Source: Halostella salina
GTDB taxonomy: Archaea; Halobacteriota; Halobacteria; Halobacteriales; Natronoarchaeaceae
Reading direction: 5' to 3'
NCBI RefSeq assembly: GCF_003675855.1
Contig: NZ_RCIH01000006.1
Coordinates: forward strand, 62,001 to 126,000
DNA length: 64,000 bases
Shown here: piece by piece, positions 1 to 64,000 of the stretch
Numbering within the stretch: the stretch's first letter is position 1
Layout: every line of letters starts with the position of its first letter
Position numbers and translations under genes: made by a program
The notes under the pieces: generated by a model
Database searches by the model: none
The model's input: only the letters and a program-made list of their open reading frames with translations
Told to the model about the DNA's origin: nothing

Positions 1-520
1 CCATCGCGGTGTTCTCGTTGGCGCGGAACACCTGGCTGTTGCAGTAGTCGCTGCTGGACGTGATGTCGGCGGCCGCCGCCGGGCCGGCGATGAACGGCAC
101 GTCCGTGTTCGGGATGATGTTGTCGATCACCCGGCGGGCCGACGCCGACGAGGACGTGCCGACGAGCACGTCCACCTCCTGCTCCTGCACGAGGTCGGTC
201 GCGATCGACTGCGTCTGGTCGGCCGACGCTTCCGTGTCCTCGATGAACAGCTCGTAGTCGTAGTTCTCGCCCTCGACCGTCTGCTCGCCCGCGGAACTCA
301 CGTCGAGCGGGTCCTGGTCGTGCTTGTACGCCAGCCCGGACAGGAACCCCCAGACGCTCTGCAGGCCGTAGTATTCGAGCGGCCCGGACAGCGGCTGCAT
401 CATGCCGACCCGGACCGTCCCGCCGTCGCTTCCGCCCTCTTCCGAGAGACAGCCGGCCGCACCGGCCAGCCCCAGTGCCCCTGCGCTTTTCAGCACCGAT
501 CGCCTGTTGACCCGTGTCAT
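1..520 (-). CDS. ABC transporter substrate-binding lipoprotein, branched-chain amino acid (LivK) type, partial
   Basis: Only the first 173 or so residues are present; the frame runs off the left edge. The start is the ATG ending at 520. The N-terminus has a twin-arginine motif (Arg6-Arg7, NRRSVLK) and a lipobox LAGAAGC with Cys24, so it should be a Tat-exported lipoprotein. An acidic linker and then RVGMMQPLSGPLEYYG follow, the usual opening of the Peripla_BP_6 fold (amino acid, urea or amide binding). The permease and ATPase genes would lie left of the window. Its upstream 14-bp motif (561-574) matches those of the acyl-CoA genes to the right, suggesting co-regulation. The ligand cannot be read from the sequence. 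Confidence 0.85.
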   Translation of the reverse strand, partial: MTRVNRRSVLKSAGALGLAGAAGCLSEEGGSDGGTVRVGMMQPLSGPLEYYGLQSVWGFLSGLAYKHDQDPLDVSSAGEQTVEGENYDYELFIEDTEASADQTQSIATDLVQEQEVDVLVGTSSSASARRVIDNIIPNTDVPFIAGPAAAADITSSSDYCNSQVFRANENTAM

Positions 521-560
521 TGTACACCAATGATCGCCACGGTCCCGCAAAGTCACCCGT

Positions 561-574
561 GTTGATATACCAAC
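561..574 (-). promoter_or_regulatory. GTT-N8-AAC motif, site 1 (before the binding protein)
   Basis: On the minus strand it reads GTTGGTATATCAAC, 41 bp before the ATG at 520. It is an imperfect palindrome that contains a TATA-like GTATATC. Three near-copies stand at the same distance from other starts in this block (1494, 3109, 6317). A regulator binding here would overlap the TATA box. Confidence 0.6.
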
Positions 575-610
575 CTCGCCGTCGGAGACCGCAGACCGAC
601 CCGCCTGCGC

Positions 611-1456
611 TCACTCGTAGGTCAGCGTCATCCCGCCGTCGAACAGCAGGTCGCCGCCGTTCAGATGGTCGGCGAGCCGGGAGAAGCCGAGCAGAAAGAG
701 GTTGCCCACGTCGACCGGGTCCATCATCTCTTTCGTCCGGGACTGGCCGAGCATCACGTCCTCGACCACCTCGCGTTCGCTGATCCCGCGCTGTTCGGCC
801 GTGTCGGGGATCTGGTCGGTGACCAGCGGCGTCTTCACGTACCCCGTGCTGACCGAGAACGAGCGCACGTCGCCGTCACCCTCGGCCGCGATCGACTGTG
901 TCAGCCCCCGGATGCCGAACTTGGCGACGTTGTACGCCACCTTGTCGCTCGTCACGTAGTGGCCGTGCACCGAAGCCATGTTACCGATACAGCCGCCCGT
1001 CTCCCGCATGTGAGGCATGCAGCGCTTGGCGAGATACGTCGGCGCGCGCACCATCACGTCCTGAATGGCGTCGTACCGCTCCATCGGGAACTCGTCGATC
1101 GGGTCGACGTGCTGGAGGCCGGCGACGTTGGCGAGGAACCGAAGCTGTCCGCGCTCGGCGGCCGCCTCGACCAGCGCATCCATTTCCTCGTCGATCCGGA
1201 GGTCGGCAGTCACCGTCTCGACCGGCCCCTCGGCGTCGAGTTCGGCCGCGCGAGCGGCCGTCTCGGCCAGTCCGTCCCCGTCCACGTCGGTCGCGACGAC
1301 GGTGAGTCCGTTCACCGCGGCGACGAGCGCGACCGCGCGACCGATACCCGACGCCGCGCCCGTGACGAGACAGACGCTCTCGGCCGTGAACCGCTCGTCG
1401 TCGACCGTGTGAACGTCGCTGCGCTCGACCGCCGGCGGCGTGGGGGCCTCTGACAT
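611..1456 (-). CDS. SDR-family dehydrogenase, 3-hydroxybutyrate dehydrogenase-like
   Basis: NAD(P)-dependent short-chain dehydrogenase of 281 residues. The Rossmann motif TGAASGIG is at 32-39, NVAG at 110-113, and the catalytic set is Ser162, Tyr175 and Lys179 (YNVAK). The overall pattern, including the conserved HVDPIDEFP stretch, is that of D-3-hydroxybutyrate dehydrogenases, so the likely reaction is 3-hydroxyacyl to 3-oxoacyl oxidation, just before the thiolase step encoded next door. I chose the ATG at 1456, because the frame stays open upstream but that part overlaps the DUF35 gene and is compositionally an antisense shadow. A motif at 1494-1507 lies 38 bp upstream. The exact substrate is inferred. 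Confidence 0.85.
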   Translation of the reverse strand: MSEAPTPPAVERSDVHTVDDERFTAESVCLVTGAASGIGRAVALVAAVNGLTVVATDVDGDGLAETAARAAELDAEGPVETVTADLRIDEEMDALVEAAAERGQLRFLANVAGLQHVDPIDEFPMERYDAIQDVMVRAPTYLAKRCMPHMRETGGCIGNMASVHGHYVTSDKVAYNVAKFGIRGLTQSIAAEGDGDVRSFSVSTGYVKTPLVTDQIPDTAEQRGISEREVVEDVMLGQSRTKEMMDPVDVGNLFLLGFSRLADHLNGGDLLFDGGMTLTYE

Positions 1457-1493
1457 GCTACTCGCTACGGCGGCGACCACAAACAAGGGGGGA

Positions 1494-1507
1494 GTTGATA
1501 TACGAAC
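1494..1507 (-). promoter_or_regulatory. GTT-N8-AAC motif, site 2 (before the SDR gene)
   Basis: Minus-strand sequence GTTCGTATATCAAC, 38 bp upstream of the ATG at 1456 and just after the DUF35 stop. Its presence suggests that the SDR gene has its own promoter rather than only reading through from the thiolase pair. Confidence 0.6.
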
Positions 1508-1509
1508 CG

Positions 1510-1884
1510 TCAGTCGAACAGCGGGGCCGGCCCCTCGGGCGTCGACGCGGCTCCCTCGAACGTCACGGTCTCGCCGATCTCCGCCTCGTCGCCGAGCCGG
1601 GCCGTGACCCGGCCGCCGTCGAACGCCACCATCGCCACGTGGTACGGCGCGTCGAACCCTTCGGGCGCGACCTCGATCCGCGTGACGGAGTACACTTCGC
1701 CCGTCTCCGGGAGGTGGACCGTGTCGAGCGCCCGGGAGCCACAGCGGACGCAGGCCGCCTTCGGCGCGCCGGTGACGTGGCCGCAGTCGCGGCACTCCTG
1801 GCCGAGCAGGACGCCGTCGTCGAGCGCCTCGCGCCACCCGGACGTGGTCAGCCTGCCGGCCTCGGCGTACTCGTCGACGCTCAT
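1510..1884 (-). CDS. Zn-ribbon/OB-fold acyl-CoA-associated protein (DUF35)
   Basis: 124 residues. A rubredoxin-like zinc ribbon (Cys31, Cys34, Cys45, Cys48) is followed by an OB-fold half containing GEVYSVTRIEVAPEGF. DUF35 proteins are obligate partners of archaeal thiolases and HMG-CoA synthases; in the known thiolase/HMG-CoA synthase complex the protein bridges active sites. Here its ATG overlaps the stop of the thiolase gene by four bases (ATGA), so the two are translationally coupled and very likely form a complex. Family membership is clear; the bridging role is taken from relatives. Confidence 0.9.
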   Translation of the reverse strand: MSVDEYAEAGRLTTSGWREALDDGVLLGQECRDCGHVTGAPKAACVRCGSRALDTVHLPETGEVYSVTRIEVAPEGFDAPYHVAMVAFDGGRVTARLGDEAEIGETVTFEGAASTPEGPAPLFD

Positions 1885-3071
1885 CGCGCCACCCCCGAGC
1901 CGGCGTCGGTCGACTCCAACACGCTCACGACGGTCGTCGCCGCGTCGCCGCCGAGGTTGTGCGCCAGCCCGACCCCGGCGTCCTCGACCGAACGCTCGCC
2001 CGCGTCGCCGCGGAGCTGTTCGGTCAGTTCGACGATCTGGGCCGCGCCCGTCGCGCCGATGGGGTGGCCCTTCGCCTTCAGACCGCCGCTCGGATTCACG
2101 GGTATCTCGCCGCCCAGCGCTGTGCGGCCCTCCGCCGCGGCCGCCCCGCCCTCGCCGTCCGCGACGAGGCCGAGCGCTTCCGTCGCCAGCACCTCCGCGC
2201 CGGTGAAACAGTCGTGGACCTCCGCGAAGTCCACGTCGTCGGCGGTGATCCCGGCGGCGTCGTACGCCTCGCTCGCGGCGTCGCGGGCGGCCTGCGTGGT
2301 CGAGGGGTGGGCCTTGTCCGCGAGCGGCACCACGTCGGTCGCGTGCCCGACGCCCGCCACGCGGACCGGGTCGCCCGACAGGTCCGCAGCGACGTCCTCG
2401 CTGGCGACGACCACGGCCGCCGCGCCGTCCGAGAACGGGCAGCAGTCGTGCAGCCGGAACGGGTCCGCGACGACCGGGCCGTCGAGTACCTCCTCGGTCG
2501 TCGTCTCCTTGCCGAAGTGCGCGCGGTCGTTGAGGCTGCCGTGGTAGTGGTTCTTGACGGCGACCTCGGCGAGCTGTTCGGCGGTCGTGCCGTGCTCGTG
2601 CATGTGGCGCTTGGTCAGCAGGGCGAACACGCCGGGGAACGTGAGACCGGTCGGGCGCTCGTACGCGCCGTGGGCGGCGCTGGCGAAGATGCGGGTCATC
2701 GCGCCGGTGCCCTTCCCCGTCTCCGGCGAGCAGCGCTCGACGCCGCCGACGAGCACCACGTCGTGCTGGCCTGCCTCGACCGCACGGACCGCGTTCTTGA
2801 ACGCGTTCGATGAAGTGGCGCAGGCGTCCTCGAACCGCTGGCAGGGGATCCCCGCCAGCCCGACGTGCGAGGCGACCGTCGGCGCGAGGTGGCTGTCGCC
2901 CTCTATCTGTCCGCCCATCGCGTTGCCGAAGTACAGCGCCTCGACATCGTCGGGGCCGGCACCGGCGTCGTCCAGCGCCGGGAGCGCGGCCTCGGCGAAC
3001 AGGTCGGGGAGCGTCGCGTCGTGGACGCCGAACGGCGTCATCCCGACGCCGACGACGTGTGCGTCGTGCAT
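1881..3071 (-). CDS. Thiolase-like acetyl-CoA acyltransferase (SCP-x type)
   Basis: 396 residues, normal thiolase length. The acylated cysteine is Cys84 in FEDACATSS. The second active-site block is HDCFTGAE, replacing the NEAF of classical thiolases, as in the SCP-x/archaeal group. The glycine loop NPSGGLKAKGHPIGATG is near 335-351. It should cleave or form 3-oxoacyl-CoA together with the coupled DUF35 protein. Cytoplasmic. The promoter motif at 3109-3122 lies 38 bp upstream of the ATG. Direction (degradation) is inferred from the neighbouring acyl-CoA synthetase, hydratase and dehydrogenase. Confidence 0.9.
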   Translation of the reverse strand: MHDAHVVGVGMTPFGVHDATLPDLFAEAALPALDDAGAGPDDVEALYFGNAMGGQIEGDSHLAPTVASHVGLAGIPCQRFEDACATSSNAFKNAVRAVEAGQHDVVLVGGVERCSPETGKGTGAMTRIFASAAHGAYERPTGLTFPGVFALLTKRHMHEHGTTAEQLAEVAVKNHYHGSLNDRAHFGKETTTEEVLDGPVVADPFRLHDCCPFSDGAAAVVVASEDVAADLSGDPVRVAGVGHATDVVPLADKAHPSTTQAARDAASEAYDAAGITADDVDFAEVHDCFTGAEVLATEALGLVADGEGGAAAAEGRTALGGEIPVNPSGGLKAKGHPIGATGAAQIVELTEQLRGDAGERSVEDAGVGLAHNLGGDAATTVVSVLESTDAGSGVAR

Positions 3072-3108
3072 GATCGAAGGGAGGAATCCCAGCCCGAAAA
3101 GGAGTGAG

Positions 3109-3122
3109 GTTGATATCCGAAC
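3109..3122 (-). promoter_or_regulatory. GTT-N8-AAC motif, site 3 (before the thiolase gene)
   Basis: Minus-strand sequence GTTCGGATATCAAC, 38 bp upstream of the ATG at 3071, exactly the spacing seen at site 2. The regulator gene's stop codon lies at 3123, immediately beyond it. Confidence 0.6.
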
Positions 3123-3824
3123 TCAGTTCAGGTCGCTCAGCGCCGCGACGACGCTCCGCACCACCTTCCGCTCGCCGCGCCGGAGGTTCTTCGAGACGGC
3201 GGTGTCGGACACGTCGAAGGCGTCCGCCAGGTCCTGCAGCGTCGCCTCCCGCGGTTCCTCGTAGTACCCCTCACGGGCCGCCGTCGTCATCGTCTCGCGC
3301 TCGACGGCCGAGAGGCTCCGGCAGCCGTCGAGCATCGTCATCGCCGGCTCGGCGTTCTCCAGCAGGTCGAACAGCTCCTCGGTGTCGAGCGAGTCGCGGG
3401 ACTCGACGGTGAACTCGTTGTGCCGGTCCAGTTCCGAGAGCGTGTCGTCGGCGACGTCCTCCTCGTCGAAGCCCACTTCCCACGTCTCGCTTCCGTCCTC
3501 GATGTGGAACGGGCCGGTGATGTAGCCGCCGTTCTCCCGGATCACCTTCATCGCGTTCGTCTGGTCGATGACCGTCCGGATCACGGCCTGCTCGCCGCGC
3601 TTCGAGAACAGCGCACACTCCCGCATGTTGTCGTGGTTCTTGAGCGCCGTCAGCCCCTGCTCTAGCTCCTCGCGGCCGTCCCCTTCCACGGCGAGGCGCG
3701 TCTCCAGTTGCTTGGCTCGCTCGTCGAACTCCCAGTGAACCGCGGTGAACGACACCTCGTGGTCGTCCGTCGTGTCGATGAACGGACAGTCGTACTGTTC
3801 CATGTCCATCGCGACGTCTATCAT
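3123..3824 (-). CDS. HTH-10 (Bat-type) transcriptional regulator
   Basis: 233 residues, predicted cytoplasmic. The C-terminal third has the helix-turn-helix typical of haloarchaeal HTH-10 proteins (ATLQDLADAFDVSDTAVSKN, about residues 193-212) preceded by LSAVERETM. The N-terminal 150 residues resemble the sensor part of bacterioopsin-activator-like proteins and include TALKNHDNMRECALFSKRG. It begins 24 bp after the end of the acyl-CoA synthetase gene on the same strand, so it is probably the last gene of that operon. It is the best candidate for the protein reading the GTT-N8-AAC sites, but this is inference from position only. Confidence 0.8.
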   Translation of the reverse strand: MIDVAMDMEQYDCPFIDTTDDHEVSFTAVHWEFDERAKQLETRLAVEGDGREELEQGLTALKNHDNMRECALFSKRGEQAVIRTVIDQTNAMKVIRENGGYITGPFHIEDGSETWEVGFDEEDVADDTLSELDRHNEFTVESRDSLDTEELFDLLENAEPAMTMLDGCRSLSAVERETMTTAAREGYYEEPREATLQDLADAFDVSDTAVSKNLRRGERKVVRSVVAALSDLN

Positions 3825-3848
3825 ACCACTCCGCTATGCGACGGGTCC

Positions 3849-5480
3849 TCAATTATCTTTCGTGTCTGAAGCCCCGAACTCCCGCTTCACTGCACTCCGG
3901 TCTATCTTCGAGGGCCCGCTCGTCGGCAACTCGTCGACGAACGCGACGCTCCGCGGGTGTTTGAACCCCGCGAGGCGGCCGTCGAGGAACTCGCGGAGGT
4001 CGTCGACCGTCAGCGGAGCGCCGTCCCCCTCGGCGTCCGCCGCCGGCTGGATCACCGCCTTGCCGACGGTCCCCCACCTTTCGTCCGGAACGCCGATCAC
4101 GATGACTTCCTCGACTGCGGGGTGGTCCGCGATCGCGTCCTCGACCTCCGGCGGGTAGACGTTCTCGCCGCCGCTGGTGAACATGTTCTTCTTGCGGCCC
4201 TCGATGCGGTAGTAGCCGTCCGCGTCGACGCTCGCCAGGTCGCCGGTCGACACCCAGCGGTCGGCCGCCGGGTCGTCGGTCGGCCCGAACGTCGCCCGCG
4301 TCTCGGACTCGTCGCGCCAGTAGCGGTCGGCGGCGTGTGGCCCGGCGAGTTCGAGTTCGCCGATCTCGCCGTCGTCGACGGGATCACCGGCTTCGTCGAC
4401 GATCCGCACGTCGGCGTGGGGGACCGGCTTGCCGATCGTGTCGGTTTTGTCCTCCGGCCAGCCGTCGGGCATCGCGAAGTTGTTCGGCCCGCACTCGGTG
4501 AGGCCGTACCCCTGCGAGAGGTCGACGCCGCGCTCGCGCCACGCCCGGATCGTCGCGTCGCGGCAGGGGCCGCCGCCGCTCTTGACGAACCGCAGGGTGG
4601 AGAGGTCCGTCCCCTCCCAGTCGTCGTGGGTCGCCATCGACCGCAGGACTGCGGGCACCGCGACGAACGCCGTCGCGCCCTCGCGCTCGATGGTCCGCAG
4701 CACGCGTCCGGGGTCGACCTCGCGGCTGATGACGACGGTGCCGCCCATGTGGAAGAACGGTATCGTCAGCACGTTCCAGCCGCCGGTGTGGAACATGGGG
4801 AACACCATCGGCGTCACGTCGTCCGGCCGCAGGCCCCACGCCGTGATCGTGTTGAACGAGTTCCAGCGCACCGCGCCGTGGGTGATCACCGTCTCCTTCG
4901 GCGTCCCGGTCGACCCGCCGGTGTGGAGGAACAGGCACGGGTCCGACAGCGACAGCTCCGGACCATCGAACGGCGCATCGTCGTCGGGCAGCGCGTCGGC
5001 ATAGGTCGGTGCGTCGTCGAACGCCGCACCGTCAGCGGGACAGTCGCTGCCGTTGTCCGGCAGAACCACCGCGGGACACGACGGCGCGTCGCCATCGACC
5101 GCCTCGGCGACGGCGTCGACGAACGGCTCCTCGACGACAAGCAGCGACGGGTCGACGGTGTCGAGCAGTTCGCCCAGTTCCGGCGGCGCGAGGCGGTGCG
5201 AGAGCGGCGCGAGCACCCCGCCGGTCTTCCCGCCGGCGAAGAAGAGGTCGACGAGTTCGACGCGGTTGCGCGAGACGACGGCGACGCGGTCCCCCTTCCC
5301 GACGCCGCGGTCGGCCAGTAGTCGCGCCGCCCGGTTGGCCCGCGCGTCGAGGTCGGCGTACGTGTACGACTCGCCGGTCGTCGCGTCCTTCAGGCCGACC
5401 GTCTCCGGCGACAGCGTCGCGCGGCGCTCGCTCCACGCGCCGACCCAGTCGTACGGCCGCTCGCCGTGGTCGTGGACCAT
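3849..5480 (-). CDS. AMP-forming acyl-CoA synthetase
   Basis: 543 residues of the ANL superfamily. The phosphate-binding loop TGGSTGTPK is at 187-195, the adenine motif GYGLTE follows in the middle, STGDL with the hinge region GRKKN comes later, and the catalytic lysine is in SGPSKIDR near the C-terminus. It should activate a carboxylic acid with ATP and CoA. The start at 5480 shares one base with the stop of the alpha/beta hydrolase gene (TGATG), so the pair is coupled; the frame stays open further upstream but overlaps that gene. The substrate (fatty or aromatic acid) is not evident. Confidence 0.9.
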   Translation of the reverse strand: MVHDHGERPYDWVGAWSERRATLSPETVGLKDATTGESYTYADLDARANRAARLLADRGVGKGDRVAVVSRNRVELVDLFFAGGKTGGVLAPLSHRLAPPELGELLDTVDPSLLVVEEPFVDAVAEAVDGDAPSCPAVVLPDNGSDCPADGAAFDDAPTYADALPDDDAPFDGPELSLSDPCLFLHTGGSTGTPKETVITHGAVRWNSFNTITAWGLRPDDVTPMVFPMFHTGGWNVLTIPFFHMGGTVVISREVDPGRVLRTIEREGATAFVAVPAVLRSMATHDDWEGTDLSTLRFVKSGGGPCRDATIRAWRERGVDLSQGYGLTECGPNNFAMPDGWPEDKTDTIGKPVPHADVRIVDEAGDPVDDGEIGELELAGPHAADRYWRDESETRATFGPTDDPAADRWVSTGDLASVDADGYYRIEGRKKNMFTSGGENVYPPEVEDAIADHPAVEEVIVIGVPDERWGTVGKAVIQPAADAEGDGAPLTVDDLREFLDGRLAGFKHPRSVAFVDELPTSGPSKIDRSAVKREFGASDTKDN

Positions 5481-6280
5481 CAGTCGCCCTCCAGGAACGA
5501 CCGGATCGCGTCGTTGACCGCGTCGGCCTGCTCGATGAAGAAGAGGTGCGGGCCGCCCTCGAACGCCTCCAGCCGGGCGTTCGGGATCCCCGCCGCGAGC
5601 AGTTCGCCGTTCCCGAACGGCAGCACGCGGTCCTCTGTGCCGTGGGCGACGAGCGTCGGGGCGTCGATCTCGCCCAGCCGGTCCGTGCTGTCGAACGCGC
5701 CGACGGCGGCCAGTTGTGCGTTCCGCCCGGCTTCCGTGGCGTCCTGCTGGAGCCGCCAGTCGACGATCCGCGTGAGCAGGTCGTCGTCCTCCGCCAACTC
5801 GTCGGTCATCGCTGGGCTCATGCGGTGCCGGATCGTCTCGCGCTCGTCGGCCCCCTCCGGCTCGGCGACCATCCGCGCCTGCACCTCCGGCGAGGCCTCG
5901 ACGGCGTCGTCGCCGCCGGCCGAGGAACACAGCAGGACGAGGCGGTCGGTGCGGTCGTACTCGACGGCGTACTGCTGGGCGATCATCCCACCCATGCTCG
6001 CGCCGACGACGTGGGCCGAGTCCGCGCCGTGCTCGGCCAGCACGGCCTCCAGATCGCTTGCCATCTCGGCGATCGTGTACGGTCCCTCGGGCGCGTCAGA
6101 CCGGCCCGTCCCGCGGTTGTCCCACACGACCGTCTCGTAGCGCTCGGCGAGCGCCTCGCGCTGCCAGCGCCACATCCACCGGCCGTACCCGAGGCCCTCG
6201 ACCAGCACGACCGTTTCGGCGTCCGCCGGGCCGTCGACCTCGTAGTGCAGGTCGACCCCGTCGTTGGTAGCGATCGGCAT
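5480..6280 (-). CDS. Alpha/beta hydrolase
   Basis: 266 residues. The nucleophile elbow is GASMGG with Ser95, the oxyanion region is VEGLGYGRWMW, an acidic residue stands in HGTEDRVLP, and the catalytic histidine is about His245 in GGPHLFF. The closest look is to 3-oxoadipate enol-lactonase/esterase types, but these families are poorly separable by eye. It is the first gene of a likely operon hydrolase-acyl-CoA synthetase-HTH regulator. It could release an acid from an ester or lactone for the synthetase. The motif at 6317-6330 is shared with the divergent MaoC gene. Confidence 0.85.
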   Translation of the reverse strand: MPIATNDGVDLHYEVDGPADAETVVLVEGLGYGRWMWRWQREALAERYETVVWDNRGTGRSDAPEGPYTIAEMASDLEAVLAEHGADSAHVVGASMGGMIAQQYAVEYDRTDRLVLLCSSAGGDDAVEASPEVQARMVAEPEGADERETIRHRMSPAMTDELAEDDDLLTRIVDWRLQQDATEAGRNAQLAAVGAFDSTDRLGEIDAPTLVAHGTEDRVLPFGNGELLAAGIPNARLEAFEGGPHLFFIEQADAVNDAIRSFLEGD

Positions 6281-6316
6281 ACTCGTGGATCGGCCGGACG
6301 CCTAATCAAAGCGGCA

Positions 6317-6330
6317 GTTCGCATATCAAC
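6317..6330. promoter_or_regulatory. GTT-N8-AAC motif, site 4, in the divergent hydrolase/MaoC promoter
   Basis: Plus-strand GTTCGCATATCAAC. It lies 37 bp from the hydrolase ATG (6280) and 39 bp from the MaoC ATG at 6369. It is oriented toward MaoC as the other sites are toward their genes. One site could control both divergent units. Confidence 0.6.
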
Positions 6331-6368
6331 CACGCGTTTGAGGCCCGTCCTGTCCCTACTCAGTGCCG

Positions 6369-6779
6369 ATGCCAGTTGCCGCACCCGGCGACACCGCGAC
6401 CGCGACGCTCCCCGTGACCGAGGACCGGATCGACGCCTTCGCCTCGGTCACCGGCGACGAGAACCCGCTCCACCTCGACCCGGGCTACGCCGACGAGTCG
6501 ATCTTCGACGGCCAGATCGCCCACGGCATGCTGTCGGCGGGCGCGATCTCCAGTGCCCTGGCGGACCTCCCGGGCGACATCGTCTACGTTTCGCAGGACC
6601 TCTCGTTCGAGCAGCCGGTCCGCCCCGGGCAGACCGTCGAGGCGACCGCCACCGTCGCGGCCCGCGACGACGACCGCCTGGAGGTCGAGACGACCGCCGA
6701 GACCGACGAGGGACCGGTCGTCACCGGCACCGCGACGGTGCTGTCGCTCCCGCACGGCGCACAGCAGGGGTCGGACTGA
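6369..6779 (+). CDS. MaoC-family (R)-enoyl-CoA hydratase
   Basis: 136 residues, a single hot-dog domain. The hydratase signature is clear: DRIDAFASVTGDENPLHLD with the catalytic Asp/His pair, then FDGQIAHGMLSAG. It should hydrate trans-2-enoyl-CoA to (R)-3-hydroxyacyl-CoA, the substrate side of the SDR dehydrogenase nearby. I prefer the ATG at 6369 to the in-frame GTG at 6363 because the distance to the upstream motif (39 bp) then matches the 38-41 bp seen for the other sites. It is convergent with cbf5. Confidence 0.88.
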   Translation: MPVAAPGDTATATLPVTEDRIDAFASVTGDENPLHLDPGYADESIFDGQIAHGMLSAGAISSALADLPGDIVYVSQDLSFEQPVRPGQTVEATATVAARDDDRLEVETTAETDEGPVVTGTATVLSLPHGAQQGSD

Positions 6780-6815
6780 CGGCCGCAAGAGCCGCCCCGA
6801 CGCGCGAGCGACGGG

Positions 6816-7715
6816 CTACACGAGCACGCGCTCCAACTCGACGACCGTCCCCGACTCCGCGTCCGGGTCGCCCACGGTCCGCCCCAGACAGACCGCCGTC
6901 CCGTTCGGCACGAAGCAGGCGACCAGCGCGCCGTCCTCGCGGGCGGCATCGTCGGCGTCGATCACGCCCGGCGCGTACACCGGCGCGCCCTGCGCGACCT
7001 GCTCCGCGGCGCTGGGCGCTATCGTCACCGCCGGCAGGTGGTCGAGCGCGCGCTCCGCGGGATCGACGACCTCGCGGAGCGGCCCCGCGTCGCCGTCCCC
7101 GGTCCAGAACGACAGCGCGTCCTCCAGGTCGTGCAGGGTGACGAGGTCCCGGTCGTCGAACGGGGTCGTCGCCGTCCGGCGGAGGTGGCCCATGTGCGCG
7201 CCCGTCCCGAGCGCCAGCCCGAGGTCGTGACAGAGCTTCCGGACGTACGTCCCGCTCTCGCAGTCGATCCGCAGGAGCGCCTGCCGGTCGCCGGCCTCCA
7301 GCACGTCCAGTTCGTACACCTCGCGGACGCGCAGGTCGCGGACGACGGCGCTCTTGCGCGGCGGCTTCTGGTAGATCGGCCCCTCGAATTCGCTCGCGAC
7401 GGCGGCCACGTCGTCGGGCACCGCGTCGTGACACTCCAGCACCGCGACGTACTCCTTCGACCCCTCGAGAAACACCTGCGCGAGCCGCGTCGCGTCGCCG
7501 AGCATCGTCGGCAGACAGCCGGTCACCTTCGGGTCGAGCGTCCCCGCGTGGGCGGCCCTGTCGACCGCCTCGTCGCCGACGCGGTCGGCGACCAGGTCCC
7601 GGACCCAGGCGCTCACCTGGTGGGCCGACGGGCCGGCCGGCTTGTCGAGGTTGACGACGCCAAAGGCGAGCAGTTCGGCGGGCGAGCGCTCCTCGGGGGC
7701 GGGACGGAGCGTCAT
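6816..7715 (-). CDS. cbf5: tRNA/rRNA pseudouridine synthase Cbf5 (TruB family)
   Basis: 299 residues. The TruB catalytic motif HAGTLDPKVTG places the catalytic aspartate at Asp61; the N-terminal NLDKPAGPSAHQVS is the family opening, and a PUA domain forms the last 75 or so residues. In archaea this protein acts at tRNA U55 and as the core enzyme of H/ACA guide RNPs on rRNA. Its start shares one base with the stop of cmk, so they are coupled. It is the last gene of the adk-DUF106-cmk-cbf5 row. Confidence 0.95.
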   Translation of the reverse strand: MTLRPAPEERSPAELLAFGVVNLDKPAGPSAHQVSAWVRDLVADRVGDEAVDRAAHAGTLDPKVTGCLPTMLGDATRLAQVFLEGSKEYVAVLECHDAVPDDVAAVASEFEGPIYQKPPRKSAVVRDLRVREVYELDVLEAGDRQALLRIDCESGTYVRKLCHDLGLALGTGAHMGHLRRTATTPFDDRDLVTLHDLEDALSFWTGDGDAGPLREVVDPAERALDHLPAVTIAPSAAEQVAQGAPVYAPGVIDADDAAREDGALVACFVPNGTAVCLGRTVGDPDAESGTVVELERVLV

Positions 7716-8293
7716 CAGAAGTCGTAGCTGACGCCGGTGACCGGGTACTTGCCCTCGTCACCCGACGGTTCGTACGCCTCGACGGCGTTCGACAGGACCT
7801 CGAACGCCGGGTCCTCGCCCCAGCGGGCGGTGTTCAGCGACACGTCGTAGATAGAGAGGTCGGCGATGTCGATATCGTAGTACGCCAGGTAGCGCTGGGC
7901 CTCGCTCTCCTCGCGGACTTCGGTCTCCTCGCGGGCCTCGGCGACAGGCTTGTTCTCGCGGTCGGCGATGCGCTCGGCGCGGACGGCAAGCGGCGCGTCG
8001 AGCCAGAACCGGAGGTCGGCCTCGTCGGCCGCCAGCCAGCCGGCGAGCCGGGATTCGAGCACCACGTCGTCGCGCTCGACGGCGGTCTCGCGCAGCCGTC
8101 GGTCGAGGTCGCGGTCGATCTGGCCGTCGTCCTCCGCGAGGTCGTTGAACTCCGCGAGCGAGAGGCCGCGCTCGTCGGCCAGCGACCGGAAGATGTCGCC
8201 GCCGGAGACGTGTTCGAGCCCGAACCGCTCCGCGAGTCGCGCCGCGTTCGTACTCTTTCCGCTCCCGGGTGGACCGGAGACGGTCAGTAACAT
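7715..8293 (-). CDS. cmk: Cytidylate kinase (archaeal type)
   Basis: 192 residues. The P-loop GPPGSGKST is at 7-15, followed by [20 protein letters not shown], the motif of archaeal CMP kinases, and a lid segment with [17 protein letters not shown]. It phosphorylates CMP/dCMP with ATP. The gene lies 43 bp downstream of the DUF106 gene and overlaps cbf5 by one base, the common archaeal cmk-cbf5 pairing. Confidence 0.95.
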
Positions 8294-8336
8294 ACCCTAC
8301 CTCGACGGTAGATCGTAAAAGGGGTTGTGAACTTCG

Positions 8337-9236
8337 TCAGGACGGCGTGGTCTGGAGGTTCAGCGACTTCCGGATGAGCTGGGTGAAGCCCATCGAGCAG
8401 AGGAAGTACCAGACGATCCACGCCTGCATCGGGCCGACGATCCCCTCCGCCCAGCTGACCTCGCCGTGCATCGGCATGACGATGGTCTCCGAGCCGATGG
8501 CCGGGCTGCCGATCTTCCAGTACATCCACAGGAAGAAGGGGATGGTGAGCAGGAAGATCCACACCATCGGGCGGAACTGCTCCTTGAACATCCCCATCTG
8601 GTCGCCCATCGCCTCCATCTGCTCCTCGCGGATCTGCTCCAGGGCCTCGTCGTCGCCGCGCTCCTTCGCGCGCTTCTGTTTCTCCTGGATCGCCTTCATC
8701 CGCTCCTGGTACTCGGCCATCCGGTCCATGTCCATCAGGTTCGACTGGAGCAGCGTCGAGTACAGCCCGGTGAGCATCGCGATCGCGAGGATGACCGCGT
8801 AGAACGGCATCGCCTCGGAGAGCGGCGAGAGCAACACGTCGATCGCGCCCCCGACCGTGTTCTTGACGGGATCGTAGTAGTAGCCGACCATCAGGCCGAG
8901 CGCGGTGACGCCGGCCAGCTTGTCGTACTGGGACCAGCTCGACTCCTCGTCGTCCTCGTCGTCGGTCCCCGTCGCCGTCGCGGTGACCGTCTCGTCGTCC
9001 TCCAGGGCCTCCTCGACGGCCTCGGGGTCAGCGAGTTCGAACCCCTCGTCGCCGCTGACGAGGATCCCCTTCTCGATGAGCCGGCCCCACTGTCCGCTCG
9101 TGAGGTCGTCGCGGACGTCCCCCCATTCGACTTCGCCCCCGTTGGCCTTCGTCTCGCGGCGCACCGCCGCGAGCGCGTCGGCCATGGTGACGTCCTCCTC
9201 GATGAGGGACTCCACTTTCTCCGCTGTCCGTGCCAT
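8337..9236 (-). CDS. DUF106/EMC3-like (Oxa1 superfamily) membrane protein
   Basis: 299 residues. A soluble acidic N-terminal part (1-100) is followed by hydrophobic segments near 108-125, 145-165, 218-235 and 265-290. Between the second and third is a charged coiled coil (MDRMAEYQERMKAIQEKQKR). This layout is that of the archaeal DUF106 group, related to YidC/Oxa1/Get1/EMC3 insertases, so a role in inserting membrane proteins beside SecY is likely. Its place between adk and cmk is conserved in archaea. The N-terminal 100 residues are a haloarchaeal addition. Confidence 0.9.
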   Translation of the reverse strand: MARTAEKVESLIEEDVTMADALAAVRRETKANGGEVEWGDVRDDLTSGQWGRLIEKGILVSGDEGFELADPEAVEEALEDDETVTATATGTDDEDDEESSWSQYDKLAGVTALGLMVGYYYDPVKNTVGGAIDVLLSPLSEAMPFYAVILAIAMLTGLYSTLLQSNLMDMDRMAEYQERMKAIQEKQKRAKERGDDEALEQIREEQMEAMGDQMGMFKEQFRPMVWIFLLTIPFFLWMYWKIGSPAIGSETIVMPMHGEVSWAEGIVGPMQAWIVWYFLCSMGFTQLIRKSLNLQTTPS

Positions 9237-9333
9237 TGCCGGGGTCTAGGAGACCGGCTGTAATCAACCTTTTACCTTCGGCTCGCCGTCGTGACGGATT
9301 CGACCCCGTCCGACCGGCTCGCGGACCGCCGGG

Positions 9334-9981
9334 TTACGCCGCGGACTGGACCGCGTCCCGAACGTCCGCCCACACCTCGTCGGGGGCCCCCTCGCCGTCG
9401 ATCCGGACGAGTTCGCCCGACTCGTCGTAGCGCTCGATGACCGGCTCGGTGTTCTCCTCGTACACGCGGATCCGTTCGCGCACCGTCTCCTCGGTGTCGT
9501 CCTCGCGCTGGACCAGTTCGCCGCCACAGTCGTCACAGACGCCCGCCTCCTCGGGCGGTTCGAACTCGACGTGGTAGTTCGCGCCGCAGTCGTCGCAGAC
9601 GCGCCGGCCGGTGAGGCGGTCGACGAGCACGTCCTTCGACACGTCGAGGTACAGCACCACGTCGAGGTCGGTGATCTCGTCCAGGTACTCGGCCTGCGAG
9701 GCGTTGCGCGGGTAGCCGTCGAGCACGTAGCCGTCGGCCGACTGGAGCGCCGTCTTGACGATCTCGTTGACCACCTCGTCGGGGACGAGTTCGCCGGCGT
9801 CCATGTACGCGCCCGGCGTGTCGTACTCCGTGTCGAGGTGGCTGATGTCCATCCCCTTGTTCGACCGGAGCGCGTCGCCGGTCGTGACGTGTTCGACCCC
9901 GAACTCGTCGACGATGTTGCTGCTCTGCGTGCCTTTGCCCGCCCCGGGTGCGCCCAGGATGAGAACGTTCGGATTGGCCAT
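9334..9981 (-). CDS. adk: Adenylate kinase
   Basis: 215 residues. P-loop [10 protein letters not shown] at 10-19, the AMP-binding region [21 protein letters not shown], and a zinc-type lid with two Cys pairs (CDDCGANY and CDDCGG). It converts AMP and ATP to ADP. I took the ATG at 9981; the frame is open far upstream but that part is the antisense of the next gene. In many archaea adk directly follows secY; here secY is 10 kb away. Confidence 0.95.
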
Positions 9982-10090
9982 ACCCGCACTTTTTCCTCCC
10001 CGGTTAAAGGCTTGAACATTCCGGCGACGCCTCCCTCGACCGCCGTGCCCGGTCGGACGTTTTTCGTCCCCCGCCCGCGTAGCCTCGCCC

Positions 10091-10474
10091 ATGACCCGAT
10101 TCGACGCGGCCACTCCCGGCGACCGGCGGAAACTGTTCGTCGATGCCATCACCGCCCACCGCCAGCGCGGCAGCCCGTTTCTCACCGTCGAGGCCGAAAC
10201 CGACCCCGACGAACTCGCGCCGTGGGTGCAGGTGAGCGAGGACACGATCAACATGGACTGCACCGACGCGGAGCTCGACCGCCTGAAGGAGGTGCTCTCG
10301 GAGTTTCCGGCGTTCACGATCGACGAACTCACCCGGCCCGACGAGGCCGAGGGGACCAACGTCCGAGTCGTCGGCCGCGGCGACGCCAACCGCGTCGCCC
10401 AGTTCGTCGACCGCGCGTTCGCCGAGGCGTTCGAACTCACCGAGGAGTACCGGGCGTGGGTGGTCGAGGTCTGA
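10091..10474 (+). CDS. Conserved haloarchaeal protein of unknown function
   Basis: 127 residues, acidic, no signal peptide or membrane segment. Visible features are [17 protein letters not shown] near the start and a [15 protein letters not shown] stretch in the middle; the end EYRAWVVEV looks like a closing beta strand. It is divergent from adk across a 109-bp gap. I do not recognise a functional family. Confidence 0.7.
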
Positions 10475-10689
10475 GGCGACTGCTCCCGCCAAGTACGGCG
10501 ATCGCCGGTGCCGGTACGGGCGATCACCGTCCCGGGTGAGAGCAACCACTATGACTCCTCGCCGATATCTTGGCGTTTATTAGCTGTCCCTCGCTATGGG
10601 GTAGTAGTACCTATGGACGTGTTCCACCCAGTGCCGCGTTTCTCCCCCGTTTCACGACCGGCAGCACCCCCCGGCGGAGGTGGGGGCGG

Positions 10690-12930
10690 ATGAGCGACGA
10701 AGAGCTAGCCAAGGACCTCGGCCCCCTCGCCGCGCTGACCATCGGCGTCGGCACGATGATCGGCGCGGGCATCTTCGTCCTCCCGGGCGAGGCGATCCTG
10801 CAGGCCGGCTCGATGGCCTCGGTCGCGTTCGTCCTCGGCGGCGTCATCGCCATGTTCACCGCGCTCTCGGCGAGCGAACTCGGGACGGCGATGCCCAAGT
10901 CCGGCGGCGCGTACTACTACGTCAACCACGCGCTCGGACCGCTGTTTGGCTCCGTCGCGGGGTGGGCGAACTGGCTCGGCCTCGCCTTCGCCAGCGCGTT
11001 CTACATGGTCGGGTTCGGCCGCTACATCGCCCGCATCTTCGGCCTCAGCGGGAGCGTCGGCGTCGGCCCGGCGTCGATCACCGTCGTCAAACTGATCGCC
11101 CTGGTCGGCGGCGCGTTCTTCGTCCTCATCAACTACGTCGGCGCGAAGGAGACGGGCCGGCTCCAGAACGTCATCGTCGTGCTCCTCGTCGCCATCCTCG
11201 CGGTGTTTACCTTCCTCGGGACGCTCCGGGCCGAACCGGGCAACCTTCCGGACCCGACCAGCGTCGTCACGACGCTGGAGACGACCGGCCTCATCTTCGT
11301 CTCCTACCTCGGTTTCGTCCAGATCACGAGCGTCGCCGAGGAGATCAAGGATCCGGGCAAGAACCTCCCGCGGGCGGTCATCGGGAGCGTCGTCATCGTC
11401 ACCGTCGTGTACGCGCTGGTGCTCGTCGTGATGAGCGCGGCGGTCCCGCAGGGGTTCATCGCCGACGTGATCACCAGCGGGCAGGAGAACCCCATCGCCG
11501 TCGTCGAGGTCGGCCAGTACATTCAGGGGGCCGCGATGGGCGGTGCCCTGCTGTTCGGCGGCCTGCTTGCGACCGCGTCGAGCGCGAACGCCTCGATACT
11601 GGCGTCCTCGCGGATCAACTTCGCGATGGGCCGGGACCGGATCGTCACGCCCGCACTCAACGCGATCCACCCGCGCTTTGGCACGCCGTACCGCGCCATC
11701 GGCATCACCGGCGGCCTCATCCTGCTGTTCATCGTCATCGGCGACCTGACGCTGCTGTCGGGGGCCGCCTCGGGGCTGCACCTCATCATCTACGGCCTGC
11801 TGAACGCGGCGCTGCTCGTGATGCGCTACGTCGCGCCCGAGGAGTACACGCCGGACTTCACGGTGCCGCTGTTCCCGCTCCTGCCGATCCTTGGCGTCGT
11901 GTTCTCCTTCGCGCTGCTGGTGTTCGTTGCCGGCGACGCGCTGTTGCTCTCCTTCGGCATCGCCGGGGCGGCGGTGCTCTGGTACCTTTTCTACGCCCGC
12001 TCACGGACGGAGAAACAGGGGATCCTCTCGGAGTACATCCTCTCGCGCTCCGAGGAGCTCCCGGACCGTGCGGTGTCGGCCGCCACGACGGTCCAGCCCG
12101 ACGGCGGCACGTACCGCGTGATGGTGCCGCTGTCGAACCCCGACCACGAGCAGGAGCTGATCACCCTCGCCAGTGCCGTCGCCAAGCAGCGCGGCGGCGA
12201 GGTCCACGCGGTCCACATCGTACAGGTGCCCGACCAGACCTCGCTGACGTACGCTGACGAACACGTCGACGAGTTCGGCGCGGACCGCGAGATCGTGGAG
12301 GCCGCCCGCAAGGACGCCGAGACCTTCGACGTCCCGGTCGAGACCCACACCGTCCTCTCCCACCGTTCGTTCGAGGAGGTGTTCGACGCCGCGACGACGT
12401 ACGACGCCGACCTCGTCGTGATGGGCTGGGGCCCCCACTCCCACGACGGGCGCGCGGAGTCGCGGCTCGACGAACTCACGCACGACATCCCCTGTGACTT
12501 CGTCGTGCTGAAGGACCGCGGCTTCGACGCCTCGCGGATCCTCGTCCCGACCGCGGGTGGGCCGAGCTCCGACCTCTCCGCGGAGATGGCCAGTCTGCTG
12601 CGCTCGGAGTTCGGCTCCGAGGTGTCGCTGCTCCACGCCGTCGGCGAGGGCGAGACCCGCGAGGAGGCCGAGCGGTTCCTCGAGGAGTGGGCCGCGGACC
12701 ACGACCTCTCCGACGCGAACCTGCTCGTCAGCGACGCCGACGTGGAGACGGCCATCGGCGAGGCGGCCGCGGACCACACGATGCTGCTCATCGGCGCGAC
12801 CGAGCGCGGCCTGCTCTCGCGGCTGCTCCGCGGGTCGCTCGTGCTCGACGTGGTCGAGGAGGTCGACTGTTCGGTGCTGCTGACCGAGACCGCCCGGCGT
12901 CGCTCGCTCCGGGAGCGGCTGTTCGGGTAG
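10690..12930 (+). CDS. APC-family amino acid permease fused to two UspA domains
   Basis: 746 residues. The first 430 or so form a 12-helix APC transporter, opening with GVGTMIGAGIFVLPG. Two universal-stress-protein-like domains follow in the cytoplasm, starting near 474 (YRVMVPLSNPDHEQ) and 612 (RILVPTAGGPSSD). UspA domains usually bind ATP or AMP, so transport may be gated by energy state; that is known for related fusions only as a proposal. The ATG at 10690 is preceded by a GGAGGTGG-like ribosome binding site, and the frame also runs upstream to 10570 with a less likely start. The substrate is unknown. Confidence 0.88.
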   Translation: MSDEELAKDLGPLAALTIGVGTMIGAGIFVLPGEAILQAGSMASVAFVLGGVIAMFTALSASELGTAMPKSGGAYYYVNHALGPLFGSVAGWANWLGLAFASAFYMVGFGRYIARIFGLSGSVGVGPASITVVKLIALVGGAFFVLINYVGAKETGRLQNVIVVLLVAILAVFTFLGTLRAEPGNLPDPTSVVTTLETTGLIFVSYLGFVQITSVAEEIKDPGKNLPRAVIGSVVIVTVVYALVLVVMSAAVPQGFIADVITSGQENPIAVVEVGQYIQGAAMGGALLFGGLLATASSANASILASSRINFAMGRDRIVTPALNAIHPRFGTPYRAIGITGGLILLFIVIGDLTLLSGAASGLHLIIYGLLNAALLVMRYVAPEEYTPDFTVPLFPLLPILGVVFSFALLVFVAGDALLLSFGIAGAAVLWYLFYARSRTEKQGILSEYILSRSEELPDRAVSAATTVQPDGGTYRVMVPLSNPDHEQELITLASAVAKQRGGEVHAVHIVQVPDQTSLTYADEHVDEFGADREIVEAARKDAETFDVPVETHTVLSHRSFEEVFDAATTYDADLVVMGWGPHSHDGRAESRLDELTHDIPCDFVVLKDRGFDASRILVPTAGGPSSDLSAEMASLLRSEFGSEVSLLHAVGEGETREEAERFLEEWAADHDLSDANLLVSDADVETAIGEAAADHTMLLIGATERGLLSRLLRGSLVLDVVEEVDCSVLLTETARRRSLRERLFG

Positions 12931-13037
12931 CGACCTAATCCCGGGTTTCCCGGGCTAAGGCGGCTATAACAAAGGCCGCCTCCGTGGTAGCTACGGCGCA
13001 TGCTCACAACCGTCCGCGGTTCGACAGGTGGAGCGCG

Positions 13038-13226
13038 ATGATCGACGTGCTCGTCGCTCCGCTGCAGCTCACCGGCGATTTCCTGCAGTGGGCGATCGTG
13101 TTTTTCGTCCTCGCCATCATCGCCGCCGTCGTCGGCGCGCGCGGCGTCGCCGGCGTCAGCATGGAGATCGCCAGGATATTCATCATCGTGTTCATCATCC
13201 TGGCGATCGTCACGCTGTTGCTGTAG
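13038..13226 (+). CDS. DUF1328 small membrane protein
   Basis: 62 residues with two hydrophobic helices separated by the short loop GARGVAG, typical of DUF1328/YtjA proteins. The ATG at 13038 follows GGTGGAG, a plausible ribosome binding site; an in-frame GTG at 12984 would add 18 non-hydrophobic residues and is less likely. No biochemical function is known for the family. Confidence 0.75.
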   Translation: MIDVLVAPLQLTGDFLQWAIVFFVLAIIAAVVGARGVAGVSMEIARIFIIVFIILAIVTLLL

Positions 13227-13232
13227 GCGGGG

Positions 13233-14096
13233 TCAGAACTCCGAGAGCGTCGTTCGCCGGCGCTCGTCCGGCGGCACGTTCGTGATCAGCACTTCGGCGA
13301 CCTCGCCGCGCTCGTCGCCGTCGCTGTTTATCGCCCGGGTCGCCTCGACCACCTCCACGTCGAACGCCGGAAGGTCCTCGTACAGTTCGGCCACCGGCGG
13401 CGAGTTCGAGAGGACGACGTGGACGCCGTTCTCGCCGAGCGTGGCCGCCAGATCGCGGAGGCGGCGCTGGTCGTCGCGGTCGAACCCCTCGGCGTGGTAG
13501 TCGGTGAAGTCGGCCGTCGTCGACACCGGCTGGTACGGCGGGTCGAAGTAGACGAGATCGCCCGCGGTCGCCTCGTCGGCGACGTACTCGAAGTCGTCGC
13601 TGTGGATCGTCGCGCCCGCCAGCGCCTCGCTCGCCGCGCGGATCCGGTCGGCCTGCACCCAGTCCGGGTTCGCGTACCGTCCCACGGGAACGTTGAACTC
13701 ACCGTCCGAATTCTCCCGGTAGAGCCCGTTGAACCCGGTCCGGTTCAGATACAGCAGGAGACTCGCCTCGCGGACCGCCTGCTCGTCGGTCTTTCCCTCG
13801 ACCGTCCGCAGGTCGTTGAACTCGTCGCGGGCGTCGTAGTAGTAGTCGTCCGAGTGCTCGTGGGTGCGGTTCTCCGCGATGAGCGTCTCGGGGTCGTCCC
13901 GCACTACCTCGTAGAAGGTGACGAGGCGCTCGTTCACGTCGTTTATCGACCCACTGTCGGGTTCGAGGTGGAAGAAGACCGCGCCGCCCCCGAAGAAGGG
14001 CTCGTGGTACCGGTCGTACGCGACGGGAAAGCGGGCGGTGATCTCCGGGAGCAACTGGCGCTTCCCGCCGGCCCACTTCAGCACGGGGTCGACCAT
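13233..14096 (-). CDS. Dam-like DNA N6-adenine methyltransferase (D12 class)
   Basis: 287 residues. The opening KWAGGKRQLLPEI, the AdoMet motif FFGGGAVFF (34-42) and the catalytic DPPY (185-188) are those of the D12/Dam class; LNRTGFNGLYREN is the conserved target-recognition neighbour. It should methylate adenine in a short site, perhaps GATC, but the specificity is not readable. No restriction endonuclease is adjacent, so it looks like an orphan methylase. It is convergent with the DUF1328 gene six bases away. Confidence 0.92.
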   Translation of the reverse strand: MVDPVLKWAGGKRQLLPEITARFPVAYDRYHEPFFGGGAVFFHLEPDSGSINDVNERLVTFYEVVRDDPETLIAENRTHEHSDDYYYDARDEFNDLRTVEGKTDEQAVREASLLLYLNRTGFNGLYRENSDGEFNVPVGRYANPDWVQADRIRAASEALAGATIHSDDFEYVADEATAGDLVYFDPPYQPVSTTADFTDYHAEGFDRDDQRRLRDLAATLGENGVHVVLSNSPPVAELYEDLPAFDVEVVEATRAINSDGDERGEVAEVLITNVPPDERRRTTLSEF

Positions 14097-14234
14097 CTAC
14101 CGGACGGTGGTGCGCTCGGGGTAATAAACGTCATCACTTGGCGGCTCGCGCCGGGCCGGAGTGCCGTCGTTGCGGTGAACGGCGGCGGGGTGGGAAACCT
14201 CTATTTCCCGCGCCCATCAACGTCGAACCGGTAG

Positions 14235-15563
14235 ATGGCCACGGAGGACGAGTCGGTCAGCGTCTTCGCCCCGTTCCGACGGTTTCTCTCGCTGGAGCGC
14301 GACGTGCTCGTCCTCTCGGTGGCGATGTTCGCCTTCAGCCTCGGCTTCCAGATGACCAACCGCTTTCTCCCGGAGTACATCGTCGCGCTCGGCGCGTCCG
14401 GTTTCGTCGTGGGGCTGTTCGGGACGGTCGGCAACGTCATCTCGGCCGTCTACCCGTACCCCGGCGGTGCGGTGTCCGACCGGATCGGGTCGCGCTACGC
14501 GCTGACGGCGTTTGGCTTGCTCTCGACGCTCGGGTTCGGAGTCTGGTTCGTGGCCCCCCGTGTCGGGACGGTCTCCGTCGGCGGCGTGGCGGTCGAACCC
14601 TGGGTCTGGATCTTCGTCGGCCTGTTCCTCGCACAGGCCTGGAAGTCGTTCGGGCTCGGGGCATCCTTCGCCGTCGTCAAGCAGGCGACCGACCCGTCGC
14701 GGCTCGCCGAGGGGTTTGCAAGCACCGAGACGTTCCGCCGGACCGCCTTCCTCGTCGGGCCGGTGCTTGCCGCCGCCCTGATCGGTCTGCATCCGGCGTT
14801 CACCGTCAGCTTCCAGTACGTGCTCGCGGTGGCGGTGCTGTTCGGCGTCCTCGGCACCGCCGTCCAGCACGTCCTCTACGACGCCAGTTCGGACAGCATC
14901 GGCGACTCGTTCGAGGGAGTCGACCGGATCCTGACGGACCTCCGGGAGATGCCCGCGGAACTCAAGCCGCTGCTGGTCGGCGACACGCTCGTCCGCTTCG
15001 CCAACGGCATGGTGTACGTCTTCTTCGTGCTCGTGGTCACGCAGATATTCGAGGTGGGGCTGGAGACGACGGTGTCGGTCGGCGGCCTCTCGTACGCCGT
15101 CGACCTCTCGCCGGAGGCGTTCTTCGGCTACCTGCTCGGCGTCGAGATGCTCGTCGCCCTGCTCGTGATGGCACCGGCGGCAAAGGCGGCCGAGCGCGTG
15201 GGACTGAAGCCGGTCGTCGCGCTCGGGTTCGCCGTGTACGCCGTCTTCCCGGTTGTCCTCATCTACGCACCGGCGACCCCGACCGCGCTCGTCGCCGTCT
15301 TCGCGTTCTCCGGGCTGCGCTTCGCGGGGCTGCCGTCGCACAAGGCGCTCATCGTCGGTCCCGCGGAGCAGGGGACGGGCGGCCGGGTGACCGGCACCTA
15401 CTACCTGCTCCGGAACACGATCGTCATCCCCAGCGCCGCGCTCGGCGGCTACCTCTGGGACTTCGTCAGCCCGGAGGTAGCCTTTACCGTCGCGGCCGCG
15501 ATCGGCGTCGTCGGCACCGGCTACTTCCTCGCGTTCGGCGAGGAGTTCGAGGCGTACGCGTGA
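14235..15563 (+). CDS. Major facilitator superfamily transporter
   Basis: 442 residues with about 12 hydrophobic helices. The motif between helices 2 and 3 is PGGAVSDRIGSR, the MFS signature. A cytoplasmic loop near 215-245 separates the two halves. The conserved GFVVGLFGTVGN and FAGLPSHKALIVGP stretches place it with prokaryotic drug/solute exporters of the MFS-1 group. The substrate is unknown. It is convergent with the GLUG surface protein. Confidence 0.88.
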   Translation: MATEDESVSVFAPFRRFLSLERDVLVLSVAMFAFSLGFQMTNRFLPEYIVALGASGFVVGLFGTVGNVISAVYPYPGGAVSDRIGSRYALTAFGLLSTLGFGVWFVAPRVGTVSVGGVAVEPWVWIFVGLFLAQAWKSFGLGASFAVVKQATDPSRLAEGFASTETFRRTAFLVGPVLAAALIGLHPAFTVSFQYVLAVAVLFGVLGTAVQHVLYDASSDSIGDSFEGVDRILTDLREMPAELKPLLVGDTLVRFANGMVYVFFVLVVTQIFEVGLETTVSVGGLSYAVDLSPEAFFGYLLGVEMLVALLVMAPAAKAAERVGLKPVVALGFAVYAVFPVVLIYAPATPTALVAVFAFSGLRFAGLPSHKALIVGPAEQGTGGRVTGTYYLLRNTIVIPSAALGGYLWDFVSPEVAFTVAAAIGVVGTGYFLAFGEEFEAYA

Positions 15564-15656
15564 GCGTGTGCCGAGTCGGCCGCTAAACAGCGACCTGCGC
15601 GCACGACTCCCGCCAAAAGTCGAGGGAAGCCGATCCGGTTCCGGAACTGCAACCGA

Positions 15657-18600
15657 TCAGAGTCCGGTTCGCCGTCGAATGACGAACAGCAGTACAACGG
15701 CACACACACTCAGTAGCGGCGTAAACCCGGGCTGTCCGTTACTGTTCACCGAGGCGTTGGCATCGGTGGCAGTGGTGTCCTCAGTTGTCGATTCCGTTCC
15801 TGCCGTGGTCCCCCCGGCCGCGGATCGTTGCTCGATACCGACCTCGCCCGTTACGGTCGAGTTGCCGGTACGGATGCTCACTGTGTAGCCCTCCGAGACA
15901 TTGGCTGGCAGTTCAGCGGTGAACACAATACGGGTCGTTTCACCGCCAGCGAGGCGGATCTGCTTGCGGGTTTCCACTTGCCCGTTCAGAACGAGCGCTG
16001 CCGTAACTGTCCCTTCGGTTGGGCCGGTGTTCGAGATGTTCGCAGCCACTGGGACGGTGTCACCCGGCGTGGCCCGGTCCGGCGTTTCGATAGCCGTGAC
16101 TTCAAAGCTCGCCGGTGGGACCACTACCAGTTCGGTCGCTGCTTCGCTCTCTCCGAGTTGCACCTGGACCTCGTGGTCGCCGGGGTCTGTATCCTCGGGG
16201 ATCGACGGGGTGAACGTGACGGTCCTCGATCCGCCGCTGTCGACGGCGATGGACTGCGTCGCAATTCGGTCGTCGCCGACACCGATGTCGACCGTCCCGG
16301 TTCCCTCGATGTCCGCTGTGTTGGCGACCGTAGCCGAGACTTCGACCGCGCTTCCGGCCGTCACACGGTTCGGAGCGGTGATATCCGTCACAACGAGGGC
16401 ATCCGGGGCGGTGATCGTGACGATGCCGCCGCGTTTCCCCTCTTCTGTCCGGATGTTGTACTGATACTCACCGGGCTCGATATCCGGTGGGATCCGCTCT
16501 TCGAAGGCCACTGTGGTGCTGTTTCCGCCGCCGAGACGGACGGCTTCGCCACCGGCCGACGACCGATCGAAACTGAACTCGATGACGGCGGTTCCGGCGC
16601 TTCCGCCGGTGTTTGCGACGGTCGCCGAAAGGTCCAGTACGTCGCCGCGGCCGACGGTCTCGGGTGCATCGACCGATGCCACACCGATCGATGCGTCGGT
16701 GCTGCCTGCTGTCCCGCCACCCCCACCTCCCGACCCGTCGGTGGTTCCGTTATCGGGGGTTTCAGTCCCCCCGCTGTCCCCGTCGCTATCGTCGGCCGCT
16801 TCGACCGTTATCCGTCCGGTCGTCTCGCAGTTAGGGGTGGCAACCCTGAGGCGATCCGTTGCACCGTCCCCTTCGGTCGTCTGCCAGCGGAGCGTGACGG
16901 TAGCGTTTTCGCCGGGCCCAAGCGTGACCTCGGTCGTATCGACGGTCGTTCCGTTGAACTCGTGTAACGCGATCCGTTGTGTGTTCGTGAACGCCGCGGT
17001 GTTCGTGACTCTCGCCGTCACCGCCACCGACTCACCGGCCGTCACGGGCGCGGATGTGTCGGTGATCGTCACGTTGAACTGCGCCAGCGGCCGGGCAGTC
17101 GGGTCCTCCCACGCCAGCCGGGGCGACCCGGTCGTCGGCACCCACGTCGCGTCGAAGTCCAGGCGCGTCATGTTCGAGACGGACGCGGTCCCGGTCAACT
17201 GGTCGGTCGTGAGGCCGGACACGTTCGTCACGGTGCCGGAATCGATCGTACCGACCGCGTCGCTGGGTGCCGCGGTTCGGTTCCAATAGGAGTCGGTAAC
17301 CGTTGCGTCCCGGGCGACGATACCGACGAGACCGCCGCCGGGACCCGATGTAGTGACGTTTCCTGCGCTGTACGACCGATTCAGCGACCCCTCAATGAGA
17401 ACCCCAACGATCCCACCTCCACTCCTACCGTCGACTGACGCCGTCGAATAGGTCTGTCGAACTGCGTCCGGGCCGGTATGGACGCCAACCACGCCCCCGA
17501 CGTAGCTTCCGCCGGTTACGTTCCCGACGGCCGACACTTCGTGAAGCGTCGTGTCCTTGCTCCCGCCGACCACGCCTCCGACGTAGCTTCCGCCGGTTAC
17601 GTTCCCGGCGGCCGACACTTCGTGAAGCGTCGTGTCCTTGCTCCCGCCGACCAGCCCGCCGACCGTTTGATCCCCGATGACGGTGCCTCCCGTCGACGAA
17701 ACCCGGGACAACACCACCCCATCAGCCCCTCCGGCGAGCGAACCGACCACGGAATCGGCGCGGACGGTCGTGTTCACCAGGGTTACGTTCGTCACCCGTC
17801 CGTCGCCGGAAACGAAGCCGAACAAGCCGGCGTGGGTCTCACCCGGCCTGTCGACGGTTACCCCCGTGATCGCGTGGCCGTTCCCGTCGAGCGTTCCGGT
17901 GAACGGGCGGCTCCGGTTTCCGAGCGGGTCGAATCCCGCGCCGCCGTTCCACGTTTCGGTGCCCGCCGCGGCGATATCCGAACTCAGCGAGTAGTGGGCG
18001 TCCCGGTCCTGGTTCAGGAGCTGAAGTTCCCGCACGGTCGAAACCCGATAGGGATCGGCTGCCGTCCCGTTGCCCGGGAGCCGCTCGACCGGACGCACGA
18101 GGGACACGTTCCGCGTGGTGACGCCGGTGACATCGACCCGGACCGTTTTCGTAACCGGCTGTCCGGGGAGGTCGGTCCGCGTGACGTTCAGGCTGACCGA
18201 CTGGCCATCGCTGACGGTGATCCGATAGGTATCGTTGTCGTCCATCACCGACTGCCGGACCGGTTCCGGCTGGGTCCCTGTCCCGGATACGGTAACGGTT
18301 GCGTTCCCGACTGGGGTGTCCGCGACGTCGGTGATAGTGCCGGTAACGGCAGCGAACCGGTACGCGTCAATGGTCGTCGTGACCGCGACGTCGCTGCCAT
18401 TGATGTCCGACTGTGCCGTGTGTTCGAAGGCGACCGTGTCCGTTTCGCCGGCAGCGAGTGTGGCCGTCCGCCGTTCGATCGGTTCACCCGCAACGGTCAG
18501 CGAGATAGTGCGGTCGCCCGCCTCGTCCCCGGCGTTGCGGACGGTTGCGTTCACCGCGAGGGTTCCTCCGGCGTCCGTTCGCGGCGGCGTTGTCACGTTC

Positions 18601-19982
18601 TCGACGAGATACACCGCCGGCACGGTACCGGTCTGCCAAGCGAGACGGGGGTACCCGGACGAGACGGCCCACGTCTCGAAGAACTGGAGTCCGTCCATGG
18701 AGACCGCCGCGCTCCGTCCGGTCATCCGGTCGGTGTCGAGCCCAGTTACGTTTGCCACACCGCCGGTTCGGTTCGCGCCGACCGCCGACAGTCCCACCGT
18801 GTCTCGATTCCAGTAGGATGAGTCGAGGAACACCCTGTCCAAGTTACGTGTGTCCATGGTCCCGACGAGCGCTCCGGTTTCTGCCTCACCGCTGACGGAA
18901 CCGACCGCGACGGACGTCCGAACGTCGCCGAGCCCCCGGTTCGTTCCGACGAGCCCGCCGACGGAGACGTTCCCGTCGACGGTCGCGTTCGAAAACGATG
19001 CGTCGGTGAGCCTCCGGTTCGTTCCGACGAGCCCACCGACCGAGTCGTTCCCGATGACGGTCGCGTTCGTCCAGACGGTTCGGATGAACCCGCTGTTCTT
19101 GCCGGCGATCCCGCCGACGTGAGTCGTCCCGTTGACCACGCCAGTCGAGATGGACTTCTCCAGCGGGAAGGAGCCCTTCGCATCTGCGCTCCCGACGATA
19201 CCGCCGACGATCGATTCACCACGCACCGTTCCCGTCGCGGTCGCATGCCGAATCGGGCCCTGGGTGAACCCCACGACGCCCCCGACGTACTCGTCGCCGC
19301 TGACGGTGGCGTTCGATGTCGAGTTCAGGATCCTCGTGTACGCGTATCCGACGATCCCCCCGACGAACCGGGATCCCGTGACGGACCCGTCCATCGTCGC
19401 GTTTCGCACCGTCCCTATGTGAGACCCGACGACACCGCCGACGGAGGCATTGGCGCTGACGGAGCCGCGTACCGCTACCGACTGCACGGTTCCGCTACTC
19501 CCTCCGGCGAGTCCGCCCACCCTCGCGTCGCCGGACACGGCTACGTTCGTCACGCTCACGTTCGCTATTCGCCCGTCTTCGCCGACGTCACCGAACAACC
19601 CGATGAACTTCTCCGACGGTCGGTCCACCGTCAGTCCGCGTATCGTGTGCTCCTTTCCGTCGAACTCCCCCGTGAACGGGTGGCTATCGTTTCCGATCGG
19701 CGCAAACCCCTTCCCGCCGTTCCAGGTAGCGGTTTCGGCGGCGTCGATATCGTTCCCGAGCTCGTAGTGGGCGTCGAGACCCTGCGACAGCAGCTGTAGC
19801 TCGGTCGCGTTCGTGATGACGTACGGGTCGTCTTCGGTACCGTTCCCGTGCAGGCTCTCCAGACTCACGTTGCCCGCTGCCTCGGCCCCAGCAACCGAAG
19901 CGGTACCTGCCACGGCCGCCAACAACAGCAGGGTGACCTGTGTCAGTACCGCAAGCTTTCGACTTCGACGCTCCCGACTCAT
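15657..19982 (-). CDS. Secreted GLUG/CARDB surface protein with PGF-CTERM anchor
   Basis: 1441 residues. A signal peptide covers about 1-34. Two homologous GLUG modules follow, each opening with GNGT..DPY and TWNGG.GF, then runs of VGG(L/I/V)VG repeats, as in beta-helical or beta-sandwich surface proteins. Between them lies a CARDB-like and a carboxypeptidase-regulatory-like domain (GTITDVADTPVGNATVTVSG). A Gly/Ser linker and at least three further CARDB-like domains lead to a C-terminal PGF (1418-1420), a hydrophobic helix and RRR, the archaeosortase A signal. N-glycosylation sequons are very frequent. It contains a nearly perfect 81-bp tandem repeat. Function (adhesion or cell surface) is inferred. 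Confidence 0.9.
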   Translation of the reverse strand: MSRERRSRKLAVLTQVTLLLLAAVAGTASVAGAEAAGNVSLESLHGNGTEDDPYVITNATELQLLSQGLDAHYELGNDIDAAETATWNGGKGFAPIGNDSHPFTGEFDGKEHTIRGLTVDRPSEKFIGLFGDVGEDGRIANVSVTNVAVSGDARVGGLAGGSSGTVQSVAVRGSVSANASVGGVVGSHIGTVRNATMDGSVTGSRFVGGIVGYAYTRILNSTSNATVSGDEYVGGVVGFTQGPIRHATATGTVRGESIVGGIVGSADAKGSFPLEKSISTGVVNGTTHVGGIAGKNSGFIRTVWTNATVIGNDSVGGLVGTNRRLTDASFSNATVDGNVSVGGLVGTNRGLGDVRTSVAVGSVSGEAETGALVGTMDTRNLDRVFLDSSYWNRDTVGLSAVGANRTGGVANVTGLDTDRMTGRSAAVSMDGLQFFETWAVSSGYPRLAWQTGTVPAVYLVENVTTPPRTDAGGTLAVNATVRNAGDEAGDRTISLTVAGEPIERRTATLAAGETDTVAFEHTAQSDINGSDVAVTTTIDAYRFAAVTGTITDVADTPVGNATVTVSGTGTQPEPVRQSVMDDNDTYRITVSDGQSVSLNVTRTDLPGQPVTKTVRVDVTGVTTRNVSLVRPVERLPGNGTAADPYRVSTVRELQLLNQDRDAHYSLSSDIAAAGTETWNGGAGFDPLGNRSRPFTGTLDGNGHAITGVTVDRPGETHAGLFGFVSGDGRVTNVTLVNTTVRADSVVGSLAGGADGVVLSRVSSTGGTVIGDQTVGGLVGGSKDTTLHEVSAAGNVTGGSYVGGVVGGSKDTTLHEVSAVGNVTGGSYVGGVVGVHTGPDAVRQTYSTASVDGRSGGGIVGVLIEGSLNRSYSAGNVTTSGPGGGLVGIVARDATVTDSYWNRTAAPSDAVGTIDSGTVTNVSGLTTDQLTGTASVSNMTRLDFDATWVPTTGSPRLAWEDPTARPLAQFNVTITDTSAPVTAGESVAVTARVTNTAAFTNTQRIALHEFNGTTVDTTEVTLGPGENATVTLRWQTTEGDGATDRLRVATPNCETTGRITVEAADDSDGDSGGTETPDNGTTDGSGGGGGGTAGSTDASIGVASVDAPETVGRGDVLDLSATVANTGGSAGTAVIEFSFDRSSAGGEAVRLGGGNSTTVAFEERIPPDIEPGEYQYNIRTEEGKRGGIVTITAPDALVVTDITAPNRVTAGSAVEVSATVANTADIEGTGTVDIGVGDDRIATQSIAVDSGGSRTVTFTPSIPEDTDPGDHEVQVQLGESEAATELVVVPPASFEVTAIETPDRATPGDTVPVAANISNTGPTEGTVTAALVLNGQVETRKQIRLAGGETTRIVFTAELPANVSEGYTVSIRTGNSTVTGEVGIEQRSAAGGTTAGTESTTEDTTATDANASVNSNGQPGFTPLLSVCAVVLLFVIRRRTGL
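17497..17658 (-). repeat. Two tandem 81-bp copies inside the GLUG gene
   Basis: Copies at 17497-17577 and 17578-17658 encode 27 residues each (GGSKDTTLHEVSAAGNVTGG and onward to SYVGGVV). They differ at one clear internal base (Ala versus Val codon) and near the outer end. The near identity, while neighbouring GLUG repeats differ greatly, indicates a recent in-frame duplication. Confidence 0.9.
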
Positions 19983-20321
19983 CGCTATCTATCCTGCTCT
20001 CGCTCGCTCGACGAGCGTTCCCTCACGGAACTCAGCAACGGCCGGCTGCGTCCGTCGATCGTCACCCGCGACGCCCCAGTACCGCGTTGCCGTAGCCCGG
20101 GTTCGCGCGAAAACATGATTCTGCGTGAACAATTCTGCTTCGGAGTGGTTAATGTGTCGGTTCACCGACTACATCCACTCCGTGTCCTCGGCCGCCTTCG
20201 CGTCACTCCTCCTCACATGCCCATCGGTAAACGGCGTCCCGTCCCATGGAGTCATACCGGCCGAGAGCGCTGCCGCTCGCCGGTTCGAGGCACCGCAAAG
20301 AAGTGTGGATATTCGGGGTTA
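19983..20321. other. 339-bp gap between the surface protein and secY
   Basis: No convincing gene. A 66-codon frame on the plus strand (20125-20325) has no ribosome binding site, no family resemblance, and runs into the secY stop region. The gap must hold the promoter of the surface-protein gene (transcribed left) and the 3' end of the ribosomal operon transcript. I see no clear TATA box or strong terminator hairpin. Confidence 0.5.
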
Positions 20322-21761
20322 CTAACCGAACATCTGGCGCATCATCGGATGCATCTCCATGAGTTGCTCCTCGGCGATCTCCTCGTACAGCTTGTACGTG
20401 ATGGAGACCGTCAGCAGCAGCCCGGTACCGGAGACGCCGCCGATGGTGCCGAGCATGTTCGCCATCACGGCCAGCAGGCCGACCAGCGCGCCGCCGATGA
20501 TGGTGACCTGCGGGATGTATCGCTCCATCACCTTCTCGATGACGCCGACGTTCTGTCGGAACCCGGGGATCTGCATCCCGGAGTTCTGGATCTGCTTCGC
20601 CGTCGCCTCGGGGCCCATGTCCGTCGTCTCCACCCAGAAGATGGCGAAGATGGCGCCGCCGATGATCATGAACGTCAGGTCGACGCCGATCCGTATCAGC
20701 ACCTGCCAGGTCTCCTGGGACACCGCGCCGGTCCACCACATCCAGTCGCCTCTGGACTGGATCGGCGCGACGTAGTAGAAGAACCCGCTGACCGGCTGGC
20801 CGTCGGCGTACACGCCGAGCCAGGACGGCATGTCGATGGTCGAGGCGAGGATCTGTCCGAGGAACTGCAGGTTCGCCTGCAGCGCGCGGACGAGGATCAT
20901 CGGCAGGACGCTCGCGTAGATGAGCTTCACGGGGAACCGGCCCCGGGCACCCTTCACGCGGGCGTGGCTGAGTGGGATCTCGACCCGGACGCTCTCGGCG
21001 TACACGACGATCCCGAAGATGAGCAGCGTCGTGATCAGCGCGAGCAGGTCGCCCGGCCCGAGGAACAGCGCGTACAGGCCCTGGCCGGCGATCGGGCCGA
21101 TCCCGACTTCGCCGACGGCGATCCGGTACCACTGCATGATGAGGCCGTCGCCGCCGATGATACCGCCCATCAGTCGCTGGCTCACGCCGGCGATGATGAA
21201 CAGGCCGATACCGCTCCCGACGCCCCACTTCGAGATGATCTCGTCCATGAACAGGATGAGGATCCCGCCCACGATGATCTGGCCGAAGATGACCCACTGG
21301 GTCGCCCCCGTGCCGAGCGTCATCCCGCCGAGCGAGATCGTTCCTGCTGGCAGGAAGCTGCCGGCGAACACCATCGGCGCGGCGGTCAGGACCGTCATCA
21401 CGACCACCAGCAGCTTCTGGAGGCCCTGATACAGCACCTGATCGCGCGGATCGTTGGTGTCTAACCCCAGCAGGTTCGCACCGCCCAACAGTTGGAGGAC
21501 GATGCTCGCGGTGACGATCGGCCCGATACCGACCTGCAGGACCGACCCCTGCGACCCGGCCAGGATCGACCGGAACTGCTGGTAGATGTCACCGCCGCCG
21601 GTCGCGGCCAGGCCGTAGAGCTGTACGTTCGTGAGGAAGAAATACAGCACCAGCACGCCGGCCGTCCAGCCGAGCTTCCGCTTGAAGGGGACGTGCCCCT
21701 CCGGCCGCTGGACCGACGGCATGCGCGTCAGGACCGGTTCGGCAGCTTCCTTCCATCCCAT
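20322..21761 (-). CDS. secY: Preprotein translocase subunit SecY
   Basis: 479 residues, ten membrane helices. N-terminal MGWKEAAEPVLTRMPSVQRP is the amphipathic start of archaeal SecY; the plug region after helix 1 (LYGL) and the long cytoplasmic loops with RVEIPLSHARVKGARG are typical. It forms the protein-conducting channel with SecE and Sec61beta. It is the last gene of the ribosomal operon, three bases after rpl15. The island of accessory genes begins right after it. Confidence 0.97.
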   Translation of the reverse strand: MGWKEAAEPVLTRMPSVQRPEGHVPFKRKLGWTAGVLVLYFFLTNVQLYGLAATGGGDIYQQFRSILAGSQGSVLQVGIGPIVTASIVLQLLGGANLLGLDTNDPRDQVLYQGLQKLLVVVMTVLTAAPMVFAGSFLPAGTISLGGMTLGTGATQWVIFGQIIVGGILILFMDEIISKWGVGSGIGLFIIAGVSQRLMGGIIGGDGLIMQWYRIAVGEVGIGPIAGQGLYALFLGPGDLLALITTLLIFGIVVYAESVRVEIPLSHARVKGARGRFPVKLIYASVLPMILVRALQANLQFLGQILASTIDMPSWLGVYADGQPVSGFFYYVAPIQSRGDWMWWTGAVSQETWQVLIRIGVDLTFMIIGGAIFAIFWVETTDMGPEATAKQIQNSGMQIPGFRQNVGVIEKVMERYIPQVTIIGGALVGLLAVMANMLGTIGGVSGTGLLLTVSITYKLYEEIAEEQLMEMHPMMRQMFG

Positions 21762-21764
21762 GTG

Positions 21765-22253
21765 TTATTCCTCGTCTTGGTCCGTCTGGGATACGTCTTC
21801 TGATTCGGCTTCCTCGGCGCGGTCGCTGAGGACGGCGTCGCCGCCCGCCTCCTCGATGAGTTCGCGGGCGCTCGCGGAGAAGGCGTCCGCGACGACCGTC
21901 AGCTGGTTGCGCACCTGACCGTTGCCGAGCACCTTCACGGCGTCGGCCTCGAACCCGTCCTCGACGATCTCGCGGGCGTCGAGTTCGTAGCCGTCGCCGG
22001 TCTCCTCGGCGACGCCCTCGGCGGCGTACACGACGGCGTCCTCGTCCAGCTTCTGGACGTCGATGGTGAGGACCTCGTCCTGGGCTGCCTCGGGGCGGGT
22101 AAAGCCGTGTTTGCCGAGCGGTTCGTAGTTGTGGAACTCGTGTTTGTCGCGGCCCGCACGCCCGCGCCCGCCGCGATGGCCGGCGCCGCGGCGATTCTTG
22201 TGGCTACCGCCGCCGTGCGTACGAGAGCCGCGCTGTCGTCGTTTCTTGCTCAT
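21765..22253 (-). CDS. rpl15: Ribosomal protein uL15
   Basis: 162 residues. N-terminal SKKRRQRGSRTHGGGSHKNR rich in Arg and Gly, followed by GAGHRGGRGRAGRDKHE, the RNA-binding opening of archaeal uL15. The C-terminal half is acidic (ESEDVSQTDQDEE), as usual in halophiles. Large-subunit protein near the exit tunnel. Two bases separate it from rpl30. Confidence 0.97.
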   Translation of the reverse strand: MSKKRRQRGSRTHGGGSHKNRRGAGHRGGRGRAGRDKHEFHNYEPLGKHGFTRPEAAQDEVLTIDVQKLDEDAVVYAAEGVAEETGDGYELDAREIVEDGFEADAVKVLGNGQVRNQLTVVADAFSASARELIEEAGGDAVLSDRAEEAESEDVSQTDQDEE

Positions 22254-22255
22254 TG

Positions 22256-22723
22256 TTATCGCATCGCTGTGAGGAGGTCGTCGATCTCCTCGGTGGTGTG
22301 TTTGCCGAGCTGCCCGCCGGCAGCGGTCGGCTGCTTGATGCCCTCGTGGCCCTTGCGCGGGGCGTGGAGCCGCAGCACCGGTGCGAGGCCCTCGTCACGG
22401 AGCGTCGTCTCCTCGTCGACGAGCGCTTCGGCCAGTGCGGCGACGTCGTCGTAGTCGGTGTTGTCGGCGACCCACTCGTCGTCCACGTCGGCGTCGCCCT
22501 CCTCGGGTTCAGCGCGCTTGCGCAGGAGCGTCTCGACGGTCTCCGCGCTGGGCTGTCCGTGGGCAACGTAGTCGTTGACCTTCGTCACCATCCCCTCGTA
22601 CGCCGGGGTCTCGGGGACCAGCGCACAGTGGTTGACCGCGTGGATGTTGAGCATCTCCAGGGTGTCCTGGATGTCGCCGCTCATGTCGACCTCGCCGCGG
22701 ACCTGCACGACCGCCTTCATCAT
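22256..22723 (-). CDS. rpl30: Ribosomal protein uL30
   Basis: 155 residues, long archaeal/eukaryotic type of uL30. It opens with [28 protein letters not shown] and its two adjacent ATGs are equally possible starts. The stretch [16 protein letters not shown] is a conserved RNA contact. The start overlaps the rps5 stop by four bases (ATGA). Confidence 0.96.
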
Positions 22724-23370
22724 TCGATCACCTCGCGCTGCTCGAAGGCGTGCTGGGGGACGCGCGCCTCGGCCGTGTTGCGAAGGGCGTTGAACGTCGC
22801 CTTCGCGAAGTTGACCGTCGTGCGCGTGTTCCCGGAGCTTCGCGTCCAGGCGTCCTCGATGCCGGCCAGCTCCAGCACGTTGCGGACCGTCTCACCGCCG
22901 GCCAGCCCCAGCCCGCGCGGCGCGGGCTGCAGCTCGACCTCGACGCTGCCGGCCTTGCCGCTGGAGCGCAGCGCGACCGTGTGGGGACGGCCACAGCCAC
23001 ACTCCCAGGACCCGCAGCCACGGGAGACGTTGATGATGTTCAGCTTCGCGATGCCGATGGCCTTCTGGATCGCCGCGCCGACCTGGTCGTCGCGCCCCTC
23101 GGCGTAGCCGACGAACCCGTCGCGGTTGCCGATGGCGACGACGCAGCGGAACTTCACGCGTCGCCCGGAGTCGGTCATCCGCTGGACCATGTTGATGTCC
23201 AGCACCTCGTCCTCCAGCCCCGGCAGGAGCTGGTCCGTGACTTCCGGCTCCTTCAGCGGGAGCCCGGAGTTGAGGGCGTCCTCCATCGTGTCGATCTCGC
23301 CCTCCTGTACCTTCTTGCCGAGCCGGGTGACGGGTTCCCAGCCGCCGTCGTTGTAGTCGTTGCTGCTCAT
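22720..23370 (-). CDS. rps5: Ribosomal protein uS5
   Basis: 216 residues. The S5 double-stranded RNA-binding domain is seen in [21 protein letters not shown], and the C-terminal domain carries [23 protein letters not shown] Cys-rich segment [14 protein letters not shown] is typical of archaeal S5. The start at 23370 is chosen because it overlaps the rpl18 stop by four bases; the longer open frame is antisense to rpl18. Confidence 0.96.
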
Positions 23371-23918
23371 AGCTCTTGGAGAGTGTCGCGCACTTCGTCG
23401 AAGTGCTCGGGCAGTTCGGTGGCGTCGAAGTCGCCGCTGTAGAGCGGCTCGTCGAGCTGCTCCGCGTACTCGGCGATGTGCTCGCCGCGGTTCCGCGGCC
23501 ACTCGGCCAGCACGTCCTCGTTGTGCGGGATCTCGATGCCAGCGTCTATCGCGCCTTCCTGGACGGCGAACACCTTGTTACCGGGCGTCGCCGTGTTCAG
23601 ACCGATGTCGAGGACCGCCTCCTCGACGTCGGCATCGAGCGCACGCTTGCCGGCGAGAAAGCCCGTCAGGTACGCGGCGGGGAGGTTGCCCGTTGGGGCT
23701 TCCCAGCCGTGTTCCGTCAGGTCGCTGGAGTGTGCGCTCGCTATCGTTTCGTCGCCGTCGGGGCCGGGGGTCACCAGCTGCGCCGTAATGTGCTTGTTGC
23801 TCTTGCGAGCGACAAGCCGGGGTTTCCCGGATTTCAGCAGGCGCAACCTCTGATGGTAATCAGTCCGGACCTCGCGGCGGCGCCGCATCGGCACCTTGTA
23901 TCGTGGTCCTGTCGCCAT
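23367..23918 (-). CDS. rpl18: Ribosomal protein uL18
   Basis: 183 residues, archaeal/eukaryotic long form. Opens with [20 protein letters not shown]; conserved [11 protein letters not shown] and [13 protein letters not shown] bind 5S rRNA. The C-terminal tail is acidic. It shares one base with rpl19e at its start and overlaps rps5 by four at its end. Confidence 0.97.
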
Positions 23919-24367
23919 TAGTGGTCACCGTAGTGTTCGTCGATGTAGTTCAACAGGCGCTGGACGCTGCGGAACTCGCCGCCGCGGGACTTGTTGTACA
24001 GGTCCCGGTACTGCGAGGACGTGATCTCGCCCTCGGCGCGGAGTTCCTTCAGCTTGGCGCGCTGTGCGCGGATCCGTTCCTGCCAGTCCTCCTTCGGGTC
24101 CTGGCGAGCGCCGGCCTTCCCGCGGCGGGAGCCGGGGCCGGTCTGGTGGCCGTAGGAGCGCTTCTGCTGGCGCTCTCGGGCGCGGCCACGCGAGTTGCCC
24201 GACTTCTCCTCTGCGCGGATGGTGCCCTGGTCGACGAGTTCGCGGATGTCCTCGCGGGTGATCGCCTCCGCGATCTCGCCCTGGGCCTCCGGGTCGAACC
24301 AGACGCGGTTCTTCCCGACGTCCAGCACGTCGGCGGCGAGGCGCTTCTGTGCGGAGAGGTCACTCAT
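23918..24367 (-). CDS. rpl19e: Ribosomal protein eL19
   Basis: 149 residues. Begins [20 protein letters not shown], the eL19 signature, with [20 protein letters not shown] next, then a basic linker ([20 protein letters not shown]) that spans the subunit interface. Found only in archaea and eukaryotes. It overlaps the end of rpl32e by eight bases. Confidence 0.97.
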
Positions 24368-25064
24368 CGTCGGTCACCTCCACTTCGACGTAGGTGGGGT
24401 TGAGCACGCGGATCCCCGCGTCCTCGGCCTCCTCCTCGATGCGCTCGCGCTTGCGAGCGCCGACTTTCGAGGCGATACGGACCGCCTCGCGGTCGCCGTC
24501 GACGCCCTCGAGGTCGTCCACGTTGTGGACGTGGACCTCCTCGAAGCCGCTCGGGTGCTTGCCGCGCACCTCGGTTGGCGTCCGGAAGCCCGCCTGAACG
24601 GTGTCGCCCTTGCCCTTGATTCCGCGGCGCTGCTTGGACAGCTGGCCGCGCGGGCGTCGCCACGAGGTCGACACGCGCTTTTTCTTGTGGTGGTCCTGGC
24701 GGTTGAACTGCGGCTTGCCGACCTGGCGGCGCTCCGCGAGGAGGCGCTCCTCCCGCTCGGAGAGGTCGGGCGTCTTCTCGGCGAGGCCGCGAGGCTGGAG
24801 CTCCGTCTCCACGTCTTCGTCGGCCTCCTCCGTCTCGGTCTCGTCTTCGATCTCCGCCTCGGTCTCCTCGCTGACTTCGAGGTCGCCGACGTCGGCCTTG
24901 ATGCGGGCCGCGAGCGCGTTGCCCACGCCCTCGGCGTCGGCGAGTTCGTCCTGGCTCGCGCCCTTGACGTCCTCGACCGTCTCGAAGCCGGCGTCGCGGA
25001 GGGCGTCGGCCTTGCTCGCGCCGACGCCGCTGATGTCCTCGAGTTCTTCGGGTTCGTCTGCCAT
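24360..25064 (-). CDS. rpl32e: Ribosomal protein eL32 with N-terminal helix-hairpin-helix domain
   Basis: 234 residues, about twice the eukaryotic length. Residues 1-60 form a helix-hairpin-helix like region ([20 protein letters not shown]), 65-95 are an acidic linker ([16 protein letters not shown]), and the eL32 core starts near 105, with [20 protein letters not shown]. The extension is known in haloarchaea; its role is unclear, possibly rRNA or nucleic-acid contact. Confidence 0.95.
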
Positions 25065-25601
25065 TTACTGGGCACCTCCTTTCGGCTTCTCCGTGATGTA
25101 CACGCCGTCCTGGAAGACGCGGTTGTCCTTGTCCGTGACGCGCGTGGTCTGTTCGATGTCCGCGGCGGTCTGACCGACGGCCTCCTTGTCGGGGCCGCGG
25201 AGCGTCAGCTCCTCGTCGTCCACTTCGACGTCGGTGTCGCCGTGGACGGGGGTCCGTCGCGGGGCCTTCTCGCCGAGGAAGTTCTCGATGACGACCTCCT
25301 CGCCCTCGACGGAGACCTGCATCGGGAAGTGGGAGTAGAACACTTCCATCTGATACTCCCACCCCTCGGTGACGCCGTGGAACATGTTGGTGACGTGGCT
25401 CTCGAAGGTGCCAAGCGTCGACATGGTCTCGGCGTCGTCCTCGTCGCTCTCGATGACGACGACGTCGCCGTCGACCGAGACGGACACGTCGGGGTACCAG
25501 AGGCGTCGCGTGACGCTCCCCTCCGGGCCCTCGACGGTGAGGTCGAGATGGTCGACCTCCGCGCTTACTTCGTCCGGAATCTGAAGTTCTGTTCGCGGCA
25601 T
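25065..25601 (-). CDS. rpl6: Ribosomal protein uL6
   Basis: 178 residues with the duplicated L6 fold. Opens PRTELQIPDEVSAEVDHLDL; the second domain has FPMQVSVEGEEVVIENFLGE, the conserved uL6 strand pair in archaea, and ends with VYITEKPKGGAQ. Its stop abuts the rpl32e start. Located near the factor-binding site of the large subunit. Confidence 0.97.
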   Translation of the reverse strand: MPRTELQIPDEVSAEVDHLDLTVEGPEGSVTRRLWYPDVSVSVDGDVVVIESDEDDAETMSTLGTFESHVTNMFHGVTEGWEYQMEVFYSHFPMQVSVEGEEVVIENFLGEKAPRRTPVHGDTDVEVDDEELTLRGPDKEAVGQTAADIEQTTRVTDKDNRVFQDGVYITEKPKGGAQ

Positions 25602-25603
25602 TG

Positions 25604-25996
25604 TTAGTAGACGTATGCGATGACCTGGCCACCGACGCCCTGCTCGCGGGCCTCGTAGTGGCTCATGACGCCGTGGCTCGTCGTGACGATGAGCGTCCCG
25701 TAGTCACGGGCGGGGAGGAACCGCTTCTCCCACTTCTCGAACTCGTCGGACCCCGCTGAGTAGCGGGGCTTGACGGGGCCACAGTCGTTGATGGCGCCTT
25801 TCAGTTCGACCTCGAACCGACCGGCCTTGCCGTCCTCGACGAACTCGAAGCCGTCGATGTACCCGCGGTCGTACAGGACCTCGAGGACGCTGCCGATCTC
25901 GTTCGAGGCGGGCTCTACCGTGTGTGTCAGATGCCCCACGCTCTCGGCGTTGTCGATGCCGGAGAGCGCGGTGCTGAATGGGTCGTTGCCTGCCAT
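25604..25996 (-). CDS. rps8: Ribosomal protein uS8
   Basis: 130 residues. Opens AGNDPFSTALSGIDNAE; the 16S rRNA contact region is LIVTTSHGVMSHYEAREQGV near the C-terminus, ending in GGQVIAYVY. I chose the ATG at 25996, two bases beyond which the rps14 stop lies; the longer open frame overlaps rps14. Confidence 0.97.
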   Translation of the reverse strand: MAGNDPFSTALSGIDNAESVGHLTHTVEPASNEIGSVLEVLYDRGYIDGFEFVEDGKAGRFEVELKGAINDCGPVKPRYSAGSDEFEKWEKRFLPARDYGTLIVTTSHGVMSHYEAREQGVGGQVIAYVY

Positions 25997-25998
25997 TG

Positions 25999-26178
25999 TT
26001 ATCGATACTTCTTGAAGCCCATGCTTCGAGCGACTTCGCGGAAGCACTGTCGACAGAGCCAGATGTCGTACTTGCCGACGAGGCCCTGCTTGCGCCCGCA
26101 CCGCTGGCACTCCTCCAGCTGGTCGGTGCGCTTGCTCGCGTGCTCGCCCGTCTGGGCGTCGTTCTCGCTTTCACTCAT
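25999..26178 (-). CDS. rps14: Ribosomal protein uS14 (zinc type)
   Basis: 59 residues. Two zinc-binding pairs are visible (ECQRCG and LCRQC), followed by [14 protein letters not shown], the universal uS14 ending. The acidic N-terminal 20 residues ([12 protein letters not shown]) are a halophilic addition. Its ATG overlaps the rpl5 stop by four bases. Confidence 0.97.
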
Positions 26179-26702
26179 TGGTCAACCTCCACGGAGAACT
26201 CCGACTCGACGAACGCGACGGCGTCGTCGGCGTCGAGGCGGTGGCTCGACGGGATGGAACGGGTGGCCTTGTCGCGCTTGGAGACGCGGTAGCCCGGACG
26301 CACCAGGTTGACGGTGACGTCCAGCCCGTAGATCCCGACGCTCGGGTCGTACTCCTGGCTCGGGAACTCCGTGTGTTCCTCGACGCCGAAGCTGAAGTTG
26401 CCGGTGTCGTCGAACTGCGACGCGGAGACGTCCGCGAACTCCAGGGCGGTCTCCAGGAACTCGTGGGCGTCGTCGCCGCGAAGGGTGACCTTCGCGCCGA
26501 TCGGGTCGCCCTCCCGGATCTCGAAGTCCTGGTTCGTCGCCTTGGCCTGCGTGCGGACGCTCTGCTGCCCCGCGACCTCCTCCAGGATCTCCTCGGCCTG
26601 GGCGAGCTCGCGGCCGCCCTCGCCGACGCCCATGTGGACGACGACCTTCTCGACGGAGGGGCGACGCATCTCGTGGAACTCGGCGTCGTCGGCCTCGCTC
26701 AT
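26175..26702 (-). CDS. rpl5: Ribosomal protein uL5
   Basis: 175 residues. [20 protein letters not shown] is the family opening, [18 protein letters not shown] the conserved central part, and [20 protein letters not shown] the C-terminal part that touches 5S rRNA and P-site tRNA. Four-base overlaps with rps4e and rps14 show tight coupling. Confidence 0.97.
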
Positions 26703-27412
26703 GCCGCGTCACCTCCGTCGTCGCCGGTGAAGTTCTCGTCGATGACGACGACGTACTCCTCGACCGTCTCGAAGGAGCCGTCCTCGGTGTCGACGGCGAC
26801 GTTGTTCGAGCCGCTGCCGGGCGTGACCTGTATCTCCGTGACCTCGCCGACCTCGCCGGCGTGCTGCCCGCGAACGGCGGTGACGAGCGCGCCCTCCTCG
26901 TACGGGAAGTGGGCGACGACCTCGTCGGTCTCGTTGTCGACGACGATCGAGTCGCCGCCGCTGTACTCGCTGCCGTCCTCGACGGTCAGGTTCCGACCGT
27001 CGTGGAGGTTCAGCTGGGTCGTCCCGCCGGGCACCTGGCGCTTGTCCTCGATCTTGCCGAGCTTGGAGCCCGCGGCGTCCGCGTCGATGGGGGTCAGCGA
27101 GAGCCGACCGCCCTCGTCGGGGAACACGCGGTAGTACTCCTCGCGCTCGGTGAAGGCGAGGATGTCGAACATCCCGATCGGGATGCTCTCGTCGGAGACG
27201 GCGTCGCCGTTGACCAGGACGGTGTCCTGATTGAGCGCGTAGCGTGCCTCCTTCTTCGAGTCGACGTAGCCGAGCACGTCCCGCAGGAGGATGACGAGCG
27301 GCACGCCGTCCTCGCCGTGGGGACCCGCGCCGGCGGCGGTCGTGAACGTCTCCGTCTTGCGTTCGACCGGCCAGGACTTGGGTACTGACAGTCGCTTCTG
27401 ATGTTTCGTCAT
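26699..27412 (-). CDS. rps4e: Ribosomal protein eS4
   Basis: 237 residues. [18 protein letters not shown] is the eS4 opening; an S4-like RNA-binding part ([20 protein letters not shown]) and a KOW-like part ([20 protein letters not shown]) follow. Small-subunit protein of archaea and eukaryotes only. It overlaps rpl24 by four bases at its start and rpl5 by four at its end. Confidence 0.97.
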
Positions 27413-27765
27413 TCGCTATCACCTTCCAGTCGCGCCTCGCGGCGCTCGTCCTCTAAGTCGAGCTCCGTCACGCGGAGGTTGCTCGCGTCGAGCGGCCGCG
27501 GCACTTCCTCGCCGTCGGCGGTCTCGACCGTGACGTCCTCGACGTGGACGACGGCGTCCTTGAGGTCCACCGCGACGACTTCGGCCTCTTCGCCGGCGAA
27601 GTCGCCGCGCATGACCTCGACGGTGTCGCCCTCGTTCACGCGAACGCGACGGGTGTCGTACTCCTCGCGGAGCTCGTCCGACAGCGTCGCGTGGACCTGC
27701 TTGTGTCGCTCGTGGAGCGACGCCTCCGCGGTCTGGGTTCGCTGTTTGCGTGGTTGTCGTGTCAT
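27409..27765 (-). CDS. rpl24: Ribosomal protein uL24
   Basis: 118 residues. The KOW motif [20 protein letters not shown] is the key mark; the basic N-terminus ([20 protein letters not shown]) is archaeal. An acidic tail ends the protein. The ATG at 27765 overlaps the rpl14 stop by four bases. Confidence 0.96.
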
Positions 27766-28160
27766 ACTATCATCGTCGCGGTGCTCGCGATGCTTCCGAA
27801 GCGCTCGGCCACTTCGCGTGCGACGGGCCCCTTGATCTCGGTGCCGCGGGGCTCCTCGTTCTCGTCGATGATGACGGCCGCGTTGTCCTCGAACTTCACG
27901 CGGGTGCCGTCGGGACGACGGATCGGCTTGCGCTGGCGGACGATCACCGCTTCGAGCACCTGGCGACGCATCTCCGGCGTCCCCTTGGTGACCGAGACGG
28001 TGATCTTGTCGCCGACGCCGGCCTTCGGGTGCCGGTTCTTCGTCCCCGAGTACCCGGAGACGGAGGTGACCTTCACCTCGCGTGCGCCGGTGTTGTCGGC
28101 ACACGTGAGCAGGGAGCCCTTCTCCAGGCCCTGGGTCACGTCAGCCTTCAGCGCTTCCAT
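27762..28160 (-). CDS. rpl14: Ribosomal protein uL14
   Basis: 132 residues. Conserved [20 protein letters not shown] near residue 15 and [20 protein letters not shown] toward the C-terminus are diagnostic. It lies at the subunit interface. Start and rps17 stop share one base. Confidence 0.97.
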
Positions 28161-28495
28161 CAGTCGTCACCTCCCTCGTCGGGAACTCGTTCGACGACGA
28201 CGTGGCTCTTCGTCTTCGAAAGTGGTCGTGTCTCTGCGATACGGACCGTGTCGCCGACGTCCAGCTCCACGCACTCGGGTGCGTGGGCGGGAACGCGCGA
28301 CCGTCGCTTCATGAAACGGTCGTATTTCGGCACGGTGACGTCGTACTCTCGCTCGACGACAACGGTCTTGTCCATGTCGGTGGAGGCTACCTCCCCTTCG
28401 AGCGTCTGCCCGCGCACGGAAAGCGACCCGTGGAACGGACAGTTCTCGTCGGAGCAGGCGTCCTCCGGTTCCGGTACGTTCAGTCCTAACGCCAT
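28160..28495 (-). CDS. rps17: Ribosomal protein uS17
   Basis: 111 residues. The OB-fold is marked by [20 protein letters not shown] and [12 protein letters not shown]. An archaeal N-terminal part contains Cys residues ([12 protein letters not shown]). Its start lies inside the last codons of the RNase P gene (10-base overlap). Confidence 0.96.
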
Positions 28496-28917
28496 AGTGA
28501 ATCTCCTGTGTTCTCGCTTCGCTGTGCGGGCCGTGAGAGCAAACGTGTCCCATCCACCGTAACGTAGGCCACGCCCTCGCCGGACCCAGACTGACCGGGG
28601 CTTCCCCCGGCAGTTTCCGAGCCCAGTTCGGACGCGGTCCCCGCGTCCCTCTCGGGAGCGGCGGCTTCATCTGTAGCGTCGTCGGCTCCGACGTCGAGCG
28701 CGAACTCGAACGTCGCCTCCCGCTTTGGCACCTGTCGCACCCGAGGCTCCCCGTCGCCGTCCGCGTCGGCCGGCCGACATTCGACGTGCAGCGTCTGCAT
28801 CGTCTCGATCACGACACGGCCGGCTATCCCGACCAGGTCGGGGTTCGTGGCGTCGACCACCGCTACGCGGAGGCCGTTGAGTTCGTGTCGCGGGAGCGTC
28901 TCGGGTGTCAGTGCCAT
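28486..28917 (-). CDS. rnp1: Ribonuclease P protein component 1 (Rpp29/Pop4) with acidic insert
   Basis: 143 residues. The Sm-like fold of Rpp29 is seen in [20 protein letters not shown] and [13 protein letters not shown]. Around residues 73-108 there is a low-complexity, Gly/Ser/Glu/Asp-rich insert ([20 protein letters not shown]) before the last strands [20 protein letters not shown]. The insert would be a surface loop. The protein helps RNase P RNA cut tRNA 5' leaders. Being inside the ribosomal operon is normal for archaea. It overlaps rps17 by ten bases. Confidence 0.93.
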
Positions 28918-28924
28918 CGGTTCG

Positions 28925-29137
28925 TTATTCGTCGTCGAAGTCGCCTTCCTCGCTCTGGATCGTCTTGATCCGAGCGATCGTCTTCCGCAGCTCGCTGATC
29001 CGGCCGGGGTCCTCGGGCGCACCGCCGGCCGCCTGCACGGCCTTCGCGTTGAGCAGCTCGGTTTCGAGCTCCTCCAGCTCGGACTCGCGCTCGGCGGGAG
29101 TCATCTCCCGGATCTCCTCGGCGTAGAGGATCGCCAT
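28925..29137 (-). CDS. rpl29: Ribosomal protein uL29
   Basis: 70 residues, all helical. [20 protein letters not shown] and [16 protein letters not shown] are typical. It sits near the exit tunnel. Its start shares one base with the rps3 stop. Confidence 0.96.
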
Positions 29138-30072
29138 CAGGCGTCACCTCCTTCGTCGTCGTCCTCGGACTCGGCTTCCTCGTCCATCTCGTCCATCAGG
29201 TCCTCGGCCTCGGACTCGACTTCCTCGTCGAGTTCCTCGAGCTCCTCGGCGATGTCCTCCTCCTCGCCGCCGGGGACCTCGACGTCTTCCTCATCGAAGT
29301 CGGCCGCCTCCGCGGCCTCCTCGACGACTTCCTCGTCCACCGTCTCCTCGGCGGGTTCGGCGGACTCCTCGGCCTCGGTCTCCTCGACGTCGGCCTCGCC
29401 CTCCTCGGGCTCGTCGAGCAGCGCCTCGACGCCCTCGTCGGCGTCGACGTCCTCGGGGATGAGGCCCTCGATGTCGGCGTCCTCCTCGATGCGGAAGTCG
29501 TCCGGAAGCTCGGCCTCCGGCGGGATGATCTTCACGTCCACGCCGATGGTGCCGAGCTTCATCACGGCGACGCCCTGCCCGTGGTCGACGATGGTCTCGG
29601 CGGGCTCGCCGTTGTGCTTGATGTAGCCGTCGTTGAACTTCTCGACGCGCGAGCGCGCGCCGGTGACCTTACCGGAGAGGACGATTTCGGCGCCCAGCGC
29701 GCCGGCATCCATGATGCGCTCCAGCGTGGTGTGGCCGGCCTTCCGGAAGTACCAGCCACGCTCCAGGGCGTTCGCCAGGCGGTCGGCGACGATCCGGGCG
29801 TTGAGGTCCGGTTCGTCGACCTCCTGGACGTCGATCTGGGGGTCCTCGAGGTTGAACCGTTCCTCGAGGGCCGTGGTGATCTTCCGGATGTTCTCGCCGC
29901 CCTTGCCGATGACCATCCCGGGCTTCTCGGCCTTGAGGACGATCTGGGTGCCCATCGGCGTCTTGGCGACGTCCATGCCGCCGTAGCCGGCGCGACCGAG
30001 CTCTTCCTCGAAGAACTCGTCGATCTGGGAGCGCTGCAGGCCGTCTTCGATGAACTGGTGTTCGTCAGCCAT
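29137..30072 (-). CDS. rps3: Ribosomal protein uS3 with long acidic C-terminal tail
   Basis: 311 residues; the normal archaeal core is about 200-210. The KH domain is clear ([20 protein letters not shown]) as is the C-terminal domain with [20 protein letters not shown]. From about residue 205 to the end the chain is almost entirely Glu, Asp, Ala and Val. The core lines the mRNA entry channel. A tail of about 100 residues is long even for a haloarchaeon and is probably disordered. Confidence 0.96.
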
Positions 30073-30536
30073 TATTCCTCATCCTCCGTTTTCAGGATCA
30101 GTTCGACGTCGACCTCCGGCGTGTTCCACGCGGAGGCGCGACCCATCGCACGGGGCTTGCGGCCCTGGGACTCGCCGACCTTGTGGGCGGCGACGTGGTC
30201 GATGACCATCTCCTCGCCGTCGAACCCCTGGTGGTCGGCGTTGTTGACGGCGTTCTCGATCAGGTCGAGGAACGCCTCGCTGGCCTTCTCGGGGTAGCGA
30301 CCGGCGTCCCAGCCGTCGATGTCGGAGCGGTGGCCGACGCCGCTGTTGTGGGACTTGAACGGCACCGACTGCTCGCCGTCGATGACCGACTGGAGGAACT
30401 CCTCGGCCTCCGTCGCGGTCTTGCCCTTGATCTCGCGGGCGATGGCCTTGCTGTGCTTGTGGCTCATGTGACGCTCCCGGAGCATCGCTTTCGCCGTCTC
30501 GTCCGGGTCCGCGTCGACGCTGTAGTTGATTCCCAT
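30072..30536 (-). CDS. rpl22: Ribosomal protein uL22
   Basis: 154 residues. The HKHSKAIAREIKGKTATEAE stretch and GESQGRKPRAMGRASAWNTP loop, which reaches into the exit tunnel, are diagnostic. Its stop shares one base with the rps3 start. Confidence 0.97.
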   Translation of the reverse strand: MGINYSVDADPDETAKAMLRERHMSHKHSKAIAREIKGKTATEAEEFLQSVIDGEQSVPFKSHNSGVGHRSDIDGWDAGRYPEKASEAFLDLIENAVNNADHQGFDGEEMVIDHVAAHKVGESQGRKPRAMGRASAWNTPEVDVELILKTEDEE

Positions 30537-30543
30537 GGTTGTA

Positions 30544-30969
30544 TCACTTCAGCGGGACGAACTTCGACGAGCGTGTCGCCCCGATGCCGGCCTGTCCGTG
30601 CTCGACGGAGGTCCGCGTCAGCTGGAACTCGCCGAGGTAGTGGCCGATCATCTCCGGTTCGACCTGCACGCGCTCGAACTCCTGCCCGTTGTAGACGGCA
30701 AACGTCTTGCCGACGAACTCCGGCAGGATCGGCATGTCGCGCAGGTGCGTCCGGATCGGGTCGTTGGCGGTCTCCTCCTCGCCGGCCTCGCGGGCCTCGG
30801 CGAGCAGCTTCTCCTTCTCGACGGAGAGGCCGCGCTCGATACTTCGCCGCTGTCGGGCGGGGAGCAGTTCCGCGACGTCCTCCAGGCTCATGTCCTGCAG
30901 TTCGTCTAGCGTGTGGCCACGGTAGGTGAACTCACCTTCGCGGCCGGTTCTGTACTCGGAGTCGCTCAT
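30544..30969 (-). CDS. rps19: Ribosomal protein uS19
   Basis: 141 residues. The C-terminal [20 protein letters not shown] and [20 protein letters not shown] are the uS19 signature. The N-terminal part ([20 protein letters not shown]) is the archaeal extension. The start overlaps the rpl2 stop by one base. Confidence 0.97.
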
Positions 30970-31691
30970 TAGTTGTCACCTCCGCGACCCGTGCGCCGGG
31001 ACGAGATGTCGCCCACCTTGCGGCCCGGCGGGGCGTTGCGGGAGATGCTCTTCGGTTTGCCCGGGTGCTGGCGGCCACCGCCACCGAACGGGTGGTCGAC
31101 GGCGTTCATGGCGACGCCACGAACGTTGGGCCACTTCGTGCCGCGGGCTTTCATCTTGTGGTACTTGTTACCGGCCTTCACGTGGGGCTTCTCGGTGCGG
31201 CCGCCGCCGGCCACGACGCCGATGGTCGCCCGACACTCGGGGTCGAGGCGCTTCGTCTGGCCGCTCGGCAGCTGGACGACCGCGGCGTCGCGGTCGTGCG
31301 TGATGAGGTCGGCGCTCGTCCCGCTGGCGCGGGCGAACTTGCCGCCGTCGCCGGGCTGGCGCTCGACGTTGCTGACGGGGACCCCCTCCGGGATCTCCGC
31401 GAGCGGGAGCGTGTTGCCCGGCTTGATTTCCGCGGAGACGCCGACCTGGATCTCCTCGCCGACGCCGATACCCTCGGCGACGAGCACGAGGCGGCGGTCG
31501 CCGTCCTCGAACTCGACGGCGGCGACGGGCGCGCTCCGGGCCGGGTCGTGCTCGATGTCGACGACCGTGCCCGAGACCACGTCGCTGTCCTCGGCCTTCT
31601 TGTGCGTCAGGTCCGCCTTGTAGCGGTGCGAGGGGGCCCGGAACGTGGGGCCACCGCGACCGCGTCGCTGTCCTTGAATCCTGCGTCCCAT
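30969..31691 (-). CDS. rpl2: Ribosomal protein uL2
   Basis: 240 residues. The C-terminal [20 protein letters not shown] contains the conserved histidine region close to the peptidyl transferase centre; the N-terminus [20 protein letters not shown] is typical. Two bases separate its start from the rpl23 stop. Confidence 0.98.
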
Positions 31692-31693
31692 GG

Positions 31694-31951
31694 TTAGAAC
31701 ACCCCGATGCGCGAGGCGACTTCCTGGGCGTCGTCGTCCTCGCCCAGTCGGACGGTCGCCTTCTTTCGCCCGTTCATCGTCACTTGCGTGTTGACCTTCT
31801 CGACCTCGATGTCGAACTGCTCGTTGACCGCCTCGGCGATCTCCGGCTTGGAGGCGTCCAGGTCGACGACGAACTGGAGCTTGTTGTCGAAGTCCATCTG
31901 GTTCATCGCCTTCTCGGTGACCAGCGGGTGGACGATGACGTCGCCCGTCAT
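31694..31951 (-). CDS. rpl23: Ribosomal protein uL23
   Basis: 85 residues. VIVHPLVTEKAMNQMDFDNK and VEKVNTQVTMNGRKKATVRL identify it. It is a docking site for SRP and nascent-chain factors at the exit tunnel. Its start overlaps the rpl4 stop by four bases. Confidence 0.97.
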   Translation of the reverse strand: MTGDVIVHPLVTEKAMNQMDFDNKLQFVVDLDASKPEIAEAVNEQFDIEVEKVNTQVTMNGRKKATVRLGEDDDAQEVASRIGVF

Positions 31952-32700
31952 CGGTCGGCCACCTCCTCGACGGCGCTCTCGGTGAACACGGTCAGTCGAC
32001 CGCCCTCCGCGCCGGGCGCGAGGTCCTCCGCGTTGACCTCGGCGGCCGTCGCGACGTCAGCGCCCGCGAGGTTGCGCGCGGCCTTCGACGGGCCGGCCTC
32101 GCTGGACGTGACAAAGAGGATCGACTTCGGCGTCTGGTACTTCCGTCCACGGGTCTTCCCGCGGCCGGCGCGAACGGAGCGCCCCTCGTCGGCGCGCTCG
32201 ACGTCGTCGTGAACGCCGAGCGACTCCAGCGTGTCGACGACGGCCTGGGTCTTGACGAGGTCCTCGAACGCGTCGCTCACGACGAGCGGCAGGTCGGCGT
32301 CCTCGTCGAACTCGTGGCCGCGCTCGGCGACGAGCTCGGCGTCCGTCGTCGCCGCGATGGCGCTGCGGACGGCCTGTTTGCGTTCCTTGTCGTTGATGTT
32401 CAGCGAGCGGTCCTTCTCGGACTTCGGCGGGTGGGCCGGGCGGCCGCCCACGGTCTGGGGAACGCGGCGGCCCTGCCCGTTCTCACGGGGGACGTGGGCC
32501 ATGCCGCGGCCGCTCCCCTGGGACTCGGCCGGCGTCCGCATGCCGGCGTACTCGTCCGCGCCGTAGTCCTGCTTCCGGTTTGCCTGTGCGGCGAGTACGG
32601 CGCGCTTGATGAGGTCCGGTCGGTAGGCCGACTCGAAGACCTCGGGGAGGTCGAGCGTGCCGTCGTCCTCGCCGTCCAGGTCGCGAATTGTTGCTTGCAT
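31948..32700 (-). CDS. rpl4: Ribosomal protein uL4
   Basis: 250 residues. Conserved loop GSGRGMAHVPRENGQGRRVP reaches the exit tunnel; ARNLAGADVATAAEVNAEDL and LTVFTESAVEEVADR close the protein. Archaeal L1e/L4 type. Three bases separate it from rpl3. Confidence 0.97.
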   Translation of the reverse strand: MQATIRDLDGEDDGTLDLPEVFESAYRPDLIKRAVLAAQANRKQDYGADEYAGMRTPAESQGSGRGMAHVPRENGQGRRVPQTVGGRPAHPPKSEKDRSLNINDKERKQAVRSAIAATTDAELVAERGHEFDEDADLPLVVSDAFEDLVKTQAVVDTLESLGVHDDVERADEGRSVRAGRGKTRGRKYQTPKSILFVTSSEAGPSKAARNLAGADVATAAEVNAEDLAPGAEGGRLTVFTESAVEEVADR

Positions 32701-32703
32701 TGG

Positions 32704-33720
32704 TTATCCCTGGTTCGATGCTGTGGAGACGTAGCGCACCTCGGGGTCGAGGCGCGGCTGGTCGTTCGGTCGGACGGCCGGGCGGAAGCGCACGAGGCGC
32801 TGCTCCGGGCCGGGAACCGATCCCTTGACGAGCGCGTACGGGCCGTCGACCTCGCCGTAGTTGACGAAGCCGCCGTCGACGGACGCGTCGTCGCCCTCAC
32901 CGATGTCGATGAGGCGCTTGTTCAGTTCCGTGCGCTGGTGGTAGCCGGTCTGCCCCTGCTGGGGGACCGTCGAGCGCACGCGGGAGGGGTTCCACGGGCC
33001 GAGGTTGCCGATCCGGCGCCGCCAGCCCTGGCGGGCGTGCTTGCCCTTCCGCTTCTGGACGCCCCAGCGCTTGACGGGGCCCTGGGTGCCCTTGCCCTTG
33101 GTGACGCCGCTGACGTCGGCGTACTCGCCGGCGCGGAACACGTCGTTCATCTCGTGTGCGCCGCCGTCCTCGACGAGGTCGAGCGCGAACTCGACGCGGT
33201 CGTCGAGTGAGCCGCCGCCGACGCGGGTCTCCATCACGTCGGGCTTTTTCTTCGGGACGCTCGCCACGCCGCTCGGCACGGTGTGGGTGATGACTCGAAC
33301 GTCGGCGACCTCGCCGGCGTCGAGCGCGTCGTGCAGTTCCTCCGTCGCCGCGTCGGCGTCGTGCTCCTCGGGAACGTCCAGGACGCGGTCGAGCTCCTCG
33401 TGGAACTCGTCGGTCCAGACCTCCGTGAGCGGCTTCTTGCCGTAGGCGGTGTCTTCGTACGCTCGCAGGGCCACCGCGCGCATCGGCGGCGTCTCCACGA
33501 TGGTGACGGGGACGGTCTCCTCCATCCCTTCGCGGGGGGAGTCCGACTCGTCGTTGATCATCACCACGTGGGTCATGCCGGCCTTGTAGCCGGCGAAGCC
33601 CTGGAGCGCTGGCTGTCCGTCGTCGTCCGGCCACGAGTTGAAGCGCGGGACTTCGCTCTCCGCGCGCTTCCGGGGGCCGAACCCCAGCGAGCCTTTGCGT
33701 GGTCTGCTTGGTTGTGGCAT
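32704..33720 (-). CDS. rpl3: Ribosomal protein uL3
   Basis: 338 residues. Opens PQPSRPRKGSLGFGPRKRAE; KGKGTQGPVKRWGVQKRKGK and HARQGWRRRIGNLGPWNPSR are the conserved rRNA-binding loops. First ribosomal gene of the operon. I chose the ATG at 33720; the frame remains open upstream but overlaps the SPOUT gene out of its frame. Confidence 0.97.
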   Translation of the reverse strand: MPQPSRPRKGSLGFGPRKRAESEVPRFNSWPDDDGQPALQGFAGYKAGMTHVVMINDESDSPREGMEETVPVTIVETPPMRAVALRAYEDTAYGKKPLTEVWTDEFHEELDRVLDVPEEHDADAATEELHDALDAGEVADVRVITHTVPSGVASVPKKKPDVMETRVGGGSLDDRVEFALDLVEDGGAHEMNDVFRAGEYADVSGVTKGKGTQGPVKRWGVQKRKGKHARQGWRRRIGNLGPWNPSRVRSTVPQQGQTGYHQRTELNKRLIDIGEGDDASVDGGFVNYGEVDGPYALVKGSVPGPEQRLVRFRPAVRPNDQPRLDPEVRYVSTASNQG

Positions 33721-33727
33721 TTGTGTT

Positions 33728-34636
33728 TCACTCCGTGAGTGTGAGGCAGCCGAGCGCGGCGAACATCGCTTCCTCCGTTCGCACGACCTCGCTGCCCTGG
33801 TTCGGGATCGCGTTGAGCCAGAGGTCGAACCGGCCGGGTGCGCCTGGTTCGACCGCGGGCGGGGCCTCCGCCCCGTCCGCCGGTTCGGTCTCAACGGCTC
33901 CCTCGTCGGGAGTCCGCGCGGCCCTGACCGCGTCCACGGTCAGGTCCGGTATCATCTCCGGCAGCCCTCTCTCGGGCGCGCCGAAGGCGACGGTCATCCC
34001 GTCGTCCTCGACGCGACCGGCCAGCGGTCCGAGCCCCGACACGGTGAGCGGTTCACCGTGCCGCGACGTTGCGATCCGGACGCCGGCGTCCTCACGGCCG
34101 AGCGCTGCCGACAGGTCCGCGCTGTCGACGGCCAGTCCCGGAAGGGACTGGGCGACGATCCTCGCACGGACCGGCTCTCGCGAAGAGATCCTGACGGTAA
34201 CGCGTTCCCCCTCGTCGACCTCCATTTCCGGAGGGACGACGAGCGAGATCGGGTGTTGCAGTCCGCAATTGACCCGTACGCGCCCTTCAGGTCCGACCTC
34301 GGTCACGATTCCCTGTCTTAACGACCCCGAATCGTCGGATCCGGAGCCGGTCTGTGACGCGGCGCGAAGCGGCGGCAGTACGCCCGCGTACTCCAGTTCG
34401 TCCCGCTTGCCCCACGCCTCCTTTCGGAGGTATGGGGGCGTTGCGGCGTACCGCAGTACGGTTTTCACGAACCCCTCGCCCCACCTGCGCTCGCCCTCCC
34501 GGTCGGGGAAGACGGTCAGGCGGTCCGCCCGGAACACCGTCGCCGCGCGGGCGACGTAGCCGACCTTGCGAGTTGCCTCGCGTTTGTCTTCGGCTTCCCG
34601 GACGAGGGACGACGGCACGAGTACGCTGACGGTCAT
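33728..34636 (-). CDS. SPOUT-class RNA methyltransferase (COG2106), putative
   Basis: 302 residues. VSVLVPSSLVREAEDKREAT and KTVLRYAATPPYLRKEAW belong to the COG2106/DUF171 group of SPOUT methyltransferases with an inserted OB-fold (here VTEVGPEGRVRVNCGLQHPI). The C-terminal part NAIPNQGSEVVRTEEAMFAA is the AdoMet-binding knot region. The group is thought to methylate rRNA or tRNA uridine. It is the head of the ribosomal operon, seven bases before rpl3. It is interrupted by an acidic, proline-rich stretch (PDEGAVETEPADGAEAPPAV). Confidence 0.85.
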   Translation of the reverse strand: MTVSVLVPSSLVREAEDKREATRKVGYVARAATVFRADRLTVFPDREGERRWGEGFVKTVLRYAATPPYLRKEAWGKRDELEYAGVLPPLRAASQTGSGSDDSGSLRQGIVTEVGPEGRVRVNCGLQHPISLVVPPEMEVDEGERVTVRISSREPVRARIVAQSLPGLAVDSADLSAALGREDAGVRIATSRHGEPLTVSGLGPLAGRVEDDGMTVAFGAPERGLPEMIPDLTVDAVRAARTPDEGAVETEPADGAEAPPAVEPGAPGRFDLWLNAIPNQGSEVVRTEEAMFAALGCLTLTE

Positions 34637-34820
34637 GCCGTGACGCTTTGACGCCTCGCCACTAGACTGTGCCGATGTATCCGTCGGGGTCGTAAAAGAA
34701 TGCCGGATCGTTTTCGGCCCTGTGTGGCCTTCACACGCGTTTCAGCGGCGGATCACGACGGATCGAGTATGTGTCCGCGTACCGTGGTGGGCCGGGCCGC
34801 GGAGCGCCGAGTTCGGAACG

Positions 34821-34828
34821 CTTATACG
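34821..34828 (+). promoter_or_regulatory. TATA box of tRNA-Gly copy 1
   Basis: CTTATACG ends 31 bp before the tRNA. The matching position before the second tRNA-Gly carries TTTATATAT. Confidence 0.65.
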
Positions 34829-34858
34829 CCACCCGGCGATTAGGTGGGAGTGGAACGC

Positions 34859-34929
34859 GCGCTGGTAGTGTAGTGGTATCACGTGACCTTGCCATGGTCA
34901 CAACCGGGGTTCAAATCCCCGCCAGCGCA
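34859..34929 (+). tRNA. tRNA-Gly(GCC), copy 1
   Basis: 71 nt. Acceptor stem GCGCTGG pairs with CCAGCGC, the anticodon stem TGACC/GGTCA holds loop TTGCCAT with anticodon GCC, and the T-arm CGGGGTTCAAATCCCCG is intact. Discriminator A, no encoded CCA, no intron. It is identical to the copy at 36553. It is followed by an array containing pieces of its own 3' end. Confidence 0.97.
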
Positions 34930-34999
34930 CTTCTCCGGAACCTACGTCCTCAGCGACGCGTTTCATCGCGTCGCAACGACCGGTTCCGTGAATGCGCGT

Positions 35000-35088
35000 G
35001 GGATTTGAACCAGCGAGTCGCACGCCCGGGAAGCGAACGCAGTGAGCGACCCGGACCGTCTCGCCCAGTTCAAATCCCCGCCAGCGCA
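35000..35088 (+). repeat. Element A: long hairpin ending in the tRNA-Gly 3' end
   Basis: It begins with GGGATTTGAAC, the inverted complement of the T-arm, and ends with GTTCAAATCC followed by CCGCCAGCGCA, the exact tRNA 3' end. Inner pairs GCGAG/CTCGC and CCGGG/CCCGG extend the stem around a loop with AGCGAACGCAGTGAGCGA. The 95 bases from 35000 are identical to those from 36696. Confidence 0.85.
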
Positions 35089-35161
35089 TTTCTGCCGAAC
35101 GTCACTGAGCCAGCGACCGCTGTGCGTGTCGCTGGCGACCAAGTGAGGCGAAATCGCACCG

Positions 35162-35238
35162 GAGATTTGAGCAGGAACGACGCAGCACCGAGCGCAGCGA
35201 GGTGATCGTCTTTCCGAGTTCAAATCCCCGCCAGCGCA
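35162..35238 (+). repeat. Element B: hairpin ending in the tRNA-Gly 3' end
   Basis: Starts GAGATTTGAGC and ends GTTCAAATCC then CCGCCAGCGCA (35218-35238). The loop carries GAGCGCAGCGAG. It is of a second sequence class, related to element D. Confidence 0.8.
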
Positions 35239-35315
35239 CGTCTCCAACACCCAAGTCCCACCGACGCGTTTCATCGCGTTCGGCTGGCGGCAGGAAAATA
35301 CATCAATAGCATAGA

Positions 35316-35324
35316 AAGTATATC
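35316..35324 (+). promoter_or_regulatory. TATA box of the methyltransferase gene
   Basis: AAGTATATC ends 27 bp before the ATG at 35351, predicting a leaderless transcript and supporting that start. Confidence 0.6.
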
Positions 35325-35350
35325 ACTCGGTTGCACGTAGCCCCGTCCCG

Positions 35351-36076
35351 ATGGATCCCTCCACCACCGACCCGACGGTTCTCGGCTACGACGAACTCTC
35401 CGAACGCACCGACGCCGACGGCTGGGAAAGCCCGTGGGGCGACAACCCGCTACAGGAACACTATTCCTGGCCGGCGACACGGGCGCTGCTCCCGAACCTC
35501 GACGGCCAGCGCGTTCTCGACGCCGGCTGCGGCGTCGGCGACCACGTCGAGGAGCTGCTTGACGACGGCGCGACGGTCGTCGGCATCGACGTGAGCGAAC
35601 CGGCGGTCGAGACCGCACGGGACCGGTTCGACGACCGGGCATCGTTCGAGCGGGCGGACCTCGCGGAGCCGCTGCCGTTCGGCGACGACGCGTTCGACGT
35701 CGTCTGTAGCCACCTCGTGCTGGATCACATCGAGAACTTGACGGACCCGTTCAGCGAGTTCCGCCGTGTTCTGACGGCCGACGGGTCGCTCGTGTTCACC
35801 GTTGTGCATCCGATGCAGTACTACCTCGACTACGACGCCGTCGCGGAGTACTACGGGACGACCGCGGTGACGCTCGGCTGGGAGGGCGTCGATATCACTT
35901 CCTACCAGCGTCCCGTCGGCGAGATCCTGACCGCGCTGGTCGATGCGGGGTTTCGAATCGACGCCGTCGAGGAACCGCGGCCAACCGCAGCCTACGAGGC
36001 GCACGCCGCGGACGACTGGAACGTGAACGAGCGCCCGCAGATCCTCTGTGTTCGGGCACGATCGGGCGACCAGTAG
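35351..36076 (+). CDS. Class I SAM-dependent methyltransferase
   Basis: 241 residues. The AdoMet-binding motif I is VLDAGCGVGDH (near 55-65), the acidic end of strand 2 is VVGIDVSEPAVE, and motif IV is FDVVCSHLVLDHIENL. This is the Methyltransf_11 group, which acts on small molecules, lipids or proteins; the substrate cannot be told. TATA box 27 bp upstream. It is one of only two protein genes between the two tRNA-Gly arrays. Confidence 0.88.
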   Translation: MDPSTTDPTVLGYDELSERTDADGWESPWGDNPLQEHYSWPATRALLPNLDGQRVLDAGCGVGDHVEELLDDGATVVGIDVSEPAVETARDRFDDRASFERADLAEPLPFGDDAFDVVCSHLVLDHIENLTDPFSEFRRVLTADGSLVFTVVHPMQYYLDYDAVAEYYGTTAVTLGWEGVDITSYQRPVGEILTALVDAGFRIDAVEEPRPTAAYEAHAADDWNVNERPQILCVRARSGDQ

Positions 36077-36107
36077 CTTCATTGTCGAACTCCGGCGATC
36101 CCAATGC

Positions 36108-36497
36108 ATGCGCCGCTACTGGTTCGCGGTCCTCGGCTCCGCCTTCCTCGTCGCACAGGTCGCCCTCCTGTTCGTCATCGGGGTGCCCGAGTCGTTCGAC
36201 TGGCCGGTCGCCTCGCTCCTCGCGTACGGTCTCGCGGGCGCTGCGTTCGTCGTGGCCGGTGTCCACCGGTGGCTGCCGCTCCCGGCCGACAGCGTCCCGT
36301 GGTACTGGTTCGCTGGCGGCGGCGACATCCTGCTCGGCTTGGGAATGCTCGCGAGCGGGGTCTCGACGACGCTCTCGGACGACTCGGGGTCGCTGCTCTT
36401 CGGCATCCTCATCGCGCTCGGCAGCCTCGTGTTGGTGTTTATCGGGATCGATTACGCACGCGGGGGCGTCCATCTGGACCTCTCGACGTTCGAGTGA
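36108..36497 (+). CDS. Small four-helix membrane protein, unknown function
   Basis: 129 residues with hydrophobic segments near 5-25, 33-52, 66-88 and 95-113. It begins MRRYWFAVLGSAFLVAQ, a natural membrane start, which is why I prefer the ATG at 36108 over the open frame from 36048 that overlaps the methyltransferase. It lies 31 bp after that gene and may be co-transcribed. No recognised family. Confidence 0.7.
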   Translation: MRRYWFAVLGSAFLVAQVALLFVIGVPESFDWPVASLLAYGLAGAAFVVAGVHRWLPLPADSVPWYWFAGGGDILLGLGMLASGVSTTLSDDSGSLLFGILIALGSLVLVFIGIDYARGGVHLDLSTFE

Positions 36498-36516
36498 CCG
36501 CGCCGGAGTTGGCTAC

Positions 36517-36525
36517 ATTTATATA
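36517..36525 (+). promoter_or_regulatory. TATA box of tRNA-Gly copy 2
   Basis: TTTATATAT ends 28 bp before the tRNA start at 36553, normal archaeal spacing. Confidence 0.75.
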
Positions 36526-36552
36526 TCCCCGTCACGTCGTTTCGGGTACAGG

Positions 36553-36623
36553 GCGCTGGTAGTGTAGTGGTATCACGTGACCTTGCCATGGTCACAACCG
36601 GGGTTCAAATCCCCGCCAGCGCA
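36553..36623 (+). tRNA. tRNA-Gly(GCC), copy 2
   Basis: 71 nt, identical in every base to the copy at 34859, with anticodon GCC and discriminator A. The upstream region differs, so the two genes have separate promoters. Confidence 0.97.
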
Positions 36624-36695
36624 TTTCTGCTGCGAACGACACAGCGAGCGACCGCTCTGCGTGTCGCTCGCTCAGGGTGAGCAGCGAAATCGTCC

Positions 36696-36784
36696 GGGAT
36701 TTGAACCAGCGAGTCGCACGCCCGGGAAGCGAACGCAGTGAGCGACCCGGACCGTCTCGCCCAGTTCAAATCCCCGCCAGCGCA
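36696..36784 (+). repeat. Element C: long hairpin ending in the tRNA-Gly 3' end
   Basis: Identical to element A, including six bases beyond the tRNA end (95 bp in all, 36696-36790). Eleven-bp terminal stem GGGATTTGAAC/GTTCAAATCCC. Confidence 0.85.
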
Positions 36785-36855
36785 TTTCTGTCGTCATCAC
36801 GACTTAGCAGCGCGTTTCATCGCGCTGCGACTACCGATGACGACGAATGCAGCGA

Positions 36856-36918
36856 GGGATTTGAGCAGACGGGACCGAGCGAAGCGAGTCCCGGCGAGTT
36901 CAAATCCCCGCCAGCGCA
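36856..36918 (+). repeat. Element D: hairpin ending in the tRNA-Gly 3' end
   Basis: Stem GGGATTTGA/TCAAATCCC, inner stem CGGGAC/GTCCCG, loop CGAGCGAAGCGA, then GCCAGCGCA. The same loop type appears in the tRNA-Met tail near 59115. Confidence 0.8.
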
Positions 36919-37079
36919 GTTCTGTCGCGAACCACACGGCCAGCGACCGCCGTGCATGTCGATTACCTCACGTGAGCGAGGAAGTCAAACGGGGATTCGA
37001 GCAGCGAACGAGTAAGCGCCACCGAGCGTTCGCCCGGTGCGGACGAACACCTTTGAGCCGCCGTCCCGTCCAGTCGCCC

Positions 37080-37391
37080 ATGACGACCGTCGCGATGCTC
37101 TCCGTCGCACCGGTGATCGAGGACAGCATGGCCGAGGAAGTCGCCAAGGCCGTCGACGCGCTGGAGGACTTCGACGTGAGCTACGAGACGAACCCGATGG
37201 GGACCGTCATCGAGGCCGAAACCGCCGACGAGGTGTTCGCCGCGGCGCAGGCGGCTCACGAGGCGGTCGACGGCGACCGCGTCTCGACGTTTCTGAAGAT
37301 AGATGACAAGCGGACGGCGTCGTCGAGCGCAGCCGACAAGGTCGACGCCGTCGAGGACGAACTCGGCCGCGAGGCGCGGAGCGGGGAGTAG
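37080..37391 (+). CDS. MTH1187/YkoF-like thiamine-binding family protein
   Basis: 103 residues. TTVAMLSVAPVIEDSMAEEV and YETNPMGTVIEAETADEVFA are the signature of the DUF77 (MTH1187/YkoF) ferredoxin-like fold, whose members bind thiamine-like ligands. The C-terminal part is acidic. I took the ATG at 37080, which follows the array; the longer open frame runs back through repeat DNA. The ligand in archaea is uncertain. Confidence 0.85.
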   Translation: MTTVAMLSVAPVIEDSMAEEVAKAVDALEDFDVSYETNPMGTVIEAETADEVFAAAQAAHEAVDGDRVSTFLKIDDKRTASSSAADKVDAVEDELGREARSGE

Positions 37392-37401
37392 TTCGCCGCG
37401 G

Positions 37402-38397
37402 TCAGTCGCCACGGACGGCGTCGAAGAGCGGCGTCGGCGCGCTCGGAACGAGCCACGCCGGCACCGCCCGGGTGAGAACGACCATTCCCGACAGTTCCAC
37501 GAGCGTCTGCGTCACCACGACCGCAGGGGCGAGTTCGTAGCCCGCGGGGAGCGCGAGCGCCAGCGGCAACACGACGAGCGAGTTCCGGGTGACCGACGTG
37601 AACACCAGCGCGCGGCTCTCGCCGACGTCCAACCCGACCGCCCCGGCGGCGACGCGCGCCAGCAGTGGCATCACGACGAGAAAGGCGACGTACACGGGGA
37701 CGACGGCCGCGATCTGGTCAAACGCGGAGCGGACTCGCGGCAGCTGGGACGCGACGACGACGAACAGCGTCACGCTGAGCATCGGGACGGGGAGCCATCC
37801 CATCGCCGCCTGCCAGCGCTCCCCCGCGGCGGCGCGCTCGGCGACCGCCTCCGTCGCCCACGCGAGCGCGAGGGGAAGCGCGATGATCGTCAGGAACGCC
37901 TCGACGAAGGGGCCGGCCTCGACGATCCCGGCCGCCTGCGGTCCCATGAACAGTCGGAGGTACGCCGGGAGCAGGAGCAGCTGGACGAGCATCAGCGCGG
38001 GCGTCGCTGCGGTGACCTGCTCGGCGTCGCCGTCGGCCAGCTCCGTGAACGTGATCACGTAGTCGATACACGGCGTCAGCAACACCATGAACGACCCGAC
38101 GAGCACGGCCGGGTTCGGCGGGAGCACGCGGGTGAGCCCCCAGGCGACGACCGGGACCACCAGGAAGTTCATCCCCAGCGCCGCCGCCATGAACCGCCCG
38201 TTGGCGAACGCCCGACGGATCCGGACGAACGGGACTTCGAGAAACGTCACGTACAGCAACACGACGAGGACCGGCTCGATGAACCGCTCGACGGCCGTGC
38301 CCGCTGCCGGACGGCCGAGTCCGACGCCGAGCGCGGCGAGTACCGCGACGGCGTACAGAGCGATCTGGTGTCGCCGTATCCACGCCTTGCGTCCCAT
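37402..38397 (-). CDS. Bile acid/arsenite (BASS/ACR3)-type secondary transporter
   Basis: 331 residues with about ten hydrophobic helices. LLTPCIDYVITFTELADGDA holds the conserved Cys of ACR3-like arsenite exporters, and SVTRNSLVVLPLALALP matches the second inverted repeat. This fits the arsenic-resistance branch of the BASS superfamily, but no arsenic-specific gene is adjacent. The ATG at 38397 fits the first helix (ALYAVAVLAALGVGL). It is divergent from mch. Confidence 0.82.
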   Translation of the reverse strand: MGRKAWIRRHQIALYAVAVLAALGVGLGRPAAGTAVERFIEPVLVVLLYVTFLEVPFVRIRRAFANGRFMAAALGMNFLVVPVVAWGLTRVLPPNPAVLVGSFMVLLTPCIDYVITFTELADGDAEQVTAATPALMLVQLLLLPAYLRLFMGPQAAGIVEAGPFVEAFLTIIALPLALAWATEAVAERAAAGERWQAAMGWLPVPMLSVTLFVVVASQLPRVRSAFDQIAAVVPVYVAFLVVMPLLARVAAGAVGLDVGESRALVFTSVTRNSLVVLPLALALPAGYELAPAVVVTQTLVELSGMVVLTRAVPAWLVPSAPTPLFDAVRGD

Positions 38398-38494
38398 CCG
38401 TCGATACGACGGGACGCCGCCGGAAACGCGCGTCGCTTCCGGCCGAGCGAGCCGACTGGCAAAGCCCTTGTGCGGTGCGGCCGTTCCGGCGGGT

Positions 38495-39427
38495 ATGGAC
38501 AGTCTCAACCGGATGGCCATCGAACTCGTCGACGAGGCCATCGACTTCGCCGAGGAACTCGGCATCGGGGCGTACGAACTGGACAACGAGGCGACGGTGC
38601 TGGACTTCGGCGTCGACGTCGAGGGCGGCATCGAGGCGGGCCTCCTGCTGTCGGAGATCCAGAGCGCCGGCCTCGCCACCGTCCAGACCCGGATGGACGA
38701 GGTGGCCGGCGCGCCGCTGCCCCACGTCGAACTGTCGACCGACCACCCCGGCGTCGCCCTGCTCGGCGCGCAGAAGGCCGGCTGGGAGGTCAGCGCTGAT
38801 GGGTTCGAGGGCCTCGGCAGCGGCCCGGCTCGCGCGCTGGTGGCCGAGGAGGACGAGTACCGGCAGATCGGCTACCACGACGCCTTCGAGTTCGCCGTGC
38901 TCGCCGTCGAGACCGACGAGTTCCCGGACGAGGCCGTCGCCGAACACGTCGCGGAGCTGGCGGAGGTCGACGACAACGGCGTGTTCCTCCCGGTGTTCTC
39001 GACCGCCAGCGTCGCCGGGAGCGTCACGATGGCAGCTCGCGCGGCCGAACTCGCCGTCTTCCGGCTGACGGAGCTTGGTTACGACCCGCTGGATGTGGTG
39101 ACCGCGAGCGGGAGCGCGCCGCTCGCGCCCGTCGCGGATTCCGAGGAAGCGGCGATCGGCCGGACGAACGACGCGCTGGCGTACGGCGGGCAGGTCCATC
39201 TCGTCGTCGAGGAGCCGTTCGACCGGTTCGACGAGGTCGCCTCGACCGCGACCGACGAGTACGGCACGCCGTTCGAAGCGGTGTACGAGGACCACGACTG
39301 GGAGTTCTACGACGTGCCCGAGAGCGTGTTCGCGCCGGCGCAGGTGACGATCGACGTGGTCGGCGGCGACACGCACGTGTTCGGGGAGCGAAACGAGGCC
39401 CTGCTGGCCGAGAGCTTCGACCTGTGA
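38495..39427 (+). CDS. mch: Methenyltetrahydromethanopterin cyclohydrolase
   Basis: 310 residues, full length for the family. DSLNRMAIELVDEAIDFAEE at the start, TDHPGVALLGAQKAGWEV and GSGPARAL in the middle, and PLDVVTASGSAPLAPVADSE are typical of Mch. The enzyme interconverts methenyl- and formyl- tetrahydropterin. Haloarchaea use folate-type cofactors, so the natural cofactor here may be methenyl-tetrahydrofolate; that is inference. ATG at 38495. Confidence 0.93.
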   Translation: MDSLNRMAIELVDEAIDFAEELGIGAYELDNEATVLDFGVDVEGGIEAGLLLSEIQSAGLATVQTRMDEVAGAPLPHVELSTDHPGVALLGAQKAGWEVSADGFEGLGSGPARALVAEEDEYRQIGYHDAFEFAVLAVETDEFPDEAVAEHVAELAEVDDNGVFLPVFSTASVAGSVTMAARAAELAVFRLTELGYDPLDVVTASGSAPLAPVADSEEAAIGRTNDALAYGGQVHLVVEEPFDRFDEVASTATDEYGTPFEAVYEDHDWEFYDVPESVFAPAQVTIDVVGGDTHVFGERNEALLAESFDL

Positions 39428-39437
39428 GGGGCCACCC

Positions 39438-39929
39438 GTGAGGTTCAAAGACGTGCCCGAACCGCCGGACTCGCTCGACGCGCTGGCCGACTACCGGCGC
39501 GCAGTGCCGCTGGTCCCGGGGTCCGAGGACGACTGCTGTGCCCGCCTCCAGCGCCGGACGGACGTGACGACGCGGGACGCCGCCCGGACGTGGCTCACGT
39601 TCCTCCGGGCGCTGGAACTGGTCGAGGAGACCGATTCTGGGTACGCCCGCACTCGGGCGGACGCCGACCCGGACGCGCTGGCCGACGCGTTCCGCGAGCG
39701 CGTCCTCGGCGCGCGGGAAGCGCTAGCGACGCTGGACGAGGGTCCGACGACCGTCGACGAGGCGTTCGAGGCGGTCCGTCCCGCCGTCCCGCAGTGGGAG
39801 CGCCACCGCAACCCGGGGACGTGGGAGGCCGAGTGGCGCGAGCGCGTCCAGCGCCTGCTCGGGTGGGCCGTCCTGCTGGGGCTTATCGACCGATCCGAGC
39901 ACGGATACGAGCGCACCGGTCGCCGATAA
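39438..39929 (+). CDS. Conserved haloarchaeal protein, winged-helix-like, unknown function
   Basis: 163 residues, GTG start at 39438, ten bases after mch, so it is probably co-transcribed with it. It appears to hold two similar helical halves, each ending in a basic, GY-containing hairpin (ETDSGYARTRAD and RSEHGYERTGRR), which resembles two winged-helix domains. Its stop directly abuts the stop of the convergent regulator. No function recognised. Confidence 0.7.
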   Translation: MRFKDVPEPPDSLDALADYRRAVPLVPGSEDDCCARLQRRTDVTTRDAARTWLTFLRALELVEETDSGYARTRADADPDALADAFRERVLGAREALATLDEGPTTVDEAFEAVRPAVPQWERHRNPGTWEAEWRERVQRLLGWAVLLGLIDRSEHGYERTGRR

Positions 39930-40322
39930 TCAGCGGTACTCGTCCCGGAACTCGCGTTCCCGTCGCATGAGTTCCACGACGCCGTGCTCCAGAATCCCCT
40001 CGCCGAGCGCACTGAGCCGATAGTAGGAGTACAGCCCGTCACGGTCGGGCGAACTCTCCTTGCGGTTCTCCACGAGACCGACGTCGACGAGCCTGTCGAG
40101 GTGATAGTGGAGCCGGTTCCCCCGCAGTTCGAGCGTCTCGCGGAGCTCCGTCGCGCCGAGCGGTCCGTGTTCCGACAGCGTTCGCAGTAGCTCGAACCGG
40201 GTCGGATCGCCGAGTTGCTCCTGCATGCTGAGATACTCCGCCCGGGAGAGGACGCTGTCCTCGGGCAGGATCGGTGCCGGGGGGTCGACCCCTTCCGCGT
40301 GGCGGCGCGTTGTGTCCGTCAT
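39930..40322 (-). CDS. ArsR-like winged-helix transcriptional regulator
   Basis: 130 residues. The wHTH is plain: LGDPTRFELLRTLSEHGPLG, then ATELRETLELRGNRLHYHLD as recognition helix and a wing with VENRKESSPDRDGLYSYYRL. No metal-binding cysteines. The N-terminal 25 residues are acidic/proline rich. It is divergent from the 40426 gene across 103 bp and may control it. The signal is unknown. Confidence 0.88.
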   Translation of the reverse strand: MTDTTRRHAEGVDPPAPILPEDSVLSRAEYLSMQEQLGDPTRFELLRTLSEHGPLGATELRETLELRGNRLHYHLDRLVDVGLVENRKESSPDRDGLYSYYRLSALGEGILEHGVVELMRREREFRDEYR

Positions 40323-40394
40323 CTCACTCCTGGCCTAGCGTTTCGACGCCACCCACTTAACGGTAGTTGAGTCAATTTATTCTGAAAGCAGTGG

Positions 40395-40404
40395 TATTTA
40401 TATA
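40395..40404 (+). promoter_or_regulatory. TATA box of the 40426 gene
   Basis: TATTTATATA centred about 26 bp before the ATG at 40426, so the transcript should be leaderless. The upstream TTAACGGTAGTTGAGTCAA might be an operator, but no second copy was seen. Confidence 0.75.
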
Positions 40405-40425
40405 CTACCCGTTCACAGAACCGGT

Positions 40426-41085
40426 ATGCGCGAGCGGATCCGGCGCGCGCTCGACCGGAACGACGACCTCCCGACCGCCTCCCGTTCGGAGTTTCTCCTG
40501 TATCTCATGGGCCCGTACGAGGCGTTCACGGTCGACGACCACCTCCCGGAGACCGTCGACCGCGACGACGTGGCCGTCGATTTCGGCTCGTGGGACGACG
40601 ATGCCGCTGGACTCGACCACGACGAGGTTCTGGCGCTGCTCGAACGGGTCCGCGACGACCTCCGCCGCGACGCGGGGCTCAACGCGTTTCTCGCCATCGA
40701 CGTGAACCTGCCGCTGGAGGAGCTGGACGCGGCGACCCAGTCGATCCGGTTCGCCGCGGCGTCCAACGTCACGGCGTTCGTCGTGCCGCGGGTCGGCAAG
40801 AACCTCGGCGTCGGTATCGAAACCGGTTCCGTGCTCGCCTCGCTCGACGACGCCGACCACGAGCGTCTCGTGTTCGTTCACGAATCCGGGGTTCGAAGCG
40901 CCATGATCGACTCGCTTTCCCGGCGCTGGAACGCGTCGGTACAGCGCTACGATTCGGTGGACGAACTGACGCGTCACCTTCGGACCTTCGCCGTTGACGT
41001 GATGAACCGGGAGCTATACGGGTCGCTTTCCCGGCGCGGGCCGGGGTCCGAAGCCGGCAGCGAGCCGAACACGGACCGCGAGTGA
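40426..41085 (+). CDS. Conserved haloarchaeal protein, possibly nucleotide-binding (DUF7509-like)
   Basis: 219 residues, acidic, soluble. LLYLMGPYEAF near the start, an Ile-Asp-Val-Asn strand (AFLAIDVNLP), FVVPRVGKNLGVGIETGSVL and RLVFVHESGVRSAMIDSLSR suggest an alpha/beta fold like TIR or nucleoside 2-deoxyribosyltransferase domains, in which an ExGS-type loop is catalytic (here ETGSVL). This is resemblance by pattern only. Strong leaderless promoter upstream; divergent regulator next door. Confidence 0.65.
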   Translation: MRERIRRALDRNDDLPTASRSEFLLYLMGPYEAFTVDDHLPETVDRDDVAVDFGSWDDDAAGLDHDEVLALLERVRDDLRRDAGLNAFLAIDVNLPLEELDAATQSIRFAAASNVTAFVVPRVGKNLGVGIETGSVLASLDDADHERLVFVHESGVRSAMIDSLSRRWNASVQRYDSVDELTRHLRTFAVDVMNRELYGSLSRRGPGSEAGSEPNTDRE

Positions 41086-41142
41086 TGTCGTCCGGGGACG
41101 TGGCCACCCGATTTTTCACCTTCGGCCGCCATCCTCCGACCG

Positions 41143-41814
41143 ATGACCGCCGTCGACGCCGTGCTGTTCGATCTGGACGACACCCTCTGTGAGTACCGCC
41201 GGGGCGGCGCGGAGCTGCTTTCGCTCGCCTTCGACGACGTCGGCGTCGACCCGTTCTTCGGCGTCGACGAGTACCACGCGCGCTACGAGGAGTTCCTGGC
41301 CGAGACGGACGACATGGTCGAGCTTCGCCGGGAGTGTTTCGCCGCGCTCGCCGCCGACCGGGACCGGGACCCGGACCTCGGGCGGGCCGTCGCGGACGCC
41401 TTCGCCGCCGAGCGCGACCACGGGAACGTCCGCCCGCTGCCGGGCGCGGCCGAGGCCGTCGAGCGACTGGCGGCGGACCACCGCCTCGCGGTCCTGACCA
41501 ACGGCGCGCCGGGGATGCAGTCCGAGAAGCTCGCGGCGCTGCCGTTCCGCGACGCGTTCGAGGCGGTCGTCCACGCCGGCTACGACGCGCCGCGGAAGCC
41601 CGAGCCGGAGCCGTACCACCACGCGCTCGACCTGCTCGACGCGACGCCCGAGCGGGCCGTCCACGTCGGCAACTCGCTGACGACGGACGTGCCCGGTGCC
41701 CACGCCGCCGGCGTCCGCTCGGCGTGGCTCTCGGACGGGAGCGACCCGGACCCGGAACCCCACTACCGGCTGGGGTCGCTGCGGGACCTGACGACGCCGC
41801 CCTGGCTGGGGTAA
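41143..41814 (+). CDS. HAD-superfamily hydrolase (subfamily IA)
   Basis: 223 residues. Motif I FDLDDTLC (near 9-16), motif II LTNG, motif III lysine in PRKPEPEPYH, and motif IV VGNSLTTDVPGA are all present, with a helical cap between I and II. It should be a phosphatase or dehalogenase; the substrate is unknown. A GATTTTTC element about 30 bp upstream may be the TATA box. A second HAD protein lies at 48659. Confidence 0.9.
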   Translation: MTAVDAVLFDLDDTLCEYRRGGAELLSLAFDDVGVDPFFGVDEYHARYEEFLAETDDMVELRRECFAALAADRDRDPDLGRAVADAFAAERDHGNVRPLPGAAEAVERLAADHRLAVLTNGAPGMQSEKLAALPFRDAFEAVVHAGYDAPRKPEPEPYHHALDLLDATPERAVHVGNSLTTDVPGAHAAGVRSAWLSDGSDPDPEPHYRLGSLRDLTTPPWLG

Positions 41815-41823
41815 CCGCGGGAG

Positions 41824-42768
41824 TCACCGCACCGGGATCGCCGCCCTCGACCGCTCGGTCCGTTCGACCAGCCGCTCGATCCGGTCGTCCATCGGCGGAT
41901 GGGTCGCCAGCAGGCGCGACAGGGTGTCTGCCTCCTCCTGGCCGTAGATGTACAGCGACGAGAGGGGACCGAGCCGCGGCCGTGACGCGCGCTGGATGCG
42001 AGCCAGCGCGCGGGCAAGCGCGAGCGGGTCGCCGGTCACCTCGACGGCGCGGTCGTCCGCCCGGATCTCCCGCCGCCGGGAGTGGGCGCGGAGCGCCAGC
42101 GTCAGCGCGAGCAGGAGGACGACGACGACCTGCGAGACGCGGTAGTGGACCCGGACGAGGTGGTGGCCGAACGGCTCCGGCCGGCGGCCGGCGAGCCACG
42201 CGCCGACGCGACCGATGCCCGCCAGGAGCAGTCCGACCGGGAAGAGGAGCAGAAAGAGCAGCCCGCTCGCCGTCTCGACGAGGCTGCTCCCGAGCGTCTG
42301 GAGCAGGGCGTCACGGGTCTCCAGGTGGGCGAGTTCGTGGGCGAGGATCGCCTCCAGTTCCTCGCCGTCGAGGATCCGGAACAGGTCGCGGTCCAGTATC
42401 ACGACGCCCTCGCCAGCCCCGACGGCCAGCGCGTTCGGCGCGGGGAGCGACGCGACGAACACCCGCGGTTCGCCGACCGACATCTCCCCGCGGAGGCGGT
42501 CGAGCCGCTGGTAGAGCCACGGTGCGCGATCACGGGGCAGTTCGACGGCGTCGAGTCCCGTCACCAGCCGGCGCGTCCCGACGCGGTAGCTCAGGTAGCC
42601 GAAGAACAGCGCCGACGCGACGATCCCACCGACGAGGACCCAGGGGTCGGGCCGACCGACGAACAGCAGCGCGACTCCTTCGACCAGCACGACCCCGACC
42701 GCGAGGTAGAGGCCGAGCAGCCCGACCCCGACGAGCGCCATCAGCAGCCGAAGGCCGACCCGTCGCAT
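41824..42768 (-). CDS. HtpX-like M48 membrane metalloprotease
   Basis: 314 residues. Zinc motif HELAH (His144, Glu145, His148), third ligand in RREIRADD near 227. Two N-terminal helices (about 8-36 and 43-63) and two after the motif (about 158-185 and 207-225). Such proteases cut damaged membrane proteins from the cytoplasmic side. The C-terminus contains THPPMDDRIERL, conserved in HtpX. Confidence 0.92.
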   Translation of the reverse strand: MRRVGLRLLMALVGVGLLGLYLAVGVVLVEGVALLFVGRPDPWVLVGGIVASALFFGYLSYRVGTRRLVTGLDAVELPRDRAPWLYQRLDRLRGEMSVGEPRVFVASLPAPNALAVGAGEGVVILDRDLFRILDGEELEAILAHELAHLETRDALLQTLGSSLVETASGLLFLLLFPVGLLLAGIGRVGAWLAGRRPEPFGHHLVRVHYRVSQVVVVLLLALTLALRAHSRRREIRADDRAVEVTGDPLALARALARIQRASRPRLGPLSSLYIYGQEEADTLSRLLATHPPMDDRIERLVERTERSRAAIPVR

Positions 42769-42831
42769 ACCAGCGAGTAGGCGTGCGGGAGAGAAAAACG
42801 GTCCGTCTCCGTGGTCGGGCGGCCGGCGGGA

Positions 42832-44433
42832 TCAGTCGCTCGGGTTCACGTCGGTCACGGTGCCGACGCCCTTCGAGCGCCCCTCGCGGAAGACGAACCG
42901 CTGGCCCTCCTCGACGAGGTACGGGCGGAACTTGAACCGAACGCGGGCCCGCCCCTTGTCGCCGGGGAGCAACTGGCCGCCCTCGGGGTAGAACGCGGCG
43001 GCCTCGCTCACCGTCTCCAGGTGGACGACCGGCTCGTAGCCGTCGCCGATGCGGGTCGGGTGGTTCAGCACCATCACTTCGGCCTCGAACTCCCGGACGG
43101 GGTCGGGGTCGGCCTCGCGCGGGAGCAGGACCATCCCGCGCTCCACGTCGGCCTCGCGGATCCCCTTCAGGGCGATGCCGACGATGCGGCCGGCCTTGGC
43201 CCGGTCGACGCGGTGGTAGTGCATCTCGATCGACCGGACCTCGACCTCGCGGAACGAGCCGTCGGGCATCGGCCCGAGCAGCAGTTCGTCGCCCGCCTCC
43301 ACCTCGCCGGCCATCACGGTGCCGGAGGCGACCGCGCCGACGCCGGTGACCTTGTAGGTGCGGTCGACGTACATCCGGAACTCGCCGTCGTCGCCCGCGG
43401 TCTTGGGGAGGCGCTCGAACAGCTCGTCGAGCGTGTCGAGTCCCGCCATCGTGACCGCGCTCGTCGTCACCACGGGGACGACGGTGTCGCTTATCTCCTC
43501 GACGGCGGCGTCGACGCCGTGGCGGTCGACCCGGAGCGGCGTCTTGTCCACGTCCCGGAGCAGGCGCTCGACCTCGCGCTCGACCTCGGCGAGGCGCTCG
43601 TCGTCGACGGCGTCGGCCTTGGTGATGGCGACGATGGTCGGCAGCTCCGTCGCCAGCAGGACGCCGAGATGCTCGCGGGTCGTCTTCGTCGGGCCGTCGT
43701 CCGCGGCGACGGTGAGCAGGCCGTAGTCCAGTTTCTGCCCGACCAGCCCCCGGATCGTCGTGCGGAGCCACGGCTCGTGGCCGACCGTGTCGACGAAGGA
43801 GACGAGGCTGTCGGACTCCTCGACGACCCGCGCGCGGTCGGATTTGCGGTGCGGGTTGTCCATCCTGACCGGGCCGTCGTCGTCGAAGCCGTAGACGCCG
43901 TAGGACAGGTCGGCGGAGAGGCCGCGCTCGACCTCGTGGGGCTGGACGTCGAGGTAGCCCCGCGTGCCGCCCTGCCCGTCGTCGGGCTGGCCGGTGACGA
44001 GGCTCCCGACGAGCGTGCTCTTCCCGTGGTCGACGTGGCCAGCCGTCCCGACGACGATGTGCTCGTCGTCGGTGTCGAGCATCGCCCCCTCGCGGACCGT
44101 GGCGACGCCGACGATGCCGCCGTCGACGCCCCACGTCCCCACGTCCTCGATGTGTGCGCCGGCCTCCTCGGCCAGCAGCGAGAGCACGTCCATCGACTCG
44201 GAGAAGTCGTCGGGGGCGATCCCCGCGAGCCCGCCGTCGTCGGTGACGCCGACGACGTACGTCGCCTCGCCGTCGCCCGAGAGCACGCGGTGGCGCAGCT
44301 GCGCCGCCAGGCTCTCGCGTCGCCCCTCGGAGAGGTGGAGGTCCTTCGTGAGCTGCTCCTTGAACTCCACGCTCCCGCCTTCCCGTTCGCCACGTTCCAG
44401 GGCCTGCTCCAGCACGGCCCGGTCAGGGCTCAT
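42832..44433 (-). CDS. GTPBP1/EF-Tu-like translational GTPase
   Basis: 533 residues. P-loop GHVDHGKST at 132-140, G3 region DTVGHE, G4 TKAD, then EF-Tu-like beta-barrel domains with VASGTVMAGEVEAGDELLLG. The 130-residue N-terminal part (SVEFKEQLTKDLHLSEGRRE onward) is typical of the GTPBP1/GTPBP2 group and contains an ATYVVGVTDDGGLAGI strand-turn. Function in archaea is unproved; in eukaryotes relatives rescue stalled ribosomes or target mRNA decay. Start at 44433. Confidence 0.88.
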   Translation of the reverse strand: MSPDRAVLEQALERGEREGGSVEFKEQLTKDLHLSEGRRESLAAQLRHRVLSGDGEATYVVGVTDDGGLAGIAPDDFSESMDVLSLLAEEAGAHIEDVGTWGVDGGIVGVATVREGAMLDTDDEHIVVGTAGHVDHGKSTLVGSLVTGQPDDGQGGTRGYLDVQPHEVERGLSADLSYGVYGFDDDGPVRMDNPHRKSDRARVVEESDSLVSFVDTVGHEPWLRTTIRGLVGQKLDYGLLTVAADDGPTKTTREHLGVLLATELPTIVAITKADAVDDERLAEVEREVERLLRDVDKTPLRVDRHGVDAAVEEISDTVVPVVTTSAVTMAGLDTLDELFERLPKTAGDDGEFRMYVDRTYKVTGVGAVASGTVMAGEVEAGDELLLGPMPDGSFREVEVRSIEMHYHRVDRAKAGRIVGIALKGIREADVERGMVLLPREADPDPVREFEAEVMVLNHPTRIGDGYEPVVHLETVSEAAAFYPEGGQLLPGDKGRARVRFKFRPYLVEEGQRFVFREGRSKGVGTVTDVNPSD

Positions 44434-44493
44434 ACCCCCGGGTTGGAAGACCGTGAACAAAAGCCTTCGCGTCGGATGCTAAACCATGCCGTG

Positions 44494-45054
44494 TTATCGA
44501 CTAACACGATCACTCTCCGGATCGCCCTGGAGGCGGTCGTAGGCGCGCTGGACGCGCTTGAACCGCTCCTCGTCGCCGTCGGGCGCGTCCGGATGCACGT
44601 CCTTGACCTTCTCGCGGTAGGCTCGCCTGACTTCGTCGTCGCCGGCGTCCGGGCTGACGCCGAGGACCGTGGCCGCCTCGCTCGCGCTCGGCCCCGGCGA
44701 GGGCTGCGGTCCGGTGCGTCCGGCACCGTCGCTTGCCGCTGTCCGGCCGCCGAAGCGGGCCTCGTACCGCTGGCGGGCCTCCCGCTGTCCCCGGCTTTCG
44801 CGGGCCGCTCGGCGCGCGCCGGCTCCGAACCCGGACTCCCGGCGGTCGCGGAACTCGCCCCGGTCGGCGCGGCGCTGTGCCTGCTCGGCCAGCCGGCCGG
44901 TGCCCTGGTACCAGAGCAGGTAGGCGACGAACGCGAACGGCGCGGCGAGGATCAGCACGAAGGGGTTCATCCGCACCAGCGTCAGGATGCCAAGCACCGC
45001 CGCTAACCCGGCGAACACGGCCGCAAGCCCGACCAGCAGTGTCTCCTTCGACAC
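44494..45054 (-). CDS. Membrane-anchored DnaJ-domain protein
   Basis: 186 residues. Two hydrophobic helices near 5-26 and 30-48 anchor it, a basic linker rich in Arg and Glu follows, and a J domain fills about 124-180 with the HPD motif in KVKDVHPDAPDGDEERFKRV. It would recruit DnaK to the membrane. It is a short J protein, not DnaJ itself, as there is no zinc region. Confidence 0.9.
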   Translation of the reverse strand: MSKETLLVGLAAVFAGLAAVLGILTLVRMNPFVLILAAPFAFVAYLLWYQGTGRLAEQAQRRADRGEFRDRRESGFGAGARRAARESRGQREARQRYEARFGGRTAASDGAGRTGPQPSPGPSASEAATVLGVSPDAGDDEVRRAYREKVKDVHPDAPDGDEERFKRVQRAYDRLQGDPESDRVSR

Positions 45055-45219
45055 GGGATGGAAGTAGGCACTACAGGCAAGTAAGCGTCCCGCCCGGACC
45101 GGCCGTCGGCGTCGTCCCCGACCGTCGCCGAGACGACGCCGGCGTCGCCGGAGAAGCCGACCGCCTCGGGGTCGCCGGCGCGCCCAAGCTACAAACCCGC
45201 GCCCGTCCTACCCCCTCGT

Positions 45220-45378
45220 ATGAGCGTCAGCGGCCTCTGTGGGATCTGTCAGGCGCGGGAGGCAGAGACGCGGTGTGACCAGTGTGGCACGATGGTGTGT
45301 CCCGAACACTACGACCGGTCGCTGGGCTACTGTGCGGACTGCGCGTCCGGGGCGTCGCAGGGCGGCCGGACGTTTTAG
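45220..45378 (+). CDS. One-domain zinc-finger protein (52 residues)
   Basis: Cys and His spacing is C7-C10-C19-C22-C27-H30-C38-C41, two interleaved zinc sites as in B-box or AN1-like fingers. There is nothing outside the finger except a basic QGGRTF tail. The TAG stop overlaps the stop of the convergent dehydrogenase gene. Function unknown; small zinc proteins in haloarchaea affect biofilm and motility in a few tested cases. Confidence 0.82.
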   Translation: MSVSGLCGICQAREAETRCDQCGTMVCPEHYDRSLGYCADCASGASQGGRTF

Positions 45379-46544
45379 CGCTCGGTCAGCACCGACCGGT
45401 CCAGGTCGTCCACGTCCGTCACGCCCGACAGCGCCACCGTCAGATCGAGGTCCGCGAGGAAGTTGTCGACCACGGCCGCGACGCCCTCGCACCCGCCGAG
45501 CGCGAGCCCGTACACGTACGGTCGGCCGAGGAGGACCGCGTCCGCTCCGAGCGCGATCGCCCGGACGGCGTCCGCGCCGCGGCGGATCCCGCTGTCGAAC
45601 AGCACCGGCACGTCGTCGCCGACCCGGTCGCGGACCTCGGGGAGCGCGTCGGCGGCCGCCACCGCGCCGTCGACCTGCCGGCCGCCGTGGTTCGAGACGA
45701 CGACGCCGTCCGCGCCGTGGTCCAGCGCGAGCGCGGCGTCCTCCGGGTGGAGCACGCCCTTCACGACGACCGGGAGGTCGGTCATCCCGGCGAGGTCGGC
45801 CAGGTCGTCCCAGGTGTGGCTCGCGTCCGAGAACACGTCGAGGAACTGCGCGACGGCGGCATCGATGTTCTCCTCCGGCGACCCGGACAGCGACTCGCGG
45901 AACACGGGGTCCTCGAAGTAGTTTGCCACGCCCTCGCCCTCCATGAACGGCAGGTAGCCGAGGTCGATGTCGCGCTCGCGCCAGCCCAGAAGCGGCGTGT
46001 CCAGCGTGACGACGACGGCCTCGTACCCCGCCGCCTCGGCCCGGTCCAGCAGGCTGGCGGTCAGGTCGTCGTCCGAACTCCAGTACAGCTGGAACCAGCC
46101 GGGTGTCCCGCCGAGTTCGTCGGCCACCGCCTCCATCGTCGACGACGCCGCCGTGCTGTGCGCGAACGGGACCTCCGTCTCGCGGGCGGCCCGCGCCGTC
46201 GCCAGTTCGCCCTCGTCGTGGATGATCGACTGCACGCCGACCGGCGCGAGCATGGCGGGGACGGGGAACTCCGTGCCGAGGACTTCGGTCGACAGGTCCC
46301 GCCCGGTCACGTCCCGGAGCATCCGCGGTCGGATGCGCCACTGCTCCAGTGCCCGGCGGTTCGCCGACTTCGTCTCCTCGCCGCCCGCGCCGCCGGCGAC
46401 GTAGGCGTACGCCTCGTCGGAGAGTTCGGCCTCGGCGGCCGCCTTCAGTTCCTCGTAGGACACGGGGTAGTCGGGCGTCTCGCCGGTCGCCTTCCGCGTC
46501 GTGTACACCTCGACCTGTCGGTTGTAGCCGTACTCCTCGGTCAT
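45375..46544 (-). CDS. FMN-dependent alpha-hydroxyacid dehydrogenase (lactate oxidase/monooxygenase family)
   Basis: 389 residues, full length. The FMN barrel has FPVPAMLAPVGVQSIIHDEG, VVVTLDTPLLGWRERDIDLG, and the catalytic His286 and Arg289 in SNHGGRQVDGA; ending LGRPYVYGLALGG binds phosphate. It should oxidise lactate or another 2-hydroxyacid. Sequence does not tell oxidase, monooxygenase or dehydrogenase apart. Start at 46544 preferred over the upstream open frame. Confidence 0.9.
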   Translation of the reverse strand: MTEEYGYNRQVEVYTTRKATGETPDYPVSYEELKAAAEAELSDEAYAYVAGGAGGEETKSANRRALEQWRIRPRMLRDVTGRDLSTEVLGTEFPVPAMLAPVGVQSIIHDEGELATARAARETEVPFAHSTAASSTMEAVADELGGTPGWFQLYWSSDDDLTASLLDRAEAAGYEAVVVTLDTPLLGWRERDIDLGYLPFMEGEGVANYFEDPVFRESLSGSPEENIDAAVAQFLDVFSDASHTWDDLADLAGMTDLPVVVKGVLHPEDAALALDHGADGVVVSNHGGRQVDGAVAAADALPEVRDRVGDDVPVLFDSGIRRGADAVRAIALGADAVLLGRPYVYGLALGGCEGVAAVVDNFLADLDLTVALSGVTDVDDLDRSVLTER

Positions 46545-46656
46545 GCCCGTGGGGTTTGGTAGCCCCTGCCAAAAGACCCCGCGTTCAGCGACCGGAATGG
46601 CACGCTCCGTCGGCGCTGGGTACGATTTATGCGATCCCGCTACGTCAGACGCTACC

Positions 46657-47118
46657 ATGACATCGGCCGACGGAGGGGGTTCGTTCGTTGACGAGGCGCG
46701 ACGACGGGTCCTGGCGCACGCGCGCCGACGGCGGCAGGCGGGGCTGACGGACGTACTGTACGCCGTGGTCCGGTCCACGTCCGGGAGCCTCTACGACGGG
46801 ACCCCGTTCGAGACGTCCATGCCGCAGTTCGACTTCTGTGCCGAGCGCCACGCCATCAACAACATGCTGCACGCGGAGCCGGAAACCGACGCGTTCACCG
46901 ACCTCCTGGTCGCCGAACCCGTCCCCGACGAGTCGACCGACCCGAAGACGCCGTGCGGTGCCTGCCGACATGCCATCTTGGAGTTCGGCGACGACGCGAC
47001 CGTCTACTGCGCCTCGTTCGTGCGCGAATCTGACGGGTGGACGATGTTCCCGCGGCTGAACCGGTACACGGCCGCCGAACTGTACCCCGATCATCAGGAT
47101 CACCCGTCGTGGGACTGA
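46657..47118 (+). CDS. Cytidine deaminase-like protein
   Basis: 153 residues. The zinc and proton-shuttle motifs are CAERHAINNM (Cys61, Glu63) and PCGAC (Cys100, Cys103). This is the cytidine/blasticidin-S deaminase type; nucleoside specificity is not certain. A GATTTATGC box about 28 bp upstream of the ATG at 46657 suggests a leaderless transcript and supports this start. The stop lies inside the left arm of an inverted repeat. Confidence 0.85.
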   Translation: MTSADGGGSFVDEARRRVLAHARRRRQAGLTDVLYAVVRSTSGSLYDGTPFETSMPQFDFCAERHAINNMLHAEPETDAFTDLLVAEPVPDESTDPKTPCGACRHAILEFGDDATVYCASFVRESDGWTMFPRLNRYTAAELYPDHQDHPSWD

Positions 47119-47200
47119 TAGTGTTTATTCTCGCCAATTACCGGTGCTTGCCGGGCCGTACAAGCGAGCACCGATAAACAGTGAGAATAAGCACTATCAG
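47115..47200. repeat. 86-bp element with 18-bp inverted ends
   Basis: CTGATAGTGTTTATTCTC at 47115-47132 matches the complement of GAGAATAAGCACTATCAG at 47183-47200 with 17 of 18 bases. Between convergent genes it could be a bidirectional terminator, but the 50-bp interior and long ends also suit a miniature transposable element. The inside has a second, weaker CGGTGCT pair. Confidence 0.7.
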
Positions 47201-47224
47201 CGATGCCGACCGGGGTCCGTACCG

Positions 47225-48055
47225 CTACCGGTACTCGTTCAGCCGCCCTTTCAGCCGCTTCGCCGCCTGTCCGGCCGCGCGGTCGAAGTCCTCGCCGGCG
47301 TCGCCCGCGCCGCCCTTCTCCCCGGCGAAGATGATCCCACGCGAGGAGTTGACGAGACCGACGCCCTCTGCCAGCCCGTGCTCCACCGCCGCCTCGGCGT
47401 CGCCCCCCTGCGCGCCGACCCCGGGGACGAGGAAGGGGAGATCGGGCACCTGCTCGCGGACCGTCTCCAGTTCGTCGGGCGTCGTCGCGCCGACGACGAG
47501 GCCGACGTTGCCGCGCTCGTTCCACAGGTCCGCCAGCGCGGCGACGCGCTCGTAGACGGCCTCGCCCGAGGCGAGTTCGAGGTCCTGCAGGTCCGCCCCG
47601 CCGGGGTTGGAGGTGCGACAGAGGACGAACACGCCGCGGTCGGCCTTCGAGAGGAACGGCTCCAGCGAGTCGCGGCCGAGGTAGGGGTTGGCCGTGATGG
47701 CGTCGGCCGTCGGGCCGTCGGCGTCGGGGTCGAGCAGTTTCGCGTACTGCCGGGCCGTGTTGCCGATGTCGGCCCGCTTGGCGTCCAGCAGGACTGGCAC
47801 GTCCTTCCCGTGTGCGTACGCGATGGTCTCCGCCAGTGCGCGCCAGCCGTCGGGGTCCTCGTAGAAGGCGGCGTTTGGCTTGAACGCGGCGGCGTGCTCG
47901 TGGGTCGCGTCGATGATCCGGCGGTTGAACGCCCAGCGGGGCAGGTCGCGGTCGAGCAGGTGTTCGGGGATGCGGTCGGGGTCCGGGTCGAGACCGACGC
48001 TGACGACGCTGTCGGCGGCGTCGATGCGGTCGGCAAGCCGGTCGAAAAAGCGCAT
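47225..48055 (-). CDS. pyrF: Orotidine 5'-phosphate decarboxylase (group 2)
   Basis: 276 residues. The catalytic cluster is DAKRADIGNT (91-100, Lys93 and Asp96). It opens with SVGLDPDPDRIP and carries LVPGVGAQGGD near the end, as in the longer PyrF group 2. It makes UMP from OMP, the last step of de novo pyrimidine synthesis. I took ATG at 48055, where MRFFDRLADRI begins. Confidence 0.95.
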   Translation of the reverse strand: MRFFDRLADRIDAADSVVSVGLDPDPDRIPEHLLDRDLPRWAFNRRIIDATHEHAAAFKPNAAFYEDPDGWRALAETIAYAHGKDVPVLLDAKRADIGNTARQYAKLLDPDADGPTADAITANPYLGRDSLEPFLSKADRGVFVLCRTSNPGGADLQDLELASGEAVYERVAALADLWNERGNVGLVVGATTPDELETVREQVPDLPFLVPGVGAQGGDAEAAVEHGLAEGVGLVNSSRGIIFAGEKGGAGDAGEDFDRAAGQAAKRLKGRLNEYR

Positions 48056-48080
48056 ACCGTCCGTCCGCGGGCGGTCCACT

Positions 48081-48548
48081 TCAGGCTACCTTTCGACGGT
48101 CGAGACCGGGGACCGGGTCGCCCTCGCCGGCCAGCATTCGGAGGCCGTCGTCGACGGTGTACGTCTCGTCACCGTCGGCACACGGCAGCACCGCCCGGAG
48201 GCCGTCGTCGAACACGGCGAGACAGATCACCGGAAGGTCGACGACCGCCTTCGGTGCGGCGTCGGGGTCGATCCGCAGCGTCCGCCGCGCGAACGCCGGT
48301 TCGAGGCTGTGTCCGGTCCGCTCGGCCCAGGCCTCGAACTCGCGGAACCGTTCACGGGCCGTCGAGGACGTGTGGCGGTCCCGGTCGTCGTCGAGGACGA
48401 GGCGCTTCCCCCACGTCGTCACGTCCACCTCGTCGACGCGACCGGCCGATTCGAGTTCCCGTAGCTCCCGCACGACGGACTGCTGTCGGTTGTGCGTGCC
48501 GTACACCGGCTCCCGCATCAGTAGCTCGACGCTGGCTGTGCTGGTCAT
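48081..48548 (-). CDS. Conserved haloarchaeal protein, HTH-like N-terminus, unknown function
   Basis: 155 residues. The first 55 residues (MREPVYGTHNRQQSVVRELR, then VDEVDVTTWGKR) resemble a short helix-turn-helix with a wing. The second half ends with HALO-type acidic strands (LPVICLAVFDDGLRAVLPC). No transmembrane segment. It lies 25 bp upstream of pyrF and on the same strand. No name can be given. Confidence 0.65.
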   Translation of the reverse strand: MTSTASVELLMREPVYGTHNRQQSVVRELRELESAGRVDEVDVTTWGKRLVLDDDRDRHTSSTARERFREFEAWAERTGHSLEPAFARRTLRIDPDAAPKAVVDLPVICLAVFDDGLRAVLPCADGDETYTVDDGLRMLAGEGDPVPGLDRRKVA

Positions 48549-48658
48549 TGCATCCCCCTCGACCGGGAGTACACCGAACCCGTACTTAGTCTTTTGCGGC
48601 GAGCGTTGCCGCTTCGGTTGCGTACACTGAAACCGGCGGCCGTCGTAGGCACACTCGA

Positions 48659-49318
48659 ATGGCGCTTCGCGCGGTCGTGTTCGACCTCGACTACACGCTG
48701 GCCGTGCCCGCCCGGGACCGGGAGACGCTGCTGCGCGAGGCGGCTGCCGCCGCCGACGCGCCCGAACTCTCGCGGAACGCGTACCTCGACGCTCACCGCC
48801 GCAACCTCACGGGCGAGACGCGCGAGCCGATCTTCCGGGAACTGCTCGCGGAACACGACACCGACGCCGACCCGGCCGACCTCGCCGCCGAGTACCGGCG
48901 AACGATAGCCGCGGCGCTGGAGCCGGTGTCCGGCGCGGCGGGGCTGGTCCGTGACCTCCGCGAACGGTACCGCGTCGGCCTGCTGACGAACGGTCCCGTC
49001 CGCGCCCAGCGGGACAAACTCGCGACGCTCGGCTGGGAGGACCTGTTCGACGCCGTCGTGATCTCGGGCGACCTACCGGCGGGCAAACCCGACCGCCGGG
49101 CGTTCGAGGCGGCGCTGGGCGCGCTCGATGTCGCGCCGGCCGAGGCAGCGTACGTCGGCGACGAGGTCGAGGCGGACGTGGGCGGCGCGAGCGACGCCGG
49201 CCTCGCGGTCGTGCAGGTCGTCTGGCCGGACGGGCCCGACCCGGACCCGCGGGCCGACGCCCACGTCGACCGCGCGGAACTGGCGGCGGCGCTCCCGGGC
49301 GTGCTGGACGGGTTCTAA
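48659..49318 (+). CDS. HAD-superfamily hydrolase (subfamily IA), second copy type
   Basis: 219 residues. Motif I FDLDYTLA, motif II LTNGP, motif III PAGKPDRRAFE and motif IV YVGDEVEADVGGA. It differs from the 41143 protein in motif I (Tyr for the second-last Asp neighbour) and in its cap, so it is not a recent duplicate. Substrate unknown. Confidence 0.9.
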   Translation: MALRAVVFDLDYTLAVPARDRETLLREAAAAADAPELSRNAYLDAHRRNLTGETREPIFRELLAEHDTDADPADLAAEYRRTIAAALEPVSGAAGLVRDLRERYRVGLLTNGPVRAQRDKLATLGWEDLFDAVVISGDLPAGKPDRRAFEAALGALDVAPAEAAYVGDEVEADVGGASDAGLAVVQVVWPDGPDPDPRADAHVDRAELAAALPGVLDGF

Positions 49319-49758
49319 TCGCCGTCGGCCGTCGCCTCGGTCACCGCCTCGACCACGTCGACCGCCCGCTTTACCGCCGCACCGCTCTCGACGAACACGA
49401 GCGTCCGGGGGGGTTCGGTCGCCTTCGGCCGGGTTCGGAGGTCCAGTTCGGCGGCCGTCTCGGCCGCGATGTCCTGTCCCACCACGAACTCGACCCGAAC
49501 GCGGTCGGGATGGAGGAACACCTCCGCCAGCAACTCGCCCCGCGACTCGTCGGGGTCGTGCCGGGTTCGCGCGTCGTCCCACGACCCCTCGACGGCCCGC
49601 TCGATGTCGTAGGCGCGCTCGCCGTCCGGCGTCCCCTCGGCCGATCGGTCCGGGTTCACCACCGCGAGCGCGTCGAGCGCGCCGTCGACGCGGCCGTCGA
49701 CCTCCGACGCGAGCAGTTCGGCGATCCGGCGGCCGTCGGCGACGCTGTCTTCGACCAT
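49315..49758 (-). CDS. Conserved haloarchaeal protein of unknown function
   Basis: 147 residues, soluble and acidic. An RIAELLASEVDGRVDGALD helix opens it and VRVEFVVGQDIAAETA, LVFVESGAAVKRAVDVVEAV close it. Its stop overlaps the end of the HAD gene by four bases, convergent. I see no catalytic motif. Confidence 0.7.
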   Translation of the reverse strand: MVEDSVADGRRIAELLASEVDGRVDGALDALAVVNPDRSAEGTPDGERAYDIERAVEGSWDDARTRHDPDESRGELLAEVFLHPDRVRVEFVVGQDIAAETAAELDLRTRPKATEPPRTLVFVESGAAVKRAVDVVEAVTEATADGD

Positions 49759-49802
49759 ACCCCGACTCCGGCCCCGCGCCTAATCAGACGGTCGGTGTTC
49801 GG

Positions 49803-50252
49803 TCAGTCGCCGCCCAGTTCCTCGACGGCCGCCCGCGCCGGCTCGTCCACGTCCACGCCCTGCCGGCGGGCGTACACCACGGCGGCGGCCTCGACGGTAA
49901 CCCCGAGTTCGCCCTGGAGGCGATTGATGTCCGCGACGGCCGCCTGCTTTTCCACGCCGTCGGCGACGACCCGGTCGAGCACCTGCTCGAACGTCGACCG
50001 CTCCTGGAGTATCGACTCGTCGGGGACGAACCCCTCGGGCACGGTCACGTCCTCGGGGTCGAACGACGGGACCAGGTCGCCGTCCTCGCGGGCGAGCAAC
50101 CCCTGGCCCGTCGCCACGTCGATCAGGCGCTTGGCCTGGTCCGGCGAGAACCAGTCGCGGTCGAGCGACAGCGCGACGACGAACTCGTTCTCGCCGAGCC
50201 GCTCGGCCCCGCGCTGGCGGAACGGTGCGGCGACGGCGGTGCGGAGACTCAT
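49803..50252 (-). CDS. DUF2240 family protein
   Basis: 149 residues. LSLDRDWFSPDQAKRLIDVA and LLAREDGDLVPSFDPEDVTV are the archaeal DUF2240 pattern, followed by AAVADINRLQGELGVTVEAA. It has a helical N-terminus and no known function. It is divergent from rps8e across 93 bp. Confidence 0.85.
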   Translation of the reverse strand: MSLRTAVAAPFRQRGAERLGENEFVVALSLDRDWFSPDQAKRLIDVATGQGLLAREDGDLVPSFDPEDVTVPEGFVPDESILQERSTFEQVLDRVVADGVEKQAAVADINRLQGELGVTVEAAAVVYARRQGVDVDEPARAAVEELGGD

Positions 50253-50345
50253 CGGGATCAGTACCTGTCAGCCCCCGGGTAAACCTACCGGTTCGGCGGC
50301 AGTCAAGTCGTATCATTCAAGTAGCTCCTGGGACTCGATACGGGT

Positions 50346-50720
50346 ATGACCGACCAGCGACGCTCGACGCGCAAGCGGACGGGCGGCCGACTGCGACCGA
50401 ACGCCGACCGCAAGAAACACCAGCTCGGGCGCTCCCCGACCGAGACCCAGGTCGGCGAGCCCAACCTGAAGACGACCGACGCCCGCGGCAACACGACCAA
50501 GACCCGCGCGCTCTCGACCAACGTCGCGCAGGTCGCCAGCGACGGCGAGACCGTCGAGGCCGAAATCGAGGACGTGGTCGAGAACCCGAGCAACCCCAAC
50601 TACGTCCGCCGGAACATCGTCACGAAGGGCGCTATCATCGAGACCAGCGAGGGCCGCGCCCGCGTCACCTCCCGCCCCGGCCAGACCGGGCAGGTCAACG
50701 CCGTCCTCGTCGACGAGTAA
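50346..50720 (+). CDS. rps8e: Ribosomal protein eS8
   Basis: 124 residues. RRSTRKRTGGRLRPNADRKK and NTTKTRALSTNVAQVASDGE identify archaeal eS8, and RPGQTGQVNAVLVDE is the ending. It is a single gene away from the main ribosomal operon, as in most archaea. Confidence 0.97.
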   Translation: MTDQRRSTRKRTGGRLRPNADRKKHQLGRSPTETQVGEPNLKTTDARGNTTKTRALSTNVAQVASDGETVEAEIEDVVENPSNPNYVRRNIVTKGAIIETSEGRARVTSRPGQTGQVNAVLVDE

Positions 50721-50825
50721 CGCCGCGTCGCGGTTCGACTTCTCCCCGAAGCTGCCTCCGTAGCGTGTCTGTCGTCAGTCGGTGGTGGCGGCCGCGAAAA
50801 ACGCCTGTAACGGTCGAGAACAGGT

Positions 50826-51821
50826 CTACGGGCGCGGTGCGGTCTTCTGCAGCGCCGTCTCGGCGATGTTGCCGCCGTAGTCCGCGCTCCGGGAGAGCGA
50901 GTCGGCGACCAGCCCGAGCAACTGGGCCTCCGCCGGGTCCAGATCGCGTAGCAGCTCTCGAAGCTCGCGGGTGTGGTCGTCGATGGTCAGGATCGACTGC
51001 CGGGCGTCGTTGGCCAGCGTCGTCGACCCGCCTTCCTCGGTCGTCAGCAGCGCCTCCATCGCCTTGTTGATCACGCTCGCCGAGTCCTCGTGGGCGGCCT
51101 CCAGCGCCTCGGCGACCTCCTCCGGGACCGCGTCCAGCTGCAGCGCAAGGTGGGCGATCTTTGCGGAGTGGTCCGCGATCCGTTCGAGCTGGCGGGCACA
51201 GGAGTGGTAGTCGAAACACGTCTCCCGCGGCAGCCCAAGCTCCTTGGCAGCCCGCGGGGAGCGCAGCGTCGCCCGGAAGATCCGGGAGACGACGAACCAG
51301 AGGCGGTCCACGTCGTCGTCGCGCTCGATCACGTCCCGCGCCAGGTCGTCGTCGTCCTCGACGAGTGCCGTGACCGCATCGTCCAGCATCGACCGCGAGA
51401 TGAGCCGCATCCGCGTGACGGCGTTCTCGATCGACAGCTCCGAGGAGTCGAGCAGGTCCTGGAGGACGACGCGCTCGCTCGTCTCCTCCAGTACCTCGAC
51501 GCCGACCAGCCCCTGGACGGCCTCGCGGATGGCCCGCCGCTGGTCGGTCGTGATCCGGCCCGCCTCCAGCGCGATGATGTCGAAGCCGCTGACGTACATC
51601 GTCATCACCGCCCGGGTCAGCTTCTCGCCTTCCAGGTCCGACACGTCGAGCGATCCCTCCGTCCGCTCGTCCTCGCTCCGGGGGGTCAACAGCAGGGAGT
51701 CCTCCTCCGGGTAGAACTCGACCTCGCTGCCGGCGCTGATCCCGTTGTCGGTCGCCCACGACTTGGGAAGCGAGACGGTGTACGTCGATCCGCCCGTCAC
51801 CTGGACCTTGCGGGTCTCCAT
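50826..51821 (-). CDS. AbrB-PhoU fusion regulator of phosphate uptake
   Basis: 331 residues. An AbrB/SpoVT-type DNA-binding strand pair fills 1-45 (VTGGSTYTVSLPKSWATDNG), and two PhoU helix bundles follow (DYHSCARQLERIADHSAKIA is the metal-cluster region). It is divergent from pstS across 286 bp. A regulator that binds DNA and senses the Pst system is likely; this is the usual haloarchaeal arrangement. ATG at 51821; an upstream ATG at 51860 would add 13 residues. Confidence 0.9.
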   Translation of the reverse strand: METRKVQVTGGSTYTVSLPKSWATDNGISAGSEVEFYPEEDSLLLTPRSEDERTEGSLDVSDLEGEKLTRAVMTMYVSGFDIIALEAGRITTDQRRAIREAVQGLVGVEVLEETSERVVLQDLLDSSELSIENAVTRMRLISRSMLDDAVTALVEDDDDLARDVIERDDDVDRLWFVVSRIFRATLRSPRAAKELGLPRETCFDYHSCARQLERIADHSAKIAHLALQLDAVPEEVAEALEAAHEDSASVINKAMEALLTTEEGGSTTLANDARQSILTIDDHTRELRELLRDLDPAEAQLLGLVADSLSRSADYGGNIAETALQKTAPRP

Positions 51822-52107
51822 GCTTGACCAAGATCCCTCAAACAAAATAAATCCACCCATCTCTATATATTAGGATCTGGGCACGCGAGCGCTCCGAAAT
51901 CCACGGTTTTGGTGATGTCATCGATCGACCGCAAAATTCCATTATTGTCGGAAAGCGTGTCTGAAGTGCCGTTTTGCTATCTGGGAGGATACGCGACGCT
52001 ACCCCCGGCTCACCGGCCCGCCCGAGTACGATCAAAACACAGCAGTATGTATATCTATATAGGAATCATAGTAGACTACTTATGCGACATAGAGCAATGA
52101 TTCGGTG
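51822..52107. promoter_or_regulatory. Divergent control region between the AbrB-PhoU gene and pstS
   Basis: 286 bp, AT-rich compared with its surroundings. Minus-strand TATA (ATATATAG, 51864-51872) serves the regulator and TCTATATAG (52054-52062) serves pstS. A phosphate-responsive operator is expected here, but I find no repeated motif long enough to name one. Confidence 0.6.
52054..52062 (+). promoter_or_regulatory. TATA box of the pst operon
   Basis: TCTATATAG, about 50 bp before the pstS ATG, predicting a short 5' leader of about 20-25 bases. Confidence 0.65.
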
Positions 52108-53112
52108 ATGTCAGACCAGACCGGTACAGCGTTCGATATCTCGCGGCGGAAGTTTCTGGCGGCGTCCGGCGCGGCGAGCGCGACCGCACTGGCCGGCTGT
52201 AACGTTCTCGGTAGCAGCAGCGGACTTACGGGTTCGATCACCATCTCCGGGTCCAGCACGGTCCACCCCGTCTCGGCCGCGATGGCCGAGGAGTTCCAGC
52301 GCGACCACTCCGGCGTGGACATCTCGCTGAACAAGACCGGCACCGGCGGCGGCTTCAGCAAGCAGTTCTGTCCGGGCGACAGCGAGATCAACGGCGCATC
52401 CCGTCCAATCACCGACAGCGAGCGGGAGAGCTGTGCCTCGAACGGCGTTGAGCCGCTCCAGTTCCAGATCGGTTCCGACGCGCTGACCGTCGCCGTCAAC
52501 CCGGAGGCCGACTGGGTCGACTGCATGACCGTCGACGAACTCAACCAGATCTGGCAGCCGGACGGCGCACAGCAGTGGAGCGACGTGCGCGACGAGTGGC
52601 CCGACGAGGAGATCAAGCTGTACGGCGCGGCGTCGACCTCCGGCACGTTCGACTGGTTCACCGAGTACGTCAACGGCGAAGTGGGACGTCACCGGAGCGA
52701 CTACGAGGCCACCGAGAACGACAACCGGATCGTTCAGGGCGTCGAGGGCGACGAGTACGCGATGGGCTACTTCGGTTACTCCTACTACGCCGAGAACCAG
52801 GACCGCGTGAAGGCCGTCTCAATCGACGCCGGCTCCGGCTGTACCGAGCCGAGCCTCGACAACGCCAAGGACGACTCCTACCCGATGGCGCGGCCGCTGT
52901 TCATCTACGTGGCGGAGGGCGCACTGCAGGAGGAGGCCGTCGTCCGGTTCCTGGAGTTCTACTTCGAGCAGGCCGCGGGCGACATCGTCCGGAACATCGG
53001 CTACGTCCCGTCGAGCGACGAGATGCGCGAGACGAACCTGAGCAAGCTCGACGAGCACGCCGGCGGCGGGGCCAGCAGTACCTCCGAAGGCGACGGTAAC
53101 GAGAGTTCGTAG
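52108..53112 (+). CDS. pstS: Phosphate-binding lipoprotein PstS
   Basis: 334 residues. Twin-arginine Arg13-Arg14 (ISRRKFL), lipobox LAGC with Cys31, then GSITISGSSTVHPVSAAMAE, the phosphate-site strand with GSST. NKTGTGGGFSKQFC and INGASRPI are the other ligand loops. It is held to the outer face of the membrane by a lipid. First gene of pstSCAB-phoU. ATG at 52108. Confidence 0.95.
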   Translation: MSDQTGTAFDISRRKFLAASGAASATALAGCNVLGSSSGLTGSITISGSSTVHPVSAAMAEEFQRDHSGVDISLNKTGTGGGFSKQFCPGDSEINGASRPITDSERESCASNGVEPLQFQIGSDALTVAVNPEADWVDCMTVDELNQIWQPDGAQQWSDVRDEWPDEEIKLYGAASTSGTFDWFTEYVNGEVGRHRSDYEATENDNRIVQGVEGDEYAMGYFGYSYYAENQDRVKAVSIDAGSGCTEPSLDNAKDDSYPMARPLFIYVAEGALQEEAVVRFLEFYFEQAAGDIVRNIGYVPSSDEMRETNLSKLDEHAGGGASSTSEGDGNESS

Positions 53113-53158
53113 ACGGATAGAGAACTATTTATCTACCTTCCAACGGAGAGATCGACCA

Positions 53159-54097
53159 ATGAGCGAAAATCGAGGGAGCGTGGACCTGACCGCCGGCGAG
53201 AGCGTCCGCTCCACCAAGGAGCGGGCGATCCGCGGGCTGTTCTTCGCCTGTGCGGCCCTCTCGGTGCTCGTCACGGCCGGGATCATCGCGACCCTCCTGT
53301 TCGACGCGCTCGACTTCTTCACCCAGGTGTCGCCGGCGGCGTTCTACACGGGGACGAACTGGAGCCCCGAGATCCGGCCGTACAGCTACGGCGTGCTCCC
53401 GCTGCTCACCAACACGCTGCTCGTCACGGTACTGTCGGCGCTGGTCGCGCTGCCGATCGGCGTCGCGGCGGCGATCTACCTGAGCGAGTACGCCAGCACC
53501 CGCATCCGCTCGGTCATCAAGCCCGCGCTGGAGATCCTCGCCGGCATTCCGACCGTCGTGTACGGCTACTTCGCGCTGGTGTACATCACGCCCGCCCTCG
53601 ACACGTTCCTGCCGCTCTCGACGTTCAACGCGCTCTCCGCGTCGATCGTCGTCGGGATCATGATCGTCCCGATGGTGTCCTCCATCAGCGAGGACGCGAT
53701 GAGCGCGGTGCCGGACTCGCTCCGGGAGGCGGGCTACGGGATGGGAGCGACCAAGTTCGAGGTGTCGACCGGGATCGTGGTCCCCGCGGCGGTGTCGGGG
53801 ATCTTCTCCTCGTTCATCCTCGCGCTCTCCCGTGCGATCGGCGAGACGATGATCGTCACGGTCGCGGCGGGGATGACGCCCCAGATGGTGACGCCGGGGA
53901 ACATCGACACGGTGATGTTCGAGTCGATCCAGACGATGACGGCGGCGATGATCCAGCTCGGCCTGAGCGACGTGCCGAGCGGGTCGACCTCGTACCAGGC
54001 GCTGTTCGCCATCGGACTGACGCTGTTCGCCGTCACCTTCATCATGAACCTGCTAAGCAACTGGGTGGCCGCGCGCTACCGGGAGGAGTACCGATGA
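53159..54097 (+). CDS. pstC: Phosphate ABC transporter permease PstC
   Basis: 312 residues, six helices, with the EAA-type loop DSLREAGYGMGATKFEVSTG facing PstB. 46 bp after pstS. Its stop overlaps the start of a 12-codon frame that leads to pstA. Confidence 0.94.
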   Translation: MSENRGSVDLTAGESVRSTKERAIRGLFFACAALSVLVTAGIIATLLFDALDFFTQVSPAAFYTGTNWSPEIRPYSYGVLPLLTNTLLVTVLSALVALPIGVAAAIYLSEYASTRIRSVIKPALEILAGIPTVVYGYFALVYITPALDTFLPLSTFNALSASIVVGIMIVPMVSSISEDAMSAVPDSLREAGYGMGATKFEVSTGIVVPAAVSGIFSSFILALSRAIGETMIVTVAAGMTPQMVTPGNIDTVMFESIQTMTAAMIQLGLSDVPSGSTSYQALFAIGLTLFAVTFIMNLLSNWVAARYREEYR

Positions 54098-54132
54098 CCG
54101 AACGCCACTCGCGACCGGAGGTGGTCGCCTGA
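54094..54132 (+). CDS. Possible 12-codon coupling ORF between pstC and pstA
   Basis: ATG at 54094 overlaps the pstC stop (ATGA); the frame encodes MTERHSRPEVVA and its stop overlaps the pstA start (TGATG). Both joins are of the type used for translational coupling. Too short to judge by composition, so it may be accidental. Confidence 0.35.
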   Translation: MTERHSRPEVVA

Positions 54133-55040
54133 TGGCCGCCGAACGCGACGACGCGAGCTGGTTCGGTTCCTCGAACACGACCGGCTACTGGAAGGGGCGG
54201 CTGTTCGAGTTCGGCTGTCTCGCCGCGACGCTGTTCGGGATCCTGATGGTCCTCGCGCTGCTGGCGTACGTGTTCATCGACGCGTTCGCGCTGTTCGAAC
54301 CCCAACCGGCGTGGCTCGACATCGGCTTCCTCACGAGCGCCCACTCGCGGTTCCCGGAGCGGGCGGGCATCTTCCCCGCGCTGGTCGGGTCGGTGATGAT
54401 GATGCTCGTGATCGCGCTGTCGGCGTTCCCCGTCGGCGTCGGCGCGGCCATCTACCTGGAGGAGTACGCGCCGGACAACCGGATCACGTCGCTCATCGAG
54501 GTGAACATCGGAAACCTCGCCGGCGTTCCCTCCGTCGTGTACGGACTGCTCGGCCTGGCGGTGTTCGTCCGCTTCGGCGGGCTGGGCAGCGGGACGGTCG
54601 TCGTCGGCGGGTTCACCGTCGGCCTGCTCATCCTCCCCATCGTCATCATCTCGGCGCAGGAGGCGATCCGCGGCGTGCCCGATTCGATGCGGCAGGCGTC
54701 CTACGGGATGGGCGCGACGCGCTGGCAGACGGTCCGGCGGGTCGTCCTCCCCGAGGCGCTGCCGGGCATCCTCACCGGCACGATCCTCGCGCTCGGCCGG
54801 GCGATCGGGGAGACGGCACCGCTGATCATGGTCGGCGTCGCGACGACCGTGTTCAGCCCGCCGAGCGGCTTCTTCGACAGGTTCAGCGCAATGCCGATGC
54901 AGATCTACTCGTGGGTCGAGTACCCCTCCGAGGCGTTCCAGTACGGCGTAATGGCGGCCGGCGTCGTCACCCTGCTGGTGATCCTGCTGGCGATGAACGC
55001 GAGCGCGATACTCATCCGGAACCGATACGAGCGGCGATAA
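54132..55040 (+). CDS. pstA: Phosphate ABC transporter permease PstA
   Basis: 302 residues with six helices. Conserved YLEEYAPDNRITSLIEVNIG and the cytoplasmic loop DSMRQASYGMGATRWQTVRR are PstA features, GSVMMMLVIAL an inner helix. Six bases before pstB. Confidence 0.94.
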   Translation: MAAERDDASWFGSSNTTGYWKGRLFEFGCLAATLFGILMVLALLAYVFIDAFALFEPQPAWLDIGFLTSAHSRFPERAGIFPALVGSVMMMLVIALSAFPVGVGAAIYLEEYAPDNRITSLIEVNIGNLAGVPSVVYGLLGLAVFVRFGGLGSGTVVVGGFTVGLLILPIVIISAQEAIRGVPDSMRQASYGMGATRWQTVRRVVLPEALPGILTGTILALGRAIGETAPLIMVGVATTVFSPPSGFFDRFSAMPMQIYSWVEYPSEAFQYGVMAAGVVTLLVILLAMNASAILIRNRYERR

Positions 55041-55046
55041 CCACCC

Positions 55047-55916
55047 ATGTCACAGGAACAATCAACGAACGCCGACCCCGACTCCGACGACGACGCGATC
55101 ATCTCGCCGAGTCCCGGGTCCGAGGCGGTCGGCACCGATGGGCGAACCGACGCGGCACAGAACACCCGAACGGTCATCGAATCGCGCGACTTGAGCGTCT
55201 TCTACGGCGACGAGCGGGCGCTTCAGGACATCGACATCGACATCCCGGCCGAGCAGGTGACGGCGATCATCGGCCCCTCTGGCTGCGGGAAGTCGACGTT
55301 CCTGCGGTGTATCAACCGCATGAACGACCTCGTCGACTCGGCCCGGATCGAGGGCGACCTGCTGTTCGAGGGGAAGAACGTGTACGACGACGACGTCGAC
55401 CCCGTCGTCCTCCGGCGGCGGATCGGGATGGTGTTTCAGGCACCGAACCCGTTCCCCAAGAGCATCTACGACAACGTCGCCTACGGCCTCCGGCTGCAGG
55501 ACGACACCGACAACCTCGACGAGCGCGTCGAGACCGCGCTCAGGCGGGCGGCGCTGTGGGGCGAGGTCAAGGACCGACTCGACGAGAGCGCGCTGGACCT
55601 CTCGGGCGGCCAGCAACAGCGCCTCTGCATCGCGCGGGCCATCGCGCCCGACCCGGACGTGCTCCTGATGGACGAGCCGGCGAGCGCGCTGGACCCCGTC
55701 GCCACCTCCCAGATCGAGGACCTCATCGACGAACTGGCCGAGGAGTACACCGTCGTCATCGTCACGCACAACATGCAGCAGGCGGCCCGCATCTCCGACA
55801 AGACGGCCGTGTTCCTCACCGGCGGCGAACTCGTCGAGTTCGACGACACGAACAAAGTGTTCGAGAACCCGGAACACCAGCGCGTCGAAGACTACATCAC
55901 GGGGAAGTTCGGATAG
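55047..55916 (+). CDS. pstB: Phosphate ABC transporter ATPase PstB
   Basis: 289 residues. Walker [10 protein letters not shown] at 76-84, signature LSGGQQQR near 185, Walker [14 protein letters not shown], and the switch His in [10 protein letters not shown]. An acidic 45-residue N-terminal extension precedes the ABC domain. Six bases before phoU. Confidence 0.96.
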
Positions 55917-55922
55917 GTCCGT

Positions 55923-56600
55923 ATGGCCCGGAAGAACTATCAGGAGCAACTCGACGAGCTGGAAGAGGACGTCCTCTACATGAGCGAGGTCGTCCTCGAA
56001 CGCCTGCGCAAGTCCCTCGACGCCCTCGAACAGAAGGACGAGGACATGGCCTGGGAGGTCATCGACGGCGACGACGAAATAAACCGGATGTACCTGAACC
56101 TTGAGCAGGACTGCATCGACCTGCTCGCGCTCCAGCAGCCGGTCGCCAGCGACCTCCGCTTCATCGCCGCGACGTTCAAGATCATCACCGACCTCGAACG
56201 CGTCGGCGACCTGGCGACCAACATCGGCGAGTACACGCTCGACGCGAACCAGGACGTGTTCCCCGAGGTCGACGTCCAGGAGATCGGGACCGTCACGATG
56301 GACATGCTGGAGGAGTCGATGGACGCCTACGCCAGCGAGGACACCGAGCTGTGCCGAGAGATCGCGGCTGCCGACGACGACCTCGACGCGCTCTGTGAGC
56401 GGGCCAGCGAGACGGTCGTCCGCGACCTGATCGAGCGCGAACTCGACTCCGTCGAGGACGGCGACGTCGAGCGCCTCCTGCAGGACGTGTCGCGGCTGCT
56501 GCTCACCATCCGCGACCTCGAACGCGTCGGGGACCACGCGGTCAACATCTGCGCCCGGACGCTGTACATGGTCGAGAACGACGACGAACTGATCTACTGA
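55923..56600 (+). CDS. phoU: Phosphate signalling protein PhoU
   Basis: 225 residues with two three-helix bundles; the motifs KIITDLERVGDLATNIGEYT and TIRDLERVGDHAVNICARTL are the conserved metal-binding helices. It restrains Pst uptake and links it to signalling. Last gene of the operon; its stop abuts the next gene's stop. Confidence 0.95.
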   Translation: MARKNYQEQLDELEEDVLYMSEVVLERLRKSLDALEQKDEDMAWEVIDGDDEINRMYLNLEQDCIDLLALQQPVASDLRFIAATFKIITDLERVGDLATNIGEYTLDANQDVFPEVDVQEIGTVTMDMLEESMDAYASEDTELCREIAAADDDLDALCERASETVVRDLIERELDSVEDGDVERLLQDVSRLLLTIRDLERVGDHAVNICARTLYMVENDDELIY

Positions 56601-57161
56601 TTACGCCGCATCGTCGGGGACCGCCGCTTTCTCGAACCGCCACGTCGTCTCCGAGCGCCACGTCGGGGCGTCGACCCCAGGCAGCGTCCGGAGGCGCGAC
56701 CTGACCATCGACCACCAGGCGTCGGCGTCGTCGTACCCCGCGGAGTGGGCCGGAAACAGTTCCGCGGCGAACGTCGACTCCTCGACCGGCGCTTCGGCCG
56801 CGAGGAGGTCGTAGGCCGCGCGGACGGCGGTGCGCCGCCAGTCCCGCATCATGTCGCTCGTCCCCGGCACGTCGAGTTCCGCGATGGCGTCGGCGGGCGA
56901 CTGGCCGCCCGGGTCGTCGTCGGGACCGAACGCCGTCACCGGCCGGAACCAGAGCGTCACGTCCCCGTCGACGGTCTTTCGCCGAACGCGGCCCTCGTCG
57001 ACGAGTCTCGACAGTTCCGCCCGGGCGGTCTGCTCGGAGACGCCCGCCTCGTCCGCGACCGTCGCGGCGGTCACCGGCGTCGCCCCCTCGAACGCCCCCA
57101 GCAGTCGGTCCTCGGAGACCCCTTCGACGTACCCCCACTGGCGCTCGTCCTCGCCGCTCAT
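56601..57161 (-). CDS. Winged-helix regulatory protein, haloarchaeal
   Basis: 186 residues. VTAATVADEAGVSEQTARAE and LSRLVDEGRVRRKTVDGDVT form a winged helix in the first half; the second half has a helical WRRTAVRAAYDLLAAEAPVE region and no metal motif. It is convergent with phoU. The effector is unknown. Confidence 0.8.
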   Translation of the reverse strand: MSGEDERQWGYVEGVSEDRLLGAFEGATPVTAATVADEAGVSEQTARAELSRLVDEGRVRRKTVDGDVTLWFRPVTAFGPDDDPGGQSPADAIAELDVPGTSDMMRDWRRTAVRAAYDLLAAEAPVEESTFAAELFPAHSAGYDDADAWWSMVRSRLRTLPGVDAPTWRSETTWRFEKAAVPDDAA

Positions 57162-57263
57162 GCGACGCGGTAGGGGTGGCTACGGTTTGGTTCTTTCCGA
57201 TCGGTGACTTGACCTAAAGCATTTGGCACCCCGCTTTTCCGCCCGTCTCACGTTCCGACCCAC

Positions 57264-57614
57264 ATGGTCGAAACCGACTCACCCCGGCGGATCACCCGAA
57301 CCGCCGGCGACGGCGACGACATCCGCCTGAACGCCGTGTTCGACGCGCTCGCCGACGAGCGACGGCGACGAGTGCTCCGCTGCCTCCGGGATGACGACCC
57401 CCCGGTTCCGGTCGAGTCGATCGCGCGGTCGCTGCGGGACGAGGTCGGGGACGACGAGCGGACGCTGGAAGCCAGCCTGCATCATCGTGACCTCCCGCGG
57501 CTCGACGACAGCGGCGTCATCTCGTACGACCGGGAGACGAACTGCGTCGTCGACTGCGACCGGATCGACGCGGTCCAGCCGTATCTCGACACCGCGCTAC
57601 GGATGGAGCGCTAG
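57264..57614 (+). CDS. Haloarchaeal HTH-like protein (DUF7344-like)
   Basis: 116 residues. FDALADERRRRVLRCLRDDD then DERTLEASLHHRDLPRLDDS and a short wing VISYDRETNCVV are the pattern of the abundant haloarchaeal small HTH proteins, which resemble half an ArsR regulator. The stop overlaps that of kptA by four bases, convergent. Target unknown. Confidence 0.8.
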   Translation: MVETDSPRRITRTAGDGDDIRLNAVFDALADERRRRVLRCLRDDDPPVPVESIARSLRDEVGDDERTLEASLHHRDLPRLDDSGVISYDRETNCVVDCDRIDAVQPYLDTALRMER

Positions 57615-58264
57615 CGGACGGTCAGATACGCCGGCGGCACGCCGTCGGTCGTGTACGTCTCCCGTCCGCGCTTCGTGATCCGGTGGTCGTCCGCCGCCAT
57701 CGCCGCGGCGTCGACCAGCAGGACCGCCGGGTCTGACGCGTGCCGCTCGCCGACCGACCGCGCTGCGTCCGGTGTCCCGGAAAGGTGGACGGCCTGCCGA
57801 CCCATCGGCCGTAGCCCCTCGGAGAGGATGGCGTCGACGTTCGCCGGGTCGGTGCCGTGGTACAGTTCGTCCGGCACCGGCGCGTCGGTCGGCTCCAGCG
57901 ACACGTCGACCGAATGCCCGTACGCTGCCCGGATCCGGTCGCCGTCGCGCTCGAAGCGCCTCTTCGGGTCCGTCGCGACGACGCCAGCGAGGGCCGCGGC
58001 GTCGGCCCACCCGTACTGTTCGGTCACCGCCGCAACCAGAGCGTCGTAGTCGGTCCAGCCGGCGTCGTCAAGCGACAGCCCGGCGTCCTCCGGAAAGTGT
58101 CTGAGCGCGCCGCTGACGAACTTCGAGAGCCGCCGCCGGCGCTCGGCGTCGAGCACGTGGTCGCCGGCGTCGCCGCAGTCGGGACACTCCGCCGCCGCGA
58201 AACAGCCGTGTTCCGGACAGCGGCGCACGTCGTTCACGCCGGGCCGTTGGCCGTCGACCGGCAA
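57611..58264 (-). CDS. kptA: RNA 2'-phosphotransferase (KptA/Tpt1)
   Basis: 217 residues. An N-terminal zinc knuckle (RRCPEHGCF and ECPDCGD) precedes the Tpt1 domain: LSKFVSGALRHFPEDAGLSL, RRFERDGDRIRAAYGHSVDV and ELYHGTDPANVDAILSEGLR, with the active Arg, His, Arg and Glu in family positions. In yeast it removes the 2'-phosphate left by tRNA splicing using NAD. Archaeal tRNA ligation does not leave that phosphate, so the true substrate is open. Confidence 0.92.
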   Translation of the reverse strand: MPVDGQRPGVNDVRRCPEHGCFAAAECPDCGDAGDHVLDAERRRRLSKFVSGALRHFPEDAGLSLDDAGWTDYDALVAAVTEQYGWADAAALAGVVATDPKRRFERDGDRIRAAYGHSVDVSLEPTDAPVPDELYHGTDPANVDAILSEGLRPMGRQAVHLSGTPDAARSVGERHASDPAVLLVDAAAMAADDHRITKRGRETYTTDGVPPAYLTVR

Positions 58265-58329
58265 AAGCGCGGCGGGCGTGTCCGACGCTCGACACGGGGA
58301 GTTACCGGGGTCGCCGTCGTAGGTCGGCC

Positions 58330-58539
58330 ATGCGCCTCGGACGACCGACGCGAACGGCCGACGCCGACGAGTCCTGCCCGGCGTGTGACAGCCGGAACGT
58401 GACCCGTCGGGGAGAGGAACGGGAGACGTTCGACAACGGGCAGACCGTCGTCAAGCGCGAACACTACTCCTGTGACGACTGCGACGCCAGCTGGTGGGCG
58501 GACGTGTGGCCCGACGACCGGGTGTACGTCGGCGGGTAG
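58330..58539 (+). CDS. Small zinc-ribbon protein (69 residues)
   Basis: Two Cys pairs, Cys16/Cys19 (SCPACDS) and Cys48/Cys51 (SCDDCDA), with a strand-rich stretch TFDNGQTVVKREHY between, form one zinc ribbon. WWADVWPDDRVYVGG follows. The protein is divergent from kptA. No partner is known. Confidence 0.75.
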   Translation: MRLGRPTRTADADESCPACDSRNVTRRGEERETFDNGQTVVKREHYSCDDCDASWWADVWPDDRVYVGG

Positions 58540-58597
58540 CGACGGCGGCCGACCGCCGGCCGAAACTGCTACGACTGGCGAACGAGTCGTCGACGAC

Positions 58598-59077
58598 GTG
58601 ACGCGGGACGGACCCCGAGACGAGTCGGTTACCGTGTTCGTTCGCCCGAAGGGCTACGTGGCCGACGAGCCCGTGATCCGCCGGATCGGCGACCGCGACT
58701 GCTACCTCGGCAACGCGCTCGCCGCCGACCCCGACGCGCACGACCGCTCGTTCGACTTCGTCCTCTCGACGACCGCCGAGGAACTGCCGCTCACGACTCA
58801 CCACCGACCGCTGATCGACGGTCGGGGCAACGAGTGGGCCGCGTTCGAGGCTGCGGTCGACACCGCCCGACGGCTCTACCGCCGGGACGGGTCGCTGCTG
58901 GTCAACTGCAAGGCCGGCGTCTCGCGGAGCGCCACGCTCATCGCCGCGACGCTCGCTGCCGAGGAGGGCCGGGAGTTTCGCGACGCGCTCGGGGTCGTGC
59001 AGGACGCTCGTCCCTACGCGATGCCGAACCCGGCGCTCCACGAGTTGGCGGTGGTGTATCTGGCGGCGCGGTCGTAA
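58598..59077 (+). CDS. Dual-specificity protein phosphatase family protein
   Basis: 159 residues from the GTG at 58598. The phosphate loop is CKAGVSR (Cys104 to Arg110), inside HVNCKAGVSRSATLIAA-like context (VNCKAGVSRSATL), and the Asp of the general acid is in LIDGRGNEW. This is the cysteine-dependent DSP fold. Start choice is weak: the frame is open back to 58472 inside the previous gene. Substrate could be phosphotyrosine or an RNA end. Confidence 0.82.
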   Translation: MTRDGPRDESVTVFVRPKGYVADEPVIRRIGDRDCYLGNALAADPDAHDRSFDFVLSTTAEELPLTTHHRPLIDGRGNEWAAFEAAVDTARRLYRRDGSLLVNCKAGVSRSATLIAATLAAEEGREFRDALGVVQDARPYAMPNPALHELAVVYLAARS

Positions 59078-59084
59078 CGGACGG

Positions 59085-59394
59085 TTCCGGGGAGAGGCTC
59101 CGAACCACGGAAAGACTCGCTTCGCTCGCCTTTCCCGCCGCACGCTCGCTGGCGCTCGCGTGCGACCTTCGGGTTCTCCGCCCCTCCCGGGCATTTCACG
59201 GCGTCGCCACTCACACGAGGTTCGTGGCAGGTGAAAATGCCCGGGGAGGGCGTCCGAACTGCCGGGAGAGCTTCGCTCTCCCGTACTCTCGTTCGCTCGT
59301 CCCTCGCTCACGAGAGCCTGCGGGTTCGTCGCCGTTTTCCGACGACGATTCGACACGCGTCGCTCACACGAGGTTCGCGACGGTGGTAGAATCA
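59085..59394 (-). repeat. tRNA-Met tail array
   Basis: A 310-bp gene-free stretch downstream of tRNA-Met, read on the minus strand. It holds a near-copy of the tRNA 3' end at 59238-59260 (TGCCCGGGGAGGGC forward), a worn copy at 59085-59106, and an inverted copy at 59173-59199. Hairpins GTCGC/GCGAC (59359-59381) and GCCAC/GTGGC (59206-59228) share the loop TCACACGAGGTTC. A further hairpin GGGAGAG/CTCTCCC is at 59264-59282. Confidence 0.8.
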
Positions 59395-59545
59395 TGCCCG
59401 GGGAGGGCTCCGAACCCTCGATCTCCGCATGTCCCAGGTTCGAGGCTCGGCGGGCCTCAGGGACACGGAGAGCTTCCAAGGCGGTACCGCACCGAATCTC
59501 AGAACCCTATGAGTGCGGCGCTATGTCCAGCTAAGCCACCCGGGC
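59395..59545 (-). tRNA. Elongator tRNA-Met(CAT) with 77-nt intron
   Basis: Minus strand: acceptor GCCCGGG pairs with CCCGGGC, T-arm GAGGG-TTCGGAG-CCCTC, anticodon stem CCGCA/TGCGG with loop CTCATAA once the intron is removed. Exon 1 ends at 59508 and exon 2 begins at 59430, so the intron is 59431-59507, at the canonical 37/38 site, removed by the archaeal splicing endonuclease. Discriminator A. Confidence 0.93.
59431..59507 (-). other. tRNA-Met intron
   Basis: 77 nt, between A37 and A38. Its ends (GGGTTC on the 5' side, GAACCTGGGAC on the 3' side) can form the bulge-helix-bulge needed for splicing. Haloarchaeal tRNA-Met introns of about this size are known; I see no C/D or H/ACA box that I can defend. 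Confidence 0.85.
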
Positions 59546-59571
59546 TCGTTCCCTCGTAGTCCGCTGGTAGC

Positions 59572-59580
59572 CTTTAAACT
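59572..59580 (-). promoter_or_regulatory. TATA box of tRNA-Met
   Basis: Minus-strand AGTTTAAAGG region, about 28 bp before the tRNA start. Confidence 0.6.
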
Positions 59581-59649
59581 TCTCATATCCGGCGACGGGT
59601 TCGGGGCGTGGCCCACGGTTTTATGACACGTCCTGCGAACACTACGGGC

Positions 59650-60681
59650 ATGGACGTTCCCGGTATCGTGGAGTCTACGCTCGGCGACGAGAGCGTCGCC
59701 GCCCGGGTGTCGATCGGCGGCGAGGACGAACTGTTCGTGACGCCGACGCGGACGCTTATCTACCGAGCGGACGGGCTCCTGAGCGACGAGACGGTCAACG
59801 AGTACCCGCACGACGCCGAGCGGCTGAGCCTCTCGGAGGGTCGCCGGAAGACGAAGATCCAGCTGGAGTACGCCATCGACGGCGAGCGCGAGTTCACGCT
59901 TCCGTCGGCGGAGGCCGACCAGGCGCTCCACCCCGTGCTGGCGGGCGTGATGAACGCGAGCGGCGTCACCGACCCCGGGGAGTCGGTGAACCAGACGTTC
60001 CGGTTCAGCGAGCTGACGCTCGTGATCACCAGCGACCGCCTCGTCAAGCACGTCGGCGAGGTCGTCTGGGACGAGGACTACGAGGAGTACCGCTTCGAGG
60101 ACGTGACAGGCCTCGACTTCGAGGAGGGCAGCGTCGCCACCCAGATCGTGCTGGAGGTCAACGGTCGTCCGCAGCGCATCAAGGCACCGAACGACAGCAT
60201 CGACGAGGTGCGCCAGCGGCTCGTCGAGGCGCTGTGTTCGTACTACGACGTGGCGAGCGAGGCGGCGCTGGCGGAGGCGCTGGCTCCCGACGACGACGCC
60301 GAGGAGCGGGCGGCCAGCGACGAGATGGACTTCGGCGAGGGCGTCGACCCGCTCGACGCCGACCCGCCGTCGGTCGACGAGGGGGGCCAGGAGGCGTCGT
60401 CCGACGACGGCGACGACGCCGGCGAGTCAGCCCGGGTCGGGACCGTCGCGTCGAGCGAGGGGACTACCACGGCCGACGACGACGACGCGGACGACGAGTT
60501 CGACGAGGCGGGGTTCCAGCCGGCCGACGCGGACGGCGATGATGGCGACGACACCGAGACCGCCGACCTCGCCGCGGAGATCGCCGACCTCCGCGAGACC
60601 GTCGAGACGCAGAACGAACTGTTGGAACAGCAGCAGGCGACCATCGAACAGCTGATCGAGGAGCTCAGCCGCGGTCGCTGA
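59650..60681 (+). CDS. Haloarchaeal protein with C-terminal coiled coil (DUF7115-like)
   Basis: 343 residues. The first 190 form two similar beta-rich halves, each with strands like ELFVTPTRTLIYRADGLLSD and LTLVITSDRLVKHVGEVVWD, reminiscent of PH-like domains. Then an acidic, disordered stretch (about 220-300), and a final coiled coil (AAEIADLRETVETQNELLEQ). TTTTATG 27 bp before the ATG supports this start and a leaderless transcript. Function unknown. Confidence 0.78.
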   Translation: MDVPGIVESTLGDESVAARVSIGGEDELFVTPTRTLIYRADGLLSDETVNEYPHDAERLSLSEGRRKTKIQLEYAIDGEREFTLPSAEADQALHPVLAGVMNASGVTDPGESVNQTFRFSELTLVITSDRLVKHVGEVVWDEDYEEYRFEDVTGLDFEEGSVATQIVLEVNGRPQRIKAPNDSIDEVRQRLVEALCSYYDVASEAALAEALAPDDDAEERAASDEMDFGEGVDPLDADPPSVDEGGQEASSDDGDDAGESARVGTVASSEGTTTADDDDADDEFDEAGFQPADADGDDGDDTETADLAAEIADLRETVETQNELLEQQQATIEQLIEELSRGR

Positions 60682-60717
60682 CCGCGGAACGCGGTTCGAA
60701 ACCGGTTCTCCGGCCGC

Positions 60718-61071
60718 TCACTCCCGGCCGGTCACTTTCCGGATGCAGGAGCTGCCGAACGGGCCCACTTCGCCCGATTCGAACCGGATGAAGTGCCCGG
60801 TCGACAGCCCCGCGCCGCAGCGCTCGCAGGTAAACTCGCCTTCCTTCTGCACGACCTGCCGCTCGAACCGGACGAACGCGCCGCCCGACGGACGGATGAT
60901 CCCCTCTTCGCGCTCGATGACGCCGCGTTTCTCGGCCTCGTCGAGGATCGTCCGCGTGAGCGTCGGGTTCGTCGTTATCGTCTCGACCCGGTCGACGGCC
61001 TCGGCGACTGTGAGCTCCTCGTGCTCCAGGTTTCGCAGGAGTTCGACGCCGAGTTCGACCGTCTCGTCCAT
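60718..61071 (-). CDS. DUF5830-like protein with zinc ribbon
   Basis: 117 residues. A winged-helix-like N-terminus (LRNLEHEELTVAEAVDRVET, TRTILDEAEKRGVIEREEG) is followed by a Cys-based zinc ribbon (FTCERCGAGL and FGSSCIRKVTGRE). ATG at 61071 preferred; the frame is open upstream without a good start. Probably a DNA or RNA binder; unproved. Confidence 0.8.
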   Translation of the reverse strand: MDETVELGVELLRNLEHEELTVAEAVDRVETITTNPTLTRTILDEAEKRGVIEREEGIIRPSGGAFVRFERQVVQKEGEFTCERCGAGLSTGHFIRFESGEVGPFGSSCIRKVTGRE

Positions 61072-61154
61072 CGGTATCGGGTCGCCGCGCGACGCCCTTA
61101 ACCGTTGCCCGACGACCACAAAGGGTTCGTAGGAGGCAGCCGAACCGGCGAGCG

Positions 61155-61811
61155 ATGCCGGAGTTCGACCGTCGCACCGTCGCCGGAGCCGCCGTCCTCG
61201 GCGCGGTCGTCGCCGCCAGTCTCCTCTCGTCGCCGGCGACGGCTATCGACGCGGCCGAGCGAGCGGCGGCCGACCCGCTCCTGTTCGGCGTCCTCCTTCT
61301 CGGACTCTACCTCGTCCGGCCCTTCCTCGCGTGGCCGACGACGCTGGTCGCCATCGTCGCCGGCTACGGCTACGGCGTCGCGGTCGGCGTCCCCGTCGCG
61401 CTCGCCGGGGCCGTCCTCACCTCGATGCCGCCGTTCCTCGGCGTCCGCTGGATGGCCGGCGGGGAGGGGTTCTGGGGTCGCCTCGGCGACGCCGGCGACC
61501 GCTTCTTCGGGTCGACCGGCCACGTCCGCGGCGTCACCGCCGCGCGCCTGCTTCCGATCCCGGCCGACGCCGTCACCTGCACCGCGGCGGCCAGCGGCGT
61601 GTCGCTGCCGGCCTTCGCCGTCGGCACCGTGTTCGGGGAACTCCCCTGGACCGTCGCGGCGGTGCTGCTCGGCAGCTCCGCCGAGTCGATCGCCGCGCGC
61701 GGCCTCGGGGAGGTCGGCCTCCCGCTGGTCGCCGCCTGTCTCGTCGCGGCCGCGGTACTGCTCGCTGGCCCGGCGTACCAGTACTTCGGCCGGCCGGGCG
61801 TGCCGTCCTGA
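61155..61811 (+). CDS. TVP38/TMEM64 (VTT/DedA-like) membrane protein
   Basis: 218 residues with hydrophobic segments near 10-30, 42-62, 63-90, 160-180 and 188-210. The VTT signature is AVTC and RLLPIPADAVTCTAAASGVS, with re-entrant-loop like PFLAWPTTLVAIVAGYGYG. Members move lipids across membranes. No partner gene adjacent. Confidence 0.85.
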   Translation: MPEFDRRTVAGAAVLGAVVAASLLSSPATAIDAAERAAADPLLFGVLLLGLYLVRPFLAWPTTLVAIVAGYGYGVAVGVPVALAGAVLTSMPPFLGVRWMAGGEGFWGRLGDAGDRFFGSTGHVRGVTAARLLPIPADAVTCTAAASGVSLPAFAVGTVFGELPWTVAAVLLGSSAESIAARGLGEVGLPLVAACLVAAAVLLAGPAYQYFGRPGVPS

Positions 61812-61994
61812 TCAGGGGTCTAACTGGCAGGCTGCACCCTGTACGAGGTCGTTCTCCTCGATATAGGCGGACAGGCACGCGTAGTTACAGAACCGCCCGG
61901 CGGCCTCGCGGTCGCCGCCCTCGCCCAGCTCCTCGACGAACACCGGGTCGTGCTCGTACACGTTGGCGTCGCAGTACGTGCAGGCGTTGGTCAC
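61812..61994 (-). CDS. Small treble-clef zinc protein (60 residues)
   Basis: Cys5/Cys8 (ACTYCDAN) and Cys36/Cys40 (FCNYACLSAYIEEND), the spacing of MYM/TRASH-type treble clefs. Nothing else in the protein except an acidic hairpin (ELGEGGDRE). It ends beside the stop of the VTT gene, convergent. Confidence 0.8.
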   Translation of the reverse strand: MTNACTYCDANVYEHDPVFVEELGEGGDREAAGRFCNYACLSAYIEENDLVQGAACQLDP

Positions 61995-62062
61995 ACCGGG
62001 CGGTGCACGCGAACGGGTACATACTTTCTCCCGCGGAGCAGTCCGCGGAGCGGTTGGCGTAC

Positions 62063-62197
62063 TCAGTTCCAGAACGTGTCGCTACAGTCCATCACGACGC
62101 CGTGCTGCGGGCAGACGTACTTGCAGTGCCGCCGGTACATGGGCGTGTCACACTGCGGACAGGGCCGACCGCCGTCGCCGCTCGCGCCGTCACTCAT
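62063..62197 (-). CDS. HVO_2523-like small zinc protein (44 residues)
   Basis: Cys13/Cys16 (RPCPQCDTP), Cys25 and Cys29, ending with QHGVVMDCSDTFWN. The MYRRHCKYVCPQHG block is strongly conserved in haloarchaea. Too short for most gene finders. Together with 61812 and 58330 it makes three tiny zinc proteins in 4 kb. Confidence 0.82.
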   Translation of the reverse strand: MSDGASGDGGRPCPQCDTPMYRRHCKYVCPQHGVVMDCSDTFWN

Positions 62198-62282
62198 CGT
62201 CCCGGCGTTGTGCGGCCAGCGTGCTAAGTGCTTCGAGACATGGAGTCGGGCGCACGAAAACGGAGACGCGGCGTCGGTTACC

Positions 62283-64000
62283 TCAACACTCCGACCAGCC
62301 GCAGGACTCGCAGGTCTTGCAGCCCTCGGAGTAGTAGAGGCTCATCGAGCCACAGTCCGGACACTCCGGGCTCTCGCCGGCGTCGATGAGGTCCTGCTGG
62401 TCCGACTGGGCCGCGTCGGCCGACGGACCGTCGGCGTCGACCGCCGCGCCGGCGTCCGCGCCCGACTCGACCTGCGCGCCGCCGGCAGACTCCTCGGGAG
62501 TCTGCCGTGCTCCGGAGTCTACCGACTCCAGACCGCCGTCGGGTTCGGGCTCGGCCGCCGCCTCCTCGTCGTCGATCTCGGTGAGGTTCTTCTGCTGCGG
62601 GTACGTCTTCTCGATCTCGCCGTCGAGGTAGCGCCGCAGGCCGGTGCCGATGGCGTCCGGGATGGACTGGATCTGCTCGCCCTTGTCCCAGGCGACCTTC
62701 GGCGAGCGGATCCCCTGCAGGTCGCTTGCGATCTCGTGGGGGTCGACGCCCGAGCGCAGGGCGAAGCTGATGATCTTCGCCAGCGCCTCCGTGAACGAGG
62801 CGGTGAAGCCGCCGGAGTTGCCGATGTTGGCGAACAGCTCGAACGGCTCGCCGTTCTCGTCCTCGTTGATGTTGACGTACAGCTTGCCGTAGCCGGTGTC
62901 GATGCGCTGGGTGACGCCGTGGAGCACGTCGGGCCGCGGGCGCTCCTTGGCGTAGGCGTCCCCGGTACCGTCGGCGCTGCCGAGGATGTCGTCGACCTCC
63001 TCGTCCAGCGCGGCGCGCACGTCCTCGTTGTCGAGGAACGCGTCGACGCCGCCGAACACGTCGTTGATCTGCTCGACGAGCGCCTCGGCGGCCTCGCTCT
63101 CGTCGGCGAACTCCTTGTTCTCGGCGCGGGTCGTCAGCACCTGCTTCGAGCGCGTGCCGTCGCGGTAGACGGTGACGCCCTTCCCGCCGTTCTCGTAGAT
63201 GTAGCGGTACACCTCGTCCATCTCCCCGGGCGTGGCGTCGTTCGGGAAGTTACACGTCTTCGAGATGGCCGAGTCAACGCCCTCCTGGCAGGCGCACTGC
63301 ACGGCGGCGTGGTCCTTGCCGGAGAGGTCCGAGGTAACGACGAACAACTCGCCGATGGCGTCCGGCACCGTCTCTAACCCTTCGACGCCGTCGAACTCGT
63401 TGCTGGCCATCTGCTCCTGGGCCTCCTGCTTGACGGCGTCGACGTCCAGGTCGTTGTCCTCCAGCGTGCGGAGGAAGTAGTCGTCGAACTCGACGAGCAT
63501 CTCGTCGCCCTGCACGTCGTCGGAGACGTTCTTGTAGTAGGCGACGTTGTAGATCGGTTCGCAGCCGCCGGTGGTGTTGCCCACCATCGAGGTGGTGCCG
63601 GTCGGCGCGATGGTCGTCGTGTTGTGGTTGCGGATCGGGTAGCCGTCCGCCCAGTCGTCGGCGTCCTCGCCGGTCTGCTTCTCGAACCACTCGGCGTACT
63701 CGGTCGGGTTCGCGTACTTGGACTTGTCCCACTCGTCGAAGCTCCCGCGCTCCTGTGCGAGTTCGTGGGAGGCATGCTTCGAGCCGTGGTTGATGTGGCG
63801 CATCACCTGACGGGCGACCTCGTTGCCCTCCTCGCTGCCGTACTCGATGCCGAGCTGGATGTACAGCTGCGCCAGCCCCATGACACCGAGGCCGATCTTC
63901 CGCATTTCCCGGACCTTCTGCTCGATGTCCTTGACCGGGAAGTCCGACATCGTGACGACGTTTTCGAGGAAGCGCGTGCCCATCTCGATGCGGCGGTCGA
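62283..64000 (-). CDS. nrdJ: Adenosylcobalamin-dependent ribonucleotide reductase (class II), C-terminal part
   Basis: About 570 residues up to the window edge; the start is outside. DFPVKDIEQKVREMRKIGLG and VMGLAQLYIQLG, PTGTTSMVGNTTGGCEPIYN and KTCNFPNDATPGEMDEVYRY are class II RNR signatures. A disordered, acidic stretch (about 90 residues) precedes a C-terminal zinc ribbon (CPDCGSMSLYYSEGCKTCES). It makes deoxyribonucleotides using B12, with or without oxygen. Confidence 0.94.
   Translation of the reverse strand, partial: DRRIEMGTRFLENVVTMSDFPVKDIEQKVREMRKIGLGVMGLAQLYIQLGIEYGSEEGNEVARQVMRHINHGSKHASHELAQERGSFDEWDKSKYANPTEYAEWFEKQTGEDADDWADGYPIRNHNTTTIAPTGTTSMVGNTTGGCEPIYNVAYYKNVSDDVQGDEMLVEFDDYFLRTLEDNDLDVDAVKQEAQEQMASNEFDGVEGLETVPDAIGELFVVTSDLSGKDHAAVQCACQEGVDSAISKTCNFPNDATPGEMDEVYRYIYENGGKGVTVYRDGTRSKQVLTTRAENKEFADESEAAEALVEQINDVFGGVDAFLDNEDVRAALDEEVDDILGSADGTGDAYAKERPRPDVLHGVTQRIDTGYGKLYVNINEDENGEPFELFANIGNSGGFTASFTEALAKIISFALRSGVDPHEIASDLQGIRSPKVAWDKGEQIQSIPDAIGTGLRRYLDGEIEKTYPQQKNLTEIDDEEAAAEPEPDGGLESVDSGARQTPEESAGGAQVESGADAGAAVDADGPSADAAQSDQQDLIDAGESPECPDCGSMSLYYSEGCKTCESCGWSEC

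Follow-up and report, generated by a model that had tools for sequence, protein, structure and literature searches.

Hairpin-bearing units that end in a copy of the cognate tRNA 3' end are a general feature downstream of tRNA genes in Halobacteria, and not a chance arrangement at one locus. At the level of sequence, the units carry cognate copies and strand-specific hairpins, share modules, are gained and lost whole, and evolve in concert with their tRNA. We infer that a structured pre-tRNA 3' trailer would be their likeliest function. The window, the 64,000-nucleotide stretch of Halostella salina DNA that was analysed, contains such units behind two tRNA-Gly(GCC) genes and a tRNA-Met-like gene. 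No earlier description of such haloarchaeal units was found in the open-access literature.

Arrays in the window

The tRNA-Gly(GCC) genes at 34859-34929 and 36553-36623 are identical, and each is followed by two full units and a partial third. The order within a unit is hairpin A, an inverted T-arm, hairpin B and a copy of the cognate tRNA 3' end (approximately the last 20 nucleotides, positions 53-73), with hairpin A starting a few nucleotides past the discriminator base in these arrays. In Halobacteria at large the copy covers about positions 53 or 58 to 73, after which another unit follows or the array stops. The features are listed below, where R1 is a covariance model trained on 21 hairpins of two other families only.

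34859-34929 (+): tRNA-Gly(GCC) copy 1 (ARAGORN; Rfam RF00005, 65.9 bits)
34936-34988 (+): hairpin A, unit 1; CGGAACC...GGTTCCG, inner GCGACGCG-TTTCAT-CGCGTCGC (sequence, fold)
35000-35010 (+): inverted T-arm GGGATTTGAAC, unit 1 (R1 match 34998-35080, 46 bits)
35011-35067 (+): hairpin B, unit 1; core GC-GA-AC-GCA-GT-GA-GC
35068-35088 (+): tail copy 1 (tRNA positions 53-73, exact)
35089-35154 (+): hairpin A, unit 2, of the GCCAGCGAC...GTCGCTGGC type
35161-35172 (+): inverted T-arm GGAGATTTGAGC, unit 2 (R1 match 35160-35230, 41.2 bits)
35173-35217 (+): hairpin B, unit 2; core ACC-GA-GC-GCA-GC-GA-GGT
35218-35238 (+): tail copy 2, exact
35239-35290 (+): third-unit remnant, hairpin A alone, TTTCAT-loop type (direct repeat family D5)
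36553-36623 (+): tRNA-Gly(GCC) copy 2 (ARAGORN; Rfam RF00005)
36624-36691 (+): hairpin A, array 2 unit 1; outer tandem CTGC-GA-AC...GT-GA-GCAG
36696-36706 (+): inverted T-arm GGGATTTGAAC, array 2 unit 1 (R1 match 36694-36776, 43.8 bits)
36707-36763 (+): hairpin B, array 2 unit 1; the surrounding 98-bp block is 99% identical to 35000-35097 (repeat family D3)
36764-36784 (+): tail copy, array 2 unit 1, exact
36789-36848 (+): hairpin A, array 2 unit 2, TTTCAT-loop type
36857-36867 (+): inverted T-arm GGGATTTGAGC, array 2 unit 2 (R1 match 36854-36910, 40.2 bits)
36868-36897 (+): hairpin B, array 2 unit 2
36898-36918 (+): tail copy, array 2 unit 2, exact
36923-37002 (+): truncated third unit, array 2; hairpin A and an orphan inverted T-arm GGGGATTCGAGC (36991-37002), without a tail copy

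The exact 20-mer GTTCAAATCCCCGCCAGCGC starts at 34909 (inside the tRNA), 35068 and 35218 in the first array, and at 36603 (inside the tRNA), 36764 and 36898 in the second. These are its sole copies in the 3.7-Mb genome with up to two mismatches; all six lie on a single strand, and a reversed control gave none. The preliminary description of this DNA had reported the extra copies at 35068 and 35218, as confirmed here, and had placed the array after a complete tRNA, which also holds, with the tRNA end now fixed at 34929. It had further described each copy as the right arm of a hairpin whose left arm is the inverted T-arm. An inverted T-arm does precede every downstream copy (GGGATTTGAAC at 35000 and 36696, GGAGATTTGAGC at 35161, GGGATTTGAGC at 36857), but it comprises only the T-loop and T-stem, so that the description is right for positions 54-64 and wrong for the acceptor half of the copy, which has no inverted counterpart. 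The independent small hairpins noted between copies were found both in the sequence and by folding, the whole stretches folding far beyond dinucleotide shuffles (z = -10.3 and -8.7). The supposedly regular series does consist of repeated units, but the spacing of its elements (134-161 bp) is only roughly regular.

On the minus strand of the window, an intron-containing tRNA-Met-like gene has two decayed units downstream:

59395-59545 (-): tRNA-Met-like gene (CAT) with intron (Rfam RF00005, 43.1 bits; missed by ARAGORN in bacterial mode)
59237-59258 (-): first tail copy, TTCGGACGCCCTCCCCGGGCA
59085-59158 (-): second unit, hairpin B and tail copy TTCGGAGCCTCTCCCCGGAA, decayed (R1 match 59101-59158, 18.6 bits)

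An Rfam scan of the window gave no family other than tRNA above its gathering score, and RtT was not matched. CAGGDLN-type peptide ORFs predicted over the tail copies (34963-35274, minus strand) are spurious, and in haloarchaea such ORFs may be mis-annotated as proteins.

Distribution downstream of tRNA genes

The host genome was surveyed at all 44 of its tRNA loci, 43 of them usable, for cognate tail copies with at most four mismatches and no more than 320 bp downstream. Such a copy was present behind 22 of the 43 tRNAs, exact in 14 cases, and upstream of none; non-cognate tails matched far less. Three genomes of other families carry a cognate copy at 11/45, 22/42 and 18/41 tRNA genes, again with no upstream copies save for a neighbouring tRNA-Asp. 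Units were absent behind Ser-GCT, Leu-CAG, Ala-TGC, Asn, Gln-CTG, Glu-CTC and Thr-GGT in all four genomes surveyed. Model R1 scored the four units of the tRNA-Gly arrays at 46-40 bits on the plus strand, against 27-22 bits at the same places on the minus strand. Its 29 matches in the host genome all lie at tRNA loci or bear displaced tRNA tails: 27 are within about 320 bp behind a tRNA by coordinates, one, 1.65 kb behind tRNA-Tyr, bears the tail of that tRNA, and one has a tail beside an integrase gene.

When 84,980 species genomes were searched with a strict pattern (GGGATTTGAAC, a gap of 30-60, then GTTCAAATCCC), 107 stretches were obtained. Among the matches listed, 79 of 80 stretches come from haloarchaea or from a deep relative; of 81 matches, 78 are located no more than 450 bp behind a tRNA, in most cases together with an exact cognate copy. 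The deep relative is 'Euryarchaeota archaeon Ods02', with two loci among the matches listed, a strain named in a paper on the class Ca. Ordosarchaeia (PMC10873845). A looser degenerate pattern matched 68/81 genomes of the order compared with 6/312 in the rest of the phylum, a split counted by hand from the result table, and the reversed control pattern matched none. At the sensitivity of the searches, no unit was found in 72,556 plasmids, 50,697 phages or 2.9 million viral contigs, and a plasmid, phage or viral origin was rejected for want of any match in those collections.

The sole non-haloarchaeal match to the strict pattern among those listed is in Methanomassiliicoccales bin396 (CP070739.1, locus L126). 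It consists of GGTTCAAATCCCTCCCCCCGCA and an inverted arm, with no tRNA called in the locus, and may be chance or a real outlier.

Strand asymmetry, stem conservation and turnover

Hairpins A and B contain tandem G·A internal loops, and these are strongly biased in strand: among the commonest types listed, 51 are GA/GA and none TC/TC, whereas the flanks of tRNAs without units have eight of each. The GA core lies on the tRNA-sense strand in 85 of 137 hairpins and on the opposite strand in two. The hairpin A motif occurs in 50/75 unit-bearing flanks as against 10/96 other flanks. RNA folding z-scores are better for the plus strand than for the minus strand or controls, with single modules only modest. 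Modules at least 85% alike at loci with different tails share the same orientation in 38 pairs and are inverted in none. As the shared modules are thus never inverted despite their inverted-repeat ends, and given the GA/GA bias, it is the sense single strand, whether RNA or DNA, that counts.

Other hairpins and copies were seen beside these. A second, shorter kind of unit (L040, L046, L375, L380), whose tail copy begins near positions 58-61, has the hairpin GA core on the opposite strand, for example CCCGCTCGCTCCGCTCGCGGGAATCCCGG. Rarely, the 3' arrays have a mirror image: copies of the tRNA 5' end lie upstream of tRNA-Gly(TCC) and two tRNA-Gln genes (L323, G000:C3:66771-66850; L196; L227), and GCAAACC...GGTTTGC-like hairpins come after these copies. 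The host genome also has a separate 3'-UTR-like repeat family (for example L305, L308, L313 and L315), whose members occur in either orientation and contain stretches of GCATCCGCGAGCGAAGCGAGCG and of TTTTTGAT/TTTTTGCC. GA/GNA hairpins scattered through the rest of the genome were considered as further units and rejected, since they resemble other 3'-UTR-type repeats in both orientations.

The stem formed by the inverted arm and the copy was recovered by RNAalifold, with two-sided changes at five pairs. At the loop-side pairs that vary one-sidedly (A1 columns 12/76 and 14/75), G·U occurs in 11 cells and A·C never. The two-sided changes carry a caveat, in that what each arm matches is the tRNA, and neither arm compensates for the other. 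At sites where copy and tRNA mismatch, the inverted arm agrees with the tRNA by 44:4; compensation between arm and copy was looked for here and not found. Of the covarying stems that the preliminary description named as support for a family, paired changes are thus seen, with no visible compensation. The inverted arm is cognate at T-stem positions 62-64, to an extent exceeding all 2000 shuffles. A full acceptor minihelix mimic for tRNase Z is unsupported, because the inverted arm stops at position 64. The acceptor half of the copy is conserved like the remainder, yet has no pairing partner inside the unit.

The copies track their own tRNA rather than the orthologous tRNA of another genome (396 versus 16 site comparisons). 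Between the congeners G000 and G002, orthologous tRNAs have units in both genomes in 11 cases, in G000 only in 10, in G002 only in one and in neither in 16. The units are dispensable, since loss is frequent: 11 of the 22 occupied tRNA loci are occupied in only one of the two congeners. At tRNA-Arg(GCG) these genomes differ by precisely one unit, and outgroups G005-G008 carry units there. Also between congeners, the tip of hairpin B has been swapped for another self-complementary tip at Met-CAT, Gly-CCC and Gly-TCC, with the flanks kept. A two-unit block is tandemly duplicated at locus L241, and units 1 and 3 behind Leu-TAA are near-identical. In genome G044 a hairpin-B block of GATTTGAATCAGGGAGGAGCTTTGCTCCGACCGTGG followed by TTCAAATC recurs with small variations behind five tRNAs that have different hairpin A and tails.

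Trailer RNA, DNA cassettes and other explanations

The nearest parallel in anatomy is the tyrT locus of E. coli. In strain K-12 the 178-bp tyrTV repeats each end in 19 nucleotides, AATCCTTCCCCCACCACCA (AATCC...CCA), beginning at A58. Within each repeat lie an inverted arm, GGGGAAGGAT, and two hairpins, one reading CTC-GA-GC-GCCA-GC-GA-GAG and the other c(GCA)g; the annotation lists the first repeat as the sRNA RttR. In the predicted fold the arm and the copy are paired with each other, although the repeat taken whole shows no folding advantage over shuffled sequence (z = -0.9). A test for the T-loop inverted-arm motif at tyrTV was negative, the arm there being displaced toward the T-stem and acceptor, as seen from sequence and fold. 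Both systems thus have tandem units behind a tRNA, cognate 3'-end tails, a tandem-GA hairpin and an inverted arm whose pairing partner is the T-stem portion of the copy. They differ in that tyrT is one operon with one tRNA species, whereas approximately a quarter to a half of tRNA genes are involved across the haloarchaeal class, and in that there is no sequence-family match: Rfam RtT is not hit by the haloarchaeal units, nor does R1 match E. coli. To judge by sequence comparison, the haloarchaeal units resemble the tyrT repeats in anatomy and are not members of the RtT sequence family.

To our knowledge the tyrT repeat has so far been an isolated oddity. If up to half of the tRNA genes across a class share its architecture, the origin, spread and role of that architecture become open to comparative study and to Haloferax genetics. 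This would make tRNA 3' flanks a specialised, fast-evolving niche for structured trailers, with relevance for tRNA maturation, for annotation (the spurious CAGGDLN-type ORFs) and for how integrases see tRNA genes. The preliminary description had proposed a recombination hotspot, a tRNA-trailer RNA or an unrecognised element class; regular occurrence after tRNA genes was to speak for a family, and a single old insertion or the lack of arrays in any other genome against it. Occurrence behind tRNA genes is class-wide, R1 recovers host-genome units despite its training on other families, and neither contrary outcome was found; the proposal is supported, but with tyrT as precedent it is not wholly new. 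Element class and trailer RNA may describe a single thing from two sides.

The chances seem to us about even that the units are hairpins of the pre-tRNA 3' trailer, which recombination at the tail and T-loop homogenises and shuffles. Units would multiply and be lost by unequal recombination between identical tails, and the tails would be homogenised with the tRNA, while hairpin-B modules would pass between tRNA loci in exchanges bounded by the T-loop inverted repeat GATTYGAA...TTCRAATC. As RNA, the unit would be transcribed as the pre-tRNA 3' trailer and fold into hairpins, giving a stable trailer RNA that might influence 3' processing or read-through; the parallel with the tyrT rtT trailer RNA is one of anatomy. 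This explanation is favoured by the position always after a tRNA, the sense-strand G·A loops, the occurrence of G·U without A·C and the plus-strand R1 scores, as well as by the tyrT anatomy with RttR and, indirectly, by trailer fragments in Haloferax volcanii. For the latter, one study cited in PMC3544259 assigned 10 of 11 tRNA-derived fragments to 3' trailers; these are stable small RNAs from the same stretch where the units lie, their correspondence with the units being one of position. The trailer explanation is weakened by the frequent unit loss, by the inverted arm tracking the tRNA, and by the hairpin loops, which are mostly GNA triloops. Such triloops are more typical of stable DNA than of RNA mini-hairpins.

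An alternative that we regard as possible but unlikely is that the units are mobile DNA hairpin cassettes: folding of the tRNA-sense strand would make them a substrate for a recombinase or ssDNA transposase, by which modules are carried between T-loops. Recognition would be attC/integron-like or REP/RAYT-like, with the tail copy as duplicated target or attachment core, although the resemblance of integron attC to the units is in architecture only. Its best argument is the conserved, unpaired acceptor half, which RNA pairing leaves unexplained. It also draws on hairpin modules common to different tRNA genes and even different families, on module borders that fall at the T-loop inverted repeat with the recipient flanks retained, on the GNA loops, and on tails that are cognate whatever the tRNA identity. 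A junction near position 58 recurs in unrelated tRNAs (GGTTCAC|AATCC, GTGAG|AATCC, CGCGGG|AATCC), just where the E. coli copies begin. However, no enzyme was identified, the plasmid, phage and viral collections yielded no unit, every R1 match in the host genome is at a tRNA locus or displaced from one, and cognate T-stem positions in the inverted arm are not expected of a universal cassette. The PATEs/SMRs of Haloquadratum are likewise small non-coding haloarchaeal repeats with palindromes, but they are dispersed and target other mobile elements (PMC3119063), whereas the units, unlike these or IS605-derived repeats, occur only at tRNA loci or displaced tRNA tails. CRISPR-like arrays, which combine identical repeats with spacers of unrelated foreign origin, also differ: the intervals here are homologous structured modules without viral or plasmid matches. 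More speculatively still, and in our view doubtful, tRNA T-loops might host hairpin modules that are recognised by their structure and are mobile or self-spreading. These would work on the single strand of tRNA sense and copy themselves between tRNA genes regardless of sequence, and bacteria (tyrT) and archaea would have them in one and the same form.

It is improbable that the units are transcription terminators or insulators, with the tail copy, a T-rich stretch and hairpins halting RNA polymerase past the tRNA. A short T-rich stretch (TTTCT, TTTTC, CTTCT) does follow most tRNAs and copies, and in four genomes tRNAs situated in the rRNA operon or running into ribosomal operons have no units, but approximately half of tRNA genes have no units, and neither the cognate 20-nucleotide tail nor the inverted T-arm is explained. 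A functionless by-product, arising in polyploid cells as the surroundings of tRNA tails undergo tandem duplication and gene conversion while mutation bias preserves the palindromes, would fit the high turnover, decayed copies and concerted tails; we consider it decidedly improbable given the strict strand asymmetry, the complementary replacement of hairpin tips between congeners and the class-wide persistence.

Archaeal integrases use tRNA 3' ends, and the tail copy spans the usual att core (PMC6563490). A direct repeat of the tRNA 3' end is shared with tRNA-targeted att sites. The units differ from these in lacking integrase or cargo, in having an inverted T-arm and hairpins, and in forming arrays, and real elements displace them. 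At tRNA-Arg(TCG) the unit lies on the far side of attR, cut off from its tRNA by an insertion of approximately 22.7 kb that encodes a Phage_int_SAM protein; a second integrase adjoins another displaced tail unit. Since integrated elements sit between tRNA and unit, the units are not integrase scars; a simple integrase site, already doubted in the preliminary description, was rejected on the grounds that the units are non-coding, multiple and beyond the attR of true elements. Casposons are known to insert at or near tRNA genes with a target duplication, of 14 bp for MetMaz-C1 (PMC10359463), but units of 100-176 bp have no room for Cas1/PolB, and it is T-loop repeats that set the limits of their module sharing. 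That the units are scars left where a provirus, plasmid or casposon entered a tRNA 3' end, with the repeats as att sites or target duplications, is highly improbable for gene-free units that have the same anatomy at half of tRNAs and no viral or plasmid relatives in the collections searched. The integrated elements with tyrosine integrases are at G000:C5:32432-55270, at tRNA-Arg(TCG), and at C1:577800-579200, beside the displaced tail unit.
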